Source: Bacteroidota bacterium (GTDB taxonomy: Bacteria; Bacteroidota; Bacteroidia; SXHM01). Taken from it: a stretch of 64,000 nucleotides of DNA. Numbering within the stretch: position 1 is the first letter of the stretch; each line of letters opens with the position of its first letter. Location of the stretch: positions 1-64,000 of the forward strand of contig CANKAM010000014.1 of assembly GCA_947479755.1 (NCBI GenBank), in the 5' to 3' direction. The notes beneath the pieces were generated by a model. That model was not told the DNA's origin. It saw only the letters and a list, made by a program, of their open reading frames with translations, and made no database searches. Positions 1 through 64,000 of the stretch are shown here, piece after piece. The translations under genes were made by a program, and so were the position numbers.

Positions 1-159
1 AGCCAAACCTAAATACGTTTGCGCGTATTTTACTTTTAAATCGCGTTTGGCGAGTGTTAGAATTAATGCTCTGTGCTGCACTACTTTTTTAAAATAATCC
101 GCTAACGAATCCTGTTCGGAACTGATAATTCTGGTAGGCAGGATTTTGATTTCTTCCAT
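1..159 (-). CDS. ABC-2 type polysaccharide exporter permease, N-terminal fragment
   Basis: The reverse strand has an ATG at 159 and stays open for 53 codons to the window edge. The protein begins MEEIKILPTRIISSE and runs to RDLKVKYAQTYLGLA. The last stretch matches the cytoplasmic helix just before the first membrane segment of Wzm/TagG/RfbA-type permeases (R-D-[LI]-K-V-[KR]-Y-x-Q-T-x-L-G). These permeases pair with a Wzt-type ATPase to export lipid-linked O-antigen or teichoic-acid polymers across the inner membrane. Only about a fifth of the protein is visible, and the ATPase would lie outside the window. A TAnnTTTG box sits 4 bp upstream of the ATG. The family call rests on one motif. Confidence 0.72.
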   Translation of the reverse strand, partial: MEEIKILPTRIISSEQDSLADYFKKVVQHRALILTLAKRDLKVKYAQTYLGLA

Positions 160-163
160 GTGG

Positions 164-171
164 CAAAATTA
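164..171 (-). promoter_or_regulatory. -7 box for the permease
   Basis: Read on the minus strand this is TAATTTTG, a match to the Bacteroidota -7 consensus TAnnTTTG. It ends 4 bp before the ATG at 159, so a transcript from it would be leaderless or nearly so. I see no clear -33 TTTG. Confidence 0.45.
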
Positions 172-183
172 GCATTTATAAAG

Positions 184-222
184 GCACTTCAGATACCGTA
201 AAAATGGTATCTGAATAAGTGC
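184..222. repeat. Long hairpin in the divergent intergenic region
   Basis: CAGATACC (190-197) pairs with GGTATCTG (206-213) around the 8-nt loop GTAAAAAT. The stem extends outward as GCACTT (184-189) with AAGTGC (217-222) across a 3-nt bulge, about 14 bp in all. There is no T tract, so it is not a simple terminator. It lies between the divergent permease and thiolase genes and could be an operator, a leader structure or a dispersed repeat. Confidence 0.6.
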
Positions 223-302
223 AATCAGTACTATTACAAACATAATTTTTTCTCGTTTGTTATAAATAGAGCACGCTTATTCACCATTTTAAGAATATAG
301 CT

Positions 303-310
303 TAGTTTTG
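303..310 (+). promoter_or_regulatory. -7 box upstream of the thiolase gene
   Basis: TAGTTTTG matches the Bacteroidota -7 consensus TAnnTTTG and lies 28 bp before the ATG at 339. No convincing -33 TTTG is seen at the usual distance. Confidence 0.45.
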
Positions 311-338
311 CCACTTAAACACAACCATAATTTTAATC

Positions 339-1619
339 ATGAAAAAAGTAGTAGTCATTGACGGAACCCGCACCCCATTTCTGAAAAGCGGAACAGAGTA
401 TATGGATTTATTGTCCTACCAGTTGGGGCAATTTGCTATTTCGGGATTGCTGAAAAAAACAGGGATTGACCCAAAATCGGTTGATCGTATAATTATGGGA
501 ACCGTAATTTCCAATGTAAAAACCAGCAATGTGGCGCGTGAGGCTGCTTTAACTGCCGGAATTCCTTATACAACTCCTTGCAGCACCGTTAGTCAGGCTT
601 GCATTTCGGCTAATCAGGCAATTTCAAGTGCGGTGGAGCAAATTCAGGCCGGCCAAGCCGATATCATAATTGCAGGCGGAACTGAATGTACTTCCGATGC
701 TCCTATTTTGTTTAATAAACCCATGCGTAAAAAATTGTTCAATGCACAAAAACTGAAAGGCTTTGGTGATACGATGAAGTTCATTTTCTCATTACGTCTT
801 AAAGATTTTGTTCCTGATGCACCGGCAATTGCCGAATATACTACAGGCAAAACTATGGGAGTTGACTGCGATATTCTTGCAGCTAAGTTTTCAGTTGCCC
901 GAGAAGAACAGGATAAATTTGCTTTGCGCTCACATACGCTTGCGCAAAAAGCAGTTGATGATGGGATTCTTGCACAGGAAATCACTGAAGTTGCTTTGCC
1001 TCCAAAATTTGCTGCTATAAAACAAGATAATGGAATTCGTGTTGGCAAACTGGAGAAACTTGCTTCTTTAAGTCCTGCTTTTGTTAAACCACATGGAACA
1101 TTGACTGCTGCCAATTCATCTTTTCTTACGGATGGCGCTGCGGTTGTGTTAATAATGAGCGAAGACAAAGCAAAAGAACTTGGACTGAAACCCAAAGCAT
1201 ATATCCATAACTACACGTTCACCGGTTCTGATTTAAAAGAAGAACTTTTATTGGGTCCTGCTTATGCCATTTCAAAAGTATTGAAACGTGCCAACCTTGA
1301 ACTGAAAGACATGGACGTTGTTGAATTGCACGAAGCATTTGCGGGACAGGTTCTGGCAAATATTAAATGTCTTGCTTCGGATGAATTTGCGAAAGAAAAA
1401 CTAGGCAGAGATAAAGCAGTTGGCCAAGTGAACATGGACAAACTCAACGTTCATGGTGGTTCACTGGCTATCGGACATCCGTTTGGAGCAACAGGAGCAC
1501 GTTTGGTTACAACAGTTGCCAACCGTCTGCAACGCGAAAACGGGAAATACGGCATATTGGCCGCTTGCGCTGCCGGTGCTCACGGACATGCAATGATTTT
1601 GGAACGTTACCAAAATTAA
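339..1619 (+). CDS. fadI: Acetyl-CoA C-acyltransferase (thiolase), FadI type
   Basis: This 426-residue thiolase catalyses the last step of fatty acid beta-oxidation: CoA-dependent cleavage of 3-ketoacyl-CoA to acetyl-CoA and a shortened acyl-CoA, in the cytoplasm. The nucleophilic cysteine is Cys88 in VSQACISAN. The second-half catalytic residues are His380 in AIGHPFGATGAR and Cys410 in AACAAGAHGH. The N-terminal VVIDGTRTPF is also typical. Length fits the trifunctional-complex thiolases (FadI) better than the shorter FadA forms, and the FadJ partner lies downstream, separated only by a small four-helix-bundle gene. Cotranscription with fadJ is likely unless the intervening unit disturbs it. 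Confidence 0.96.
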   Translation: MKKVVVIDGTRTPFLKSGTEYMDLLSYQLGQFAISGLLKKTGIDPKSVDRIIMGTVISNVKTSNVAREAALTAGIPYTTPCSTVSQACISANQAISSAVEQIQAGQADIIIAGGTECTSDAPILFNKPMRKKLFNAQKLKGFGDTMKFIFSLRLKDFVPDAPAIAEYTTGKTMGVDCDILAAKFSVAREEQDKFALRSHTLAQKAVDDGILAQEITEVALPPKFAAIKQDNGIRVGKLEKLASLSPAFVKPHGTLTAANSSFLTDGAAVVLIMSEDKAKELGLKPKAYIHNYTFTGSDLKEELLLGPAYAISKVLKRANLELKDMDVVELHEAFAGQVLANIKCLASDEFAKEKLGRDKAVGQVNMDKLNVHGGSLAIGHPFGATGARLVTTVANRLQRENGKYGILAACAAGAHGHAMILERYQN

Positions 1620-1623
1620 GTTT

Positions 1624-1652
1624 GCAGTTGGTAGTAGCAGTTGGCAGTTTGC
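1624..1652 (+). repeat. Left flank of the inverted repeat around the four-helix-bundle gene
   Basis: A low-complexity run built from GCAGTTGG, GTAGTAGC and AGTTGGCAG begins 5 bp after the thiolase stop. Its reverse complement resembles the sequence at 2109-2137 after the next gene, so the small gene is bracketed by imperfect inverted repeats. Confidence 0.65.
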
Positions 1653-1686
1653 GACACTTTTATAACAGCACAAAATAAAAGATAGA

Positions 1687-2079
1687 ATGGGTTCATTTAA
1701 AGACCTTATTGCTTACAAAAAATCATTTGAACTCGCTATGGATATTTTTGTCCTTTCAAAAAAATTTCCACAGGAGGAAAAGTATTCTCTTACTGACCAG
1801 ATAAGACGCTCGTCACGCTCAGTTTCTGCATGTATAGCTGAGTCTTATAGAAAAAGAAGATACGAAGCACATTTTATCAGCAAACTTACTGATGCAGATA
1901 TGGAAAACAGCGAAACTGAAGTATGGCTTGACTTTGCATTAAGATGTGGCTACATTTCTGACCTTGAAAATCAAAATTTAATTTTAAGAGTCAACGAAGT
2001 TGGCAAACTCATTAATTATATGATAGCAAATCCTGAAAAATTTATGTCAAGCAATACTACGCGCAAGGTTGCCAACTAA
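1687..2079 (+). CDS. Four-helix bundle protein (S23 / 23S rRNA IVP family)
   Basis: A 130-residue all-helical protein with the family signature: FKDLIAYKKSFELAM near the N-terminus, LTDQIRRSSRSVSACIAE in helix 2 and a conserved aromatic/acidic C-terminal half. The family was first met as ORFs inside intervening sequences of bacterial 23S rRNA genes. The free-standing copies in Bacteroidota have no assigned biochemical role, and none is claimed here. The gene sits between fadI and fadJ, unrelated functionally, and imperfect inverted repeats lie on both sides. Its last codons (VAN, stop) fall in a GCCAACT word shared with the right flank. This looks like an acquired unit rather than an original operon member. 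Confidence 0.88.
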   Translation: MGSFKDLIAYKKSFELAMDIFVLSKKFPQEEKYSLTDQIRRSSRSVSACIAESYRKRRYEAHFISKLTDADMENSETEVWLDFALRCGYISDLENQNLILRVNEVGKLINYMIANPEKFMSSNTTRKVAN

Positions 2080-2108
2080 ATACTACAAACTACCGACTTG
2101 ATTTATCT

Positions 2109-2137
2109 GCCAACTACAAACTACCAACCACCAACTG
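2109..2137 (-). repeat. Right flank of the inverted repeat around the four-helix-bundle gene
   Basis: Tandem words GCCAACTAC, AAACTACCAACC and ACCAACTG are, in reverse complement, close to the left flank at 1624-1652. A degenerate copy (GCCAACTAAATACTACAAAC) overlaps the stop of the preceding gene. The run ends 6 bp before the fadJ start codon. Confidence 0.65.
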
Positions 2138-2143
2138 ATTTAT

Positions 2144-4273
2144 ATGAAAAACCAATACGCAGAAATTGAAAAACGTGGCGACATCGCCATTCTCTGGCTT
2201 GATCAACAAGGTGAGAAAATAAACAAGATTTCTCCCGAACTGATTGATGTTTTTACCAAACTATTTGAAGAAGTGGATAATGACCCTTCCGTGAAAGCTG
2301 CCATCTTGATCAGCCGCAAAAAAGATTTTATTGCCGGTGCTGATATTGAAGCATTTCAGAAAGTGAAAAAGCCGGGCGACTTTGCGCCTGTTACCCGCAA
2401 GGGGCACGAAGGCTTAGCCAAAATTGCTAACTCTAAAAAGCCGGTCGTAGCTGCTATTCACGGAGCTTGTTTGGGTGCAGGATTGGAAATTGCATTGGCT
2501 TGTCACGCACGTATTTGTGCGGATGAAGGAACAAATCTTGCGCTTCCTGAGGTGCAGTTGGGCTTACTTCCGGGTGGTGGCGGAACACAGCGTTTGCCAC
2601 GCTTGGTAGGCATTCAAAAAGCATTGGACATGATGCTTACCGGCAAAACCATTTATGCACGCCCTGCCCTAAAAATGGGTTTGGTTGACCGCATGACTCA
2701 AAAATCAGAATTGCTGAATGGCGCTATTGCATTGGCTCAGGAACTGATCAAACGTCCGTTGGTTCGCAAGCGCAAAAAGACGTTAGTGGATAGATTATTA
2801 GAAGATAATCCTATCGGGCGCAACCTTATTTTCAAGAAAGCAAAAGAGATGGTTGACCGCCAGACTCAGGGCAACTATCCTGCGCCTTACAAGATTTTAG
2901 AGTGTGTGCAGATTGGCATGAACCAAGGCGAGAAAGCAGGCTATGAGGCCGAAGTAATCAAGTTTGAGCAACTCGTTCTTTCACCCGAAAGTGCGCAGTT
3001 GATTAATATTTTCTTTGCCATGACCGAGATGAAAAAGAATCCGATGGCGGATAAAGTAAAACCGTTTAACCGTGTTGCTATGCTGGGTGCGGGCTTTATG
3101 GGCGCAGGCATTGCCGAGGTTACGGCAGTGAAAGGCGTTCCTGTAATTCTTAAAGATTTGAAAGACGAATATGTTGCCAACGGCAAAAAAACTATCTGGG
3201 ATAATCTTTACAAAAAAGTAAAACGCAAAGCCATGAGCCGCACCGATGCTGACAGCATTATCGGGCGTGTTTGGGGACAAACGGATTTCACGGGCTTCGC
3301 GCATTGCGATATTGTTATTGAAGCTGTTTTGGAAGATATTAAGGTAAAGCAAAACGTGCTTGCTGATGTGGAAGCAAACACAAAGGACACCTGCATTTTC
3401 GCGTCCAACACTTCATCGCTGCCTATTACGCAGATTGCAAAACATGCAAAACGTCCCGAGAATGTGATTGGTATGCACTACTTCTCCCCTGTTCCTAAAA
3501 TGCCGCTTTTGGAAATTATTGTTACCGACAAAACTGCGGATTGGGTTACTGCAACCTGTCTGGAACTGGGCATAAAACAAGGCAAAACCTGTATCGTTGT
3601 AAAAGATGGTCCGGGTTTTTATACCACGCGCATTCTTGCTCCTTATAGTAATGAAGCATTGTTACTTCTTGACGAAGGCGCAGATGCTTTGCAAATAGAC
3701 AAAGCGTTGAAAAAATTTGGTTTCCCGGTAGGACCCATTACGCTGATGGACGAAGTGGGCATTGATGTTGGCGCACATATTATGAAGGGCGAGCTGACCA
3801 CCGAATTTGCTATGAAACGCGAAGGCGCGAAAATATCACAAGGTATTGCACGCCTGTACGATGCCGGTTTCAAAGGCCGCAAAAACAAGAAAGGCTTTTA
3901 TAAATACGATGAGAAAGGCAAAAAACTGAGCGGACAAATTGACCCCGAAATGTATAACCACTTTGGCGGACCTAACCGCAAAAAGTTTGACGACCTGGAG
4001 ATACAACAACGCATGGCCATGCTGATGGTAAACGAAGCCGCGCAATGTTTGCAGGAAGGCATTCTTGCTTCACCACGCGATGGTGATATTGGCGCTATCT
4101 TCGGGTTGGGCTTTGCACCGTTCACTGGCGGGCCGTTCCGTTACCTTGATACTTTGGGCGCACAAAAGGCTGTTGACATAATGAATGCTTTAAAAGACAA
4201 ACACGGGCTGCGCTTTAAACCTGCTGATATTATTGTGGAGAAAGCGAAGAGCGGGAAGAAGTTTTATGACTAA
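2144..4273 (+). CDS. fadJ: Bifunctional enoyl-CoA hydratase / 3-hydroxyacyl-CoA dehydrogenase, FadJ type
   Basis: This 709-residue fusion does the two middle steps of beta-oxidation: hydration of trans-2-enoyl-CoA, then NAD-dependent oxidation to 3-ketoacyl-CoA for the thiolase. Residues 1-190 are a crotonase domain with oxyanion-hole segments GADIEAF and GACLGAGLEIALA and the catalytic-Glu region LPEVQLGLLPGGGGTQ. From about residue 305 comes a Rossmann NAD site, MLGAGFMGAGIAE, then FASNTSSLPI and the catalytic-His segment GMHYFSPVPKMPLLEI. Two C-terminal 3HCDH helical domains follow (around KDGPGFYTTRIL and FGLGFAPFTGGPFRY). Length is normal for the family and no key residue is missing. Confidence 0.97.
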   Translation: MKNQYAEIEKRGDIAILWLDQQGEKINKISPELIDVFTKLFEEVDNDPSVKAAILISRKKDFIAGADIEAFQKVKKPGDFAPVTRKGHEGLAKIANSKKPVVAAIHGACLGAGLEIALACHARICADEGTNLALPEVQLGLLPGGGGTQRLPRLVGIQKALDMMLTGKTIYARPALKMGLVDRMTQKSELLNGAIALAQELIKRPLVRKRKKTLVDRLLEDNPIGRNLIFKKAKEMVDRQTQGNYPAPYKILECVQIGMNQGEKAGYEAEVIKFEQLVLSPESAQLINIFFAMTEMKKNPMADKVKPFNRVAMLGAGFMGAGIAEVTAVKGVPVILKDLKDEYVANGKKTIWDNLYKKVKRKAMSRTDADSIIGRVWGQTDFTGFAHCDIVIEAVLEDIKVKQNVLADVEANTKDTCIFASNTSSLPITQIAKHAKRPENVIGMHYFSPVPKMPLLEIIVTDKTADWVTATCLELGIKQGKTCIVVKDGPGFYTTRILAPYSNEALLLLDEGADALQIDKALKKFGFPVGPITLMDEVGIDVGAHIMKGELTTEFAMKREGAKISQGIARLYDAGFKGRKNKKGFYKYDEKGKKLSGQIDPEMYNHFGGPNRKKFDDLEIQQRMAMLMVNEAAQCLQEGILASPRDGDIGAIFGLGFAPFTGGPFRYLDTLGAQKAVDIMNALKDKHGLRFKPADIIVEKAKSGKKFYD

Positions 4274-4288
4274 TCTTTAGTTTTTATC

Positions 4289-5080
4289 GTGCATTTTGTT
4301 GACCAACTTGGTCGAAAAATTAACATTGAGTTATATTCTCAATTAAGAATAATTTCCCTCGTGCCCTCCCAAACCGAATTGCTTTTTGATTTAGGTTTGG
4401 ACGGAGAAGTGGTGGGCATCACCAAATTCTGCATTCACCCGAAAGAGAAAGTAGTGCAAAAGGAAAAAGTAGGCGGCACCAAAAACCTGAACATCGAAAA
4501 AATAATAGCGCTGAAGCCAACGCTGATAATTGCCAACAAAGAAGAAAACGAAAAGGAACAAATAGAAGAATTAGCAAAGCATTTCCCTGTCTGGATAAGC
4601 GATGTAATCGATTTACACAGCGCATTGGAAATGATTACTGCCGTTGGAAAAATGACCGGAAGAGAAAAAGTAGCGGAAGAATTAAACCAAAAGATTACAG
4701 AAAATTTCTCTGCGCCCTTTGCGCCTCTGCGGTTAAAAAAGGTCGCTTACTTCATCTGGCAAAACCCCATGATGGTTGCAGGCAACAAAACTTTTATCAA
4801 CGATATGATGCAACGCTGCGGCTTTAAAAATTGCTTTCAAAACCTGAAAGGACATTATCCTGAAATAAGCTTAGCGCAGTTGCAGCAGGCAAATCCCGAG
4901 GTGATACTACTTTCGTCAGAGCCTTTTCCTTTTAAAGAAAAGCATATTGAAGCATTCAGCAAAATTTGTCCGCAGGCAAAAATTATGTTGGTTGATGGCG
5001 AACTGTTTTCATGGTATGGCTCGCGGCTATTGCACGCTCCCTCCTATTTCCAAAAACTGGCCGCAAGTTTGCAGCCTTAA
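4289..5080 (+). CDS. Helical-backbone metal receptor / cobalamin-binding-protein-like (BtuF fold)
   Basis: A 263-residue class III substrate-binding-like protein. Features are the opening RIISLVPSQTELLFDLGL, the GITKFCIHP loop, the ALKPTLIIAN segment and the C-terminal IMLVDGELFSWYGSRL. Such proteins usually bind vitamin B12, haem or Fe-siderophore for an ABC importer. This one has no signal peptide or lipobox and no transporter genes nearby, so ligand and location are open. The likely start is GTG at 4289, 15 bp after fadJ, with no better ATG before the conserved fold. A repeat-like segment lies in frame within the gene (4707-4739). The 3' end precedes the kinase gene closely. Confidence 0.82.
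   Translation: MHFVDQLGRKINIELYSQLRIISLVPSQTELLFDLGLDGEVVGITKFCIHPKEKVVQKEKVGGTKNLNIEKIIALKPTLIIANKEENEKEQIEELAKHFPVWISDVIDLHSALEMITAVGKMTGREKVAEELNQKITENFSAPFAPLRLKKVAYFIWQNPMMVAGNKTFINDMMQRCGFKNCFQNLKGHYPEISLAQLQQANPEVILLSSEPFPFKEKHIEAFSKICPQAKIMLVDGELFSWYGSRLLHAPSYFQKLAASLQP
4707..4739 (+). repeat. In-frame intragenic repeat element (CTTTGCG-type)
   Basis: The stretch contains CTCTGCGCCCTTTGCGCCTC followed by TGCGGTTAAAAA. It resembles the CTTTGCG repeats at 23608-23672 and a type I know from intergenic regions of many Bacteroidota. Here it is read as APFAPLRLKK in the middle of the binding-protein gene, near the expected linker between the two lobes, without breaking the frame. Confidence 0.5.
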
Positions 5081-5112
5081 AAGCCCTGCAAAATTTTGTA
5101 GGTTTGTTTCCT

Positions 5113-8100
5113 GTGAAGCTCGGCACCAAAAAATTACTTATTTACCTGCTATCAGCCTTGCTGTTGTTGACGGCTTCGCAGCTGTTTAACAAAGGTTCGT
5201 GGTTTCATCCCTCACTTGAAAAACAGGCTGCGCAGTTTCAAAACAAATTGCTTGAAAAAGAAACACTGCTTGATAAAAAACTGGACGAGCTTGTAAAACA
5301 AACTCAACACAGCAACGATTACAACAGCTTTACAAGTCTTGGCTTTGGTGATTTATTTGCCGAAGAAGGCATGTTGTTCCTCACTTATGAAAACGATGAA
5401 CTCAAATTCTGGAGCAATAACTCAATTGCCGCAATTGATAAACTAACAACGCGCAGAAATTACGAGACTCCCCTGCAGAAGCTAAGTAACGGCTGGTACC
5501 TGAGCAAAACACAAAAAGCGGGAAACAAAACCTACATCGGTTTGCTGCTCATCAAAAACGAATACCCGTTTGAGAATAACTATTTAAAAAACGAATTCAA
5601 CAAATGCCTCGATGTTGAAGACGAACTGGAAATAACTCCAGAACTAACAAAGGAACCCCTTGAAATAAAAACAAAAAACGGCACCTACCTTTTGTCTGTT
5701 GACAAAGGAAAAGAAGTGTCCCACATTGATGTTCACCAGGTAACAAGTATTATCTTATTCATTGCGGGATTATTTTTTCTGCTGCTTTTCTTTTACACGA
5801 TTTTCAACTTCTCTTCAAGCGCAAAACTTGTTTTTTTCTCGTTGGCTGTTTTGCTTATACGTGCTGCAATGCTGTATTTTCAGTATCCGGCAGCGCTTTA
5901 TTCGCTTCCGCTTTTTGATCCCGCGTATCATGCCTCTTCTGCCATGTTTCCTTCGCTCGGAGATTTTTTGCTGAACATTTTTACCATTGCCGGACTTACT
6001 TTTTATATCACCAACAAAATAACTTTCAGCACTTCAGCTAAAGGAATTGCAAGTTCTTCTATGTTGCTGCTATTTGCGCTTAGTCTGCATTTTCCCATCG
6101 CTTATTTATTCGAGCGTTTGATTGTGGATTCAGATATTGATTTCACCATCAACAATCTTTTTACGTTGAATTTTTTCAGTTATGCAGGCTTGTTAATTAC
6201 AGGCTTGATGTTGCTTACATGGTTTTTTATTTTCAACAATGTTGTTGAATTTATTTCAGGAAATAGTCTCAGACAAAAGCTCAGCTCCTACACTATTGCA
6301 GTCTTAGCTTTTATTGTAATTGCCCTGCTTACAGGCAAAGCAGACTGGAGCGGCATAGGAATTACAGCAATGATTTGTGGCGGAATCATTATAATCAAAG
6401 AGCAGGAAAAAGTTTCACGTTCATTTTTTTCAGCCGCTGCATTGCTACTTGGGTTTTCGGTGTATGCAGCTTATTCATTGGCAAATTTTCACAAAGAAAA
6501 GGTAGAAATAAAAGCGCGCTTCTATGCCGAAAAGCTTGCTGCCGAGCGCGACCCTGTTGCCGAATATGTATTTTCAGAAGTTGCAGAAGAAATCAAAAAC
6601 GACCGTGTAATAAAAAACTTCATCACGCTTTTGCCGCAAAAACAAGACGAGTTTTTTTCGCGCGTTGAACAAAAATTCCTGAACGATTATTTGCAAAAAT
6701 ATGAAGTACGGATAATCGTATTTAACACAAATGACACCCTCATTGCTTCAAACAACAAGCTAACACGAACAGCTGATTTTTACAAATCGCTTGAAACTTC
6801 ATCCAAGCCAACTTCCGGTAAATCATTAGTTTATTCTTACGAAACAACCAATGAAATCAACTACCTCGGAAAAATCATTTTCTCAAACAATAGCAGAGAC
6901 TCTGTTCAAAAACAAACAACCGTCTTTATTGAGTTTGAAGAAAAGTCTTCAAAAAACGAATTAGGCTTCCCCGAGTTATTGCTCGACAAAAATGTAGACG
7001 ATGATAAGAGCTTAGAAGATTACTCTTTTGCAGTTTACCGCGATGGAAAAATTGTTTCTGCAAATGGCGATTTCAGTTACAGTGCAGACGAACCTGCCGT
7101 GCAATTGCACAACGAAAAATTTGAGTTCCGCTCTTCGGGCAACTGGAGGCATCTGTTTTATAAGCCCAACCCCGATACCTTGATTCTGTTAAGCCGTCCG
7201 CAGCTTACAACATTTCAAAAACTAACGGGCGTTTCGTTTCTTTTCCTTTTATATTCCTGTTTTCTTCTGGTAACACTTGCGGGATATTCACTGATAAATT
7301 TCAAAAAACCCGAAACCGGAAACTTCCGTTACCGCATTAATATTTCAATCATTTCTATTCTTACTATTTTTCTTTTACTGATTGGTTTTGCCACCATCTA
7401 TTATGTAGAAACAGAATACCGCCACAAGAACAGTGAAGCCATCAGCGAAAAAATCCGTTCGGTGTTAATTGAACTGGAAAACAAATCATCTAAAACCGAA
7501 GATTTTTACGGCAACACCGAGCAATTGAGTTATACGATGAACAAATTTTCAAAAGTATTTTTCACCGATATTAATCTGTACGATACCAAAGGAGAACTCA
7601 TTGTTTCAACACGCCCGCGCCTGTTTGACATCGGACTTACTTCCAAAAAATTAAATCCGGAAGCATCTTTCTCCATGCTGGTGCAAAAGAAAACCTTGTT
7701 TGTTCACAACGAAAATATCGGTGCGCTGAGTTTTCTTTCTGCTTACGCACCGCTTACCAACAGCAGTGGAGAAACAGTTGCTTACCTTAACCTGCCTTAT
7801 TTTGCTAAACAAAGTGGTTTGCAAAAAGAAATTCTAACGCTGCTCTCTGCTTTGGTCAATATCTATGTGTTGCTCATTATTATTGCCGTTGCGGTGGCCA
7901 TCTTCATCTCCAGAAAAATAACGGAGCCATTTGATGCCATCGGGAAAAATATTCAACAGGTGAAACTCGGAAAAGAAAACAAACCGATTGAATGGAACAG
8001 CGATGATGAAATCGGACGGCTTGTTAAAGAGTACAACAACATGATTCAAAAGTTGGGCGAAAGCGCTGAAACACTTGCAAAATCAGAACGTGAATCGGCA

Positions 8101-8766
8101 TGGCGCGAGATGGCGAAACAAGTGGCGCACGAGATAAAAAATCCGTTAACACCGATGAAGCTGAGTGTGCAACACTTACAGCATTCCTACAAAGAACAAC
8201 GTCCGGGTTGGGATAAAAACATTGAGCGCATGACACAGACAATGATCGAGCAGATTGACACACTCGCGCATATTGCTTCTGAGTTTTCGAACTTCGCAAA
8301 AATGCCTAAAGCCAACAATGAAAAAATAAATATTGCAGACACAATTACCAATGTTGTTGCGCTTTACAACGAAACGGAAAATTGCAAAATTGAATTCAAT
8401 TCTGTGGTCAATAATCTCTTTGTCCTTGCCGACCGCGAGCAATTGCAACGTGTTTTTAATAACCTGATTAAAAACGCAATTCAGTCTGTTCCTGAAACAC
8501 GCGAAGGAAAGATTTTCATCACTCTTGAAAAGCCGAATAATACTGTTTTAATAAAAATTCAGGATAACGGAACCGGCATCAGCGATGAAATGAAAGACAA
8601 AATTTTCACACCCAACTTCACGACCAAAAGCACAGGAATGGGGCTTGGACTGGCAATGGTGAAAAGCATTATTGAAAACTGCGGTGGCGTAATTTGGTTT
8701 GAAACAATTGTGGATAAAGGCACTGTATTTTTTATTGCGCTGCCACTTATTCCTTCCGAAAATTAA
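5113..8766 (+). CDS. Large membrane sensor histidine kinase, NtrY-like
   Basis: About 1217 residues from the GTG at 5113. An upstream in-frame ATG at 5011 would overlap the previous gene by 70 bp and put 34 non-membrane residues before the first hydrophobic segment (KKLLIYLLSALLLLTASQLF). Several transmembrane helices, including a multi-pass cluster at about residues 210-460, alternate with two periplasmic-like regions. A last TM leads into a HAMP domain (about 933-983) and a HisKA domain with phospho-acceptor His1006 in QVAHEIKNPLTPMKLS. The ATPase domain shows the N box FNNLIKNAIQSV, G1 DNGTGISD and G2 GMGLGLAMVKSI. The HEIKNPLTPMKLS H-box is that of NtrY/PAS-type kinases that feed NtrC-like activators. 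No response regulator lies next to it, so its partner is unknown. Confidence 0.92.
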   Translation: MKLGTKKLLIYLLSALLLLTASQLFNKGSWFHPSLEKQAAQFQNKLLEKETLLDKKLDELVKQTQHSNDYNSFTSLGFGDLFAEEGMLFLTYENDELKFWSNNSIAAIDKLTTRRNYETPLQKLSNGWYLSKTQKAGNKTYIGLLLIKNEYPFENNYLKNEFNKCLDVEDELEITPELTKEPLEIKTKNGTYLLSVDKGKEVSHIDVHQVTSIILFIAGLFFLLLFFYTIFNFSSSAKLVFFSLAVLLIRAAMLYFQYPAALYSLPLFDPAYHASSAMFPSLGDFLLNIFTIAGLTFYITNKITFSTSAKGIASSSMLLLFALSLHFPIAYLFERLIVDSDIDFTINNLFTLNFFSYAGLLITGLMLLTWFFIFNNVVEFISGNSLRQKLSSYTIAVLAFIVIALLTGKADWSGIGITAMICGGIIIIKEQEKVSRSFFSAAALLLGFSVYAAYSLANFHKEKVEIKARFYAEKLAAERDPVAEYVFSEVAEEIKNDRVIKNFITLLPQKQDEFFSRVEQKFLNDYLQKYEVRIIVFNTNDTLIASNNKLTRTADFYKSLETSSKPTSGKSLVYSYETTNEINYLGKIIFSNNSRDSVQKQTTVFIEFEEKSSKNELGFPELLLDKNVDDDKSLEDYSFAVYRDGKIVSANGDFSYSADEPAVQLHNEKFEFRSSGNWRHLFYKPNPDTLILLSRPQLTTFQKLTGVSFLFLLYSCFLLVTLAGYSLINFKKPETGNFRYRINISIISILTIFLLLIGFATIYYVETEYRHKNSEAISEKIRSVLIELENKSSKTEDFYGNTEQLSYTMNKFSKVFFTDINLYDTKGELIVSTRPRLFDIGLTSKKLNPEASFSMLVQKKTLFVHNENIGALSFLSAYAPLTNSSGETVAYLNLPYFAKQSGLQKEILTLLSALVNIYVLLIIIAVAVAIFISRKITEPFDAIGKNIQQVKLGKENKPIEWNSDDEIGRLVKEYNNMIQKLGESAETLAKSERESAWREMAKQVAHEIKNPLTPMKLSVQHLQHSYKEQRPGWDKNIERMTQTMIEQIDTLAHIASEFSNFAKMPKANNEKINIADTITNVVALYNETENCKIEFNSVVNNLFVLADREQLQRVFNNLIKNAIQSVPETREGKIFITLEKPNNTVLIKIQDNGTGISDEMKDKIFTPNFTTKSTGMGLGLAMVKSIIENCGGVIWFETIVDKGTVFFIALPLIPSEN

Positions 8767-8788
8767 CAATTGCTTAAAGCAATTCCCT

Positions 8789-8796
8789 TAAATTTG
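8789..8796 (+). promoter_or_regulatory. -7 box for the Rieske oxygenase gene
   Basis: TAAATTTG matches TAnnTTTG and lies 23 bp before the ATG at 8820. A TTG at 8770-8772 stands 16 bp upstream, slightly closer than the usual -33 spacing. Confidence 0.5.
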
Positions 8797-8819
8797 CAGC
8801 AATTACAATTCATAATTTC

Positions 8820-9869
8820 ATGTTAGAAACACAAACTGTTGCAGCAGAAAAAAAGCAAACTGGTTATAACGAACTGCCACCATTCCCAAATGGTTGGTAT
8901 GCTGCATGTTCTTCCGCACAACTAAAAAAAGGACAACTAATTTCAAAAAAATTCTGCGGACACGATATTGTTTTATTCCGCACCGAAGCAGGGGTTCCTG
9001 CTGCAGTTGATGCCTATTGTCCGCACATGGGTGCGCATTTTGCGCATGGAGGAACCGTTCAAGGCGAAACAATAAAATGTCCCTTTCATGATTTTTGTTT
9101 TGATGTAAAAGGCACATGCACTTCAACAGGCTACGGGACAAAACCACCGCCAAAAGCAGTATTGCGTTCATGGCACTTGCAGGAGAAAAATGGTTTTGTG
9201 TTAGTATGGTTTCACAGCGAAGACAAAGCTCCCGACTGGGAAGTCCCTGCAATTGATTTTGAAGGTTGGACACCCGTAATTACAACCGAATGGGAACTGA
9301 AAAGTCATCCACAGGAAACAACAGAGAACAGTGTTGACTTAGGTCATCTTTCCATAGTTCATGGCTATAATAAAGTGGAGATGCTTACGGACTTAGAACT
9401 TGACAAACATTACCTGAACGCTAAATATGCCATGCACCGCAAAGCAGATTTCTTTGGAAATGCGAAGCATTTATTGCGTGCGGAATTTCACGGACATGCT
9501 TATGGCTTGGGCTATTCTTATGTGGAAGTAAGCGTTCCGGAGTATGGTTTGCAGTATCGCAACTTTGTGCAACCCACACCGATTGACGGAGAAAAAATTT
9601 TGCTGCGAATCGGTTTGTGCATGAAGCATGTTGAGAATCCGGGGAAAATAAATCCGTTGTTGAGCATTATTCCAAAATCAGTCATTAATAAATTCTTACC
9701 AAAAATCTCTTTCCGGGCTTATGCGCATGATGTTTCTCAGGACTTCAAGATATGGGAAAACAAAGTGTATGTAACACAACCTGCACTGGCAAAAGGTGAC
9801 GGACCAATAGGAAGATACAGACAGTGGGCAAGACAGTTTTATTCGGAAAATCATTTAGCTGAAAATTAG
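8820..9869 (+). CDS. Rieske non-haem iron oxygenase (KshA / cholesterol 7-desaturase-like)
   Basis: A 349-residue oxygenase. The N-terminal Rieske domain carries the 2Fe-2S ligands Cys-x-His in YCPHMGAHFAHGG and Cys-x2-His in CPFHDFCFD. The C-terminal catalytic domain has the mononuclear iron motif ENSVDLGHLSIVH (D-x2-H-x4-H), preceded by the bridging acidic/Asn context usual in the family. The overall pattern resembles the KshA, DAF-36/Neverland and VanA-type enzymes, which hydroxylate or desaturate sterols and aromatics. No reductase or ferredoxin gene is adjacent and the substrate cannot be read from the sequence. The last three bases are the stop codon and the holB ATG follows with no gap, so the two are translationally adjacent. 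Confidence 0.85.
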   Translation: MLETQTVAAEKKQTGYNELPPFPNGWYAACSSAQLKKGQLISKKFCGHDIVLFRTEAGVPAAVDAYCPHMGAHFAHGGTVQGETIKCPFHDFCFDVKGTCTSTGYGTKPPPKAVLRSWHLQEKNGFVLVWFHSEDKAPDWEVPAIDFEGWTPVITTEWELKSHPQETTENSVDLGHLSIVHGYNKVEMLTDLELDKHYLNAKYAMHRKADFFGNAKHLLRAEFHGHAYGLGYSYVEVSVPEYGLQYRNFVQPTPIDGEKILLRIGLCMKHVENPGKINPLLSIIPKSVINKFLPKISFRAYAHDVSQDFKIWENKVYVTQPALAKGDGPIGRYRQWARQFYSENHLAEN

Positions 9870-11024
9870 ATGCTATTCAAAGAAATTGTAGGACAAGAAG
9901 ACATAAAAAAGCGCTTGATACAAACGGTGAGAGATAACCGTATCAGTCACGCCCAACTGCTGCTTGGTCCTGCGGGCAGCGGAAATCTGGCGCTTGCTTT
10001 TGCATATGCTCAATACATTTTTTGCAGCAATAAAGGTGAACATGATTCATGCGGTGAATGTTCGTCCTGCCTGAAAATGCAGAAGATCGCTCATCCTGAT
10101 TTTCATTTTGTGTTTCCCGTTTATAAAATAAAAGACGGGCGCGAAACAATAAGTGATGATTTAATTGCTGATATGCGCGAGGCATTAACGCAAAACCCGT
10201 ATTTAGAACTGGACGAATTCCTTGACAACCATGGAATAGAAAATAAACAGGCGCAGATTTATGTGGGCGAAAGTGCAAGCATTCTGCGCAAACTTTCTTT
10301 CAAAGCGTATGAAGGCGAATACCGGATTATAATTATCTGGAAGCCTGAGAAAATGAATGTGCAGGCTGCCAACAAGATTCTGAAAATGATTGAAGAGCCG
10401 CCTGAAAGAACATTGTTCATCATGGTTGCAGAAAATACCGACCTGATGCTGGCCACCATTCTTTCGCGCACGCAAATGGTGAAGATCAAAAAGATTAATG
10501 ATACTTCCATGCAAAAAGCATTGGCTGAAAAGTTTAATCTTTCACCCGAGAATGCTTTAAGGATTACGCACCTTGCAGATGGAAACTTCGGTACAGCAAT
10601 GAAGATGGCAGCGGAGGGCGATGATTCAACAGATAACACACAACGCTTTCGCGACTGGATGCTGGCGTGTTACAAAAACAATATTCCCGAAATGCTGAGC
10701 TGGTCTGAGAAACTGGCATCAACCGATGAGGGCAGGGAAAAGCAAAAAGCATTTTTAGCGTTTTGTCAGAACATGTTTCGCAAGGCGTTAATGCAAACCT
10801 ATTCAACACCCGAACTGGCAAGAATGACAGAAAACGAAAGAAGCTTCTTTCTGAAATTCTCAACATTTGTAAACGGCAACAATATTATGGAAATTGCTGC
10901 CGAACTGGATACTGCCTCTTATCACATTGAGCGCAATGCTTATCCTAAACTGCTTTTCTTTGACCTTTCGCTGAAATTGGGTGTATTACTTCGTGCAAGT
11001 CAGCAAGTTTCGGTTAAAGCATAA
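9870..11024 (+). CDS. holB: DNA polymerase III delta-prime subunit (clamp loader)
   Basis: This 384-residue AAA+ protein is the stator of the clamp loader that puts the beta clamp onto primed DNA. The N-terminal region reads FKEIVGQEDIKKRLI, the P-loop position is LLLGPAGSGNLALA, and a zinc module with C-GECSSC-LKMQ follows. The sensor segment is NKILKMIEEPPERTLFIMVA with SRTQMVKI after it. The P-loop lacks the usual lysine (GSGNL in place of GxGK[ST]), as expected for a delta-prime subunit that does not hydrolyse ATP. The gene starts directly after the Rieske gene stop and precedes ricT, a gene order I recall from other Bacteroidota. Confidence 0.9.
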   Translation: MLFKEIVGQEDIKKRLIQTVRDNRISHAQLLLGPAGSGNLALAFAYAQYIFCSNKGEHDSCGECSSCLKMQKIAHPDFHFVFPVYKIKDGRETISDDLIADMREALTQNPYLELDEFLDNHGIENKQAQIYVGESASILRKLSFKAYEGEYRIIIIWKPEKMNVQAANKILKMIEEPPERTLFIMVAENTDLMLATILSRTQMVKIKKINDTSMQKALAEKFNLSPENALRITHLADGNFGTAMKMAAEGDDSTDNTQRFRDWMLACYKNNIPEMLSWSEKLASTDEGREKQKAFLAFCQNMFRKALMQTYSTPELARMTENERSFFLKFSTFVNGNNIMEIAAELDTASYHIERNAYPKLLFFDLSLKLGVLLRASQQVSVKA

Positions 11025-11029
11025 AAAGC

Positions 11030-11037
11030 TACATTTG
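11030..11037 (+). promoter_or_regulatory. -7 box for ricT-gldH
   Basis: TACATTTG matches TAnnTTTG just after the holB stop, 61 bp before the ricT ATG. A TTTC at 11008-11011 stands 18 bp upstream as a weak -33 candidate. Confidence 0.45.
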
Positions 11038-11098
11038 CGTTTCATTTCAGGATTTTCCTGAACGATTAACAATTAACTTATAACAATCAACGAAGAAG

Positions 11099-12394
11099 AT
11101 GGGATGTAGCGGATGCAGCACCGGCAGAGGAAGCGGAACACCGGGCGGGTGCAACAATAACGGCAGTTGCGGCACGGGCGGTTGTAATAAACTCAACGTT
11201 TTTGATTGGCTTTCAAATATGCAACTGCCTTCGGGGCAGGAGCCATTTCCCTATGTGGAAATACGGTTTAAAAACAGTCGCAAAGAATTTTATAAAAACG
11301 AAACGAAACTTCAACTGAATGTAGGTGAAATAGTAGCAGTAGAGGCTTCGCCCGGACATGATATTGGCTCGGTTTCCATCACAGGCGAGTTGGTGCGTTT
11401 ACAAATGCGGAAGAAAAAATTTGACCCTGAAAAAGACGAAGTAAAAAAGATTTACCGCAAAGCCAACAACAACGATGTTGACAAGTGGAAAGCTGCTATG
11501 GCGCAGGAGAAAGACACCATGTATAAAGCGCGGATTATTGCAACAGCACTTGGTCTGAAAATGAAACTGAGTGATGTGGAGTTTCAGGGCGATAAAACAA
11601 AAGCCATTTTTTATTACACCGCTGACGACCGTGTAGATTTTCGCGAATTAATAAAACGATTGGCAGATGAATTCCGCATTCGTGTTGAAATGCGCCAGAT
11701 TGGGGCAAGACAGGAGGCCAGCCGTTTGGGAGGAATTGGTTCATGCGGAAGAGAATTATGTTGCTCTACATGGCTTACCGATTTCAGAACAGTTTCAACC
11801 AGTGCAGCAAGGTACCAGCAGCTTTCACTGAACCCTCAAAAATTAGCCGGACAATGCGGCAAACTCAAGTGCTGTTTGAATTATGAATTGGACAGCTACA
11901 TGGATGCAATAAAAGATTTTCCTGATACTAAACTAAGGTTGGAAACCAATCGCGGTTATGCGATGCATCAGAAAACCGATATTTTCAGAAGAGTAATCTG
12001 GTACTCGTTGCCCGATGAAAGAGACACATTTATTCCGCTCAGCATTGAGAAAGTAAAAGAGTTTCAGGAACTGAATAAACAGGGAATCAAGGCTGATATT
12101 ATGCCTGTAAAACAAGCTGTTTTACAGGAAGAGAAAAAGCCTGATTATGAGAACGTAGTAGGTCAAGACAGTCTTACCCGTTTTGATAGGGACAAAAGCA
12201 AACGCAGCAACAACAAGAACTGGAAAAACAAGAAGAAAAAAAGCAATCCTGCTCCGGTTAATGCCCAGCAACAAGGAGAACAAAAATCTCCTTCTCAACA
12301 AAAACCGCAGCAACAGCGCCCGCAACAGCAAAGAAGAAGCAACAGACCACCTCGCCCCAATCCACCAAAAGGAGAACAGAATAAGCCTCAGTAA
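11099..12394 (+). CDS. ricT: PSP1-domain protein, RicT (YaaT) family
   Basis: This 431-residue protein has three parts. The N-terminus is Cys/Gly/Asn-rich (MGCSGCSTGRGSG, then CNNNGSCGTGGC). The central PSP1 domain shows the conserved GRELCCSTWL and AGQCGKLKCCLNYE cysteine clusters. The tail of about 60 residues is disordered and rich in Lys, Asn, Gln and Pro. In Bacillus the homologue RicT forms an Fe-S complex with RicA/RicF that affects RNase Y processing and development; partners in Bacteroidota are not established, so this is a family assignment, not a function. The basic tail could contact RNA (inference). gldH follows 1 bp after the stop, so the genes should be cotranscribed. Confidence 0.87.
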   Translation: MGCSGCSTGRGSGTPGGCNNNGSCGTGGCNKLNVFDWLSNMQLPSGQEPFPYVEIRFKNSRKEFYKNETKLQLNVGEIVAVEASPGHDIGSVSITGELVRLQMRKKKFDPEKDEVKKIYRKANNNDVDKWKAAMAQEKDTMYKARIIATALGLKMKLSDVEFQGDKTKAIFYYTADDRVDFRELIKRLADEFRIRVEMRQIGARQEASRLGGIGSCGRELCCSTWLTDFRTVSTSAARYQQLSLNPQKLAGQCGKLKCCLNYELDSYMDAIKDFPDTKLRLETNRGYAMHQKTDIFRRVIWYSLPDERDTFIPLSIEKVKEFQELNKQGIKADIMPVKQAVLQEEKKPDYENVVGQDSLTRFDRDKSKRSNNKNWKNKKKKSNPAPVNAQQQGEQKSPSQQKPQQQRPQQQRRSNRPPRPNPPKGEQNKPQ

Positions 12395-12395
12395 A

Positions 12396-12854
12396 ATGAA
12401 TAGGATTTTCCTTGGATTGAGTTTACTATTGGTATTTTCTTCTTGTGATTCGAAAAGAATTTTTGAAAAAAATATTGAAATTCCAGACAGTAATTGGGAA
12501 GCCTCAGAAAAGGTAAAATTTGAAGTGAATATTGCCGATACCATTTCAGGAAATAATGTTTTGATCAATATCCGTCACGCAGGATTTTATCCTTACAGCA
12601 ATCTTTTTCTTTTTATCAATACCACTTTCCCCAACGGAAAAATAACCCGTGATACTGTTGAATGTATGCTTGCCGATGACAAAGGAAAATGGTTTGGGAA
12701 AGGGCTCGGTGATTTATGGGATGCACGAATTCTCTTCAAAAGAAATGTGCGTTTTTCGCAGAGTGGAACGTATATTTTTGAATACGAACAAGCTATGCGG
12801 GTTGAACAATTACCCGGTGTTATGGATGTTGGATTGAGGATTGAAAAACCATAA
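12396..12854 (+). CDS. gldH: Gliding motility lipoprotein GldH
   Basis: A 152-residue lipoprotein beginning at the ATG at 12396, one base after the ricT stop; a longer frame reading back into ricT is rejected because this start gives a clean lipoprotein signal (LLLVFSSCDSK, with the lipid-modified Cys after FSS). The body shows NIRHAGFYPYSNLFLFI and GLGDLWDARILFKRN, which I recognise as GldH. In Flavobacterium johnsoniae GldH is required for gliding and is linked to the T9SS machinery. Its position beside ricT matches the arrangement in other Bacteroidota. Confidence 0.88.
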   Translation: MNRIFLGLSLLLVFSSCDSKRIFEKNIEIPDSNWEASEKVKFEVNIADTISGNNVLINIRHAGFYPYSNLFLFINTTFPNGKITRDTVECMLADDKGKWFGKGLGDLWDARILFKRNVRFSQSGTYIFEYEQAMRVEQLPGVMDVGLRIEKP

Positions 12855-12867
12855 TTCATCCTATTAA

Positions 12868-12898
12868 TTTGATTATCAGAGTTCATCTATTATATTTG
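12868..12898 (+). promoter_or_regulatory. Complete Bacteroidota promoter (TTTG-N19-TAnnTTTG)
   Basis: TTTG at 12868-12871 and TATATTTG at 12891-12898 are separated by exactly 19 bp, the consensus spacing for the primary sigma factor of this phylum. The start codon at 12940 lies 41 bp further on. This is the clearest promoter in the window. Confidence 0.75.
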
Positions 12899-12939
12899 CT
12901 TGATAATTAACAATCAATCAAACCACAAAAAACAAAAAC

Positions 12940-13713
12940 ATGAAAAAACTATTACTTCTTTTTACTGTTGCACTTACGTTTGTTTACTCAAACAGTTTTG
13001 CACAAAGTTGCACACCAACTCTTCCCCCGGATGGGATTCACAGCCACATAGTTCCCGATACAATTGTTAACTTGCCACATGCAACAGTAGGTCAGCCCTA
13101 TAGCACGGACATGCAATTTCGTGTTGGAACAGATACTGCAGTTACTACTCCCATTTCTTGCAATCTTCAAATTAATGACTTTACTTTAACAAGCATTACA
13201 GGTATGCCTTCGGGATTTACCTATACAACCAATCCTTCAAATGGAGTTTTTCCAGGAGGGTCTTCAGGCTGTTTGCATGCAGCAGGAACTGCGCCAACTC
13301 CTGGTATGGAAGGCACCTACCCTTTAATTGTTAATGTAACTGCCCATTTAAATTGTAATGGTTTTCCTATAACTCAACAACCGGCTTTTAGAGGTTACAA
13401 AATTGTTATAGATGCTGATGGAACAGTGGGTGTTTCAACAAATGCAACAGATAAATTTGAATTGGGCCAAAATATTCCTAACCCATCTTCAGATTTAACA
13501 CGCATAAGTTTTACTTCACCTTTAGCTGAAAAAATGGACTTAAATATTTATAACTCATTAGGTCAGATTGTTTTCAAAAAATTAATTGCTGCTGAAAGAG
13601 GTTCAAATGAAGAATTCATCTCAACAGCATCTTTTGCAGATGGAATTTACATTTATACACTTCGTAACTCTTCTAACATACTAACAAAAAGAATGGTTGT
13701 AACGAAAAAATAA
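12940..13713 (+). CDS. T9SS-secreted protein of unknown function with C-terminal sorting domain
   Basis: This 257-residue protein has a signal peptide (KKLLLLFTVALTFVYSNSFA, cleavage before QSC). The central region of about 130 residues is Thr/Pro-rich with several Cys, beginning TLPPDGIHSH, and I assign it no function. From about residue 172 comes a type A T9SS sorting domain (TIGR04183-like): FELGQNIPNPSSDLTRISF, IYNSLGQIV and a final ADGIYIYTLRN...KRMVVTKK. The protein should cross the outer membrane by T9SS and be anchored or released. It has its own consensus promoter and a strong terminator, so it is a single-gene unit. Confidence 0.85.
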   Translation: MKKLLLLFTVALTFVYSNSFAQSCTPTLPPDGIHSHIVPDTIVNLPHATVGQPYSTDMQFRVGTDTAVTTPISCNLQINDFTLTSITGMPSGFTYTTNPSNGVFPGGSSGCLHAAGTAPTPGMEGTYPLIVNVTAHLNCNGFPITQQPAFRGYKIVIDADGTVGVSTNATDKFELGQNIPNPSSDLTRISFTSPLAEKMDLNIYNSLGQIVFKKLIAAERGSNEEFISTASFADGIYIYTLRNSSNILTKRMVVTKK

Positions 13714-13733
13714 TTTAAGCTTTAGGAAAAAAA

Positions 13734-13760
13734 GCTGCCAAATCAGGCAGCTTTTTTTTT
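13734..13760 (+). terminator. Rho-independent terminator
   Basis: GCTGCC (13734-13739), loop AAATCA, GGCAGC (13746-13751) and nine T residues (13752-13760). The next gene starts only 10 bp after the T tract. Confidence 0.92.
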
Positions 13761-13770
13761 GAATATACGC

Positions 13771-15384
13771 GTGAAAAAAATATTCCTATTATTTCTAATT
13801 CTTCTTGCTTTTGCATCCTGCTATTCCCAAGAATATCAGTGGGCAAAAGCTGCCGGTTGGATTGGTCAGGATGCTGCTCGTGCAGTTGTTGTTGATGATG
13901 ACGGGAATGTTTACGTAGCAGGACAATATGGTGGTTACTCACAATTTGACACTATTTTTTGTTACGGCAATGGAACTTATGAAGCATTTTTAGCAAAGTA
14001 TAATTCTACGGGTGATATACAATGGGTAAAACATGCAGGCGGTCCGAATGAGGATTATGCAACTGGCGTTTGCATTGACACAGCCGGATTTATATACATC
14101 ACCGGATATTTCCTTGACTCCATATTTTTTGATGATTTAAAATTAGAAAGCTCTGACCTGACTGATATTTTTATTGCAAAATATACTCCTTCGGGTGATT
14201 TAGTTTGGGCAAAAAGTGCCGGTGGCAGAGGAGATGACCGTGCTTATGCCCTTACTGCTGACCCACATGGAAATATTGCAATTGCGGGACAATTCAGCGG
14301 AACTGCAAACTTTGATTTGAATTTTGTTTCGTCATTGGGTGATTATGATTCTTTTCTTGCAAAATATGGCAACAATGGTATTTGTCAGTGGGTAAAAAAG
14401 GGCGGAGGAAGTAATGATGATGCGGCAAAAGGTATCGCGAGCGATGCTGCAGGAAATTTTTTTATCACCGGTTACATCTATGGAAACACGTTGTTTGATA
14501 CCGTAAACCTGAACACTACTTCGCCAACAAGTACTGATATTTTCATAGCTAAATATCGTCCGTGGGGAGATTTTGTATGGGCTAGAAAATGTGATAGTTA
14601 TCTTGGTGATAATCCATATGGAATTGCTACTGACTGGCAAGGAAACAGTTACCTCACAGGATATTTTCAAAATGAAACTACATTCGGAAATCACACCATT
14701 TATGCAGAAGGCTACAACGATGCCTTTCTTACAAAATACAATCCTGATGGCAATTGTGAATGGGCAAAAGCCATAGGAGGAAACGATTTAGATGTGGGCA
14801 CTGCTGTTTGTGTGGATGATTATGGCTCTGTTTATCTGACTGGCTTTTTCGACTCTGCAATAGTTTTTCAAGATACAACATACATCGCGGCCGGATATGA
14901 AGTTTTTGTTGCAAAATACTGGTGGAACGGTGATGAAATATGGACACAAATAGGTGGTGGTGGTGGAAACGATTTTGGTAACGCTATTGCTGTAAATAAA
15001 ACGGGAGAACTGGCAGTAGCAGGGTACTACAACCTTTATGGATATTTTGGCGACTATGTTTTACCACTCAGTCAGCAGCAAGATATTTTTGTTTTCAAAC
15101 TTTCAAATACAGTTGGAATACGTGAAGAAACTAAAAACTCTTTTACCGCTGTTTATCCTAATCCAACTGAAGGCGACTTTATTATTGAGGCTCCTTTTGA
15201 TAAAAATCAAATATTGAATATTTCTGTTACTAATGCATTAGGCAGAATTATTTTTTCTTCAGTTGAATTACCTCATAACAGTAAAATAAAACTATCTCTA
15301 AATACAGTATCCAGCGGAATTTATTTTTTGACTGCTTACAACAGTTCACAATCTTTTACAGGAAAAATTATCCTGAACAGATGA
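13771..15384 (+). CDS. SBBP-repeat beta-propeller protein with T9SS sorting domain
   Basis: About 537 residues from the GTG at 13771, which begins a good signal peptide (KKIFLLFLILLAFAS, then CYSQE). A TTG at 13759 adds four residues but lies in the terminator T tract. The body is a chain of roughly 50-residue repeats with the SBBP pattern D-x-x-G-N-x-Y-[IV]-x-G-x-[FY] followed by [DE]-x-F-[LIV]-A-K-Y-x-x-x-G-x-x-x-W; clear examples are VDDDGNVYVAGQYGG and YNSTGDIQWVKHAGG. At the C-terminus NSFTAVYPNPTEGDFII and SGIYFLTAYN form a T9SS sorting domain. Ligand is unknown. It overlaps the next gene by 4 bp (ATGA), so those two are coupled. Confidence 0.85.
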   Translation: MKKIFLLFLILLAFASCYSQEYQWAKAAGWIGQDAARAVVVDDDGNVYVAGQYGGYSQFDTIFCYGNGTYEAFLAKYNSTGDIQWVKHAGGPNEDYATGVCIDTAGFIYITGYFLDSIFFDDLKLESSDLTDIFIAKYTPSGDLVWAKSAGGRGDDRAYALTADPHGNIAIAGQFSGTANFDLNFVSSLGDYDSFLAKYGNNGICQWVKKGGGSNDDAAKGIASDAAGNFFITGYIYGNTLFDTVNLNTTSPTSTDIFIAKYRPWGDFVWARKCDSYLGDNPYGIATDWQGNSYLTGYFQNETTFGNHTIYAEGYNDAFLTKYNPDGNCEWAKAIGGNDLDVGTAVCVDDYGSVYLTGFFDSAIVFQDTTYIAAGYEVFVAKYWWNGDEIWTQIGGGGGNDFGNAIAVNKTGELAVAGYYNLYGYFGDYVLPLSQQQDIFVFKLSNTVGIREETKNSFTAVYPNPTEGDFIIEAPFDKNQILNISVTNALGRIIFSSVELPHNSKIKLSLNTVSSGIYFLTAYNSSQSFTGKIILNR

Positions 15385-16187
15385 AGATATTTCTTCTTCG
15401 CATTCTCCTCCCGGTAGCTATCGCGATTTCATCAATTCTTAATTCCTCATCACAAACTGTACTCACCAATGCCCATGCCCACAATGATTACTGGCATGCA
15501 CGGCCATTATTTCAGTCATTGGAAAATGGATTTATGAGTGTGGAGGCCGACTGTCATTTGATTGACGGGCGCATGCTAGTGGCACATGAAAAAGCATTTA
15601 CTAAAAAATGCAGAACTCTTCAGAAACTTTATCTCGAACCGTTAATGCAACGAGCTAAAGAAAATGATTTGAAAAGTGTTTACAAAAAAGGTCCTCCGGA
15701 GTTTACCCTCTATATTGATATTAAAGCTGACTGTGAAAACTTTATTCCTGTTCTTGACAGTATTCTTAAAAACTACGATGCTATGCTTACCAAATTTGTT
15801 GATGGTAAAAAAAACATTGGTGCTGTTCGCGTGTTGGTTGATTTATGCGGAAACAATAAGTACGTTCTAAGTTCAAATCCGCGCTACCTCTCTTTATCAG
15901 GCAACATGGGCGATGCAGACAAAAAACTTGATAACAACATTATGCCTCGCATCAGTTTCTCTTACAACAGTCTATTACAATGGAAAGGAAAAGGTAAAAT
16001 GCCTCAAGTAGAAAAAGAGAAACTAAAAACCTTTATGCAAAAAGCTCACGCAAATAATTATAGCGTTAGAATATGGGCAGCAGGGAATAAAAGGAAAGTG
16101 TGGGAAGAATTAGTAACTTCTGGAGTTGACTGGATTAATGTAGACAGACTAAAAAAGTTCAGAAGATTTATGCAAGAAAAAAATTAA
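15381..16187 (+). CDS. Secreted PI-PLC / glycerophosphodiesterase-like TIM-barrel protein
   Basis: A 268-residue protein with an N-terminal signal segment (LLRILLPVAIAISSILNSSS). The start of the barrel reads NAHAHNDYWHARPLFQSL and the next strands give GFMSVEADCHLIDGRMLVAH, the His/Glu/Asp/His set of PI-PLC-like and glycerophosphodiester phosphodiesterase enzymes. It resembles the AIM6-like subgroup common in Bacteroidota. A later strand reads LYIDIKAD and the C-terminal strand has WAAGNKRKVWEELVTSGVDW. Substrate is not known. Translation is coupled to the upstream propeller gene by ATGA, and its stop codon overlaps that of the convergent phosphatase gene. Confidence 0.78.
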   Translation: MKIFLLRILLPVAIAISSILNSSSQTVLTNAHAHNDYWHARPLFQSLENGFMSVEADCHLIDGRMLVAHEKAFTKKCRTLQKLYLEPLMQRAKENDLKSVYKKGPPEFTLYIDIKADCENFIPVLDSILKNYDAMLTKFVDGKKNIGAVRVLVDLCGNNKYVLSSNPRYLSLSGNMGDADKKLDNNIMPRISFSYNSLLQWKGKGKMPQVEKEKLKTFMQKAHANNYSVRIWAAGNKRKVWEELVTSGVDWINVDRLKKFRRFMQEKN

Positions 16188-18565
16188 AGCCTCACTCCTA
16201 TCACCAAAATATCATCCACCTGTTCCAACTCTCCAATCCATGATATCATGGTTTTCTCAAGCAGTTCTTTCTGGCGACTCATTTTAAATTGTTGGTTTTC
16301 TGCAAAAAGATTCTTCAAACGCTTATATCCGAATTTCTTCTCATCTTTCCCACCAAACTGGTCAACTATACCATCTGAGAAAATATAGAAACAATCCCCT
16401 TTTTCAAAAGGGATAGTAAAGCAGCTATAGTTTCTTCTGCTGGTGTGAATCATTCCGCCAATAGCATTTTTATCACCTTTCAATTCTTTAAATTCACCAA
16501 CTTCATTAAAGAAATATAACACCCTGTTTGCAGAGGCAAATTGCAGTTCTTTCTTTTTGTAGTCTATGCAACAGAGTGCAATATCCATTCCGTCATGATT
16601 TTCATTCAATCCATCGCGCTGCTTTAAGGCAAATTGAACTTCACGGTGCAGGTTATTCAGCATTTCACCGGGGTTGGTAATTTCTTCCACATTGGCAATC
16701 TGATTTAATAAATCATTCCCAATCATACTCATGAACGCACCGGGAACCCCATGTCCGGTGCAGTCAACAGCTGCAATAAAAATTTTATCGTCTTTTTTAT
16801 TGAACCAATAAAAATCACCACTCACAATATCTTTGGGCTGAAAGAAAATAAATGAATCCGGAAGAGATGAACGTATGTCTTCAATAGTGGGGAGAATAGC
16901 TTCCTGTATACGTTTTGCATAAGTAATGCTGGATGTAATAACTTGATTTTTATCTTCCAAAACTTCTTTTTGCAGCTCAATTTCTCCTTTAGCTTTATTG
17001 ATAGCTTTATTTTTTAGTTCTAATTCTGCGTTAACAATTTTATTAGCACGGTAGCGATTATAAATGGTGCCTGCAAGAATGATAATAAGTGCAAGAACTG
17101 CAAGAACAAGGTACAAAATCTTACGCTGGTTTGCCTGCGCCTCTTCCTGTTTTTGCTTTTCCACATTCAGCAGTTCAATTTCTTTTTCTTTCTGTTCGGT
17201 CTCGTATTTTGTCTGCATTTCGGCAATACTTTTTTCATTCTGAATGCTTTTAAGTGAATCATTGAGATTAGAATAAAGAACCTGATATTCATAAGATTTT
17301 TGGTGATTACCCATTTTAGAATAGGTCTCGCCAAAACTTGAATAAATGGATTTTACTATTTCCAACTCGCCATTTTCTTTAGAAATAGCTAGTGCTTTAT
17401 CAAGAAACTCAATGCTTTGGGTATAATTCCCTTTGAGCTTGTGAATTTTTCCGATTGCATGAAGTGTGGTAGACATTATATCATTAACGCCAATGCTTTC
17501 TTGCATTTGCAATGACCGCATATAATATTCCAGGCTTTTATCATAATTGTCCTGCAAAAAATAATATTCACCAATATTATTCAGCGCACTTGGTATACGT
17601 TTTTTATCTCCTATTTCTTCTTGAATAGCTAAGGCCTTAGTAGTAGTTTCTAAGGCTTTTTTATAGTTACCTTGCTCAGCATACACACCGGCAATATTTA
17701 CCAAAGAAAGTGCGATTCCGCTTTTGTCACCTAATTGTTCTTTTATTGCCATTGACTTTTCATAACAATCTAATGCTTTTGTGAAACTGAATTGGTTGTA
17801 ATAAATATTGCCCATGTTATTCAGTGTACTCGATTGCCCTACTTTATCGCCAATTTCTTCAAATATCTTCAATGAATTAAGATAATTCTCAATTGCTTTT
17901 TCATAATTACCTTTCTGCAAATACGCGGTTCCAAAATTGTTAAAACTATTAGCTATTCCTTTCTTGTCATTGATCTCCTTAAAAATCTGAAAAGAGTTTT
18001 CATAGTACTCTAACGCCTTATCATAATTTCCTTGGTTCTTATAAACAAGACCTATGTTGTTAAAAGATGTTGCAATGCCTGATTTGTCATTTATTTCCTG
18101 CCTTAGTGCAAGCGATTTGAAATAAAATTCCAGTGATTTATCATATACTCCTTGCGACAAATAAATATTCCCAATATTATTCAGTGAAAGTGCTTCACTG
18201 TTTTTGTCTCCGGTTTCATGGTCAATTACCAAAGCTTTTTGGTGAAAATCAAGCGCTTCTTTATATTTTCCTTTCAGACGATAAACAGTTCCTATATTAT
18301 TATAGGCTAAAGAAATTCCTTTGGTAAGGTTATTCTTCTTCGAAAGTTCAACCGCCTCATTGCTATATGCAATAGCCTTATCTGGATTAATGCGTAGGTA
18401 TTGCTTTGCAAGTTCATTCAACAACTTTATCCGTACAGTATCTTTTTCATTTTGATGTAAAGAGAGAACCTGTTCCAGACTATCAATAGCCGGATTTTGC
18501 GCAAACGTATTTGCTGCAATCATCAATAATAAAAAACAAAGAAATTTTTGAAATCTATTTTTCAT
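16184..18565 (-). CDS. TPR sensor - SpoIIE/PP2C-type serine phosphatase
   Basis: A 793-residue membrane protein. A signal peptide ends near residue 22 (IAANTFAQ). About ten tetratricopeptide repeats of 40 residues follow, with the recurring pattern GNYDKALEYYENSFQIFKEI and LNNIGxxYxxQG. A transmembrane helix (LYLVLAVLALIIILAGTIY, about 480-500) and a coiled coil of about 50 residues lead to a cytoplasmic SpoIIE domain. Its metal motifs are SGDFYWF, AAVDCTGHGVPGAFMSMIG and YIFSDGIVDQFGG. Such enzymes dephosphorylate anti-anti-sigma or related proteins; none is encoded nearby. The downstream-strand neighbour 18584-21700 is a paralogue in its phosphatase half and lies 18 bp upstream, so both are probably cotranscribed. 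Confidence 0.92.
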   Translation of the reverse strand: MKNRFQKFLCFLLLMIAANTFAQNPAIDSLEQVLSLHQNEKDTVRIKLLNELAKQYLRINPDKAIAYSNEAVELSKKNNLTKGISLAYNNIGTVYRLKGKYKEALDFHQKALVIDHETGDKNSEALSLNNIGNIYLSQGVYDKSLEFYFKSLALRQEINDKSGIATSFNNIGLVYKNQGNYDKALEYYENSFQIFKEINDKKGIANSFNNFGTAYLQKGNYEKAIENYLNSLKIFEEIGDKVGQSSTLNNMGNIYYNQFSFTKALDCYEKSMAIKEQLGDKSGIALSLVNIAGVYAEQGNYKKALETTTKALAIQEEIGDKKRIPSALNNIGEYYFLQDNYDKSLEYYMRSLQMQESIGVNDIMSTTLHAIGKIHKLKGNYTQSIEFLDKALAISKENGELEIVKSIYSSFGETYSKMGNHQKSYEYQVLYSNLNDSLKSIQNEKSIAEMQTKYETEQKEKEIELLNVEKQKQEEAQANQRKILYLVLAVLALIIILAGTIYNRYRANKIVNAELELKNKAINKAKGEIELQKEVLEDKNQVITSSITYAKRIQEAILPTIEDIRSSLPDSFIFFQPKDIVSGDFYWFNKKDDKIFIAAVDCTGHGVPGAFMSMIGNDLLNQIANVEEITNPGEMLNNLHREVQFALKQRDGLNENHDGMDIALCCIDYKKKELQFASANRVLYFFNEVGEFKELKGDKNAIGGMIHTSRRNYSCFTIPFEKGDCFYIFSDGIVDQFGGKDEKKFGYKRLKNLFAENQQFKMSRQKELLEKTMISWIGELEQVDDILVIGVRL

Positions 18566-18583
18566 TCTCTCTTCAAAGATAAG

Positions 18584-21500
18584 CTAAAGCCTAATTCCCA
18601 TTACCAAAATATCATCCACCTGTTTGTAATCACCTTTCCAGTCTTCGTGTGCTGAAAGTAATTTTTTGCGTTGTTCGTCCATAGTCAAATCGTTATTACT
18701 AATCAACAACTCTTTTAGTTTTCCGGTCATAAATTTCTTTCCTTTTGGTCCACCAAACTGATCGGCATAACCATCTGAGAACAAATAAATACAATCGCTT
18801 GTTTTCAACTTCAGTTTATTCGAGGTATAACGGTAGCTAGTGTCAGATGTTCCACTGATAGAGGACTTATCGCCTTCCACTTCCTTAAACTCTCCGTTGC
18901 TGATTACATACAATGGTCGCAGTGCTCCCGAAAAATTCACTTCTTTATTTTTTAGATTGATAGAGCAAATCGCTACATCCATTCCCTGTTGCGTTTCAAA
19001 TTCACGAGCGCTTTGTTTAAATGCAAGTTTGATTCCGAGATTAAGTTCGGTAAGAATTTCAGAAGGTTCTGTTACCTGTTTTTCAATAATAATCTGGTTA
19101 AGTAAATCGGTTCCAATCATGCTCATAAATGCACCGGCAACACCATGTCCAGTGCAATCCACAGCAGCTACAAACACATAATCACCGTGGCGAAATAGCC
19201 AGTAAAAATCTCCTCCTACAATTTCTTTAGGACGATAGAGAATAAAATGTTCAGGGAAAACTTTATTGATTTCTTCGCCACTGGGCAAAATCGCCATCTG
19301 AATATTCCGTGCATAATTTATTCCTTCCGTAATGTGGGCATTTTGCTCTTCAACAATCTCTTTTTGTTCCTGCAGTTCATGTGTACGCTCTTTTACTTTT
19401 TCTTCCAGTTCTGCTTTTTCGCGCAATAGTTTTCGTTCGCGCCATTTTACATAAATAACAGTTGACGAAATCAGGAATGTAGCCACCAGTATGTAAAAAA
19501 GCCATGTTCTCCAGAATGGCGGAGTAATTACAAAATGTACTTCAACCGGTTGCGACCAGATTTTTTCATCGTTACAGGCGCGGACAATAAATGTGTAATC
19601 GCCCGGAGCAAGATTTGAATAATTTGCTTCGCTTATTTTTGTTTCCGGCATCCAGTCTTTGTCCGAACCTTTCAGCATCCATTGGTAAAAAACTTTGTCC
19701 GGATTCTTGTGGCTGATAGCACTGAACGTAAAAAATAAATAGTTTTCGTTGTAAGGCAGTTTCATGTTTACCGGCAAACCGGAAACAGAATCAATGCGTT
19801 CAGAATATTTTTGTTTGTCAAACTGTTTGAAGAAAAGCAGAATATCATTCACAATCAATTCGGGCACTTTTGTATTTACTTTTTCTTCAGATTGTGTGAA
19901 GCGTGTTATACCTTTTGCTGTTCCAAACCAAAGATGTCCATCGCTATCAAACAATGCAGCATTTGAGTTACACTCCAATGATTTAAACCCTTCGCTAAAG
20001 CCATAACTGCGAACCAGGATTTTGTTTTCTGAACCAAAACTGATTTTATTTATTCCACGCTGTGTTCCTGCCCAAAGTGTTGCGTTATTATCAAAAACTA
20101 ATGAGCGAATAACATCAGAACTCAAGCCATCCTTCTGCTTTACTATTGTGAATTTATTTTTGCTTAAAACAAGGAAACCATTCTCTTCGGTGCGAAAGAA
20201 AATAGTTCCGTTTTTACTTTGTATAATTGAAAGAACGGGCGATTTATTTTCATCAAATTTTTGAATTCTCTTACCATCATATCTGTAGATCATTCCGTCA
20301 AAACCGCCCATCCAGATTTTACCTGAATTATCTTCCATCAGCGAAACAATATTGTTATCGGTAACATCTTCACTGATTTCAATTTTACTGAAACCCGAGC
20401 TGTCTGATTTTGCAACTCCGTTTGGGGTGGCAATCCATATTTTCCCTTTTCGGTCACAGATAATATCGTTTATGTTGTTGGATGGTAAACCAACATCTTC
20501 TGTGTATTGTGTAACTGTAGTTTTCTTACCCTGCTCTAAAACATAAGCACCTTCAAAATCAGAGGTTCCGAACCAAATTCTGCCAAACCTGTCTTCTGCA
20601 ATACAACTGATAACGCGCTCGTTCAGCGTTTCATCAATTTCCCACTTGGTAAAATTATCACCGTTGAAAATATAAATTCCACCGCCACGATTTGCCGCAA
20701 TAATTTTTCCGGTGGATGTTTTAAAAATTTCAGAAGGACTAAATCCGGGTTCAGAAAAATGAACAAAACTGCGGTCTGCTAATTTTGTTAAACCCTTTTT
20801 TGTACCCAACCACAGATTATCTTCTCGGTCAACAAATACGCAGTTGACTTTGTTATCAGGTATTCCCACCTTTTCTGTAATGTGCGAAAACGTTTTGCCA
20901 TCGTATTTGGTAACTCCGTAATCCGAAGCCATCCATAAATTTCCGGATCCATCGTAAGCAAAATCATTCAGCTGAAAACTGAGTAAGCCTTGCTGTTGAC
21001 CAATATTACTGAACTTTTTACCATCAAAAATGCTGATGCCTGAGGTGGTAGATGCCACCACTTCGCCCTTGCTGTTGATGTCAACATTTGTTATATAATT
21101 ATCGGCAAGTCCATCATTGGTTTTAAAAAATACAACGCTTTTACCGTCATACCTTCCTATGCCGCCACCATAGGAGCCAAACCACAAGTTGCCGTTTTTA
21201 TCTTCGCAAATAGAGTAGATAAAATTTCCGGCTGAACCATTATTTAGTTCAAGATTTTCAAATTTCGCTTTTGTAAATTTTGAAACGCCTGAAAACGTTC
21301 CGAACCAAAGATTTCCTTTACTGTCTTCAAAAATTGCGCGAACATCATTGGCTGCAAGTCCGTTTGCTTCGGTATAATGCGTAAACTTCTTTCCGTCAAA
21401 ACTTGCAACTCCGTTATTAGCACACGAAATCCATAAAACTCCTTTGCTGTCCTGCCTAATTGCAAGAACATTTGCAGAGGGTAAACTATCTTTTACGGTC

Positions 21501-21700
21501 CATGTTTTAAAGTTTTTACCGTCAAAGCGGGCAAGTCCTCCATTGCCGCCAATCCAGATATAGCCCTTTTTATCCTGATAAACTGTGTTTATATGGCTTT
21601 GTTCCAGCCCGTCTTCAATTGAAAAATTGCGAAAATTATACTGCTGGGCAACAGCTCCTGAGCCTGAAAAAGCGAAAAGAAGAATGAGAAAATATCTCAT
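18584..21700 (-). CDS. Two-component-regulator propeller / Y_Y_Y sensor - SpoIIE/PP2C phosphatase
   Basis: About 1038 residues from the ATG at 21700, chosen because it starts a proper signal peptide (MRYFLILLFAFSGSGAVAQ); an ATG 12 codons upstream adds polar residues. Residues 20-620 carry many Reg_prop repeats (DSKGNLWFGTFSGVSKF, EDKNGNLWFGSYGGGIGRYD), forming two seven-blade propellers as in hybrid sensors. A Y_Y_Y domain (SNLAPGDYTFIVRACNDE) and one transmembrane helix follow, then a coiled coil and a SpoIIE phosphatase (VGGDFYWLF, AAVDCTGHGVAGAFMSMIG, YLFSDGYADQFGG). In the hybrid two-component systems of Bacteroides this sensor architecture is usually joined to a histidine kinase; here a phosphatase replaces it. 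Confidence 0.93.
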   Translation of the reverse strand: MRYFLILLFAFSGSGAVAQQYNFRNFSIEDGLEQSHINTVYQDKKGYIWIGGNGGLARFDGKNFKTWTVKDSLPSANVLAIRQDSKGVLWISCANNGVASFDGKKFTHYTEANGLAANDVRAIFEDSKGNLWFGTFSGVSKFTKAKFENLELNNGSAGNFIYSICEDKNGNLWFGSYGGGIGRYDGKSVVFFKTNDGLADNYITNVDINSKGEVVASTTSGISIFDGKKFSNIGQQQGLLSFQLNDFAYDGSGNLWMASDYGVTKYDGKTFSHITEKVGIPDNKVNCVFVDREDNLWLGTKKGLTKLADRSFVHFSEPGFSPSEIFKTSTGKIIAANRGGGIYIFNGDNFTKWEIDETLNERVISCIAEDRFGRIWFGTSDFEGAYVLEQGKKTTVTQYTEDVGLPSNNINDIICDRKGKIWIATPNGVAKSDSSGFSKIEISEDVTDNNIVSLMEDNSGKIWMGGFDGMIYRYDGKRIQKFDENKSPVLSIIQSKNGTIFFRTEENGFLVLSKNKFTIVKQKDGLSSDVIRSLVFDNNATLWAGTQRGINKISFGSENKILVRSYGFSEGFKSLECNSNAALFDSDGHLWFGTAKGITRFTQSEEKVNTKVPELIVNDILLFFKQFDKQKYSERIDSVSGLPVNMKLPYNENYLFFTFSAISHKNPDKVFYQWMLKGSDKDWMPETKISEANYSNLAPGDYTFIVRACNDEKIWSQPVEVHFVITPPFWRTWLFYILVATFLISSTVIYVKWRERKLLREKAELEEKVKERTHELQEQKEIVEEQNAHITEGINYARNIQMAILPSGEEINKVFPEHFILYRPKEIVGGDFYWLFRHGDYVFVAAVDCTGHGVAGAFMSMIGTDLLNQIIIEKQVTEPSEILTELNLGIKLAFKQSAREFETQQGMDVAICSINLKNKEVNFSGALRPLYVISNGEFKEVEGDKSSISGTSDTSYRYTSNKLKLKTSDCIYLFSDGYADQFGGPKGKKFMTGKLKELLISNNDLTMDEQRKKLLSAHEDWKGDYKQVDDILVMGIRL

Positions 21701-21827
21701 TGAAAAGTAAGAGGAAAATTGCAAGGTTTTATACAAAGCGAAATCTTTACGAAACTTTATGTATTAAGTTTCTCGTTAAAGCGTTTAGACTGATAAAAAA
21801 TTAGTCGTTATGTTTTTCAAAAAAAAC

Positions 21828-21851
21828 TACATTTACCATCGTTTTAACGAT
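21828..21851 (+). promoter_or_regulatory. Candidate -7 box and dyad upstream of the LytTR regulator
   Basis: TACATTTA (21828-21835) differs from TAnnTTTG only in the last base. Two bases on is the perfect dyad ATCGTT-TT-AACGAT (21838-21851), 13 bp before the start codon at 21865. A dyad at the expected transcription start suggests an operator, but this is inferred from position only. Confidence 0.35.
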
Positions 21852-21864
21852 AGAAAATCATCCT

Positions 21865-22617
21865 ATGTCAAAGATTAATATTTTAGTGGTTGAGGACGAA
21901 GCCATTGTATCTAAAGATATACAGAACAGCCTTAAAAAATTAGGCTATAACGTAGTAGCAGCTGTAGATTCAGGCGAAGCTGCCATTGTTGCAGCTGAAG
22001 AACACAAACCCGATTTAGTAATGATGGACATTATGCTGAAAGGGGAATTAAGTGGCATTGAGGCAGCAGACCAAATCCGTCAGAAATTTGATGTTCCGGT
22101 TATTTACCTTACCGCTTATGCAGATGAAAGTACGCTTGCCAAAGCAAAAGTAACTCAACCCTATGGCTATATTATTAAGCCTTTCAAGGAAATAGATTTG
22201 CATACCACTATTGAAATGGCTCTATATAAACATGGCAAAGAAAGTGAGGTGCGCAAAGAACGTGATATGTATTCATCCATTGTGTTGGATAAAAACGCAA
22301 TCGATTGCATTTTTGTGAAATCAAATTCACGCCTGGTGAAACTGAAAACAGCAGACATCATGTATGTAGAGGCTTTGAAAGATTATGTGATTATTTATGC
22401 TGTCGGAGCAAAATACACCGTTCATTCCACCATGAAAGATATGCAATCGAGCCTGATGGACAAAGACTTTATACGTGTTCATAGATCTTATATTGTGCGT
22501 ATTGACAAAATTGCTGCTATTGACTACCCGAACCTTATTATGGAAGACGATAAAAAAGTAATTCCTATTGGCGGTTCATACAAAGACGATTTAAACAGCA
22601 GGCTGAAGTTTGTATAG
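21865..22617 (+). CDS. LytTR-family response regulator
   Basis: A 250-residue two-domain regulator. The receiver domain has the acidic pair in LVVEDEAIVSKDI, phospho-acceptor Asp in DLVMMDIMLKGELSG, the Thr switch in VIYLTAYADES and Lys in GYIIKPFKE. A linker leads to a LytTR DNA-binding domain (SNSRLVKLKTADIMYVEALK, FIRVHRSYIVRIDKI, PIGGSYKDDL). The partner kinase is not adjacent. It is divergent from the propeller-phosphatase gene, so a shared upstream region of about 160 bp may serve both. Whether it takes part in the same signalling path as the phosphatases is unknown. Confidence 0.93.
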   Translation: MSKINILVVEDEAIVSKDIQNSLKKLGYNVVAAVDSGEAAIVAAEEHKPDLVMMDIMLKGELSGIEAADQIRQKFDVPVIYLTAYADESTLAKAKVTQPYGYIIKPFKEIDLHTTIEMALYKHGKESEVRKERDMYSSIVLDKNAIDCIFVKSNSRLVKLKTADIMYVEALKDYVIIYAVGAKYTVHSTMKDMQSSLMDKDFIRVHRSYIVRIDKIAAIDYPNLIMEDDKKVIPIGGSYKDDLNSRLKFV

Positions 22618-22644
22618 AGCTGAAAGGCTGCTTACATTTATCCT

Positions 22645-23604
22645 GTGAAAATTCTCATTCTTCGTTTCAGTTCAATTGGTGATATTATTCTCACATCGCC
22701 TGTTGTGCGTTGCCTCAAACAACAATTAAAGAATTCAGAAATTCATTTTCTCACCAAGAAATCTTTCGTTTCTGTAGTGCAGAATAATCCAAACATTGAC
22801 AAGGTTTTCAGTTTTGAAAAGGATGTGGATGAAATTCTTCCCGAACTGAAAAAAGAAAACTACAATTGGGTAATTGACTTACACCACAACCTGCGTTCCA
22901 TGCAGATGAAACGCGCATTAGATAAACCATCCAAATCATTCAACAAACTGAACATTGAAAAATGGCTGTTAGTAAATTTGAAAATCAACCGATTACCAAA
23001 CAAACATATAGTTGAGCGTTATTTTGAAACCGTTGCACACATTGGCGTTAAGAATGATTTAAAAGGGTTGAATTTTTTTATTGATGTAAAAGATGAAATT
23101 GACATTTCTTCTTTGCCAAAAGAATTTTCTACTGGTTATATTGCTTTGGTAATTGGTGCAAAACACAACACCAAAAAATTGCCAACTGAGAAAATAATTT
23201 CCATTTGCAAAAAAATAAATCGCCCGATAGTTTTGATTGGCGGAAAAGAAGATATGGAAACTGGAGAAAAGATTACTTCACAAATCTCAAATATCTTTAA
23301 CGCTTGCGGAAAATATAATCTTCAGCAATCTGCTTCATTAATAAAACAGGCTGAAAAAGTAATTACGCACGATACTGGAATGATGCATATTGCGGCTGCA
23401 TTTCAGAAAAATATTATTTCTATCTGGGGAAATACTGTTCCTGAATTTGGAATGTATCCATACATGCCGGGGAATGAGCTAAACTCCCAAATTGTGGAAG
23501 TGGAAAATCTTTCATGCCGTCCTTGCTCAAAAATCGGGTTTGAGAAATGTCCGAAAGGGCATTTTAAATGCATGAATGAAATTGATGAAAACCTGTGTTT
23601 ATAA
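22645..23604 (+). CDS. Glycosyltransferase family 9 (heptosyltransferase-like)
   Basis: A 319-residue GT-B enzyme starting at GTG 22645, the only start that keeps the conserved N-terminal strand KILILRFSSIGDIILTSPVV. The C-terminal donor-binding half shows LVIGAKHNTKKLPTEKI, IVLIGGKED and THDTGMMHIAAAFQKNIISIWG, the GT9 signature. A Cys-rich end (NLSCRPCSKIGFEKCPKGHFKC) is also usual for ADP-heptose transferases. It probably adds a sugar to lipid A core or another surface glycan on the cytoplasmic face. A near -7 box TACATTTA lies 4 bp before the GTG. Confidence 0.9.
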   Translation: MKILILRFSSIGDIILTSPVVRCLKQQLKNSEIHFLTKKSFVSVVQNNPNIDKVFSFEKDVDEILPELKKENYNWVIDLHHNLRSMQMKRALDKPSKSFNKLNIEKWLLVNLKINRLPNKHIVERYFETVAHIGVKNDLKGLNFFIDVKDEIDISSLPKEFSTGYIALVIGAKHNTKKLPTEKIISICKKINRPIVLIGGKEDMETGEKITSQISNIFNACGKYNLQQSASLIKQAEKVITHDTGMMHIAAAFQKNIISIWGNTVPEFGMYPYMPGNELNSQIVEVENLSCRPCSKIGFEKCPKGHFKCMNEIDENLCL

Positions 23605-23607
23605 ATT

Positions 23608-23672
23608 CTCGCGCAAAGGCGCAAAGACGCGAAGAAAAGATAAATACTTTGCGAACTTTGCGTCTTTGCGAG
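23608..23672. repeat. Dispersed inverted repeat (CTTTGCG family)
   Basis: Left arm CTCGCGCAAAGGCGCAAAGA (23608-23627, continuing CGCGAAG) and right arm CTTTGCGAACTTTGCGTCTT (23647-23666, continuing TGCGAG) pair imperfectly around a 12-nt AT-rich centre. It fills the whole gap between the glycosyltransferase and the flippase gene. Confidence 0.75.
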
Positions 23673-23685
23673 CAATAAAATAAGC

Positions 23686-25161
23686 GTGTCATCACTGAAA
23701 AAACTTGCGGGACAAGCCGCTATTTACGGGCTTAGCAGCATAATAGGCAGGTTTCTGAATTATCTGCTTGTTCCGCTGCACACAGGTGTTTTCAGCACCG
23801 ACCAGTTTGGAATTATTACGGAGATGTATGCCTATGTTGCATTTCTGGTGATACTACTTACTTATGGAATGGAAACGGCTTTTTTCCGTTTCTCAACCAA
23901 GGAAAATGACAACAAAGAAAAAGTTTACTCAACCATAATTTCTTCGCTTGTTTCCAGCACGTTTTTGTTCATTGCATTATCAGTTGTTTTCCAACATTCG
24001 GTTGCCGACTGGCTGCGCTACCCCAACAATAGTGAATACGTTGTTTGGTTTGCCATTATAGTTGGTTTGGATGCACTCTCTTCCATTCCGCTTGCGCGAC
24101 TGCGACAGGAAAACAAAGCCTTTCGTTTCGCATTTGTGAACCTGAGTAATGTATTTGTAAACATTGCACTCAACCTGTTTTTCATTGGGTATTGTTTGCC
24201 TATGCATCAGGCGGGCAACAGCAATATCCTGATTGAAACATTTTATAATCCAGAGATTGGTGTAGGCTATGTTTTTATTGCAAATCTGGTGGCCAGCATT
24301 TTCAAATTCCTGTTGCTGCTTCCCGAAATGCTGAAAGCCCGTTATGGTTTCGACAAAGCAATAGTAAAAGAAATGCTGATTTATTCCATGCCTTTACTGA
24401 TTGCAGGCTTGGCAGGAATTATCAATGAAACGCTTGACCGTATTATGCTCAAACGCATGTTGTTTGATTCGCTGGGCGAAAAAGATACGATGAGCATTAT
24501 CGGTATTTATGGCGCGAATTATAAGGTTTCCATCATCATCACACTTTTCATTCAGGCGTTTCGTTACGCGGCTGAGCCATTCTTTTTTGCACAGGCAAAG
24601 GAAAAAGACCCGCACATACTGTATGCCCGGATAATGAATTATTTTGTAATTGTTTGCGCCACCATTTTTTTAGGGGTGATGCTTTACATAGATATTCTGA
24701 AATATTTTATTCCCAATCAAGCTTATTGGGTAGGTCTGAAAGTGGTTCCGATTCTTTTGCTTGCCAATGTTTTTCTCGGTATTTATTATAACCAAAGTGT
24801 TTGGTATAAACTTACCGATAAAACCCGGTATGGTGCGTTGCTCGCTATTTTCGGAGCGGCAATAACCGTTACAGTTAATTATCTTTTTATTCCCGAATAC
24901 AATTACATAGCATCAGCATGGGCAACGCTTGCTTGCTATGGAAGTATGATGGTTGCCTCCTATTTTCTGGGTCAGCATTTTTATCCTGTGCCTTATAATT
25001 TGGGTAAAATCTTCGGCTATATTATAGCTGTTGTTTCGCTTTATTTTATCAGCACAAAAATTCCGGATTACGGTGAGTTGGTTCATTACTCGCTGAACAG
25101 CCTGTTGATGCTGCTTTTCCTTGCAGGAATTTACATACTAGAACGACCGAAAAAAGTATAA
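23686..25161 (+). CDS. Polysaccharide flippase / MATE-like lipopolysaccharide biosynthesis protein (Wzx type)
   Basis: A 491-residue polytopic protein with about 12-14 hydrophobic helices, starting at GTG 23686 ([20 protein letters not shown]). The opening amphipathic helix followed by [13 protein letters not shown], the central [20 protein letters not shown] and the [14 protein letters not shown] segment are typical of Bacteroidota Wzx/oligosaccharide flippases. The role would be to flip an undecaprenyl-linked sugar across the inner membrane. Neighbours (glycosyltransferase, sugar nucleotidyltransferase) fit envelope glycan synthesis. The end is 14 bp before the dut start. Confidence 0.9.
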
Positions 25162-25166
25162 TTTTG
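25159..25166 (+). promoter_or_regulatory. -7 box immediately upstream of dut
   Basis: TAATTTTG matches TAnnTTTG, overlaps the stop codon of the flippase gene and ends 9 bp before the dut ATG. Transcription from here would leave almost no leader. Confidence 0.4.
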
Positions 25167-25175
25167 CGGGCAATT

Positions 25176-25610
25176 ATGAAAGTAAGAATAGTAAACACCT
25201 CACAACACGAAGTACCTGCTTATGCAACTGTGGCTTCTGCAGGCATGGATCTGAGAGCAAATCTCAGCGAGCCTGTTGTTTTAAAATCATTGGAAAGAGC
25301 ATTAATTCCAACCGGTTTATTTATTGAATTGCATGTTGGATACGAAGCACAAATTCGTCCGCGCAGCGGTCTAGCATTTAAAAAAGGAGTAACCGTATTA
25401 AATTCACCGGGCACAATTGATGCAGATTACAGAGGCGAAGTGAAAGTGCTTTTGGTTAATCTTTCCAATGAAAATTTTACGGTTGAAAACGGTGAACGCA
25501 TTGCGCAGATGATAATAGCCGCACACGAAAAAGTGGAGTGGGAACAAGTGGAAACGCTTGAAGAAACCGTAAGAGGTGCAGGTGGTTTCGGGCACACAGG
25601 AGTAAAATAA
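25176..25610 (+). CDS. dut: dUTP diphosphatase
   Basis: A 144-residue trimeric dUTPase that hydrolyses dUTP to dUMP, keeping uracil out of DNA and supplying thymidylate synthesis. All five motifs are present: [43 protein letters not shown] and the C-terminal arm [10 protein letters not shown]. The start is the ATG at 25176; a TTG four codons earlier lies in the preceding promoter-like box. The gene is in a run with the flippase and the sugar nucleotidyltransferase, an order I have seen in other Bacteroidota. Confidence 0.97.
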
Positions 25611-25625
25611 ATTTAAGCAGAGAAT

Positions 25626-26633
25626 ATGAAAATAATAGTACCGATGGCGGGGATGGGGAAACGGATGCGCCCGCATACATTAACAATTCCAAAGCCTTTG
25701 TTGCCTATTGCCGGCAAACCAATTGTTCAGCGCTTGGTGGAAGATATCACCAAAATTGCCAACGAAAAAGTAGATGAAATTGCTTATATCATTGGTGAAA
25801 ACTTTGGTGCAGAAACTGAGAAAAATCTGAAAGATATTGCTGCAAGTCTTGGCGCAAAAGGAACAATATATTATCAGGATGAAGCGTTGGGAACTGCCCA
25901 TGCTATTCTATGCGCAGCGCCTTCACTAAACGGAAAAGTGATTGTAGCTTTTGCCGATACTTTATTCAAAGCCGACTTTGTTTTAGAAGCTGAAAAAGAT
26001 GGGATTATCTGGGTGCAGAAAATTGCTGACCCCCGCGCTTTTGGCGTAGTAAAAGTGGATGTAAATAATATAATTACCGACTTTATTGAAAAGCCGGAAG
26101 TTTTTGTTTCTGACCTTGCTATTATCGGTATTTATTATTTCAAAGACGGTGCTTACCTGCGCAGTGAACTGCAGTACCTGATTGATAATGACATCAAGGA
26201 TAAAGGCGAATATCAGTTGACCAACGCGCTGGAGAACATGAAGAAAAAAGGCACCAAATTTTCTCCCGGTGCAGTTACCGAATGGCTGGATTGCGGAAAC
26301 AAAGATGCTACCGTTTACACCAACAAACGCATACTTGAATTTAACAAGAATGAAAACCTGGTTTCAGATAAAGCAGTAATTACAGACTCGGTTATTCTGC
26401 AACCTTGTTATATAGGTGATAACGTGCAAATTTCTGGTTCGGTAGTTGGTCCTTATGCCTCTATCAGCAAGGGAAGTATAATTAAAGACAGCATTATTAA
26501 AAACAGCATTATACAGGCATCTGCAAAAATTAAAAATTCGCATTTAGACAATTCAATGGTGGGTAATAACGTTGAGTTAAATGGCACGGCACATCAGGTT
26601 AGTATTGGCGATTTCACCACTGTAAATAATTAA
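25626..26633 (+). CDS. Sugar-phosphate nucleotidyltransferase with left-handed beta-helix
   Basis: This 335-residue enzyme has an N-terminal nucleotidyltransferase fold with VPMAGMGKRMRPHT and PKPLLPIAGKPI, then DEALGTAHAI and the metal-binding AFADTLFK in place of the more common GD. A C-terminal hexapeptide-repeat region (VILQPCYIGDNVQISGSVVG, then SIIKDSIIKNSIIQA) forms a left-handed beta-helix. It should make an NDP-sugar from a sugar-1-phosphate; glucose-1-phosphate thymidylyl/uridylyl or mannose-1-phosphate guanylyl activity cannot be separated by eye. It sits 15 bp after dut. Confidence 0.87.
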   Translation: MKIIVPMAGMGKRMRPHTLTIPKPLLPIAGKPIVQRLVEDITKIANEKVDEIAYIIGENFGAETEKNLKDIAASLGAKGTIYYQDEALGTAHAILCAAPSLNGKVIVAFADTLFKADFVLEAEKDGIIWVQKIADPRAFGVVKVDVNNIITDFIEKPEVFVSDLAIIGIYYFKDGAYLRSELQYLIDNDIKDKGEYQLTNALENMKKKGTKFSPGAVTEWLDCGNKDATVYTNKRILEFNKNENLVSDKAVITDSVILQPCYIGDNVQISGSVVGPYASISKGSIIKDSIIKNSIIQASAKIKNSHLDNSMVGNNVELNGTAHQVSIGDFTTVNN

Positions 26634-26639
26634 AAAAGA

Positions 26640-26701
26640 TTGCCACTGATTCACAGATTAATAAATGAATCTATTTCTTGAAATCTGTGAATCTGTGGCA
26701 A
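26640..26701. repeat. Dispersed inverted repeat, 20-bp arms
   Basis: TTGCCACTGATTCACAGATT (26640-26659) and AATCTGTGAATCTGTGGCAA (26682-26701) are reverse complements at 19 of 20 positions around a 22-nt AT-rich loop. It fills the gap before the TPR gene and can form a long hairpin. Confidence 0.88.
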
Positions 26702-26717
26702 CATTAAAGCAACTAAT

Positions 26718-28439
26718 TTGAGGCTTCTCACAAAAATATTCAGCACTACTTTTATCTTTTTACTGGTAACAGTTTCTTCTTTCGCACAAAAGAAAAACAA
26801 GAAAGGACTTTCGGAACAGGACAAAGCAAAAGCTGAAAGTATTTTTATTGATGCCACCAAAGAACGCTTGCTGGGCAACCCTGCCAACGCTGTTGAATTA
26901 TTCAAAGAATGCTTAAAAATTGATGCCAACAATGCTGCTGCAATGTATGAGTTGGGTACAATTTATTTCAACGCGCGCAAAGATGAGGAGGCAATTGTGC
27001 TCATCATCAACGCCATAAAAATTGATCCTAAAAATGAGTGGTATCGTATGTTGTTATCCGATATCTATTCGCAGTTAGGCAAAAATGAGGCTGCTGCAAA
27101 TGTGTTGGAAACGTTAGTGAATGATTACCCTAAAAAGCCTGAGTTTTTATATGAATGGGCTACCGAATTACTGAAAGCCGGCAAGTATGAAGATGGCATA
27201 AAAGTGTATAACCGTATTGAAGAAAACTTAGGCATCACCGAAGAGATTTCCATTCAAAAACACAGCATTTACCTGAGTATGAAACAAGGAGAAAAAGCTG
27301 CCGAGGAAATAAAAAAACTGATTGCCTATTTTCCTGACAACTCCCGCTACCTGGGCATTCTGGCCGACCTCTATCTTTCGCTAAATAAAAAAGACGAAGC
27401 CTTTGCCCTGTATGAAAAAATGGAGAAACTAAATCCTTCTGACCCATTACTTCATCTTTCGTTGGCAAACTATTACCGCGAAAAAGGTGATAAAGAAAAA
27501 TCATATCAGGAGTTGAAAAAAGCATTTGAAAATCCCGACCTTGATATTGACACCAAAATAAATATTCTGCTCAGTTATTATGTGCTTACCGAGGTGGACA
27601 AGGCACTTACTTCGCAGGCATTGGAGCTGACAGAAATTTTAGTGGCTGTGCATCCCAAAGAAGGAAAAGCACATGCCATGCACGCTGATTTTTTATTCCG
27701 CGAAGGCAAAATGAAAGCGGCACAGGAGGCGTTTCGTAAAACCATACAATTAGACAACAGCAAATTTTTAGTGTGGAGTTCGCTCCTGCAGGTTGATTAT
27801 AATTTATCAGACTATGATGGCCTGCTGAAAGAGAGCAACGAGGCGCTGGAGCTTTTTCCAACGCAGGCAATGGTTTATCTTTTCAACGGCATTGCCAATA
27901 TGCAATTGAAAAAGTACGATGATGCTATCTCCATTTTAAATTCTGGAGTTGTGTATGCAAAAAAAGACAAAGAACTTTCGTCACAATTTTATTCAACCCT
28001 GGGAGATGCATACAACTTTCAGAAAAAGCATAAAGAGAGTGATGCCGCTTATGAAAAAGCACTGGAAATTGACCCGGCAAACTCAACCGTTCTGAATAAT
28101 TATGCCTATTACCTTTCGCTGCGCAAAGAGAATATGGCGCGTGCCGAAGAAATGTCGAAAAAATCAAATGAACTGGAACCTAACAACGCATCGTTTGAAG
28201 ATACCTACGGCTGGATAATGTATCAGCAAGGTAAATTTACAGAAGCTAAAGAGTGGATTGGAAAAGCACTTAAATCATCTGAAAAACCAAGCGGTGTAGA
28301 ATACGAGCACTATGGTGATGCCCTTTGGCAATTGGGCGAAAAAGATGCCGCCAAAGAATACTGGAACAAGGCTAAGGTTGTAGGTGGTGGCTCTGATTTG
28401 TTGGAGCGCAAACTGGCTGAAGGCAAGTTGGTGGAGTAA
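26718..28439 (+). CDS. Periplasmic tetratricopeptide-repeat protein
   Basis: A 573-residue TPR protein starting at TTG 26718, which gives a signal peptide (LLTKIFSTTFIFLLVTVSSF, then AQKKNK). Roughly twelve to fourteen 34-residue repeats follow, for example AVELFKECLKIDANNAAAMY, AYEKALEIDPANSTVLNNYA and the C-terminal YEHYGDALWQLGEKDAAKEY. In relatives I recall this gene after dut and the nucleotidyltransferase and before a DUF4292 lipoprotein and an M23 peptidase; here it is followed by a repeat array. A role in envelope assembly is likely, but no partner can be named. Confidence 0.87.
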   Translation: MRLLTKIFSTTFIFLLVTVSSFAQKKNKKGLSEQDKAKAESIFIDATKERLLGNPANAVELFKECLKIDANNAAAMYELGTIYFNARKDEEAIVLIINAIKIDPKNEWYRMLLSDIYSQLGKNEAAANVLETLVNDYPKKPEFLYEWATELLKAGKYEDGIKVYNRIEENLGITEEISIQKHSIYLSMKQGEKAAEEIKKLIAYFPDNSRYLGILADLYLSLNKKDEAFALYEKMEKLNPSDPLLHLSLANYYREKGDKEKSYQELKKAFENPDLDIDTKINILLSYYVLTEVDKALTSQALELTEILVAVHPKEGKAHAMHADFLFREGKMKAAQEAFRKTIQLDNSKFLVWSSLLQVDYNLSDYDGLLKESNEALELFPTQAMVYLFNGIANMQLKKYDDAISILNSGVVYAKKDKELSSQFYSTLGDAYNFQKKHKESDAAYEKALEIDPANSTVLNNYAYYLSLRKENMARAEEMSKKSNELEPNNASFEDTYGWIMYQQGKFTEAKEWIGKALKSSEKPSGVEYEHYGDALWQLGEKDAAKEYWNKAKVVGGGSDLLERKLAEGKLVE

Positions 28440-28492
28440 GCCTTCCTTAAACTCTAAACACTCCTGTTTAGCCCCAATTTCATCAAAAAACA

Positions 28493-28766
28493 GCATTTTT
28501 CTGCGTTGTCCGCACTATTTTCTGTGTTGTCCGCTCTATTTACTTGGGTGGGAGCAATCACTTCTGTGTTGTCCGCAATTATTTCTGTATTGTCCGCAAA
28601 GATAACGTAGCTGTCCGCAAAAATAATAACTATCATTTTTGCGGACAATCAAGTAATTTTAATGGACAACTAAGTAAATTTTACGGACAACTATATAATT
28701 TTAGCGGACAACTAAGTAATATCTTCGGACAATTGCATTATATTTGCGGACAACCTAAAAATAAAC
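28493..28766. repeat. Symmetric 21-bp-phased array (6+6 inverted units)
   Basis: Twelve 21-bp units in two mirror halves. Left half, plus-strand word TTGTCCGC (or close): 28506, 28527, (degenerate unit ending 28555), 28569, 28590, and CTGTCCGC at 28611. Right half, GCGGACAA or a one- to two-base variant: 28641, 28662, 28683, 28704, 28725 and 28746. Spacing is exactly 21 bp throughout each half, with a 22-bp AT-rich centre (28619-28640) that is itself nearly palindromic. Right units continue as ACTAAGTAATTTTA-like sequence, left units (reverse complement) as ACACAGAAATAATT-like sequence. The array fills the gap between the TPR gene and the 221-residue gene, ending 7 bp before its ATG. Not a CRISPR: no unique spacers and no cas genes. 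I do not recognise it. Confidence 0.93.
28739..28746 (+). promoter_or_regulatory. -7 box inside the last array unit junction
   Basis: TATATTTG matches TAnnTTTG and its last G is the first base of the final GCGGACAA word. It lies 27 bp before the ATG at 28774, so the array would overlap the promoter of the adjacent gene. Confidence 0.45.
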
Positions 28767-28773
28767 CTAAACC

Positions 28774-29439
28774 ATGGCAACAACACAACCAAAAGAACGC
28801 GAACGCGATTTTTCAATGGAAGATACTCTGCTTATTCAAAAAAGCGAAACGCTGCACACGCACTTTTTAAATTACCTTGCCCGGTTCAGCGCCTTTGACC
28901 CCGACCTTAATGCCGCCTATGCCGGCAATTGGCTATCATCTATCAACGAATGTGAAGCCACCGAAACCGATGAAACGGTAATGGATCAACTGCAACACCA
29001 TTCAGAAGAACTTGAGCAAGCGAAAAAAGCAGGATTTACAATAGCCAGCGAATTGGAACATTATGTAAAAAAAGCATTTCCGGCTAAAAAACGAAAAGCC
29101 GAAGAATTTGGATTTACCGAACGCAAAAAAGCACGTGCCACCCAGCTTAACCAATACATGTGGCTACTGGTAATGAAAAAAATTGCTGAAGATTATAGTG
29201 CCGAACTTGCTGCAGTGGGAATGCCCGCCATTTTGCTAACCAACCTGGGCACAAAAACCCAAACCATTCTGGAAAAAGAAACCCAACAGGAGTATTTTAA
29301 ACACCTGCGCATACGCTACTCCAGCCAGCGCGTTGAAAAAATGAACAACCTTTATGAATTTTGCAAAACCGTAAACAGTGCTGCACAATCGGTTTTTTAT
29401 AACGAACCCGAAGAAAAAGGGCTATTTATTATTTACTGA
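28774..29439 (+). CDS. Unrecognised 221-residue protein adjacent to the 21-bp array
   Basis: A full-length ORF with ATG at 28774 and stop at 29437-29439. There is no signal peptide, lipobox or transmembrane segment, so it should be cytoplasmic. It looks mostly helical and highly charged. An acidic first half (NECEATETDETVMDQ) is followed by a basic stretch with KKAFPAKKRKAEEF and ERKKARATQL, then WLLVMKKIAEDYSAELA and a C-terminal region with YFKHLRIRYSSQRVEKMNN. I do not recognise the family. No HUH nuclease, tyrosine transposase, helicase or P-loop motif is visible. The basic segment could bind nucleic acid (inference). The phased array directly upstream suggests a link, either autoregulation or a dedicated DNA or RNA ligand. 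Confidence 0.75.
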   Translation: MATTQPKERERDFSMEDTLLIQKSETLHTHFLNYLARFSAFDPDLNAAYAGNWLSSINECEATETDETVMDQLQHHSEELEQAKKAGFTIASELEHYVKKAFPAKKRKAEEFGFTERKKARATQLNQYMWLLVMKKIAEDYSAELAAVGMPAILLTNLGTKTQTILEKETQQEYFKHLRIRYSSQRVEKMNNLYEFCKTVNSAAQSVFYNEPEEKGLFIIY

Positions 29440-29697
29440 AAACGTTTTTTTCACTTCTTCATATTATTTTAACACCCAAAATTGTTAGTAACCTGTATTG
29501 TCAGGTGGACACAATTTTCTTCAAAATGTTTCTAAAATCCTTTGCCTGCAAGGGAAAAAGAATTTTCGACAAACGACAACTATTTAATATTTGTTGCGTT
29601 AAACCCTCGTTCAAAAATAAATACAATCTATAATTTTCATTCTATCAGGAAAGATGTATTTTTATCCTGATTTTACAATAGTTCCAACCCGAAACAA
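29440..29697. other. AT-rich intergenic region before the giant adhesin
   Basis: 258 bp without a credible gene. It contains one inverted repeat, ATCAGGA (29644-29650) and TCCTGAT (29665-29671) around a 14-nt AT-rich loop, 27 bp before the start codon. A weaker dyad, ATTGTC/GACACAAT, is near 29500. No exact TAnnTTTG box was found, so the promoter of the adhesin gene is not located. Confidence 0.5.
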
Positions 29698-32600
29698 ATG
29701 GAAAAAATTATACGCCCTATGAATACTATTTTGAAAAGTGCAGCCCTGGTGCTTGCGGTATTCCTTACCACCTTCTCAAGTAACACAGCACAAGCCCAAT
29801 GTCCGTTGAGCTTTACATCTGTAACAATGACCCCCGTAACCTGCTTTGGCGGGAGTGACGGAAGCATAACCATTGTAGGTAACGGAGGCGTTGCACCTTA
29901 TGACTTTGGCGTGGTGCAGGTACCTTCTATCTTCCTGACATTCACTGACAATATATTAACACACACCTTTACCGGCTTACCGGCAGGTAATTACATTGTG
30001 GTATTTGAATCAGACAATAGTGGTTGCGGAACTACACAAATTTCAACTACCATAACCATAACACAACCAGCAGCAGGCGTAACTACTACAATGTCGTTCA
30101 CACCTGTTTCGTGCAACGGTGGGGCAAACGGAACTGCAACAGCAACACCTTCAGGTGGAACTCCTGGATATACCTACCTCTGGTCACCAAGCAATCAAAC
30201 AACACAAACAGCAACAGGCTTGTCAGCAGGTGTTCACAACGTAGTAGTTACCGATGCACTTGGTTGCACAACCAATGGTACCGTTACAGTTACTCAACCT
30301 GCCGGAATGAGTCAAAGTTCAGTTGTTACCAACGTTTTGTGTTTCGGGCAATTGAACGGAGCCATTGATTTAACAGTAAGTGGAGGAACATCGCCCTACA
30401 CCTATCTTTGGTCAAACGGTGCAACAACACAAGATATAAGCGGACTTGCAGCCGGAAGTTATTCAGTTGTTATTACCGATGCAAACGGTTGCACACTTAG
30501 TCCACCGGCAATCGTGGTTTCGCAACCAACAATTCTTATCAGTTCCGAAACACACGTGAATGTAAACTGTGCCGGCTCAAACACCGGCTCTATTGATATA
30601 ACTGTTTCAGGCGGAACATCGCCCTACACCTACCTTTGGAACACGGCACAAACTACTCAGGATTTATCAGGCTTGGCACCCGGCTTTTATTCAGTAAACA
30701 TTACCGATGCCAACGGTTGTACCTCTACACGAAGCGCAACCATTACACAATTATCGAACCTCAGCGTTTCATCACTTATTACTGATGCAACATGTGGCGC
30801 AAGTGATGGAGCAGTTAATGTAACTGTTTCGGGCGGTTCAGGAAACTACACTTATTTATGGTCTCCGGGCGGAGCAACAACAGAAGACATCAGCGGGTTA
30901 AATGCCGCAGTTTATACCGTTACTGTTACCGATGTAACATTGGGTTGCACGCAAACATTGGCAAATAATGTTCAGAACTCAGGCAATCCTAATATTACAG
31001 GTACAGTAACTAATGCAACAAATTGCAACGCTACTAATGGTGCAATAGATATTACCGTTACAGGCGGTTCAGGCAGTTATTCTTATTTATGGGCACCCAG
31101 CGGACAGATTACACAAGACCGCATCAATCTTGCAGTAGGTAGCTATACCGTTACCGTTACTGATAACACTACAGGATGTATTGCCATTGCAACATTTGCA
31201 GTATCCTATACTAATGCAATGACACTTTCCGGTGCGGTAACCAACTCTAATTGTAGCAGCAACAGCGGTGCAGTTGATTTAACTGTTACGGGTGGAACTG
31301 CTCCTTTAACTTATTTGTGGAGCAACGGAGTAACAACACAAGACATCAGCAGTATTGGTGCCGGAGTATATTCTGTCACCGTAACAGATGCTAATGGTTG
31401 CACAGCTAACAGTGTATTTCCTGTAAGCGGTTCAAACGGCATAACAGTTACCTCGGTTGAAACGGATATAACCTGCGCAGGTGCCGGCAACGGAAGTGTT
31501 AACCTTACCGTTTCAGGCGGTTCAGGCTCATATACCTATTCATGGTCAAACGGAGCAATAACACAGGATATCAGCAGTCTTTCACCCGGAACTTATACCG
31601 TTTCAGTTACAGATGCAGTAAGTCTTTGTTCTTCATTTTTATCATTTACCATTACACAGCCTGCTGGATATAATGGATTTGTAGATATTATTCATGTAAC
31701 CTGCAATGGCGGCAGCAACGGAAGTATAGACCTTACACTTGGTGGGGCAACTCCTCCTTATACCTATTTATGGTCACCCGGTGGACAAACCACACAAGAC
31801 ATCAGCGGACTAGGTGTAGGCACCAACTCGGTAACTATTACAGATGCCAACGGTTGCACAGCAGGTGCCGGATTTACAATTACACAACCAGCTGCAATCG
31901 CTTTAACCGAAACACATGTAAATGTAAGCTGTGCAAGCGGAGCCAATGGTTCTGTTAACCTCAGCGTTTCAGGTGGAACTGCACCTTATACTTATGGTTG
32001 GAGCAACGGTGCAACAACACAAGACATCAGTGGGCTTTCAGCAGGATTTTACAATGTTACCGTTACAGATGCCAACGGTTGCTCATCAAGCCTTAATGTT
32101 AACATCACTGAAGTTTCAAACCTTACCATTAATATAGTAAGTGTTGTAAACTCACAATGTAATGCAAACACGGGATCAATAGATATAACCATTACAGGCG
32201 GTTCAGGAAACTATACTTATTCATGGACTCCGGGCTCATTAACCACTCAGGATTTAACAGGTCTTGCTCCCGGAATTTATACTGTAACCGTTACAGATAT
32301 TACCCTGGGTTGCGTTCAATCAACAGCAATCAATGTATCAGAAACAGGCGCACCAAATGTTTCTGGGGTTGTAACTCCTGCTACTGATTGTGCTGCTACC
32401 AACGGTGCAATTGATGTTACCGTTTCAGGTGGTTCAGGCAACTACTCTTATTTATGGTCGCCAAGCGGGCAAACCACACAAGACCGCACAGCACTTGCTC
32501 CCGGAGCATATACTGTAACTGTAACGGATGTTATAACAGGATGCTCGGGTCTTACAAGCTTCACAGTTACTGCAGGAAGCGGAATTACGCTTACAGCCGG

Positions 32601-35600
32601 CATAACCAATTCAAGTTGCAGCACCAGCACAGGTGCCGTTGATTTAAGTGTAAGCGGTGGAACTGCACCTTATACTTACTTATGGACAAACGGAGCAACA
32701 ACACAAGACATTAGCGGATTACCGGGTGCTATATACGGAGTAACTGTTACCGATGCAAACGGTTGCACAGCTAACTCATTCTTCACAGTAAGCGAAACCT
32801 CAGCATTTACACTTTCAGTTGCAATAACTAATATTAACTGCGCAGGCGGAATTAATGGTGCTATTAACCTCACCGTTTCAGGTGGTTCAGGAAACTATAC
32901 CTATACATGGAGCAACGGAGCAACTACTCAGGATTTATCTGCTATTCCTGCAGGTTCCTATTCAGTAAGTGTTACCGATGTAACAACAGGCTGTACTTCG
33001 TTTGCAATTTATACCGTTACCGAACCAACAACCATTACACTTTCTGCTAACGCAACCAACATTCCTTGTAACGGAAGCGGAACAGGTTCTATTGACCTTA
33101 CTGTAAGCGGTGGAAGTCCAATCTATACCTATTCATGGTCTACCGGAGCAACCACACAGGATATCAGCGGACTTGCATTAGGAACCTATATCCTGACGTT
33201 CTCTGATGCCAATGGTTGCGGTGGCGTTTACTCTTATACCATTGCTCAGCCAACTTCAATTACTATTACCGAAACACATACAAACGTAACCTGTAACGGG
33301 CTTAACAACGGAGCTATTAATATCACTGTTTCAGGTGGAACTGCTCCTTATGCTTATCTATGGGCACCAAGCGGACAAACTACAGAAGACCGCACCGCTC
33401 TTGCACCTAATACCTATACGGTAACAGTTACAGACATCAACGGATGTAATTCAAATTTATCGGTTACTATTACTCAACCCGCTGTACTTTCTGCATCAGA
33501 AACACATACGAATATCAACTGTTTCGGAGCAAACAACGGAGCTATTGATGTAACAGTAAGCGGTGGCACTGGTCCTTTCACCTATTTATGGACACCAAGC
33601 GGACAAACCACACAAGACCGCACAGGTCTTGCTCCGGGTACTTATTCAGTGGCTATTACGGATGCAAACGGTTGTACAACAGCAATCAATAATGTTGTAA
33701 TCACTCAGCCGCTTTCAGCACTTTCAGTAAATATTTCGTCAAGCAGTAACGTAAGTTGTTTCGGATTATGTAATGGTTCAGCAACAGTTAGCGCAAGCGG
33801 TGGAAGCGGTGGCTATACTTACCTATGGACACCGAGTGGACAAACAACACAAACTGCAACAGGTTTGTGTCCTAATATTTACAACGTTGCAGTAACGGAT
33901 GCAAGCGGTTGCACAGCTTCAGCAACGGTAACTATTATTGAACCGGGTGACCTGGTTGCCTCTGCAACAGGAACCGATGCAAGCTGCAATGGCGTTTGTG
34001 ACGGAACGGCAATAGCTACACAAGTAGGTGGAACAAGTCCGTTTACTTATTTCTGGCTGCCTTCAGGACCTGCAACCAACACCGTAAATAATCTTTGTGC
34101 CGGAACTTTCCAAGTTGTGGTAACCGACTTTAACGGTTGTGACGACACAGCTTCGGTTACAATCAACGAGCCTGCTCCTATTACTTATACTTCAAGTGCT
34201 ACTCCTGTTCTTTGTAACGGTCAGTGTAACGGAACTGCAACAGTTACCCCTAGTGGTGGTTTTGTTCCTTACACTTATCTATGGAGTGACGGGCAAACAA
34301 CACAAACTGCTATCAATCTTTGCTTGGGTATTATGACCTGCACTATTACGGATGCAAACGGTTGCGAAACAATTGCAACAGTTGCTGTTCCAAGTAACTC
34401 GGCTATTGTAATCGATGTTACTTCAAGCGAACCAACCTGCAACGGAAGTTGCGATGGTTTCATAAACACAAGCATTTCAGGCGGGTCAGCACCATACACT
34501 TACTTATGGACACCGGGCGGTGAAACCACCAACTCCATCAACAACCTTTGTGCAGATACCTACACCATTACTGTTACCGATGCAAACGGTTGTCAGCAAG
34601 TGGCGGTAGTTATTCTTGGCGAACCTTCACCAATTGTAATTACACCAACTACATCACCTGCAAGTTGCAATGGTGTTTGTGATGCTTCGGCAAGTATTTC
34701 GGTTTCGGGCGGAACTCCTGGTTATACTTACTTATGGTCTCCGGGCGGTGAAACAACAACTTCATTAAGCAATATCTGCGCAGGCTTCTATACAGTTACT
34801 GTTACAGATGGCAATGGTTGTACTCAAACAGCAAACGTTAACGTTTCTGAGCCAACTGCTATTTCACTAACAACCAACGTTACCGATATTTCGTGCAACG
34901 GAAACACAGACGGCTCAGTTGACCTGACTGTTTCAGGCGGGACTCCGGGTTACACTTACCTGTGGGATAACGGGCAAACTACTCAGGATTTGAGCAATCT
35001 TATTCCGGGAACATACTCAGTAACTGTTACCGATGCTAATGGTTGTACAGCTACCACCTCAGTAACTATCGTTGAGCCGGGAATAGTAGATATGACTTAC
35101 ACTTCAACTCCTGCTACTTGCGGACAGTGTGATGGAACAGCTACTTTATCAGTTATCGGTGGAACTGCACCTTACACCTACTTATGGGGAACAGGCGCTA
35201 CTACTGCAACAGCAACTAACCTGTGCGCAGGTGTTTATCCTGTTTTTGTTACGGATGCTAACGGTTGCACAGGAAGCTTTGCAGTTGCTATCAGCAACAC
35301 TGGCGGACCAACTTCAGTTACAGTTACAACAACCGATGCAAGCTGCTTTGGCTCATGTGATGGTTCTGCCACGGTTACAGGCGTAACAGGAGGAATTGCA
35401 CCTTACGATTACCTGTGGGTACCGGGAGGAGCAACTACTACTTCAGTTTCAGGATTATGCGCAGGAACTTATTTTGTGCAGGTTTCCGATACCAACAACT
35501 GTACGCTTACAGAAACAGTTACTATTGCTGAGCCTTTACAAATTCAGGCAAACGAAGTTGTTGTTACTGCTGATTGCGGAGTTTGCAACGGAAGCATAAC

Positions 35601-38600
35601 ACTTGCTCCTTCATCCGGACAAGCACCCTACACCTTCTTGTGGGGTGGTGGCGAAACAACAAATTCAATAACCGGACTTTGTGCTGGAGTTTACACGGTT
35701 GACATTACAGATGCCAACGGTTGCGTTGAATCACTGGCATTCCCTGTAAACAATGTTCCTAATTCAAGCATTTCAGTTTCATCAACACCTGCAACATGCA
35801 GCGGAAGTTGTGATGGTACAGCTACTGTTACTGTAACGCTTGGCACTGCTCCTTTCACTTACTTGTGGAGCGATGGACAAACCACTGATATTGCTACTAA
35901 TCTTTGTGCGGGAGTTTATACCGTTCAGGTTACCGATGCTTCAAGTTGCATTGCAACGGATATAGTGATTGTGAATGAGCCTTCATTGTTAGCGCTTAGC
36001 CTTCCCGTTGTTTCTAACATAACCTGCAACGGAGCATGCGATGGCACAACTACTATCATTCCTTCAGGCGGAGTGTTACCATATTCTTACCTGTGGAACG
36101 ATGGACAAACTACTGCAACTGCAGTAACACTTTGCCCCGGAACGTATAGTGTAGTTGTTACCGATGCTAACGGTTGCACTTCTGCATGGACTGACATTCC
36201 GGTTACAGAACCTACACCTATTGTTTTGTCAACTTCATGGACAGATGCTTTGTGCTTTAGCGTTTGCGATGGAACGGCAACTGTTGCCGCAACAGGCGGC
36301 ACCGGTGCTTACACCTATTTATGGACTCCCGGTAACCAAACCGATGCAACGGCAGACAGTCTTTGCGCTGGAACATACATTGTTCAGGTTACGGATGCCA
36401 ACGGATGCGTTCAGGGAACTTCAGTATTAATTGGTGAGCCTACCGAAATCACACTTACAACAGACATGCTGCCTGCAAGTTGCAACGGTGTTTGCGATGC
36501 ATCTGCTTGGGTAGTTGCTACAGGTGGCACTCCTTCGTTAGTTACAGGATACACCTATTCATGGAATCCAACTTCTCAAATTGGTGATACTGCTACTGCA
36601 TTGTGTGCAGGTATTTATACTGTTACCGTTACCGACTCTCTTGGTTGCGTGCAAACAGCTACAATAAACGTTGCTGAACCTGCACCTGTTACCATGACAT
36701 TTGCGGTGAATAACGTTACCTGCTTTGGTTTCTGCAATGCTGATGTAACTGCAACCCCTGCGGGCGGAACTGCACCTTACACGTATCAGTGGCTGAACAC
36801 TACAGGACTGGAAACAATAGACTTTGTTGATAGCCTTTGTCCGGGCGAATACTACTTGTTAGTAACCGATGCTAATGGTTGCACAGGTCAGGATACAGTA
36901 ATTGTAACAGAACCAACTTTACTTGTATTTGATGCTACAGTAATTAATAATGTAAGCTGCGGTGGACTATGCGATGGTTCTGCTACAGCAACAGCAAGTG
37001 GTGGAACACCGGCATACTCTTACTTGTGGTCTCCATCAGGTCAAACTACCGAAACTGCAATTAATCTGTGTGCAGGAACCTACACGGTAACCGTTACAGA
37101 TGCCAACGGTTGCGACACAACACAAACTATTGTAATCACTGAGCCTCCTATCCTTACACTTTACCCGACTACAACCAATGCAAGTTGCGGTGGTGTGTGT
37201 GACGGAACAGCAACTGCTAACGTTGGTGGTGGAACGCTTCCTTACCAATATGCATGGAGTGACGGACAAACCGACAGCACCGCTGTAGCTCTTTGTGCAG
37301 GAAATTATTCAGTGCTTGTAACCGATGGAAACGGTTGTACCATTTCTGTTAACGTTATCATTCTTGAACCACCAATCCTAACTTCTTCTATAACTGATTT
37401 CAGTGAAATACTTTGCGCTGGAAACTGCGATGCGTATGCAACAGTTAGCGTATTGGGTGGTGTTCCTCCATACTCTTATCTGTGGAATAACGGACAAACG
37501 GATAGCACTGCAATTAATCTTTGTATCGGAACCTATAGTGTTGTTATTACCGATGCAATCGGTTGTAATACTACTTCCACAGTTATCATCAGCGACCAGA
37601 ATGCGTTGGCAACTGCAATTCCGTTGTTCAACAATGTAAGCTGCTTTGGCCAATGCGATGGAACTGCAACTGCAATTGCAACAGGCGGTGTTGAGCCTTA
37701 CAGCTTTGTATGGGATAACGGACAAAGTGCTGCAATGGCAACCAATCTTTGCCCGGGCACTTATACAGTAACTGTAACCGATGCTGCAAACTGCGTTTCA
37801 ATTTCAACAATTACCATTACCGAACCTGAACTGCTTACTGCTTCTGCTACAGGTGTTGATGCAAGCTGCGGAGGTAATTGCGATGGTACAGCTACCGTAA
37901 CACCTGCCGGTGGAACTCAAGCTTACTCTTACCTCTGGGTTCCCGGTGGACAAACAACAGCAACAGCAACCGGACTTTGCGCAGACTCTTACACCGTTAC
38001 CGTAACCGATGCGAATGGTTGTGATACCACAGCAACTGTTACCATCAGCGAGCCTCCGATTATTGTAGTCTCTGCTTCTGTAACTGCACCTACATGCACT
38101 AATACTGACAACGGAGCAATTGACCTTTCTGTATCAGGCGGTGTTCCGGGATATACCTACGATTGGGATAACGGAGCAACTACCGAAGACCTGACCAACC
38201 TGCTTCCCGGAGTTTATACCGTAACAGTAACCGACAACACAGGTTGCTCTAAAACACTCATTGTAACAGTGGTTGAGCAGATAGTAATTGATGCAAATGC
38301 AGGTCCCGATATTACAATTTGTATTGGTGATCAGGTTCAGTTGCAGGCAACAGGCGGAAGCGGTTATCTGTGGACTCCTGCTTCAGGATTAAATTACAAC
38401 AACATCGACAATCCGGTTGCAACCATCACTACTACTACAACCTACATTGTTCAGGTTACCAACTTCAGTTGCGTGGATTATGACACAGTAACTGTTACCG
38501 TTAACCCTCTTCCTGTAATTGATGCGGGTGCTGGTGCTGAAATTCTTTCAGGAACTACCGTTCAGTTAGAAGCTGCCGGTGCAGGTACCAACGGAACGTA

Positions 38601-39012
38601 TTCATGGTCGCCAAGCGATGGGTTGGATAATGCAAACATCTACAACCCGATTGCATCACCAACAATAACAACTATCTACTTTGTAACCGGAACAGATGAA
38701 AACGGATGCTCTGCGGTTGATTCGTTAACCATTGAAGTATCTCCCGGAATTGTTTTCCCTGATGGTATAACACCAAATGATGACGGTATTAATGATACCT
38801 GGATTATTGACTTTATCAATAATTTCCCGGAAGCAGTGGTAATGGTTTACAACCGTTGGGGACAAGAACTCTTCTATTCTAAAGGCTACGGAACAGCTTG
38901 GGATGGAAGATACAAAGGAAAAGACCTTCCTGTGGGAACATACTATTATGTAATAGACCTGCACAATGGAACAACTGAACCTTATACCGGACCTATAACA
39001 ATAGCGAGATAA
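29698..39012 (+). CDS. Giant SprB-repeat surface adhesin with gliding-associated C-terminal domain
   Basis: A 3104-residue secreted protein. The N-terminal signal peptide (LKSAALVLAVFLTTFSS, cleavage near AQAQC) may start at 29698 or at the ATG at 29719. By eye I count 37 SprB-type repeats of about 75 residues, each with C-x-G-x-x-[ND]-G, SGG-TxPYTYLW, a TTQDISGL-like turn and a TVTVTDANGC end. Residues 205-1344 are mostly two-Cys repeats and 1345-2791 mostly four-Cys repeats. Two Ig-like segments and a CHU_C/TIGR04131 type B sorting domain (PNDDGINDTWII, VYNRWGQELFYSKGY, LPVGTYYYVIDL) close it. SprB is the mobile adhesin of gliding in F. johnsoniae; this is a homologue by architecture. The PorP/SprF-family gene after it fits the sprB-sprF pairing. 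Confidence 0.95.
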   Translation: MEKIIRPMNTILKSAALVLAVFLTTFSSNTAQAQCPLSFTSVTMTPVTCFGGSDGSITIVGNGGVAPYDFGVVQVPSIFLTFTDNILTHTFTGLPAGNYIVVFESDNSGCGTTQISTTITITQPAAGVTTTMSFTPVSCNGGANGTATATPSGGTPGYTYLWSPSNQTTQTATGLSAGVHNVVVTDALGCTTNGTVTVTQPAGMSQSSVVTNVLCFGQLNGAIDLTVSGGTSPYTYLWSNGATTQDISGLAAGSYSVVITDANGCTLSPPAIVVSQPTILISSETHVNVNCAGSNTGSIDITVSGGTSPYTYLWNTAQTTQDLSGLAPGFYSVNITDANGCTSTRSATITQLSNLSVSSLITDATCGASDGAVNVTVSGGSGNYTYLWSPGGATTEDISGLNAAVYTVTVTDVTLGCTQTLANNVQNSGNPNITGTVTNATNCNATNGAIDITVTGGSGSYSYLWAPSGQITQDRINLAVGSYTVTVTDNTTGCIAIATFAVSYTNAMTLSGAVTNSNCSSNSGAVDLTVTGGTAPLTYLWSNGVTTQDISSIGAGVYSVTVTDANGCTANSVFPVSGSNGITVTSVETDITCAGAGNGSVNLTVSGGSGSYTYSWSNGAITQDISSLSPGTYTVSVTDAVSLCSSFLSFTITQPAGYNGFVDIIHVTCNGGSNGSIDLTLGGATPPYTYLWSPGGQTTQDISGLGVGTNSVTITDANGCTAGAGFTITQPAAIALTETHVNVSCASGANGSVNLSVSGGTAPYTYGWSNGATTQDISGLSAGFYNVTVTDANGCSSSLNVNITEVSNLTINIVSVVNSQCNANTGSIDITITGGSGNYTYSWTPGSLTTQDLTGLAPGIYTVTVTDITLGCVQSTAINVSETGAPNVSGVVTPATDCAATNGAIDVTVSGGSGNYSYLWSPSGQTTQDRTALAPGAYTVTVTDVITGCSGLTSFTVTAGSGITLTAGITNSSCSTSTGAVDLSVSGGTAPYTYLWTNGATTQDISGLPGAIYGVTVTDANGCTANSFFTVSETSAFTLSVAITNINCAGGINGAINLTVSGGSGNYTYTWSNGATTQDLSAIPAGSYSVSVTDVTTGCTSFAIYTVTEPTTITLSANATNIPCNGSGTGSIDLTVSGGSPIYTYSWSTGATTQDISGLALGTYILTFSDANGCGGVYSYTIAQPTSITITETHTNVTCNGLNNGAINITVSGGTAPYAYLWAPSGQTTEDRTALAPNTYTVTVTDINGCNSNLSVTITQPAVLSASETHTNINCFGANNGAIDVTVSGGTGPFTYLWTPSGQTTQDRTGLAPGTYSVAITDANGCTTAINNVVITQPLSALSVNISSSSNVSCFGLCNGSATVSASGGSGGYTYLWTPSGQTTQTATGLCPNIYNVAVTDASGCTASATVTIIEPGDLVASATGTDASCNGVCDGTAIATQVGGTSPFTYFWLPSGPATNTVNNLCAGTFQVVVTDFNGCDDTASVTINEPAPITYTSSATPVLCNGQCNGTATVTPSGGFVPYTYLWSDGQTTQTAINLCLGIMTCTITDANGCETIATVAVPSNSAIVIDVTSSEPTCNGSCDGFINTSISGGSAPYTYLWTPGGETTNSINNLCADTYTITVTDANGCQQVAVVILGEPSPIVITPTTSPASCNGVCDASASISVSGGTPGYTYLWSPGGETTTSLSNICAGFYTVTVTDGNGCTQTANVNVSEPTAISLTTNVTDISCNGNTDGSVDLTVSGGTPGYTYLWDNGQTTQDLSNLIPGTYSVTVTDANGCTATTSVTIVEPGIVDMTYTSTPATCGQCDGTATLSVIGGTAPYTYLWGTGATTATATNLCAGVYPVFVTDANGCTGSFAVAISNTGGPTSVTVTTTDASCFGSCDGSATVTGVTGGIAPYDYLWVPGGATTTSVSGLCAGTYFVQVSDTNNCTLTETVTIAEPLQIQANEVVVTADCGVCNGSITLAPSSGQAPYTFLWGGGETTNSITGLCAGVYTVDITDANGCVESLAFPVNNVPNSSISVSSTPATCSGSCDGTATVTVTLGTAPFTYLWSDGQTTDIATNLCAGVYTVQVTDASSCIATDIVIVNEPSLLALSLPVVSNITCNGACDGTTTIIPSGGVLPYSYLWNDGQTTATAVTLCPGTYSVVVTDANGCTSAWTDIPVTEPTPIVLSTSWTDALCFSVCDGTATVAATGGTGAYTYLWTPGNQTDATADSLCAGTYIVQVTDANGCVQGTSVLIGEPTEITLTTDMLPASCNGVCDASAWVVATGGTPSLVTGYTYSWNPTSQIGDTATALCAGIYTVTVTDSLGCVQTATINVAEPAPVTMTFAVNNVTCFGFCNADVTATPAGGTAPYTYQWLNTTGLETIDFVDSLCPGEYYLLVTDANGCTGQDTVIVTEPTLLVFDATVINNVSCGGLCDGSATATASGGTPAYSYLWSPSGQTTETAINLCAGTYTVTVTDANGCDTTQTIVITEPPILTLYPTTTNASCGGVCDGTATANVGGGTLPYQYAWSDGQTDSTAVALCAGNYSVLVTDGNGCTISVNVIILEPPILTSSITDFSEILCAGNCDAYATVSVLGGVPPYSYLWNNGQTDSTAINLCIGTYSVVITDAIGCNTTSTVIISDQNALATAIPLFNNVSCFGQCDGTATAIATGGVEPYSFVWDNGQSAAMATNLCPGTYTVTVTDAANCVSISTITITEPELLTASATGVDASCGGNCDGTATVTPAGGTQAYSYLWVPGGQTTATATGLCADSYTVTVTDANGCDTTATVTISEPPIIVVSASVTAPTCTNTDNGAIDLSVSGGVPGYTYDWDNGATTEDLTNLLPGVYTVTVTDNTGCSKTLIVTVVEQIVIDANAGPDITICIGDQVQLQATGGSGYLWTPASGLNYNNIDNPVATITTTTTYIVQVTNFSCVDYDTVTVTVNPLPVIDAGAGAEILSGTTVQLEAAGAGTNGTYSWSPSDGLDNANIYNPIASPTITTIYFVTGTDENGCSAVDSLTIEVSPGIVFPDGITPNDDGINDTWIIDFINNFPEAVVMVYNRWGQELFYSKGYGTAWDGRYKGKDLPVGTYYYVIDLHNGTTEPYTGPITIAR

Positions 39013-39018
39013 ATAAAA

Positions 39019-39084
39019 TTAACCACTAAGTGCACTCAGAACACTTAGAATTACTTGGTGAGCTCAGTGCTCTTAGTGGTAAAA
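39019..39084. repeat. Dispersed inverted repeat between adhesin and PorP/SprF gene
   Basis: ACCACTAAGTGCACTCAG in the left arm pairs imperfectly with CAGTGCTCTTAGTGGT in the right arm, with a roughly 25-nt centre. It lies in the 106-bp gap between two genes expected to be cotranscribed, so a hairpin here could set their expression ratio. Confidence 0.7.
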
Positions 39085-39118
39085 AAATAATAGTGGTAAA
39101 AAATAAAAATCCAGAACT

Positions 39119-40072
39119 ATGAAAAAGCTATACACCCTTCTTACAGTAATTGTTTGCACTGTTTCAGGCCTCAAAGCCCAGCAAGTGCCGCAGTATGCAC
39201 AATACATGCTGAACAATTATATCCTCAATCCTGCCGTCTCGGGCACCGAGGATTTCTACGAAGTAAAATCGAACAACCGCTACCAGTGGGTAGGTGTTAC
39301 CGATGCTCCCCGCACGTATGTGCTGAGTGTGCACGGTCCGCACCGCAAGCATAACATGGGTTTTGGCGGAGCGGTGTACAGTGATGTTACCGGCCCTACC
39401 AGCCGCACGGGTGCATACCTTTCGTATGCCTATCATGTAAAACTTTCACAGAAACTGAAGCTCTCTTTCGGTCTTGGATTTGGTGTAATGCAATTTAAAA
39501 TCGATGGCTCAAAAGTTACGCTGAAAGAAGGTAACGACCCTGCAATGAGCAACGGAGTAATGAGTGTTATTGCTCCTGATGCAACTTTCGGCATTCAACT
39601 CTACACCAAAAAATTCTACTTCGGAGTTTCAATGCCGCAACTAATTGGCAACAAGTTGAAATTCTTTGACAATGTATCCGATGCACAAAGCCGCCTCGCC
39701 CGCCACCTGCTCATCATGGGTGGTTATACCTTTAACCTGGGTGACAACTGGACATTGCAACCATCCTTCCTTTTAAAATACGTTAGCCCGGTTCCTATGC
39801 AGATTGACCTTGGTCTTAAAATCGGTTACCGCGATGTGGTTTGGGCAGGAAGTGCTTTCCGTATCAAAGATGCAGTTTCAGTAATGGCAGGTTTCAACAT
39901 CGGCAAAAACATTATTCTCGGCTATGCTTACGACTTCCCAATGTCAAGCCTAAAAAACTACAGCAGCGGAAGCCACGAAGTAATGATAGGCGCTCGCTTT
40001 GCAAAAATCCGTCACAACGATGATGTACCGGCTGAAAGCCCGGTGGAGACTCCAACAAGCAAAGAAAAATAA
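39119..40072 (+). CDS. PorP/SprF family T9SS outer-membrane protein
   Basis: A 317-residue beta-barrel protein. The signal peptide KKLYTLLTVIVCTVSGLKA is followed directly by the family hallmark QQVPQYAQYMLNNYILNPAV and then SNNRYQWVGVTDAPRTYVLS. Alternating amphipathic strands such as HNMGFGGAVYSDVTGPTSRT fill the body. Members of this family sit beside genes for type B T9SS substrates and are needed for delivery or anchoring of their partner, as SprF is for SprB. The pairing with the giant adhesin directly upstream supports that role here. A strong terminator follows. Confidence 0.93.
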   Translation: MKKLYTLLTVIVCTVSGLKAQQVPQYAQYMLNNYILNPAVSGTEDFYEVKSNNRYQWVGVTDAPRTYVLSVHGPHRKHNMGFGGAVYSDVTGPTSRTGAYLSYAYHVKLSQKLKLSFGLGFGVMQFKIDGSKVTLKEGNDPAMSNGVMSVIAPDATFGIQLYTKKFYFGVSMPQLIGNKLKFFDNVSDAQSRLARHLLIMGGYTFNLGDNWTLQPSFLLKYVSPVPMQIDLGLKIGYRDVVWAGSAFRIKDAVSVMAGFNIGKNIILGYAYDFPMSSLKNYSSGSHEVMIGARFAKIRHNDDVPAESPVETPTSKEK

Positions 40073-40092
40073 ATTAAACTTATTATATTTAA

Positions 40093-40127
40093 AAACAGCC
40101 CCGCCCAAAATGCGGGGCTGTTTTTTT
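40093..40127 (+). terminator. Rho-independent terminator after the adhesin-PorP/SprF unit
   Basis: AACAGCCCCGC pairs with GCGGGGCTGTT around CCAAAAT, with seven T residues at 40121-40127. The A-rich left side could let it work in both directions. Confidence 0.93.
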
Positions 40128-40130
40128 AAA

Positions 40131-40138
40131 TACTTTTG
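40131..40138 (+). promoter_or_regulatory. -7 box for ispG
   Basis: TACTTTTG matches TAnnTTTG right after the terminator, 16 bp before the ispG ATG at 40155. Confidence 0.5.
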
Positions 40139-40154
40139 CACCCAAATACCACCT

Positions 40155-42128
40155 ATGTCCGACCAACCTGCCCTCTACTGCAACAGCCTCACCTCCTACT
40201 CTCGCTATCAAACCCGTGCAGTAAAAGTGGGCAACGTATTAATAGGTGGCGGCAACCCCATTGTGGTGCAAAGCATGACCACCACCGATACCATGGACAC
40301 GCTCAAAACCGTGGAACAAAGCATCCGCATGATAGAAGCAGGTTGTCAGTTAGTTCGCATCACCGCACCCAGCATTAAAGAAGCCGAAAACCTGCTCAAC
40401 ATAAAAAACGAATTGCGCAAGCGCGGTTACACTGCCCCGCTGGTTGCCGATATACACTTTACCCCCAATGCAGCCGAAGTGGCCGCACGCATAGTAGAAA
40501 AAGTGCGCGTAAATCCCGGCAACTATGCCGACCGCAAGAAGTTTGAAGTCCATGAATACAATGACCTCAGCTACGAAGCCGAGTTAGAACGCATCCGTGA
40601 ACGCTTTACCCCTTTGGTAAAAATTTGCAAAGAACACGGCACTGCCATGCGTATCGGAACTAACCACGGTTCCCTTTGCGATAGAATAATGAGCCGCTAT
40701 GGCGATACCCCGCTAGGCATGGTAGAATCAGCCTTGGAGTTTGTCCGCATCTGCGAAGAAAATGATTTCCATGAAATCGTGCTTTCCATGAAAGCCAGTA
40801 ACACGCTGGTAATGGTACAAGCCTACCGCCTCCTCATTAAAAAGATGCAGGAAGAAGGCATGAATTATCCGCTCCATCTTGGCGTTACCGAAGCAGGCGA
40901 AGGCGAAGACGGCAGAATAAAATCAGCTGTAGGAATAGGAACATTACTCGAAGACGGCATTGGCGATACCGTGCGCGTTTCCTTAACCGAAGATCCGGAG
41001 TTTGAAATACCCGTTGCAAAAGCATTGGTTGAACGCTACAATACAAGAGCAGAAAAGCAATCACCAATTCCTGCAATTGACAACTATCCTGTAAACCCTT
41101 ACGAGCACAACCGCAGAAACACCCGCGAAGTGCAGAATGTCGGAGGACATAAAGTTCCTGTAGTTATTGCTTCATTGAATAATAAATCAGAAATCAGCGC
41201 AGCAAACTTTTTCAGCCTCGGTTATAATTATTCTGCAACTCTTAATAAATGGAACATTGCCGACCAGGCCTGTGATTACATCTACACAAGAAACACTCCC
41301 GTTAATTTCAAAACTCCCGGAACATTGGGAATTATTTATGATTATAAAACGTGGTGCCTCACCCCCAACCCCTCTCCGAGGGAGAGGGGGGCAGAGAGAA
41401 TATTTCCATTGCTGAGTGCAGAAGAATATTTATCCCTAGTGGAAAAATCCTCTGTTCTCAATTTTGTTTCAGTCAATATCACTCAACTCTCTCCATCTTT
41501 TATTGAAAAAATAAAAGCCGATGCAACTGCTGTCCTTATTATAACAACCGCCAACGAGCATGGCATGGCAGAACAGCGCAGCATGTTTGCAACCTTAATG
41601 AACAGCAATTGCCAAACTCCTGTCATCATAAAAAGAGCCTATGAAGACTTAGACGAAAACAGTTTTCAACTTCATGCCTCCACCGATACAGGCGCATTAT
41701 TGATTGATGGCTTAGGCGATGGCATACTAATAGAGACCAACAGCATTGCTTCCAAAATAACCAACGCAACCGCCTTTGGAATTCTGCAAGCAGCTCGCAC
41801 CCGCATCTCAAAAACAGAATACATCTCTTGTCCTTCCTGCGGAAGAACATTGTTTGATTTACAGGAAACCACTGCAAAAATCCGCAACCGCACAAGTCAT
41901 CTAAAAGGAATAAAAATAGGCATCATGGGCTGCATTGTAAACGGTCCGGGCGAAATGGCCGATGCAGATTATGGTTATGTAGGTACAGGTGTAGGGAAAA
42001 TAACACTCTATAAAGGCAAAGAAGTTGTAAAACGAAATGTTGCTTCCGAAAACGCGTTAGACGAACTGATAGACCTTATTCGCCAACATGGTGATTGGGT
42101 AGAAGCAGAACCTGTAGGACAGGAATAA
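40155..42128 (+). CDS. ispG: 4-hydroxy-3-methylbut-2-enyl diphosphate synthase (IspG/GcpE), long form
   Basis: IspG reduces ME-cPP to HMBPP, the penultimate step of the MEP isoprenoid pathway, using a 4Fe-4S cluster. From the ATG at 40155 the protein has 657 residues; the frame is open further upstream through the terminator, which is not coding. The TIM barrel starts TRAVKVGNVLIGGGNPIVVQ and contains PLVADIHFTPNAA and NHGSLCDRIM. Cluster ligands are in SCPSCGRTLFDLQ and GIMGCIVNGPGEMADADYG. The extra central domain of about 250 residues marks the long form known in Bacteroidota, Chlamydiae and plants. At about residues 400-413 this domain contains CLTPNPSPRERGAER, encoded by a palindromic repeat. 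Confidence 0.95.
   Translation: MSDQPALYCNSLTSYSRYQTRAVKVGNVLIGGGNPIVVQSMTTTDTMDTLKTVEQSIRMIEAGCQLVRITAPSIKEAENLLNIKNELRKRGYTAPLVADIHFTPNAAEVAARIVEKVRVNPGNYADRKKFEVHEYNDLSYEAELERIRERFTPLVKICKEHGTAMRIGTNHGSLCDRIMSRYGDTPLGMVESALEFVRICEENDFHEIVLSMKASNTLVMVQAYRLLIKKMQEEGMNYPLHLGVTEAGEGEDGRIKSAVGIGTLLEDGIGDTVRVSLTEDPEFEIPVAKALVERYNTRAEKQSPIPAIDNYPVNPYEHNRRNTREVQNVGGHKVPVVIASLNNKSEISAANFFSLGYNYSATLNKWNIADQACDYIYTRNTPVNFKTPGTLGIIYDYKTWCLTPNPSPRERGAERIFPLLSAEEYLSLVEKSSVLNFVSVNITQLSPSFIEKIKADATAVLIITTANEHGMAEQRSMFATLMNSNCQTPVIIKRAYEDLDENSFQLHASTDTGALLIDGLGDGILIETNSIASKITNATAFGILQAARTRISKTEYISCPSCGRTLFDLQETTAKIRNRTSHLKGIKIGIMGCIVNGPGEMADADYGYVGTGVGKITLYKGKEVVKRNVASENALDELIDLIRQHGDWVEAEPVGQE
41357..41390 (+). 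repeat. In-frame palindromic repeat inside ispG
   Basis: CCCCTCTCC (41369-41377), GAG, GGAGAGGGG (41381-41389) is a perfect 9-bp stem, preceded by CTCACCCCCAA. This is the CTCACCCCC...CCCTCTCC type repeat I know from intergenic DNA of many bacteria; its usual translation is LTPNPSPRERG, exactly what is read here. It adds about 12-14 residues to the long-form insert domain without a frameshift. Confidence 0.85.
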
Positions 42129-42132
42129 AAAA

Positions 42133-42321
42133 TCAGGCTTCCTTTCTTGACATTCCCTGACTTAAAAAGTCAGCAAAAAAAAGTCCGATGAAAACTCCAT
42201 ACAACACAACCGAGAAAAGATCTGAACCGATTTCCAAACTGCCGGAAATAGCTGAATAACCAAGACCACCTACTCCACCCAAAAAGCATCCTAAAAACAT
42301 TAACAGAGACCGGAGTTTCAT
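42133..42321 (-). CDS. Small membrane protein, unknown
   Basis: A 62-residue ORF with two predicted transmembrane helices (RSLLMFLGCFLGGVGGLGYS and LFSVVLYGVFIGLFFADFLS) joined by a short polar turn, and a charged end (GMSRKEA). It is convergent with ispG, 4 bp away. The hydrophobic pattern and compact fit make it a plausible gene, but no family is recognised and no promoter box was found. Confidence 0.5.
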   Translation of the reverse strand: MKLRSLLMFLGCFLGGVGGLGYSAISGSLEIGSDLFSVVLYGVFIGLFFADFLSQGMSRKEA

Positions 42322-42438
42322 AATAATTAATTTTAAGGGTTAATAACTGATGAGTTAAATCCACCCTAAAGTTAATTAAAAATTATTTTTAAATCAAAAT
42401 TAAATACGAGAGTTGTAAACAGGATAATGTTGATTTCG

Positions 42439-43128
42439 CTATTCTTCTTTATCTGCGCCACCCTCTTTCCCCATTGAATCTTTAGGCGCATTTTTATCAC
42501 GCTTCTTGCCTTTATACCATAGCACTTTGGGTTCAAACAAATCGGGCTGGTATTCACGCTGAACAAACTGCTTTTGCTTGGAGCGCGAAGCAAAGGGACT
42601 TTCTTCAGCGCGGTTATAACTTGCCCGTTGTCTTCTGTTCTTGCTGGAAGAACCAAAGAAATCTTTGCTTTGTTTATTGCTTCCCGATCGACTTGCAAGT
42701 AAAAAATAATCCTGACTGCCTGCCCTGTTTTGCTTGCGGTAAGGCGATGAAAAATGGTCAGCCTCTTTCTGTGCCCGTGTCTTCATAGACTTGGAAGCAA
42801 AGGCATCCATATCGCGGTATTTATTTTTACTGCTAGAAAATGTTCCGAAAAAATTGCGCTCGGTGTCAGCGCTTCTTTTCTTGTTGCTTGTGGCAAAATA
42901 ATTTTTCATGGTTGCATTATTGCCGTAACTATTTGTCCGCATTGCAAAGAATTCTTTTTCGCGGTAATTGCTGCTCTTCTTCTCCTTGAAAGCAAACCAC
43001 TTATTTACATCACGCTGACTTATTTTGGGCTTGGTAATAAACGTGGAAGGGCAACCCGATGGTCGGCTGCACGCAGCAAACACAGTTGCCGCAACAATCA
43101 AAAACAAAAGTGTTTTAAAGATTTTCAT
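42439..43128 (-). CDS. Repeat-rich basic lipoprotein, unknown
   Basis: 229 residues from the ATG at 43128, which gives a lipoprotein signal (LLFLIVAATVFAACSRPSG). A longer frame to 43401 would run through the divergent promoter and thioesterase gene and is rejected. The mature part is rich in Ser, Lys, Arg, Asn and Phe and contains at least seven degenerate units of about 14-18 residues with an aromatic core and polar tail: EFFAMRTNS, NYFATSNKK, NFFGTFSSSKNK, DAFASKSMK, DYFLLASRS, DFFGSSSKN, SPFASRSKQ. The C-terminus is highly charged (KGKKRDKNAPKDSMGKEG). Function unknown. A TATATTTG box at 43165-43172 (minus strand) could drive it. Confidence 0.7.
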   Translation of the reverse strand: MKIFKTLLFLIVAATVFAACSRPSGCPSTFITKPKISQRDVNKWFAFKEKKSSNYREKEFFAMRTNSYGNNATMKNYFATSNKKRSADTERNFFGTFSSSKNKYRDMDAFASKSMKTRAQKEADHFSSPYRKQNRAGSQDYFLLASRSGSNKQSKDFFGSSSKNRRQRASYNRAEESPFASRSKQKQFVQREYQPDLFEPKVLWYKGKKRDKNAPKDSMGKEGGADKEE

Positions 43129-43142
43129 CCTTGCAAATAGTG

Positions 43143-43150
43143 TAGTTTTG
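43143..43150 (+). promoter_or_regulatory. -7 box for the thioesterase gene
   Basis: TAGTTTTG matches TAnnTTTG, 23 bp before the ATG at 43174. It lies in the 45-bp divergent region shared with the lipoprotein gene. Confidence 0.5.
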
Positions 43151-43164
43151 CCTCCCAATTCATA

Positions 43165-43172
43165 CAAATATA
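43165..43172 (-). promoter_or_regulatory. -7 box for the repeat-rich lipoprotein gene
   Basis: On the minus strand this is TATATTTG, 36 bp before the ATG at 43128. It abuts the thioesterase start codon, so the two divergent promoters overlap and may compete. Confidence 0.4.
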
Positions 43173-43173
43173 C

Positions 43174-43611
43174 ATGGAAGCCCCGAAAGAACTGTTTCAA
43201 AACATAATTGAAGAATTTATACCCTTTCACAAGGTAATTGGTTTTAAACTGATTGATGTCCGCGAAAATTTTGTTTCGCTCCTTATTCCATATAAACCCG
43301 AATTGATTGGCGACCCGCGCAGACGCAGTATTCACGGAGGTGTTATTGCCACAGCCATGGATGCCGTTGGCGGTGCTGCAGGAATAACCACCCTGAAACA
43401 TTATGACGACAAACTTTCTACCATTGACTTACGTGTCGATTACCTCTCACCTGGCTTGGCAAAAGATTTAATTTGTGAAGGCACCATTGTAAAAAGCGGG
43501 AATAAAGTAATCTTTACAAGAATGATTGCTTATCACGACATCCCTGAAAATATTATTGCCGAAGGGCGCGGTGTTTACAGTGTTTCGCGTGTAAGCCACA
43601 CCAAGGGTTAA
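43174..43611 (+). CDS. Hotdog-fold acyl-CoA thioesterase (PaaI-like)
   Basis: A 145-residue single-domain hotdog protein. The active-site helix region is RRRSIHGGVIATAMDAVGGA (HGG-x-x-A-T-A-x-D), and the following strand DLRVDYLSPG is typical of PaaI/YbgC-type thioesterases that hydrolyse acyl- or aryl-CoA. The substrate is unknown. Its stop codon shares TTAA (43608-43611) with the stop of the convergent permease gene. Confidence 0.86.
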   Translation: MEAPKELFQNIIEEFIPFHKVIGFKLIDVRENFVSLLIPYKPELIGDPRRRSIHGGVIATAMDAVGGAAGITTLKHYDDKLSTIDLRVDYLSPGLAKDLICEGTIVKSGNKVIFTRMIAYHDIPENIIAEGRGVYSVSRVSHTKG

Positions 43612-44858
43612 CCGTTTGAACGGATAGCTTCCACAGGGTCAAGTCGTGATGCAATCCATGCAGGCACAATACCTGAAACCAATCCTATTCCGGCTGAAAT
43701 ACCCAATCCAAGAAAAACATTTTTCAGCGACAAGGAAATGTCTAAGTCTAGAATATTGCTTCCGGCAAGGCTTAGAAAAAATACAATAAGCAAACCTGCT
43801 GAACCTCCTATTATGCAAAGGAAAATTGCTTCAAATAAAAACTGCAACAGAATAAAATAATTCTTTGCGCCCAATGACTTTTGTATTCCAATAATATGTG
43901 TTCGTTCTTTTACCGAAACGAACATGATATTGGCAATTCCAAAGCCGCCAACAAGAATAGAAAACAAGCCAATCAACCAACCGGCACCATTAATAACGGC
44001 AAACAAACCTTCCATGCTGTTGCTGAGCAAACTTGTTTCATTCAAAGCAAAATTATCGTCTGCCAAAGGCTTTTGTTTCCGCACCGAGCGCATGATTCCC
44101 CGCAACTCATCTTTTAACTCTTCGTTACTTACTCCTTCTCTTCCTTTCACCTGAATCATAGGATTAAAACGCTCTTTTCTTAGATCAACCAAACTACGAG
44201 CATACACTGCCGGAATCACTACCTGATTATCTGTTGAATTACCAAAAAGGCTCTCGCCTTCTTTGTCAAACACGCCAATCACATCAATCTTTCTGCCCAT
44301 TGTTTTTATAGTTTTTCCAATAGGGTTTGCTTCACCAAAAAGCCCCTCTGCCACCTGACTTCCGATAATGGCAACATTTCTTCCGCCTGCCGATTCAAAA
44401 GGTGTAAAGTATCTGCCTTCCATTAACTCAAAGGTTTTTATTTTTTGCCAATCGTGCGACACACAAACAATACTTACGTTTTCAAGATTGCTGCTACCGT
44501 ATTCCACTGTTTTCTGCATGTGTGCCATAAAAGCCAGCGCTTCAGCATTTTTGCTACGCTCCTGCACTTCGTGCAACTCTTTCAAAGTGGGAACAGGGCG
44601 TTGCCAGTATTTCCACCAGGGGTAGCCCTGTCCGAAAGTCCATGGCCATTTCTGAATAAAAATAACATCATCACCCAACGATTCAACACTGCCGCGAACT
44701 TGTTTTTCCATAGAGTCAACCATGGTGAAAACTGAAATAATAGCCAGAATGCCAATGGTAATTCCAAGCAGTGAAAGAACAGTGCGCAGTTTATTCACCA
44801 CCAATGCGCCTACTGCCATTGCAATACTCTCATTCACTAACTTCAGGTAAAGCCTCAA
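43608..44858 (-). CDS. MacB/FtsX-type ABC transporter permease
   Basis: About 416 residues from a TTG at 44858; an ATG at 44963 would add 35 basic residues but would read through the best promoter box (44905-44912), so the later start is preferred. A first TM segment follows ALVVNKLRTVLSLLGITIGI. A large periplasmic MacB_PCD domain comes next (DDVIFIQKWPW, RNVAIIGSQVAEGLFG, NPIGKTI). Three C-terminal TM helices form the FtsX domain (VKERTHIIGIQKSLGAK near its start; GIVPAWIASRLDPVEAIR at the end). These permeases export lipoproteins, peptides or drugs or act as mechanotransmitters. No ATPase or adaptor gene is adjacent. Confidence 0.88.
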   Translation of the reverse strand: MRLYLKLVNESIAMAVGALVVNKLRTVLSLLGITIGILAIISVFTMVDSMEKQVRGSVESLGDDVIFIQKWPWTFGQGYPWWKYWQRPVPTLKELHEVQERSKNAEALAFMAHMQKTVEYGSSNLENVSIVCVSHDWQKIKTFELMEGRYFTPFESAGGRNVAIIGSQVAEGLFGEANPIGKTIKTMGRKIDVIGVFDKEGESLFGNSTDNQVVIPAVYARSLVDLRKERFNPMIQVKGREGVSNEELKDELRGIMRSVRKQKPLADDNFALNETSLLSNSMEGLFAVINGAGWLIGLFSILVGGFGIANIMFVSVKERTHIIGIQKSLGAKNYFILLQFLFEAIFLCIIGGSAGLLIVFFLSLAGSNILDLDISLSLKNVFLGLGISAGIGLVSGIVPAWIASRLDPVEAIRSNG

Positions 44859-44904
44859 AACAGGTTTGTTTAAAACTTGAAAATAATTTTTAAAAAATCG
44901 TTTA

Positions 44905-44912
44905 CAAATGTA
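44905..44912 (-). promoter_or_regulatory. -7 box for the MacB-type permease gene
   Basis: TACATTTG on the minus strand, 46 bp before the preferred TTG start at 44858. If used, it rules out the longer N-terminus from 44963. Confidence 0.5.
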
Positions 44913-44935
44913 GGTTTTAAATCTAGAATTATATC

Positions 44936-44943
44936 TACTTTTG
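44936..44943 (+). promoter_or_regulatory. -7 box for purH
   Basis: TACTTTTG matches TAnnTTTG, 51 bp before the purH ATG at 44995, and is divergent from the permease box 24 bp away. Confidence 0.5.
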
Positions 44944-44994
44944 ATACGCCTGAAAAACGGCACTTCCCCGGATTTTTTTTTGATAATTGATTAA

Positions 44995-46518
44995 ATGAGC
45001 GACTTGAAAAAAATTAAGAATGCCTTGATTTCTGTTTACTACAAGGATAATATTGAACCTATAATTTTAAAACTGCGTGAGCTTGGTGTGAATATTTATT
45101 CAACAGGTGGGACACAAAAATTCATTGAAGACCTTGGTGAAACGGTTATTCCGGTTGAAGAACTTACCTCCTACCCTTCTATATTAGGAGGAAGAGTAAA
45201 AACGTTGCATCCGAAAATTTTTGGCGGAATACTTGGCAGACGTGAATTACAATCTGATATATTGCAGCTTGAGGAATACGAAATTCCTGAAATTGATTTA
45301 GTGATTGTTGACCTTTATCCGTTTGAAGCAACAGTTGCTTCAGGCGCTGCTGAGCAAGATATTATTGAGAAAATTGACATTGGCGGCATTTCGCTTATCC
45401 GCGCTGCTGCTAAGAATTTTAAAGATGTGCTGATTGTTTCTTCACGTGATGAATATCCCGCATTACTTGAATTACTGAATGAGAAAAATGGTTCAACAAC
45501 TTTGGAAGAACGCAAGGAACATGCATTGAATGCGTTTCACATTTCATCGAACTATGATAGCGCCATTTTCAATTATTTCAATCAGGGCAAGAAAAATATT
45601 TTCAAGCAAAGCATTGCACAGGCACAAATACTGAGATACGGTGAAAACCCACATCAACAAGGCATCTTCTATGGAAAGATGGAAGACCTGTTTGATAAAC
45701 TTCACGGGAAAGAATTATCTTACAACAACCTGTTGGATGTTGATGCAGCAGTAGCGCTGATTGCAGAATTTACTGAGCCAACTTTCGCAATTTTAAAACA
45801 CAATAACGCTTGCGGAATTGCGAGCAGAACTAATTTAACAGATGCGTGGAAAGCTGCTCTGGCAGCAGATCCTGTTTCAGCATTTGGCGGCATTCTCATC
45901 ACCAACCGTGAAGTGGATGAAGCAACAGCAACGGAAATTAATAACCTCTTTTTTGAAGTGATAATTGCACCTTCCTATTCTGCGGCTTCACTTGAAATCC
46001 TGAAACAGAAAAAGAACAGAATTATTCTGATTCAGAAACCTGTTGAGTTTTCCAAGAAACAATTCCGCACATTGCTGAACGGAGTGATTGAACAGGATAA
46101 AGACCTGAAAACAGAAACCACTGCCGATATGAAAACGGCAACAACAAAAGCGCCAACTGCAAACGAATTCACCGACATGGAGTTTGCCAACAAGATTGTG
46201 AAGCATACAAAAAGCAACACCATCGTTCTGGCAAAAAACAAACAACTATTAGCAAGTGGAGTTGGACAAACTTCGCGAGTAGATGCATTGAGACAAGCTA
46301 TTGCCAAAGCAACATCATTTGGTTTTGACCTCAACGGTTCGGTGATGGGCTCTGATGCATTTTTTCCCTTTCCTGATTGCGTGGAAATAGCACACAACTC
46401 AGGAGTTACAGCAGTGCTGCAACCCGGAGGCTCCGTAAAAGATCAGGAGTCAATTGATTATTGCAACAACAACGGAATGGCAATGGTAATGACAGGAACA
46501 AGACATTTTAAACACTAA
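44995..46518 (+). CDS. purH: Bifunctional AICAR formyltransferase / IMP cyclohydrolase
   Basis: This 507-residue enzyme does the last two steps of IMP synthesis: formylation of AICAR with 10-formyl-THF, then ring closure. The N-terminal cyclohydrolase domain has NIYSTGGTQKFIEDLG, GGRVKTLHPKIFGGIL and IDIGGISLIRAAAKN. The transformylase domain has LRYGENPHQQG, LKHNNACGIA and DPVSAFGGIL, and ends SDAFFPFPDCVEIAHNSGVT. A Thr/Lys/Ala-rich stretch of about 20 residues (near 375-395, TETTADMKTATTKAPTA) looks like a linker expansion. It lies 20 bp upstream of mreB, as I recall in other Bacteroidota, so purine synthesis and shape genes may be cotranscribed. Confidence 0.97.
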   Translation: MSDLKKIKNALISVYYKDNIEPIILKLRELGVNIYSTGGTQKFIEDLGETVIPVEELTSYPSILGGRVKTLHPKIFGGILGRRELQSDILQLEEYEIPEIDLVIVDLYPFEATVASGAAEQDIIEKIDIGGISLIRAAAKNFKDVLIVSSRDEYPALLELLNEKNGSTTLEERKEHALNAFHISSNYDSAIFNYFNQGKKNIFKQSIAQAQILRYGENPHQQGIFYGKMEDLFDKLHGKELSYNNLLDVDAAVALIAEFTEPTFAILKHNNACGIASRTNLTDAWKAALAADPVSAFGGILITNREVDEATATEINNLFFEVIIAPSYSAASLEILKQKKNRIILIQKPVEFSKKQFRTLLNGVIEQDKDLKTETTADMKTATTKAPTANEFTDMEFANKIVKHTKSNTIVLAKNKQLLASGVGQTSRVDALRQAIAKATSFGFDLNGSVMGSDAFFPFPDCVEIAHNSGVTAVLQPGGSVKDQESIDYCNNNGMAMVMTGTRHFKH

Positions 46519-46538
46519 AATATTTCAACTTAAAATTC

Positions 46539-47564
46539 ATGGGACTTTTTAATTTTTTAACACAGGAAATTGCGATTGACCTTGGAACGGCCAACACATT
46601 AATCATTCACAATGATAAAGTGGTGGTAGATGAACCTTCTATTGTTGCGATTGACAGACGCACCGAAAAGGTGATGGCTGTTGGTAAGAAAGCGATGCAG
46701 ATGCATGGCAAAACACACGAAAATATTAAAACCATTCGTCCGTTGCGCGATGGTGTAATTGCAGATTTCCAGGCTGCGGAACACATGATTCGCGAAATGA
46801 TAAAAATGGTGAATCAGGGAAAAAGCTCACTGTTTCAGCCTTCATTAAAAATGGTTATTTGCATTCCTTCAGGTATTACCGAGGTGGAAAAACGTGCGGT
46901 GCGCGACTCGGCAGAACACGCTGGCGGGAAAGAAGTTTACCTCATTCAGGAGCCGATGGCTGCTGCAATCGGTATTGGTATTGATGTGGAAGAGCCGATG
47001 GGAAATATGATTATTGACATTGGTGGCGGAACGAGTGAAATTGCGGTTATTGCGCTGGGCGGTATTGTTTGCGACCGTTCTATCCGCACGGCAGGTGATG
47101 ATTTAACTGCTGATATTGAAGATTATATCCGCAGACAACACAATGTTTTAATAGGTGAACGCACCGCAGAAAAAATAAAAATTGAAGTGGGTTCTGCATT
47201 GGTGGAATTGGAAAATCCTCCACCTGATTTAGCTGTTCACGGAAGAGATTTAATGACGGGAAAACCAAAAGAAGTAAAAATTACCTACCAGGAAATCGCG
47301 CAAGCATTAGATAAATCCCTCATCAAAATTGAGACTGCGGTAATGAATGCATTGGAGATGACTCCTCCTGAACTTTCGGCTGATATTTACAGAACAGGTC
47401 TTTACCTTGCAGGTGGCGGTGCATTGTTACGCGGATTGGATTTGCGTATTTCACGCAAAACAGGTTTACCTGTACACATTGCCGAAGACCCGCTGCGCGC
47501 GGTTGCGCGTGGCACAGGCATTGCGCTGAAAAATATTGACAAGTTCCCATTCCTCATGAGATAA
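46539..47564 (+). CDS. mreB: Rod-shape-determining actin homologue MreB
   Basis: A 341-residue bacterial actin that polymerises under the membrane and guides the elongasome. Actin-fold nucleotide motifs are IAIDLGTANTLI (phosphate 1), MIIDIGGGTSEIAVIALGG (phosphate 2) and GLYLAGGGALLRGLD (adenosine). The connecting segment IQEPMAAAIGIG is also conserved. Length is normal. It is the first shape gene of the mreB-mreC-mreD-mrdA-rodA series. Confidence 0.98.
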   Translation: MGLFNFLTQEIAIDLGTANTLIIHNDKVVVDEPSIVAIDRRTEKVMAVGKKAMQMHGKTHENIKTIRPLRDGVIADFQAAEHMIREMIKMVNQGKSSLFQPSLKMVICIPSGITEVEKRAVRDSAEHAGGKEVYLIQEPMAAAIGIGIDVEEPMGNMIIDIGGGTSEIAVIALGGIVCDRSIRTAGDDLTADIEDYIRRQHNVLIGERTAEKIKIEVGSALVELENPPPDLAVHGRDLMTGKPKEVKITYQEIAQALDKSLIKIETAVMNALEMTPPELSADIYRTGLYLAGGGALLRGLDLRISRKTGLPVHIAEDPLRAVARGTGIALKNIDKFPFLMR

Positions 47565-47571
47565 GTTGCTA

Positions 47572-47588
47572 ATCCGCCTCAGGCGGAT
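47572..47588. repeat. Short perfect palindrome between mreB and mreC
   Basis: ATCCGCCT, one C, AGGCGGAT: 8-bp arms with a single central base. It sits in the 32-bp gap between two cotranscribed genes. ATCCGCC...GGCGGAT is a dispersed palindrome type I recognise from other bacterial genomes. A hairpin with a one-base loop must open to a wider loop in RNA. Confidence 0.75.
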
Positions 47589-47596
47589 GCGAAAAA

Positions 47597-48427
47597 ATGA
47601 AAAACATATTTGTATTCATCTGGCGAAATCATTTTGTTTTTCTGTTTCTGCTTTTACAGAGTTTTGCGGTTTACCTGCTGATACAAAACAATAACTACCA
47701 ACGCGCGGGTTTTATCAATTCAGCAAATACGCTGAGCGGAAACTTCCTGAATATTTACAGCAACATCACCGAATACTTCTCGCTGAAAAAGGCGAACGAA
47801 ATTCTTGCTGCTGAAAATGCGGAACTGAAAAAGCATCATCCTAATTCATATTTCAGATACGATGTGCAGGTATTCAGTATCAACGATACCGTTTACCGCC
47901 AGCAGTACAACTACCGTGCTGCACGGGTGGTTAATAAGTCAGTAAACAAACGCAACAATCACCTTACGCTGAACCGGGGAAGTCTGCACGGTGTTGAACC
48001 AGACATGGCGGTGATTACTCCGGTTGGTGTTGTTGGAATAGTGAAAAATGTATCTGAAAATTTTTGCACCGTAATCTCCATGTTGCACGTAAATTCAAAA
48101 ATAAGTGCGCAGATAAAAAACAACAATTATTTTGGTTCGGTAGTGTGGAACGGCAACAATGCTTCGTTGGTTGACCTGGTTGATATTCCTTCGCATGTGA
48201 AGCTGCACAAGGGCGATACGGTGCTCACCACTTCGTTCTCCACCATTTTTCCGGAAGGGATTGTGATTGGAACGATTGAAGAGTTTGAGCTCAAAGCGGG
48301 TAATAATTTCTACACCATAAAAGTAAAACCCGGAACAGATTTCCGCAGTGTTACAAATGTATATATAGTGGGCAACCTGCTGAAAAATGAACAACAGCAA
48401 TTAGAAGAAGTTTCGAGCGATGATTGA
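47597..48427 (+). CDS. mreC: Rod-shape-determining protein MreC
   Basis: A 276-residue bitopic inner-membrane protein of the elongasome. An N-terminal TM (FVFLFLLLQSFAVYLLI) is followed by a coiled coil (SLKKANEILAAENAELKKH), then the MreC beta-barrel domain (ARVVNKSVNKRNNHLTLNRG, VITPVGVVGIVKNVSENFCT, GDTVLTTSFSTIFPEGIVIG). It links MreB to PBP2 and RodA. The end overlaps the mreD start by 8 bp, so translation is coupled. Confidence 0.95.
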   Translation: MKNIFVFIWRNHFVFLFLLLQSFAVYLLIQNNNYQRAGFINSANTLSGNFLNIYSNITEYFSLKKANEILAAENAELKKHHPNSYFRYDVQVFSINDTVYRQQYNYRAARVVNKSVNKRNNHLTLNRGSLHGVEPDMAVITPVGVVGIVKNVSENFCTVISMLHVNSKISAQIKNNNYFGSVVWNGNNASLVDLVDIPSHVKLHKGDTVLTTSFSTIFPEGIVIGTIEEFELKAGNNFYTIKVKPGTDFRSVTNVYIVGNLLKNEQQQLEEVSSDD

Positions 48428-48935
48428 AGTGTTAGCAAGAAATGTATTGCGTTTTATTTTCCTCATCATCTTTCAGGTGCTGATTCTTAACAACGTGCAG
48501 CTGGGTGGGTTCATCAATCCTTACCTCTACGTTTTCTTCATACTAATGCTGCCGATTGATACTCCGGGATGGCTGCTGCTCCTGCTTGCATTTGTGATGG
48601 GTTTAAGCATTGATTTATTTGAAAATACTGCAGGAATGCACACCTCAGCAAGTGTATTTATGGCATTTTGCCGACCCTATTTGCTGAGCATGATTTCGCC
48701 ACGCGAAGGATTTGACCGCGGAAGCGTTGCTACCATTCAGAAGTTTGGGATTGGATGGATGCTGACCTATGCAGGGATACTAATTCTGCTGCATCACTTT
48801 GCGCTTTTCTATTTAGAGATATTTCGGTTCTCTTCGTTTTTCTCAACGCTGCTGCGTGTTATATTGAGTTCTGTGTTTACGCTTGGGTTGGTAATTGTGT
48901 CGCAGTATCTTTTCAGCACGGTTAAAAAGAACTAA
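48420..48935 (+). CDS. mreD: Rod-shape-determining protein MreD
   Basis: A 171-residue polytopic membrane protein with about five hydrophobic helices, including FIFLIIFQVLILNNVQLGGF and TPGWLLLLLAFVMGLSIDLF, the latter with the MreD-type G-x-x-x-D-x-F-E motif. Start overlaps mreC by 8 bp and the stop overlaps the mrdA start by one base (TAATG). Sequence is divergent in this family; position in the cluster is strong support. Confidence 0.9.
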   Translation: MIEVLARNVLRFIFLIIFQVLILNNVQLGGFINPYLYVFFILMLPIDTPGWLLLLLAFVMGLSIDLFENTAGMHTSASVFMAFCRPYLLSMISPREGFDRGSVATIQKFGIGWMLTYAGILILLHHFALFYLEIFRFSSFFSTLLRVILSSVFTLGLVIVSQYLFSTVKKN

Positions 48936-50779
48936 TGGATTTACGCTATTCCGACCGTAAGCTTCTCATCGGTGGCGTGATTGTTATCACGGGAATTATT
49001 TTTCTTATCCGCCTGTTTTTTTTGCAGGTGCTTGACGACAGCTACAAACTTTCGGCAGAGAATAATGTGTTGCGCCACATGACCGAATATCCTGCGCGGG
49101 GCCTTGTTTACGACCGCAACGGCCAGTTGCTTGTTTACAACGAAGCGTATTATGATTTGATGGTAATTCCAAAACAGGTGGATGATTTAGACACGCTGGA
49201 TTTCTGCAACACGCTTGGTATTACGGTAGAAGATTTTAAGCAACGGATGCAGAAAATAACGGACTACTCTAAACACAAACCTTCTGTTTTTGAGAAACAA
49301 TTGTCGTCTGAGTTTTATGCCATGTTGCAGGAGAAGCTGCATCACTACAAAGGATTTTTTACGCAAACCCGCACGCTGCGCAAGTATCCGAGCAGGGTGG
49401 CTGCACACTTGCTGGGTTATGTTGGTGAGGTTGACGACCGCATTACCAAGGATAATGTGTACTACAAGTCGGGTGATTACATTGGTGTGAGCGGCATTGA
49501 GAAATATTACGAAGAATATCTGCGTGGACAAAAAGGCGACAAGGTGATGATGGTGGATGTAAAAAATGTTCCCAAAGGAAGTTTTAAAAACGGTGAGTAC
49601 GACAAGCTACCCGTTTCGGGGCTTGACCTTATCTCCACTATTGACGGGGAGTTGCAGGCGTATGCCGAAAAGCTGATGCAAAATAAAATCGGCAGCGTGG
49701 TGGCGATAGAACCAAGCACGGGAGAGATTTTAGTGCTTGCCACCAGTCCGACTTACGACCCTAATTTGTTAGTGGGCAGAGTGCGTTCAGCAAATTATTC
49801 GTTGATGTCTAAAGACGAATTCAAGCCATTGTTTAACCGCGCACTGATGGCGCAGTATCCGCCCGGCTCAACATTTAAGTTGGTTAACAATCTTATCGGG
49901 CAACAGGAAAAGGTGGTGTTTCCACAAACAACATACGGTTGCAGAATGGGCTATTCTGCAGGACCAATTCATGTGGGTTGTCACCAGCATCCTTCACCGC
50001 TTAATTTATTGCAATCGGTGCAGCACTCGTGCAACGCTTATTACTGCAACGTTTACCGCAATATCCTCGACAGCAAAAAATCGGTGCGCGAAGGATATGA
50101 TGTGTGGCGCAAACACGTTTTGAGTTTTGGTTTCGGGAAAAAGTTCAACACCGATTTGCCAAGTGAGTTGAAAGGATTAATTCCAACGGGTGATTATTAT
50201 GATAAGATTTATGGCAAGAGCCGATGGAAATCTTTGACCGTTGTTTCGTTAAGTATAGGACAGGGCGAGTTGGGAACTACTCCGCTGCAATTGGCTAATC
50301 TTGTGGCTACGCTTGCCAACCGCGGCTTTTATTATCCGCCCCATCTGGTGAAACAGATTGGCGCTAAAAAAATTGAGAACGAATTTACTACCCGCAACTA
50401 CACCACTATTGACAGCGGTTATTTTCAACTGGTGATTGACGGTATGGAACAGGTTGTTGAGGCAGGAACGGCAGCACGCTCGAAACTGAAAGGCATTCCG
50501 TATTGCGGAAAAACAGGAACGGCACAAAACCCGCATGGTGAGGATCACTCGGTGTTTGTGTGTTTCGCGCCCAAAGACAATCCGAAGATTGCACTGGCGG
50601 TATTTGTTGAAAATTCAGGGAAGGGTGGAACTTACGCTGCGCCTATTGCCAGTTTGCTGATTGAAAAATATTTGACCGACAGTTTAAGACGACCATTGGT
50701 GGAAGAATTTATTTTGAATGCCAACCTGATGCCAAAGCCGGTTGAGAAACCTGTAAAAAAAGAACCCGTAACAGATTAA
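48935..50779 (+). CDS. mrdA: Peptidoglycan DD-transpeptidase PBP2 (MrdA)
   Basis: This 614-residue class B penicillin-binding protein cross-links peptidoglycan during elongation and partners RodA. After one TM helix (LIGGVIVITGIIFLIRLFFL) comes the pedestal domain (ARGLVYDRNGQLLVYNEAYY, AAHLLGYVGEVDD, SGIEKYYEEYLRG). The transpeptidase domain has the SxxK nucleophile Ser312 in YPPGSTFKLVN, S-x-N in QHSCNAYYCN and KTG in YCGKTGTAQNPHG. A Pro/Lys-rich tail (KPVEKPVKKEPVTD) ends it. A dispersed repeat separates it from rodA. Confidence 0.96.
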   Translation: MDLRYSDRKLLIGGVIVITGIIFLIRLFFLQVLDDSYKLSAENNVLRHMTEYPARGLVYDRNGQLLVYNEAYYDLMVIPKQVDDLDTLDFCNTLGITVEDFKQRMQKITDYSKHKPSVFEKQLSSEFYAMLQEKLHHYKGFFTQTRTLRKYPSRVAAHLLGYVGEVDDRITKDNVYYKSGDYIGVSGIEKYYEEYLRGQKGDKVMMVDVKNVPKGSFKNGEYDKLPVSGLDLISTIDGELQAYAEKLMQNKIGSVVAIEPSTGEILVLATSPTYDPNLLVGRVRSANYSLMSKDEFKPLFNRALMAQYPPGSTFKLVNNLIGQQEKVVFPQTTYGCRMGYSAGPIHVGCHQHPSPLNLLQSVQHSCNAYYCNVYRNILDSKKSVREGYDVWRKHVLSFGFGKKFNTDLPSELKGLIPTGDYYDKIYGKSRWKSLTVVSLSIGQGELGTTPLQLANLVATLANRGFYYPPHLVKQIGAKKIENEFTTRNYTTIDSGYFQLVIDGMEQVVEAGTAARSKLKGIPYCGKTGTAQNPHGEDHSVFVCFAPKDNPKIALAVFVENSGKGGTYAAPIASLLIEKYLTDSLRRPLVEEFILNANLMPKPVEKPVKKEPVTD

Positions 50780-50821
50780 ATGATTCACTCAATAGAAACG
50801 ATTAACAGTATAAAGACAGTT

Positions 50822-50893
50822 CGTCATTGCGAGGGTTTTTCACCCGAAGCAATCTTATTGAGAGATTGCTTCGCTATGGCTCGCAATGACGGG
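50822..50893. repeat. Dispersed inverted repeat between mrdA and rodA (CGTCATTGCGAG type)
   Basis: CGTCATTGCGAG (50822-50833) pairs with CTCGCAATGACG (50880-50891), and GAAGCAATC (50846-50854) with GATTGCTTC (50864-50872) inside it, giving a long two-part hairpin. I recognise the CGTCATTGCGAG / GAAGCAATC words as a widespread dispersed bacterial repeat. It fills most of the 122-bp mrdA-rodA gap. Confidence 0.9.
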
Positions 50894-50901
50894 AAAACAA
50901 A

Positions 50902-52167
50902 ATGAGAAAACAAACCTCCATATTCGATAACATAGACTGGGTGATGGTTTCCATCTTTCTGGTAATGATTTTTCTGGGCTGGATAAGTATTTATGCTGCC
51001 GTGTATAACGAGGAGCACAAAAGCATTCTCGACACTTCGGAAAACTATGGCAAGCAGTTAATCTGGATAGCAAGTTCCATTTTTATTGCTGCGGTTATTC
51101 TGCTGATTGACGGAAAGTTTTATACCATTTCGGCCTACCCTGTTTACGGGTTGGTGATGCTGCTGCTTATTCTGGTGTTGGTTTTCGGGCGCGAGGTTTC
51201 GGGAAGCAAATCGTGGTTTGAGATAGGCAGCAACTTCAGGATACAGCCGGCTGAGTTCGGGAAATTTGCCACCGCGCTGGTGGTTGCCAAATATCTGAGC
51301 ACCATGAACATTAAGTTTGAGGACAATAAAACCAAACTGATTACGGCTGCTTTTATTGCCACTCCTGCCCTGCTTATTCTGTTGCAGAACGATACGGGTT
51401 CGGCATTGGTTTACGGGGCTTTTTTGTTTGTGCTGTATCGCGAAGGCTTATCGGGAAACTTTTTGATGGCGGGTGTGGCTGTGGTTTTGGTGTTTATTGT
51501 TACGCTGCTGTTTGACCCCAAGACGATGATGTGGATTGTGGGCGTAATTGCCTTCCTGATTTTTATTGCGGGCAAACGCAACTGGAAAAATGCGCTGCTT
51601 ATTGGCGGCACTGCGGTGGTGTTTTCGGGCATGTCATATAGTGTGGGGTATGTGGTTGACAATGTGCTGGAGATACATCAGAAAACGCGTATCAATGTTA
51701 TGCTGGGCAAGGAAGACGACCCGAAGGGCGTGGGCTACAACGTGAACCAGAGTAAAATTGCCATTGGCTCGGGCGGGTTTACGGGTAAAGGTTTTTTAAA
51801 TGGCACGCAAACCAAATACAAGTTTGTGCCTGAGCAAAGCACCGACTTTATTTTTTGCACCGTGGGCGAAGAGTGGGGTTTTATGGGCGCCTTTGTGGTG
51901 ATTGTATTGTTCCTGTTTTTATTAGTGCGCATCATCTATGTAGCCGAGCGACAGAAATCAACCTTTACGCGCATCTATGGCTACGGGGTGGCTTCTATTC
52001 TGTTCTTTCACTTTGCGGTAAACATTGCCATGACTATAGGACTTGCTCCCGTTATCGGTATTCCCCTGCCCTTTTTCAGCTACGGGGGTTCATCGCTGTG
52101 GGCCTTTACTATTCTGCTGTTTGTGTTTATTAAACTGGATGCGTACAGGATGCAGTTGTTGAGGTGA
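50902..52167 (+). CDS. rodA: Peptidoglycan glycosyltransferase RodA (SEDS family)
   Basis: A 421-residue SEDS glycosyltransferase that polymerises lipid II with PBP2. About ten TM helices are visible. Family segments include GSKSWFEIGSNFRIQPAEFG, LLQNDTGSALVYGAF (the conserved Asp-Thr-Gly-Ser-Ala), GGFTGKGFLNGTQTKYKFVP, QSTDFIFCTVGEEWGFMGA and the C-terminal GIPLPFFSYGGSS. It ends the shape cluster. No terminator follows directly; a phased palindrome array lies between it and the bidirectional terminator at 52493. Confidence 0.97.
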   Translation: MRKQTSIFDNIDWVMVSIFLVMIFLGWISIYAAVYNEEHKSILDTSENYGKQLIWIASSIFIAAVILLIDGKFYTISAYPVYGLVMLLLILVLVFGREVSGSKSWFEIGSNFRIQPAEFGKFATALVVAKYLSTMNIKFEDNKTKLITAAFIATPALLILLQNDTGSALVYGAFLFVLYREGLSGNFLMAGVAVVLVFIVTLLFDPKTMMWIVGVIAFLIFIAGKRNWKNALLIGGTAVVFSGMSYSVGYVVDNVLEIHQKTRINVMLGKEDDPKGVGYNVNQSKIAIGSGGFTGKGFLNGTQTKYKFVPEQSTDFIFCTVGEEWGFMGAFVVIVLFLFLLVRIIYVAERQKSTFTRIYGYGVASILFFHFAVNIAMTIGLAPVIGIPLPFFSYGGSSLWAFTILLFVFIKLDAYRMQLLR

Positions 52168-52217
52168 AGAAGACAATTGAGTGTTATCCGGATACGGAAG
52201 TTTAGATGCTGAATTCT

Positions 52218-52463
52218 ATTGGATGTAACACAGGCATCTGTGTTACTATCAAGAAGCCTCTTTAGTATCACACAGGCACGTGTGTTATATTAAATACTGC
52301 TATTCTGTCAAACACAGGTTTCTGTGTTATATACAAACATGCTATTTTGTCCGACACACGAGCCTGTGTTGCATTCAATAAGACTATTTAAGGCAACACA
52401 CGTGCCTGTGTGATACTAAATAATGTTTTTTGACCCAACACACGCGTCTGTGTGACACCCAAC
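52218..52463. repeat. Symmetric array of six 42-bp-phased palindromes (3+3)
   Basis: Six copies of ACACA-N6-TGTGT start at 52228, 52270, 52312, 52354, 52396 and 52438, exactly 42 bp apart. The first three begin ACACAGG, the last three ACACACG, so the second half is the inverse of the first about 52340.5. Unit 5 is the inverted copy of unit 2: 26 nt at 52261-52286 are the perfect reverse complement of 52395-52420. Unit 1 has a perfect 9-bp stem (GTAACACAG/CTGTGTTAC). Spacers share a loose CTATTTTGTC-like word before each unit. The array lies between the convergent rodA and PpiD-like genes; no ORF is present. I do not recognise it. Confidence 0.93.
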
Positions 52464-52492
52464 CAACATTTTGTATTGAAAAGGCACAAAAA

Positions 52493-52516
52493 AACCCGCA
52501 TAAAGCGGGTTTTTTT
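52493..52516. terminator. Bidirectional rho-independent terminator
   Basis: AACCCGC (52493-52499), loop ATAAA, GCGGGTT (52505-52511) with T residues to 52516 and seven A residues before it. It serves the rod-shape operon and the palindrome array from the left and the PpiD-like gene from the right. Confidence 0.92.
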
Positions 52517-52536
52517 ATTCAATATTCAGAAGTAGT

Positions 52537-54636
52537 TTAGTAAAACTTAACCCGGTTATCTTTAACCTCCGCTTTGTCTTTCAATGCTTCGTACACTTCG
52601 TAATCGGCACGTGAAGCAAGGGTTTGGGCTAATTGTTTTTTAGCGGGAGCAAAATCGGTTACTTCGGGTGCTTCCACTACATTGTCAACATACACTACAT
52701 ACACCCCTGATAAACCTTTTACCGGTTTAGAAACTGTGGCAACTTTCAATGCAGCAATAGTACCCAATACTTCAGGCTCTTTACCCATTCCCGGTATTGA
52801 ACCTGCGCTGAATACTACGTTTTGTGCCGTTTCAACCGGTGCATTCATTTTACCGGCAAGAGCATCAATAGCAGGGTTTCCTGCAAGCGCGGCTTCAAAT
52901 TCTTTGATAAACTGTTCTGCTTTCTTTTCTTTACGCACTTCGGCTTCCAGCTCTTCTTTAATGGTTTCAAGTGGTTTAACACCTTTCTCGTATTTCTCTG
53001 CCAATACCACTACCACATATTTGTTGCCTACTTCATACACCTCCGATACATCACCTTTTTTAGCTGTGTTATATGCCCACTGGATAATAGGGCGGGGATT
53101 ATCAAGTCCTGCAACTTTGCCTTCCATTGGTTTAATGTTTGGGGCAATGCGCACATTGTAACCGCCTTCGGTAGCGGCAGCTTCAAATGCTTCGAGCGTG
53201 CGGTTTTTAGTAGAAAAATCGCTTGCTTTAGAATAAATGTTCTGGAAGGTTTTGTCGCTTGGCTCGGTCAGGCGCTCCACTGTTGCGATGTTAAGTCTGC
53301 GTGTTTCTTTGCTTCTGTCAAGTATCTCAATCAGGTGAATACCAAATTGTGATTCAACAACCGTCATATCCCCTTTTTTACCATTGAAGCAGGCATTGTT
53401 AAATTCAGGAACCATAACACCTTCTTTGAACCAGCCAAGGTCGCCACCCTGCGCACCTGAACCGGCATCGGTTGAAAGAACTTTAGCCAGGTCGGCAAAA
53501 TTGTTTTTTGCTTTTATTACTTTTTTCAGGCTGTCGGCTTTAGCTTTTACAAGCTCCGCATTTCCACCTTCCACTTTCAAAAGAATGTGGCGGGCTTTAA
53601 CTGAGTCAACAGCCATTTTAGTTCCAAGAAGCTTAGATACTTTCCAGCTTTCTGCTTCCAGATAAGGACCTGCAATGGTTCCAACCGCAGCTTTTTTCAG
53701 GGTATCAACAGCAGCAGGAAGTGCTGATTCGGCATACCACATTGCTGCATAAGGCTTATCTGAATTGATGTTTATAAACAAGGTATCGTTATCGGTCAGT
53801 TTAAATTCTTCCGTGGTTTTGTCTATCCATTTTTTTGCAGCCTGATTATCGTCATCAGAAGGTTTGATGTCAAAAGCTACATATTTAAGGTCAACGGCTT
53901 CGTCCTGTTTGTACTGCTCTTTGTAGTTGTTGGCAGCATAATATGATTTTATCTCTGCATCGGTAACTTTAACACTGGTGTCGGTTGAAGCAGCATAACG
54001 CTTAGCCACAAAACGAACGTTTGCCATTTTGTTTTTAGCTGCGTTATCGGCTTTAGCCTCGGCAGTAGTAATATAAAGACCTTTTTTTACAAGCGTGTTG
54101 TATTTGGTATAAACCTGTTGTTTTTTAAGGTCGCGTTCAAAAGTTGCCCACTTTTTTTTGTCCTCATCAGGGCTTTCATCACTATTCATTCGCTGAGCTG
54201 TGGCAATAACATTAGCAGGATTAAATTCACCTCCTTGGCCGCTGAATGCCTGGCGCACCATCGGTGAGGGATTGGGTCCGAAAAACATATCCGACAATTC
54301 CTCATTGCTGACAGTTACTCCAAGTTCTTCGTGCTGGCTTCCCATTACAATTTCCTGAATCTGCTGGTCCCAGGTCTGGTTGCGGATAGCTTCTTTAGTA
54401 GCCTCGTCAATATTAGCCTGCTGGTAGCTGGCTTTGTAGTTTTCAATAGCTTCCTGAACTTTCAGTTCAAAATCCTGTCCTTCAATTTTTTCACCGGCAA
54501 TAATACCAACGTGGGTTTCGCCACGCTGCGAGCTACTGAAAATGGAGCTGGGATCAATAACAAACAGGGCAATACCAAGCCCAACGAATATAAGTGCTAA
54601 ATAAGTTTTTTCTCTGATTTTTTGTAGAATGGACAT
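52537..54636 (-). CDS. PpiD/SurA-like peptidyl-prolyl isomerase, membrane-anchored foldase
   Basis: A 699-residue protein. One N-terminal TM anchor (TYLALIFVGLGIALFVIDPS) is followed by a SurA_N-like helical region (GEKIEGQDFELKV, VSNEELSDMFFG). A parvulin (rotamase) domain has VKARHILLKVEG, ADLAKVLSTDAGSGAQGGDL, GWFKEGVMVPEFNNAC and SQFGIHLIEILDR. A second, degenerate region of about 250 residues follows. It should help fold outer-membrane and secreted proteins at the periplasmic face. It is the last gene before the bidirectional terminator and lies 61 bp downstream of the YebC-family gene. Confidence 0.93.
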   Translation of the reverse strand: MSILQKIREKTYLALIFVGLGIALFVIDPSSIFSSSQRGETHVGIIAGEKIEGQDFELKVQEAIENYKASYQQANIDEATKEAIRNQTWDQQIQEIVMGSQHEELGVTVSNEELSDMFFGPNPSPMVRQAFSGQGGEFNPANVIATAQRMNSDESPDEDKKKWATFERDLKKQQVYTKYNTLVKKGLYITTAEAKADNAAKNKMANVRFVAKRYAASTDTSVKVTDAEIKSYYAANNYKEQYKQDEAVDLKYVAFDIKPSDDDNQAAKKWIDKTTEEFKLTDNDTLFININSDKPYAAMWYAESALPAAVDTLKKAAVGTIAGPYLEAESWKVSKLLGTKMAVDSVKARHILLKVEGGNAELVKAKADSLKKVIKAKNNFADLAKVLSTDAGSGAQGGDLGWFKEGVMVPEFNNACFNGKKGDMTVVESQFGIHLIEILDRSKETRRLNIATVERLTEPSDKTFQNIYSKASDFSTKNRTLEAFEAAATEGGYNVRIAPNIKPMEGKVAGLDNPRPIIQWAYNTAKKGDVSEVYEVGNKYVVVVLAEKYEKGVKPLETIKEELEAEVRKEKKAEQFIKEFEAALAGNPAIDALAGKMNAPVETAQNVVFSAGSIPGMGKEPEVLGTIAALKVATVSKPVKGLSGVYVVYVDNVVEAPEVTDFAPAKKQLAQTLASRADYEVYEALKDKAEVKDNRVKFY

Positions 54637-54697
54637 CGTTATCTTTTTTTATTTGGGGCTGCGAATATAGAAAATATTGTATTCAGGTGTTAATGTG

Positions 54698-55405
54698 TTA
54701 CTTCATATTATGATACACCGCCTGCACATCGTCATCGTCTTCAAAACGTTCAATCAGTGCGTTTATTTCGGCTTGCTGCGCTTCGTTCAACTCAACGGTG
54801 GTAGCCGGGAAACGCTGTTTGGTGGTGCTCAGAATAGGAATATGTTTTTCTTCCAGGGCTTTTTGCATTCTGCCCATGTCAACAAAATCGGTGTACAGGA
54901 ACGTGCCGTCTTCGTCTTTATTAATCTCTTCCAGACCGTGGTCAATCAGGTCCAGTTCCAGTTCTTCAATGTCTTTTCCGGTGTCGTCAATGGTGAAAAT
55001 ACCTTTGCGCTCAAACATAAACGCTACAGAGCCGGTAGTTCCCAGCGCACCATTTGCCCGCGAAAAATACATGCGTATGTTGGCAACTGTGCGTGTGTTA
55101 TTATCGCTGGCGCACTCAATCAGCATGGCAATACCATAAGGACCATATCCTTCAAAAGTACTTTCTTCAAAGTCTTTTTCCTCTTTGCTGGAAGCGCGTT
55201 TTATGGCAGCATCAACTCTGTCCTTCGGCATGTTAATAGCCTTTGCATTTTGCATGGCAGCGCGCAGTCGCGGATTTGAGCCCGGGTCGGCACCTCCCTG
55301 TTTTATAGCTATACCTATTTCTTTACCTATTTTGGTAAAGCCTTTCGCCATCTTGTCGAAGCGGGCAAACATGGTGTGTTTGCGTTTTTCAAATACTCTT
55401 CCCAT
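54698..55405 (-). CDS. YebC/PmpR family protein (TACO1-like)
   Basis: A 235-residue protein with the family N-terminus (GRVFEKRKHTMFARFDKMAK), then AIKQGGADPGSNPRLRAAM, NMPKDRVDAAIKRAS and FEGYGPYGIAMLIECASDNN, and the C-terminal ERFEDDDDVQAVYHNM. Members have been described as transcriptional regulators, and more recently as translation factors that relieve stalling at proline runs; which applies here is not shown. Length is normal. It is transcribed towards the PpiD-like gene. Confidence 0.95.
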   Translation of the reverse strand: MGRVFEKRKHTMFARFDKMAKGFTKIGKEIGIAIKQGGADPGSNPRLRAAMQNAKAINMPKDRVDAAIKRASSKEEKDFEESTFEGYGPYGIAMLIECASDNNTRTVANIRMYFSRANGALGTTGSVAFMFERKGIFTIDDTGKDIEELELDLIDHGLEEINKDEDGTFLYTDFVDMGRMQKALEEKHIPILSTTKQRFPATTVELNEAQQAEINALIERFEDDDDVQAVYHNMK

Positions 55406-55475
55406 TGCTTTAGTGTTTAATGTTTAAAGTCTGATGTTTATTGTTGGGGGCGGCAAAAATAAGAAAGGCTGTGAA

Positions 55476-55943
55476 TTATTCCACTTTTGCCAGCGAACCA
55501 TCACTATTTACATAACGAAAATGTGCCCAATCTCCTATTCTGCCCTCGTCAAAGCGAATCCCGTAACAAAAGCGGGTAAAACCAAAACCATTATCCATGG
55601 TGCAGTAACGGTAGGTCATTAAATCGGGGTTCCAGGCTTTCGTATAGTCAGCAGAAATATCGGGGGTGTGTTTGCAATTATTAAAAACGATAAGGTAGAA
55701 TATGGTAACAGAATCTTTTCCGGCAAGTAGCTTGGTTTTTTCCTGCCACAGTGCTTTTGCCAGTTCTGCCCAATTGGTATCGACACTGAAATAGGTGGCG
55801 GCAACAATACTGTCATCAGAATAAACAGAAACTTTTTGAAGCAGCGTATTATCGCCTTCTCCCGGACAATTGGGTTTGTTTGCGCAGGAGCACAGGAAGC
55901 TGATTGTTACAACAAAAAGAAAAAGCTGCTTTATATAAGCCAT
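55476..55943 (-). CDS. Small lipoprotein, unknown
   Basis: 155 residues from the ATG at 55943; a GTG five codons earlier would spoil the signal. The lipoprotein signal is AYIKQLFLFVVTISFLCSCA with the modified Cys in LCSC. The mature protein has VSVYSDDSIVAATYFSVDTN, ELAKALWQEKTKLLAGKDS, FYLIVFNN and an end GDWAHFRYVNSDGSLAKVE. I recognise no family. It is divergent from cdd. The TAGGTTTG box at 55956-55963 could serve it with a 12-nt gap. Confidence 0.72.
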   Translation of the reverse strand: MAYIKQLFLFVVTISFLCSCANKPNCPGEGDNTLLQKVSVYSDDSIVAATYFSVDTNWAELAKALWQEKTKLLAGKDSVTIFYLIVFNNCKHTPDISADYTKAWNPDLMTYRYCTMDNGFGFTRFCYGIRFDEGRIGDWAHFRYVNSDGSLAKVE

Positions 55944-55955
55944 ACTATTTTTGAC

Positions 55956-55963
55956 CAAACCTA
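55956..55963 (-). promoter_or_regulatory. -7 box for the small lipoprotein gene
   Basis: TAGGTTTG on the minus strand, matching TAnnTTTG, 12 bp before the ATG at 55943. Confidence 0.45.
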
Positions 55964-55997
55964 AACAAAATTGAGATTTGTTCGCGTTATTTGCGGC

Positions 55998-56492
55998 ATG
56001 AAAAATTTAAGTCTTACCATTGACTATATTGAGTACGACTCTATTGATGAGTTAAATGCTGAAGACAAAAGCCTGATGCAATTGGCGCAGGAAGCTGGAA
56101 ACACAGCATATGCTCCTTACTCCAACTTCAGCGTTGGTGCTGCGGTGTTGCTCGAAAACGGTGTTGTTGTAAAAGGCAGTAATCAGGAAAACGCAGCTTA
56201 TCCCACAGGCTTGTGTGCCGAGCGGGTGGCTATATTTTCTGCTGCTGCACAAAACCCGGGTGTTGCTTTTAAGACAATAGCCGTAACTGCAAAATCATCT
56301 AAAATAGCAGTTGAAAATCCTGTGGGGCCATGTGGCTCCTGCAGACAGGCAATATCAGAATATGAAGTACTATATAATAAGCCAATACGCTTCTTATTAA
56401 TGGGCGAAAGGGGAAAAGTGCTGGAGATTAAAGATGTGAAGAGCCTTTTACCGCTCCGATTTGAAGGAAAAGATGCTTTTCAATCACATTAA
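55998..56492 (+). CDS. cdd: Cytidine deaminase
   Basis: 164 residues from the ATG at 55998; a TTG nine codons upstream lies in the divergent promoter region. The enzyme deaminates cytidine and deoxycytidine in pyrimidine salvage. The zinc site is Cys-Ala-Glu in TGLCAERVAIFSAA plus Pro-Cys-x2-Cys in GPCGSCRQAISE, the three-Cys tetrameric type. YAPYSNFSVGAAVLLENG is the substrate loop. An N-terminal extension of about 30 residues precedes the core. Confidence 0.95.
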   Translation: MKNLSLTIDYIEYDSIDELNAEDKSLMQLAQEAGNTAYAPYSNFSVGAAVLLENGVVVKGSNQENAAYPTGLCAERVAIFSAAAQNPGVAFKTIAVTAKSSKIAVENPVGPCGSCRQAISEYEVLYNKPIRFLLMGERGKVLEIKDVKSLLPLRFEGKDAFQSH

Positions 56493-56618
56493 GTTTACTT
56501 CTCAAACAATATTATCATCAAAACCAACGTTAAGAAATCTATAAGTTGATACTAATCATGCCTCTGATGGCATAGTAATTGTCAAATACCTTTTACATTT
56601 ACCCAAAATTTAATCACT

Positions 56619-57581
56619 ATGAAAAACACAAAATCAATTCTGTTTCTTGCATTATTGAATATTGCAGGAGCAACCCTTTTCTCGTCTTGTTTTAAAAACA
56701 GGAACAATGCAACGCTTGATGCCAATATTGAGCAGCATAACAAAGATGCAAATGAATACAAAGGTCAGTTAGACCAAACCGACAACGACATCAACAATGC
56801 GCTGAGCGATATTCCTGCTTTCGGTAAAAACGAAAGCGGACTGGAAATTTTCTCAAGTCCACTTTGCGGTTGCACCATTGACTCAACCGACATTGCCAAC
56901 AAAATTCTGTATTTCAACTTTGACGGTGTTACTCCTTGCTTCTCGCCTTCAGTAACCCGTTCAGGACAAATTAAAGTAGAACTTACCAGCGGCAACTACT
57001 GGCGCGATGCAGGAGCTGTGCTTACCGAGACCTTCACCAATTACAAAATCACCCGCCTGAGTGACAACAAATCAATCATGTTCAACGGTGTTAAAACGCT
57101 GGAGAACATTAACGGTCACGATTGGTTAGGTTTTATCCTCAGCACAACTTCTTTCAGCTACCGCGAGCGTGCTTTTAACATTGATGTAACGTTTGACAAC
57201 AACCAACATGCTACCTGGAACAGTGCCCGCACAACCGAGTGGAGTTATGTTCAGCAAGTGGGTAATATTCCGGCAAACATTTCTTTTGAAGCAAACGGTG
57301 ATACCGCTCTTAATGGTTTCAACACTGTTGACTCATGGGGAACCAATCGTTTCGGAAGTCCTTTCACTACTTATTATAACACTCCTATTTTCTCTAACAC
57401 TTACTGCGGTCTGTGGAGATTTAAATCAGGTGAATTAGTGCATAGTGTTGACAGCAACGAGTTCACGCTTACACTGGGTGTTGACCAAAACGGCAACGTT
57501 TCTACTCTTAACTGCGCATATGGCTTTAAAGTGGAATGGACAAACGGCAACAACAGCTACGATGTAGTGTTGAGCTACTAA
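56619..57581 (+). CDS. Lipoprotein of unknown function
   Basis: A 320-residue protein with signal KSILFLALLNIAGATLFSSC; the Cys after LFSS is the likely lipid anchor. Next comes a short helical, Asn/Asp-rich segment (NIEQHNKDANEYKGQLDQT), then a beta-rich body with repeated ITRLSDNKSI, FSYRERAFNIDVTF and WNSARTTEWSYVQ stretches, and a Cys pair SPLCGCTID. It resembles uncharacterised Bacteroidota lipoproteins, but I can name no family or ligand. It has its own terminator. A near -7 box TACATTTA is about 20 bp upstream of the ATG. Confidence 0.8.
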   Translation: MKNTKSILFLALLNIAGATLFSSCFKNRNNATLDANIEQHNKDANEYKGQLDQTDNDINNALSDIPAFGKNESGLEIFSSPLCGCTIDSTDIANKILYFNFDGVTPCFSPSVTRSGQIKVELTSGNYWRDAGAVLTETFTNYKITRLSDNKSIMFNGVKTLENINGHDWLGFILSTTSFSYRERAFNIDVTFDNNQHATWNSARTTEWSYVQQVGNIPANISFEANGDTALNGFNTVDSWGTNRFGSPFTTYYNTPIFSNTYCGLWRFKSGELVHSVDSNEFTLTLGVDQNGNVSTLNCAYGFKVEWTNGNNSYDVVLSY

Positions 57582-57597
57582 AACCCGTTTAACGACT

Positions 57598-57645
57598 AAA
57601 AAAGAAAAAGCCCCTTGCCTAAAACGAGGGGCTTTTTCTTTTTTA
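57598..57645 (+). terminator. Rho-independent terminator
   Basis: AGCCCCT and AGGGGCT form the GC core around TGCCTAAAACG, extended by GAAAAA/TTTTTC and flanked by A and T runs (T run ends near 57645). The long A/T extension suggests activity in both directions. Confidence 0.9.
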
Positions 57646-57669
57646 GTGTTTTAACATTGAATCAAAAAC

Positions 57670-57677
57670 TATTTTTG
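57670..57677 (+). promoter_or_regulatory. -7 box for the RND efflux operon
   Basis: TATTTTTG matches TAnnTTTG, 21 bp before the adaptor ATG at 57699, right after the preceding terminator. Confidence 0.5.
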
Positions 57678-57698
57678 TGTCTTATTGTTTTGTACTCA

Positions 57699-58763
57699 AT
57701 GAAAACTCTGCGCAACGTTTTAATTCTTGTTCTTGTAATTGCAACTCTTGTAATTATAAAAATCAAATTCTTTCCAGGCAATACACCACAGGTAATGCCT
57801 CAGCAACAAGGAAAGCCGCAAGCTGTAACGGTTACTGCATACATTGTAAAACCAGAGAAATTAAACAACAAGATTTACATTTCGGGAACATTGCTCTCCA
57901 ATGAAGAAGTAACGCTGATGCCCGAGATTGCAGGAAAGGTTACACGTATTTATTTCAAAGAAGGAAGCACGGTTAAAAAAGGCGATGTGCTGCTTACTAT
58001 TAATGATATTGAACTACAGGCGCAACTAAAAAAACTACAGGTGCAGGAAAAACTTGTTGCGGAACAAGAGGCGCGACAAAAAAAATTGTTGGCAATTAAC
58101 GGAATAAGCCAGGAAGAATATGATGTAATGCTTTCTCAGGTTAATGCAACAGCTGCTGATGTTGAACTGCTGCGCGCACAGATTTCAAAATCACAGATAA
58201 CAGCCCCCTTTGATGGAAAAATAGGTTTGAAAAATATAAGTGAAGGAAGCTATGTAACGCCCGGAACACCCATAGCAACTATGCAACAAAGCGACCCGAT
58301 GAAACTTGATTTTTATGTTCCTGAAAAATATGTTTCGCTGGTAAAGGTGAATGGAAAACTTACCTTCACCACTGAAGTGGGAAATGAAAAACACGATGCT
58401 GTTGTAATGGCTATTGAACCTAAGGTGGATGCGGCAACACGCACCATTCAGGTTCGTGCAAAAACCGATAACAAAAGCGGCAATTTATTTTCCGGCTCTT
58501 TTGTAAGAATTGAATTTTCACTGGAAGAATCAGAAAATGCGCTGATGATACCAACTGAATCAATAATCCCGATTTTGAAAGGACAAAAAGTATTTGTCGC
58601 ACGCGGAGGAAAAGCAGAAGAAGTAAAAGTAGAAACCGGTTTGCGAAGCGAAAACAAAGTGCAGATCTTAAAAGGATTAACAGTTGGTGACACCGTTATT
58701 GCAACAGGAATTATGCAGTTGAAACCGGGAAGTTTATTGAGGATACAATCTATCAACGAATAA
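57699..58763 (+). CDS. RND efflux periplasmic adaptor subunit
   Basis: 354 residues from the ATG at 57699; a longer frame starts inside the terminator and is rejected. An N-terminal hydrophobic anchor (RNVLILVLVIATLVIIKIKF) is followed by the lipoyl/barrel-sandwich half (LMPEIAGKVTRIYFKEGSTV, VKKGDVLLTINDIEL), an alpha-hairpin and the second lipoyl half (ITAPFDGKIGLKNISEGSYV). Beta-barrel and membrane-proximal domains complete it (MLKPGSL-like end). It joins the pump to the TolC channel. The pump gene begins 1 bp after its stop. Confidence 0.94.
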   Translation: MKTLRNVLILVLVIATLVIIKIKFFPGNTPQVMPQQQGKPQAVTVTAYIVKPEKLNNKIYISGTLLSNEEVTLMPEIAGKVTRIYFKEGSTVKKGDVLLTINDIELQAQLKKLQVQEKLVAEQEARQKKLLAINGISQEEYDVMLSQVNATAADVELLRAQISKSQITAPFDGKIGLKNISEGSYVTPGTPIATMQQSDPMKLDFYVPEKYVSLVKVNGKLTFTTEVGNEKHDAVVMAIEPKVDAATRTIQVRAKTDNKSGNLFSGSFVRIEFSLEESENALMIPTESIIPILKGQKVFVARGGKAEEVKVETGLRSENKVQILKGLTVGDTVIATGIMQLKPGSLLRIQSINE

Positions 58764-58764
58764 G

Positions 58765-61700
58765 GTGTCATCTCTCTCCACCATAAGTATTCAACGCCCG
58801 GTTCTCGCTATTGTGATGAACCTGATCATCCTGTTGTTCGGGTTTATCGGCTATAAATATTTAGGCGTTCGCGAGTATCCTTCTATTGATCCGCCAACCA
58901 TTACAGTGCGCACCAATTACCCCGGTGCAAATGCTGATGTAATTGAAGCAGAAATAACCGAGCCATTGGAAAAAATGATTAACGGAATTGAAGGTATCCG
59001 TTCCATTTCTTCTTCAAGCAATCAGGGCTCCAGCGTTATTACCGTTGAATTTGAGTTAGGTGAAAACCTTGAAGCGGCTGCCAACGATGTGCGCGATAAA
59101 GTGGCGCAGGCTGTGCGCAATCTGCCCCGCGATATTGACGGAATGCCTGTTGTTACAAAATCGGATGCAAACTCGGATGCCATTCTTTCCATGACCATTC
59201 AAAGCGATTCGCGCTCGCATCTGGAAGTGAGTGACTACGCTGAAAATGTGATTGCCCAACGCCTTCAAACAATTCCCGATGTGAGTAACGTGCAAATATG
59301 GGGACAGAAAAGATATTCGATGCGCATCTGGATTGAGCCTGCAAAACTTGCAGCTTACGGACTTACACCAATTGATGTAAAGCTTGCACTTGACCGCGAA
59401 AATGTGGAACTGCCATCCGGAAAAGTTGCAGGAGATAACACCGAACTCACGGTAAAAGTTTTAGGGCGTTTAACTAACGAAGAGGAGTTCAACAACCTCA
59501 TCATCAAAAACGAAAACGACCGACCTGTTCGCCTAAAAGATATTGGCTACGCAGAACTTGGCCCCGAGAATGAAGAAACCATGTTGCGCCAATCGGGAGT
59601 TCCTATGATTGGTTTGGGTGTTGTGCCGCAGCCCGGAGCAAATTACATTGACATTGCCGATGAGTTTTATAAACGCTACGAGCAGATAAAAAAAGATTTG
59701 CCGGGTGATTACAAAGTAAATATTGCGATGGACAACACAACGTTTGTCAGACTTTCGATTGTTGAGGTAGAAGAGACATTGATGATTGCTATCGGTCTTG
59801 TTATCCTGATTATTTTTCTCTTTTTTCGCGACTGGGTTGTTGCTATTCGTCCGCTGATTGACATTCCGGTTTCACTGGTGGGAACTTTCTTTGTGATGTA
59901 TCTTTTTGGTTTTTCCATTAATGTTTTAACGCTGCTTGCTATTGTATTGGCAACAGGCTTGGTAGTGGATGACGGTATTGTTGTTACCGAAAATATTTTC
60001 AAAAAAATTGAACAAGGCATGTCGCCCATGGAAGCTGCTATCAAAGGTTCTAATGAAATATTCTTTGTCATCATTTCAACGTCTGTCACGCTGGCAGCCG
60101 TGTTTCTCCCGATTATTTTCTTAGAAGGTTTTGTAGGTAAATTGTTTCAGGAATTCGGAATTGTGCTGGCAACTGCCGTTCTTATTTCTGCTTTTGTTTC
60201 GCTTACACTTACGCCTATGCTCAACGCACATTTGCTGCGGAAAGGCAACAAACACAATCGTTTTTATGAAGCAACCGAACCGTTTTTTGTAGGCATGGTT
60301 AACAGCTACAGCAATTCGCTGAAAGGCTTTATGACAAAGCGTTGGTTGTCTCTGATAATTTTGGTTGTTGCAGGTGGAATGATTTTCTTCTTCGGCAAAA
60401 ACATAAAATCAGAACTTGCTCCACTGGACGACCGCAGTTGGTTCCGCATCATGGCTACAGCTCCCGAAGGTTCTTCTTATGAATACACCGATAACTATGT
60501 GATGAAGCTCACACAATTCGTGAACGATTCAATTCCTGAGAAAAAAGTTTTACTCACTGTTACTGCCCCCAACTTTACAGGCTCGGGTGCCGTGAACACA
60601 GCTTTTGTGCGACTGAAATTAACTGACCCTGACGAGCGCGAACGCTCGCAACAAGAGATTGCAGATTATGTCTCCAAAATCACGCGCGGCTTTCCCGAGG
60701 CAAAAACATTTGTGATACAGGAGCAGACCATTTCAGCAGGTGGCGGACCACGCGGTGCGCTGCCCGTGCAGTTTGTTTTGCAGGCTCCTAATTTTCAAAA
60801 GTTGCAGGAAAAACTTCCGCTGTTTCTTGCCGAAGTTGCTACCAATCCAACCTTCGGTGGAATTATGGATGTGAATTTGAAATTCAACAAGCCTGAACTG
60901 AATATTATTCCTGACCGCGAGAAAGCCAACAACGTGGGTGTTTCGGAATTAGACATTGCGCAAACCTTACAGTTTGCATTGAGCGGACAACGTTTTTCTT
61001 ACTTCACCATGAACGGAAAACAATATCAGGTTATCGGGCAAATGAGCCGCGAAAACCGTGACGAGCCGCTTGACCTGAAGTCGATTTATGTGCGGAATAA
61101 CAAAGGTGTGCTGATACAAATGGATAACCTGGTGAACGTGGAAGAACACAGCAGTCCGCCACAGTTGTATCACTACAACCGTTACCAAAGTGCAACCGTT
61201 TCGGCAGGTTTGGCACCCGGAAAAACCATTGCTGACGGTATCAACGCCATGCGCGAAATTCAGGCAAAAATTCTTGACGAATCTTTTTCTTCGGCATTGA
61301 CCGGCCCTTCACGCGACTTTGAAGAAAGCTCTTCTAACATTCTGTTCGCGTTTGTGCTTGCCTTGGTTTTGATTTACCTGATTTTAGCCGCACAATTTGA
61401 AAGTTTTATTGACCCGTTCATCATCATGCTCACCGTTCCACTGGCTATTGCAGGTGCGCTGCTTTCGTTGTGGTATTTCAATCAAACGCTGAATATTTTC
61501 AGTCAGATCGGGATCATTATGTTGATTGGTCTGGTAACCAAAAACGGAATTATGATTGTGGAGTTTGCCAACCAGTTGAAAGAACAAGGCAAGAGTGTAA
61601 AAGAAGCCATTCACGAAGCTGCTGCCGCCCGTTTGCGCCCTATCTTAATGACCAGCATTGCCACAGCATTGGGTGCTTTGCCAATTGCACTCGCTTTAGG

Positions 61701-61836
61701 TGCAGGCGCTAAAAGCCGCATGAGCATGGGTATTGTGGTAATTGGCGGACTGATGTTTTCGCTCATGCTCACGCTCTATGTTATTCCCGCTATTTACTCC
61801 TACCTGTCAAGAGATAAGAAACATGCAGAGGCTTAG
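58765..61836 (+). CDS. RND multidrug efflux pump (AcrB/MexB family, HAE1)
   Basis: A 1023-residue proton-driven inner-membrane pump starting at GTG 58765 (SSLSTISIQRPVLAIVMNLI). There are 12 TM helices and two large periplasmic loops. Landmarks are REYPSIDPPTITVRTNYPGA, the TM4 proton-relay Asp pair in LATGLVVDDGIVVTENIFK, and in the second half GLVTKNGIMIVEFANQLKEQ and RLRPILMTSIATALGALPIA. The HAE1 class handles hydrophobic and amphiphilic compounds; the substrate is not predictable. It overlaps the TolC gene by 14 bp. Confidence 0.96.
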   Translation: MSSLSTISIQRPVLAIVMNLIILLFGFIGYKYLGVREYPSIDPPTITVRTNYPGANADVIEAEITEPLEKMINGIEGIRSISSSSNQGSSVITVEFELGENLEAAANDVRDKVAQAVRNLPRDIDGMPVVTKSDANSDAILSMTIQSDSRSHLEVSDYAENVIAQRLQTIPDVSNVQIWGQKRYSMRIWIEPAKLAAYGLTPIDVKLALDRENVELPSGKVAGDNTELTVKVLGRLTNEEEFNNLIIKNENDRPVRLKDIGYAELGPENEETMLRQSGVPMIGLGVVPQPGANYIDIADEFYKRYEQIKKDLPGDYKVNIAMDNTTFVRLSIVEVEETLMIAIGLVILIIFLFFRDWVVAIRPLIDIPVSLVGTFFVMYLFGFSINVLTLLAIVLATGLVVDDGIVVTENIFKKIEQGMSPMEAAIKGSNEIFFVIISTSVTLAAVFLPIIFLEGFVGKLFQEFGIVLATAVLISAFVSLTLTPMLNAHLLRKGNKHNRFYEATEPFFVGMVNSYSNSLKGFMTKRWLSLIILVVAGGMIFFFGKNIKSELAPLDDRSWFRIMATAPEGSSYEYTDNYVMKLTQFVNDSIPEKKVLLTVTAPNFTGSGAVNTAFVRLKLTDPDERERSQQEIADYVSKITRGFPEAKTFVIQEQTISAGGGPRGALPVQFVLQAPNFQKLQEKLPLFLAEVATNPTFGGIMDVNLKFNKPELNIIPDREKANNVGVSELDIAQTLQFALSGQRFSYFTMNGKQYQVIGQMSRENRDEPLDLKSIYVRNNKGVLIQMDNLVNVEEHSSPPQLYHYNRYQSATVSAGLAPGKTIADGINAMREIQAKILDESFSSALTGPSRDFEESSSNILFAFVLALVLIYLILAAQFESFIDPFIIMLTVPLAIAGALLSLWYFNQTLNIFSQIGIIMLIGLVTKNGIMIVEFANQLKEQGKSVKEAIHEAAAARLRPILMTSIATALGALPIALALGAGAKSRMSMGIVVIGGLMFSLMLTLYVIPAIYSYLSRDKKHAEA

Positions 61837-63127
61837 TTTTATCCTGATTTTGTTTTTTATTTTTTCAGGAAAAATTTCTGCGCAGGAAAAACTTACGCTT
61901 GAAAAAGCGATTGAACTGGCGCTGAAAAACAATCATTCCATTCTTATTTCTCAGGGCGAAAATGAAATTGCCGGAAACGATGTAACCGTTGGCAACGCAG
62001 GTATGATGCCGCAGGTAAGCTTTAATGCTTCGGGAACGTATGCCGCCAATAATACCGACCAGAAATTTGCTACCGGAACCGAAGTAAGCCGCAAAGGAGC
62101 GGTTTCTACAGGCGTTGCAACGGGTGTTGCGCTCAACTGGACCTTGTTTGACGGCATGAGAATGTTTGCCACTTACGACAGGCTGAAAACCCTGGATGCG
62201 ATGAGCGAAATCAATCTGAAAATAGCGATTGAAAATACCGTTGCCGAAATCATGAACACCTATTATGCACTGGCAAAACAGAAACAATTGCTGGCCACCA
62301 TCGCAAACAGTTTAGCCTTGTATGAAGAGCGCGTAAAAATTGCCGAAGCAAAATGGAAAATAGGTTCGGGTTCTAAGTTGGATTACCTGCAGGCGAAGGT
62401 GGATATGAATGCGCAGAAATCGAATCAACTGCGACAAAAAAATGTTTTTGCCGAACAAAAAATTGCGCTCAACAAATTGCTGGCACAGCCTGTTGACAAA
62501 GATTTTGATGTGGACGAAACCATTGACATCACTTACCAACCCGCTTACAGCGATTTGAAAACTTCGGTGATCAATCAGAATAACAGCTTGCAGTATTTGC
62601 AGAAAAATATTTTCGGAAATGAATTTGCGTTGCGCGAAATGCGCTCGCAGCGCTACCCGCGTTTGCTGCTCAATGCCAACTACAATTTTTCGAACACACA
62701 AAATCAGGCGGGCATTGTGCTTTCGAATCAAATGCTCGGGTTTAACGGGGGGCTGTTTCTGAGCTGGAATATCTATAACGGCAGCAATGCCTCGCGGCAA
62801 ATAAAAAATGCGCAGGTGGCAATAAACAATTCGCAACTGCTGTTTGATGAACTTAAATTTTCGGTGGAGAGCAGCGTGCTGCGCGCTTTTAATTCGTTTA
62901 TAAATGCACAGCAAATCCTGAAACTGGAAGAAGAAAATTATACGCTGGCAAAAGAAAATGCGGATGTGGCATTGGAAAGTTTCCGCCTCGGTGCTATTAA
63001 TACCTTGCAGGTAAAAGAAGCGCAAAACAGTCTGGATGCCGCCTCGGTGCGCCTGGTTAATGTGCGCTACGAAGCCAAAGTTGCAGAAACGGAGTTGATG
63101 CGGTTGAACGGGGCGTTGGTGAAGTAG
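61823..63127 (+). CDS. TolC-family outer-membrane efflux protein
   Basis: 434 residues from the ATG at 61823, inside the end of the pump gene. The signal peptide QRLSFILILFFIFSGKISAQ precedes LTLEKAIELALKNNHSILIS, the typical first helix. Two outer_efflux repeats follow with long amphipathic helices: ALAKQKQLLATIANSLALYE and AEAKWKIGSGSKLDYLQAKV in the first, ENADVALESFRLGAINTLQV in the second. It completes the tripartite pump. Start choice rests on the signal peptide. Confidence 0.94.
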   Translation: MQRLSFILILFFIFSGKISAQEKLTLEKAIELALKNNHSILISQGENEIAGNDVTVGNAGMMPQVSFNASGTYAANNTDQKFATGTEVSRKGAVSTGVATGVALNWTLFDGMRMFATYDRLKTLDAMSEINLKIAIENTVAEIMNTYYALAKQKQLLATIANSLALYEERVKIAEAKWKIGSGSKLDYLQAKVDMNAQKSNQLRQKNVFAEQKIALNKLLAQPVDKDFDVDETIDITYQPAYSDLKTSVINQNNSLQYLQKNIFGNEFALREMRSQRYPRLLLNANYNFSNTQNQAGIVLSNQMLGFNGGLFLSWNIYNGSNASRQIKNAQVAINNSQLLFDELKFSVESSVLRAFNSFINAQQILKLEEENYTLAKENADVALESFRLGAINTLQVKEAQNSLDAASVRLVNVRYEAKVAETELMRLNGALVK

Positions 63128-63136
63128 GAAGGGGGA

Positions 63137-63703
63137 CTATTGAGTTGGTAATTTAAATTCACTCTTTAATTTATTTTGAAGTTCTGTAAATCGAGCAACC
63201 TCTCTCTGAATCGAATCATTAAATACAAGTTCAGTAAAGGTTGAATCTTTCTCTATAAGGGTCAATGCACCTGTAAAACTTTGGTATTTTGCATATCTAT
63301 CTTGTGTCTTTGCAATTATAACCTTCTGCAAATTATCAATTGATATTACAATTTCATGTTCAATCTTACCGCTTTTGTCTGCTTCTTCTTTAGAAATAAT
63401 AGTTAAAGAATTATTGCTAATAAAAGCAATAGGATATTCCAATCTAGTATCACCTTTTATTGCATATCTTCCAAATTCAATTTTGGAAATGGTATCGATG
63501 CCGAAATCGCTAAAAGCTTTTTTTCTTCGTTTTAAATCACTCTCACCTTTAATTACGACAACTATAATACCAATGATAAACATTACAATAATACCTCCTA
63601 AACCAAGCCCAGAAACTGGCTCTTCTCCACCCCTGTCATAGCCTTGTGCAAAAGCTAATTGTTCTATATTTAATACGATTAGTAATAATATTGTTTTCTT
63701 CAT
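63137..63703 (-). CDS. Membrane protein with signal peptide, unknown
   Basis: 188 residues from the ATG at 63703; a GTG six codons upstream is less likely. The signal peptide is KKTILLLIVLNIEQLAFAQ. A short Gly-rich segment (YDRGGEEPVSGLGLGG) and a TM helix (IIVMFIIGIIVVVI) follow. The remaining 125 residues look like a beta-rich cytoplasmic domain (LEYPIAFISNNSLTII, HEIVISIDNLQKVIIAKT, LTLIEKDSTFTELVF) that could be a PH-like fold, but this is only a secondary-structure impression. It is convergent with the efflux operon, 9 bp away. Confidence 0.72.
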   Translation of the reverse strand: MKKTILLLIVLNIEQLAFAQGYDRGGEEPVSGLGLGGIIVMFIIGIIVVVIKGESDLKRRKKAFSDFGIDTISKIEFGRYAIKGDTRLEYPIAFISNNSLTIISKEEADKSGKIEHEIVISIDNLQKVIIAKTQDRYAKYQSFTGALTLIEKDSTFTELVFNDSIQREVARFTELQNKLKSEFKLPTQ

Positions 63704-63743
63704 CTTACTTAAACAAGTCACTTATATATTCAAATGTAAAATA

Positions 63744-63777
63744 AAAAAACCGCCCTAATTCCTCAAGGCGGTTTTTT
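63744..63777. terminator. Bidirectional-looking terminator
   Basis: AAAAAACCGCC (63744-63754) pairs with GGCGGTTTTTT (63767-63777) around CTAATTCCTCAA. It lies downstream of the partial minus-strand gene at the window end and upstream of the 188-residue gene, so it most likely terminates the former. Confidence 0.9.
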
Positions 63778-63811
63778 GATTTTGTATTTCTATCGGTATG
63801 GGTTATAATAG

Positions 63812-64000
63812 CTACTTACCAATGAGTAGCATAGATTCATAAGCAGTTTTTTCAGATATGTTTCTTTTAAAAGCAAATTGGTATCTTTTTTCTTCAATTT
63901 TAAAACCATAATATTTGTAACCATCTTGTGTACTTACATACATGTCATTAATTGTATCGAGGAAACTTTTAAAGCCACTGTAATCTTCAGGACCATACCA
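63812..64000 (-). CDS. C-terminal fragment of an unknown protein
   Basis: The minus strand is open from the window edge for 62 codons to a TAG at 63812-63814. The fragment begins WYGPEDYSGFKSFLDTIND and ends YESMLLIGK. A terminator follows 35 bp later, which supports a real gene end. Nothing in the fragment identifies a family. Confidence 0.6.
   Translation of the reverse strand, partial: WYGPEDYSGFKSFLDTINDMYVSTQDGYKYYGFKIEEKRYQFAFKRNISEKTAYESMLLIGK

Follow-up and report, generated by a model that had tools for sequence, protein, structure and literature searches.

A six-palindrome array downstream of rodA and an apparently widespread class of 21-bp-phased intergenic repeats in Bacteroidota

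The rodA/ppiD-like locus

The window, by which is meant the whole 64,000-nucleotide stretch of Bacteroidota DNA that was analysed, contains a convergent gap between rodA and a gene for a PpiD/SurA-like peptidyl-prolyl isomerase, and this gap holds an array of six palindromes and a bidirectional intrinsic terminator (Table 1). The initial annotation had described six copies of ACACA-N6-TGTGT at exactly 42 bp, situated between these two genes, before a terminator and without an open reading frame, and each of these points was recovered: a motif search returned six exact matches and none extra, spanning 52228-52453 in a strict 42-bp step, Pfam identified both neighbours, and the longest open stretch in the array is 51 aa. 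No further copy was found in the window at up to one mismatch, where 2.8 would be expected by chance at one mismatch, and five lone matches occur elsewhere, clustering being confined to this locus. Self-identity within 52218-52463 is 0.66, 0.64 and 0.64 at lags of 42, 84 and 126 bp respectively, and does not exceed 0.47 at any other lag. Compared with a CRISPR array, the palindromes are conserved, yet the linkers between them are also related from unit to unit. Rfam gave no match in the window at gathering thresholds, and phage records gave none.

Table 1. Features of the window that are discussed in the text
Feature	Position	Strand	Description
rodA/ppiD-like array	52218..52463		six 42-bp units; 16-bp palindrome ACACA-N6-TGTGT plus AT-rich linker, CTATTTTGTCC / CCTCTTTA type
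Palindrome 1, ACACAGGCATCTGTGT	52228..52243		exact motif match
Palindrome 2, ACACAGGCACGTGTGT	52270..52285		exact motif match
Palindrome 3, ACACAGGTTTCTGTGT	52312..52327		exact motif match
Palindrome 4, ACACACGAGCCTGTGT	52354..52369		exact motif match
Palindrome 5, ACACACGTGCCTGTGT	52396..52411		exact motif match
Palindrome 6, ACACACGCGTCTGTGT	52438..52453		exact motif match
Bidirectional intrinsic terminator between convergent genes	52488..52516		12-bp perfect stem, A7 / T7 flanks
rodA (PF01098), convergent left neighbour	50902..52167	+	Pfam
PpiD/SurA-like peptidyl-prolyl isomerase, convergent right neighbour	52537..54636	-	Pfam
Array 1, same class	28506..28753		TTGTCCG x5 in 21-bp register (one unit missing); inverted CGGACAA x6 at 21 bp
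Family-A array-associated gene	28774..29439	+	221 aa, all-helical, no Pfam match above threshold; starts 20 bp after array 1

The array had also been read as a 3+3 mirror about 52340.5, and this reading held in part. The 26-nt inverted match between 52261-52286 and 52395-52420 is exact, and units 2 and 5 agree at 35/42 positions when inverted versus 28/42 when direct, but pairs 1/6 (25 inverted, 26 direct) and 3/4 (23 inverted, 29 direct) are no better inverted than direct. The best dyads, at 52277.5, 52340.5, 52382.5 and 52403.5, fall on a 21-bp grid, so that 52340.5 is one dyad among several, and self-mirroring is trivial for any tandem array of palindromes. The array has a 42-bp period and dyads, with no 21-bp sub-period; since dyads recur every 21 bp in 42-bp arrays, 21- and 42-bp arrays can be viewed in common as 21-bp monomers in the same or in alternating orientation.

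A second array in the window, array 1, belongs to the same class and lies directly upstream of a family-A gene (Table 1). Elsewhere in the window, positions 29698-39012 encode a 3104-aa protein with tandem adhesin-like repeats and a C-terminus that resembles, by eye, gliding-motility/T9SS sorting domains.

A 21-bp comb in intergenic DNA

The genome stretches read amount to 1.23 Mb of 3.9 Mb (31%) and were scanned for tandem self-similarity at lags of 12-105; genes were called with a simple in-house caller, the array-detection thresholds were our own, and the genomes are mostly metagenome assemblies. When autocorrelation was summed over 247 intergenic segments of at least 100 bp, the top lags between 12 and 150 were 42, 84, 126, 21, 63, 105 and 147. 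Both lags at which the initial annotation had proposed a scan, 21 and 42 bp, are therefore among the seven strongest in the intergenic DNA of the 1.23 Mb, and its remarks that the period is twice 21 and that the palindromes are too regular for ordinary dispersed hairpins agree with a 21-bp comb that runs through the intergenic DNA of the genus.

Lags of 21, 42, 63, 84 or 105 bp were found in 27 of the 37 arrays lacking a frame open for at least 180 aa, and three additional arrays have a period of 41 bp. In the 1.23 Mb, 32 intergenic gaps are filled by arrays whose spacing is a multiple of 21 bp or, in a few cases, 41 bp, which extrapolates to roughly 100 arrays per genome. These gaps are co-directional, divergent and convergent in the usual proportions (16/10/6, compared with 60/42/19 for all gaps), and the unit sequences are mostly unlike between arrays, each being nearly confined to one or two loci. 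The rodA/ppiD-like array shares the features of this class, namely a period of 21n or 41/42 bp and a non-coding, intergenic position, and belongs to a large group of Bacteroidota repeat arrays that seems not to have been described until now. Some arrays abut the starts of housekeeping genes (gyrB-like, ParA-like, surE and ispF, partly judged by eye), as at G000:C6:100884-101461 and C6:71183-71941, and partner genes for these arrays were not found.

Three protein families with upstream arrays

Relatives of the family-A gene beside array 1 occur within the genus as well as in further families of the class, and those in the genus nearly all have an array directly upstream. Families B and C were recognised from other genes that start beside arrays, and all three families recur across the class. 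About half of the arrays adjoin the start of a gene that belongs to family A, B or C, none of which has been characterised; for a good part of the arrays, no family gene or partner was found in the 31% of the genome read. At L262 (G003:C3), family-A genes occur in tandem (248-1129 and 1498-2136), the second directly preceded by a strong 21-bp array.

The association was measured by applying the same test to the 480 bp upstream of every gene compared, in which periods of 20-22, 41-44, 63, 82-84 or 105 bp were counted. Outside the genus, an array was present upstream of 44 of 59 family genes (15 had none) and of 1 of 514 other genes (Fisher p ~1e-51, a value that overstates independence because the counts include related loci), and the matches are spread over families f8, f9, f15, f20, f49 and f58 among others. 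Inside the genus, the corresponding figures are 11/12 for family A, 22/26 for family B and 6/6 for family C, versus 15/297 for random genes of the window's own genome. The arrays comprise about 5-20 units and occupy the region from about 340 to 85 bp before the start codon. In the interval that separates the two, a promoter-like motif is overrepresented (6 versus 1.2 expected), which places the array probably upstream of the promoter, and a possible terminator between array and gene was seen in 4 of 62 loci.

Proteins of all three families have a helical N-terminus, followed in most by a β-sandwich C-terminus. Family A is predicted to form an all-helical hairpin (mean pLDDT 95) and family B the same kind of hairpin followed by a β-sandwich (mean pLDDT 88); the two are remote homologs (hhalign probability 88.5%, E 2.7e-6), and a profile link of family C to either was not obtained. 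The libraries gave no function name for any of the three: the matches are confined to a carboxypeptidase-regulatory-like domain (CarboxypepD_reg) in some members of family A and an fn3 domain in some members of family C, and family B has no Pfam or NCBIfam match. A fold search of the PDB with families A and B returned no convincing match and no resemblance to a known DNA-binding protein, and their N-terminal domains lack a basic character (net charge mostly −12 to +9), which is a reason not to assume that they bind DNA. At L324 (G211:C45), a 42-bp array is open in the frame of the gene, and the resulting ORF is a 14-residue repeat (HQSRLLDRGRSYNR) fused before a family-B protein; this is either a real fusion or an accident of frame.

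Period follows the protein family while sequence drifts

The length of the repeat unit corresponds to the protein. Arrays of families A and C have a period of 21 bp, and those of family B are palindromic with a period of 42 or 41 bp; the 21-bp sub-period is present in nearly all A and C arrays and absent from family-B arrays. Within family B, the 41- and 42-bp labels change nine times on the protein tree, versus 17.1 times when shuffled (0/200 shuffles were as low), and one clade of 27 proteins over five bacterial families has 24 arrays of 42 bp and none of 41. That array spacing (21, 41 or 42 bp) tracks the protein family points to dedicated DNA-binding arrays of a new kind.

The sequence of the unit behaves differently. 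L367 and L376 encode proteins that are 97% identical, and their array cores are CCGTAACGGTTACGG and CCGTGGCGGCCACGG, so array sequence can change faster than the protein, and a rule of one protein to one motif is unsupported. Among the orthologs of the family-B gene C2:64601 (L304, L305 and L306), the palindrome core switches from ACACACGTCTGTA to GTAACGCTCGTTAC while the linkers stay similar, and the proteins differ mostly within residues 1-70, a pattern that reflects either co-variation or a single recombination across the array and the 5′ end of the gene. A general rule derived from this trio, that the N-terminus reads the core, fails on L367 and L376.

Detached arrays and their turnover

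The rodA/ppiD-like array is detached, lying in a convergent gap between two housekeeping genes with no family A, B or C gene beside it. It aligns with the array before the family-B gene G000:C2:64601 (Smith-Waterman score 112, against maxima of 28 and 41 for shuffled sequence in two tests) and with the array before a family-B gene of genome G002 (G002:C98; score 98), sharing with them linkers (TTTTGTC, CTCTTTA) as well as cores. Its 42-bp period, its dyads and the lack of a 21-bp sub-period make it an array of the family-B type, and the alignments make it homologous to the gene-linked C2:64601 array. Matches to gene-linked arrays were also found for three other detached arrays: C1:122906 with C1:155005 (score 224, a pair that persists in G001), C8:22295 with C6:20309 (136) and C7:88183 with C4:23418 (140), against shuffled maxima of 36-41 in local alignment. 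Three of the four detached arrays, including that at rodA, are in convergent gaps.

The rodA array is also present, at 98% identity, in the independently assembled genome of a close relative (L012/G006). There it keeps its ACACA cores, whereas the array of the C2:64601 ortholog has GTAACG cores, so either a different protein is the partner in that genome or the pairing has drifted. The initial annotation had allowed for a local amplification, to be recognised by one or two unphased copies in relatives; instead, the rodA sites of L013 (G001) and L014 (G004) have phased 42-bp arrays, which differ in sequence from that of the window and differ from each other in length by exactly one 42-bp unit, and the more distant relative L015 has no array at this site. 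The RodA proteins of the L012, L013 and L015 assemblies differ by up to 11%. A clear partner for the L013 and L014 arrays was not found, the best scores being 76 (a G003 array without an adjoining family gene) and 46 (L320), with shuffled maxima of 31 and 28.

Between the window's own genome and G006, array 1 differs by one 21-bp unit and four substitutions. Arrays that align without other indels are 97-99% identical, with flanking genes at 96%; a weak AT-rich array, at 77%, has diverged further. In 29 non-array gaps, 55 indels were counted, none of which is a multiple of 21. Whole arrays also come and go: C2:114986 is present in the own genome and absent from G006, and C3:12395 is present in G006 and absent from the own genome.

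A proposed mechanism and its rivals

The six palindromes are probably a detached array of a Bacteroidota protein-plus-array system, in which proteins of families A, B and C are proposed to bind in a cooperative and phased manner. The family fixes the unit length, at 21 bp for A and C (in the same orientation, or alternating to give 42 bp), 42 bp and palindromic for B and 41 bp for B subfamilies, and the unit sequence is otherwise free and differs between paralogs. Each protein would bind its own array cooperatively, either as subunits spaced every 21 bp or as dimers that each occupy one palindrome; as 21 bp corresponds to two helical turns and 41-42 bp to four, successive subunits would be brought onto a single face of the DNA. 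The bound array would regulate its own gene and build a nucleoprotein filament, and matching arrays elsewhere, such as that at rodA, would serve the protein as sites in trans. For the array at rodA, the likeliest such protein is that of the family-B gene G000:C2:64601, and the array has a putative role in architecture or in insulation between convergent operons. A more ambitious version is tentative, though quite conceivable: in a chromosomal system not described before, numerous paralogs with a new fold may each assemble on a helically phased array of their own in front of their gene, as well as on detached arrays that match it, such as that at rodA, and so provide each genome with many mutually orthogonal nucleoprotein addresses, for example in tethering or looping loci or in setting expression states.

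The main rival is a duplication ruler that does not read sequence, in which the protein or a linked process duplicates DNA in 21- or 42-bp steps and the arrays are by-products or selfish. Such a satellite would account for a protein that fixes the period while the sequence is free, for cores that outpace their protein, for the gain and loss of arrays between close genomes and for lengths that change by whole units. It nevertheless appears unlikely, as persisting arrays are conserved as much as their flanking genes or more, dyads are preserved by symmetric double changes, diverged arrays keep exact register, and the matching detached arrays imply that sequence matters. An action as RNA, through transcribed hairpin arrays that serve as 3′ UTR structure or as repeat RNA of the type III toxin-antitoxin kind, is improbable. 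The rodA/ppiD-like array does fold strongly as RNA (−124 kcal/mol, z −12.9), and type III systems (ToxIN, CptIN and TenpIN) likewise have a repeat array directly upstream of the gene, with a unit tied to the family of the toxin protein. The antitoxin of those systems consists of multiple RNA repeats (PMC8860590). Against an RNA role, the 21-bp direct arrays here are mostly without dyads or stem-loops, the orientation of array gaps is random, the promoter-like motif lies on the gene side of the array, 58 of 62 loci have no terminator between array and gene, and some arrays are detached. The helical folds are also unlike those of known type III toxins: families A and B are predicted as helical hairpins, with no ToxN/MazF-like β-barrel, and ToxN does not occur among the listed PDB matches.

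A further explanation invokes the intrinsic shape of the DNA, with phased bending or wrapping sites for a general nucleoid protein or gyrase and 21 as the smallest whole multiple of 10.5. It would suit periods of 21, 41 and 42 bp, which are two or four helical turns, and arrays in gaps of every orientation, but a general factor does not explain a period that follows specific protein families, and the 10.5-bp harmonic of WW and SS shows no enrichment relative to column-permuted arrays (z −1.3 and −0.4), so this explanation is very improbable. Sequence-encoded 10.5-bp bending was rejected on the latter ground, and a 7-bp harmonic was contributed by just a few arrays. Coding heptad repeats in unannotated small proteins (21 nt being seven codons) are hardly credible. 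Both 21 and 42 are divisible by three and many arrays have one long open frame; on the other side, hexamer coding scores are near zero or negative for most arrays, mismatches lack a codon phase in all but one non-coding array, the longest open frames in three strong arrays are 21, 51 and 77 aa, and arrays of 41, 43 and 44 bp exist. The hexamer scores, mismatch phase and 41-bp arrays contradict coding for most arrays, that at rodA included, and in-frame stops precede family-A starts.

Relation to known systems

We know of no precedent for arrays whose geometry follows a protein family from one bacterial family to another while their sequence is free to drift, and literature searches found no published description of the pairing of A, B and C genes with arrays. 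The observations turn a single-locus curiosity into a widely distributed, testable system. If the proteins bind the arrays, a single genome would contain a large set of mutually orthogonal pairs of protein and DNA address that evolved naturally, with an uncharacterised fold and function; the arrays would form a new class of element that organises the chromosome or regulates genes, and would allow the divergence of binding specificity among paralogs to be followed in a natural experiment.

The sopC centromere of the F plasmid (ParB/SopB) comes close in geometry, with twelve tandem 43-bp repeats that each contain a 16-bp inverted repeat to which a dimer binds (PMC9178275). This is nearly identical to six 42-bp units with 16-bp palindromes, both being spaced at about four helical turns, but sopC lies on a plasmid, downstream of sopAB, whereas many chromosomal arrays, mostly of differing sequence, are found here. 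No ParB domain occurs in families A-C, and no NTPase partner was recognised among the array neighbours scanned. The parC site of the plasmid parMRC system is similar in that the array belongs to a partner protein and specificity differs between families, ParR binding parC of its own family and not of others (PMC9426499). The differences are that the proteins described here are helical, mostly with a β-sandwich tail and with no Pfam DNA-binding domain, and that the period is tied to the protein family over many bacterial families. No ParM-like NTPase gene was recognised among the selected neighbours scanned with Pfam; one array abuts a ParA-like gene, C6:70361, as judged by eye. The best fit for the rodA/ppiD-like array, by analogy, would be a cooperative array resembling sopC in layout and ParR/parC in family-specific recognition, a reading favoured by constant geometry combined with free sequence, by a period specific to each family, by the matched detached arrays and by the position of the promoter-like motif.

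REP and BIME elements are likewise intergenic palindromes and include convergent gaps, but REPs are one family dispersed through a genome, whereas the units here are near-unique and strictly spaced, with ACACA-N6-TGTGT showing no such dispersal. Short direct repeats of the heptamer TAACTGA precede genes in intergenic DNA of Beggiatoaceae, cyanobacteria and some Bacteroidetes (PMC4679880); these are a single shared heptamer arranged back to back, and neither a 21/42-bp comb nor a family-specific period is described for them. Arrays off the 21-bp comb were also seen in the present material. A 47-bp array of near-identical copies (0.99) lies at G000:C6:13918-14202, and a 14-bp (heptamer) array stands just past the 21-bp array of a family-A gene at L273:2444-2655 (G000:C34), heptamer arrays being present in other Bacteroidota stretches too.
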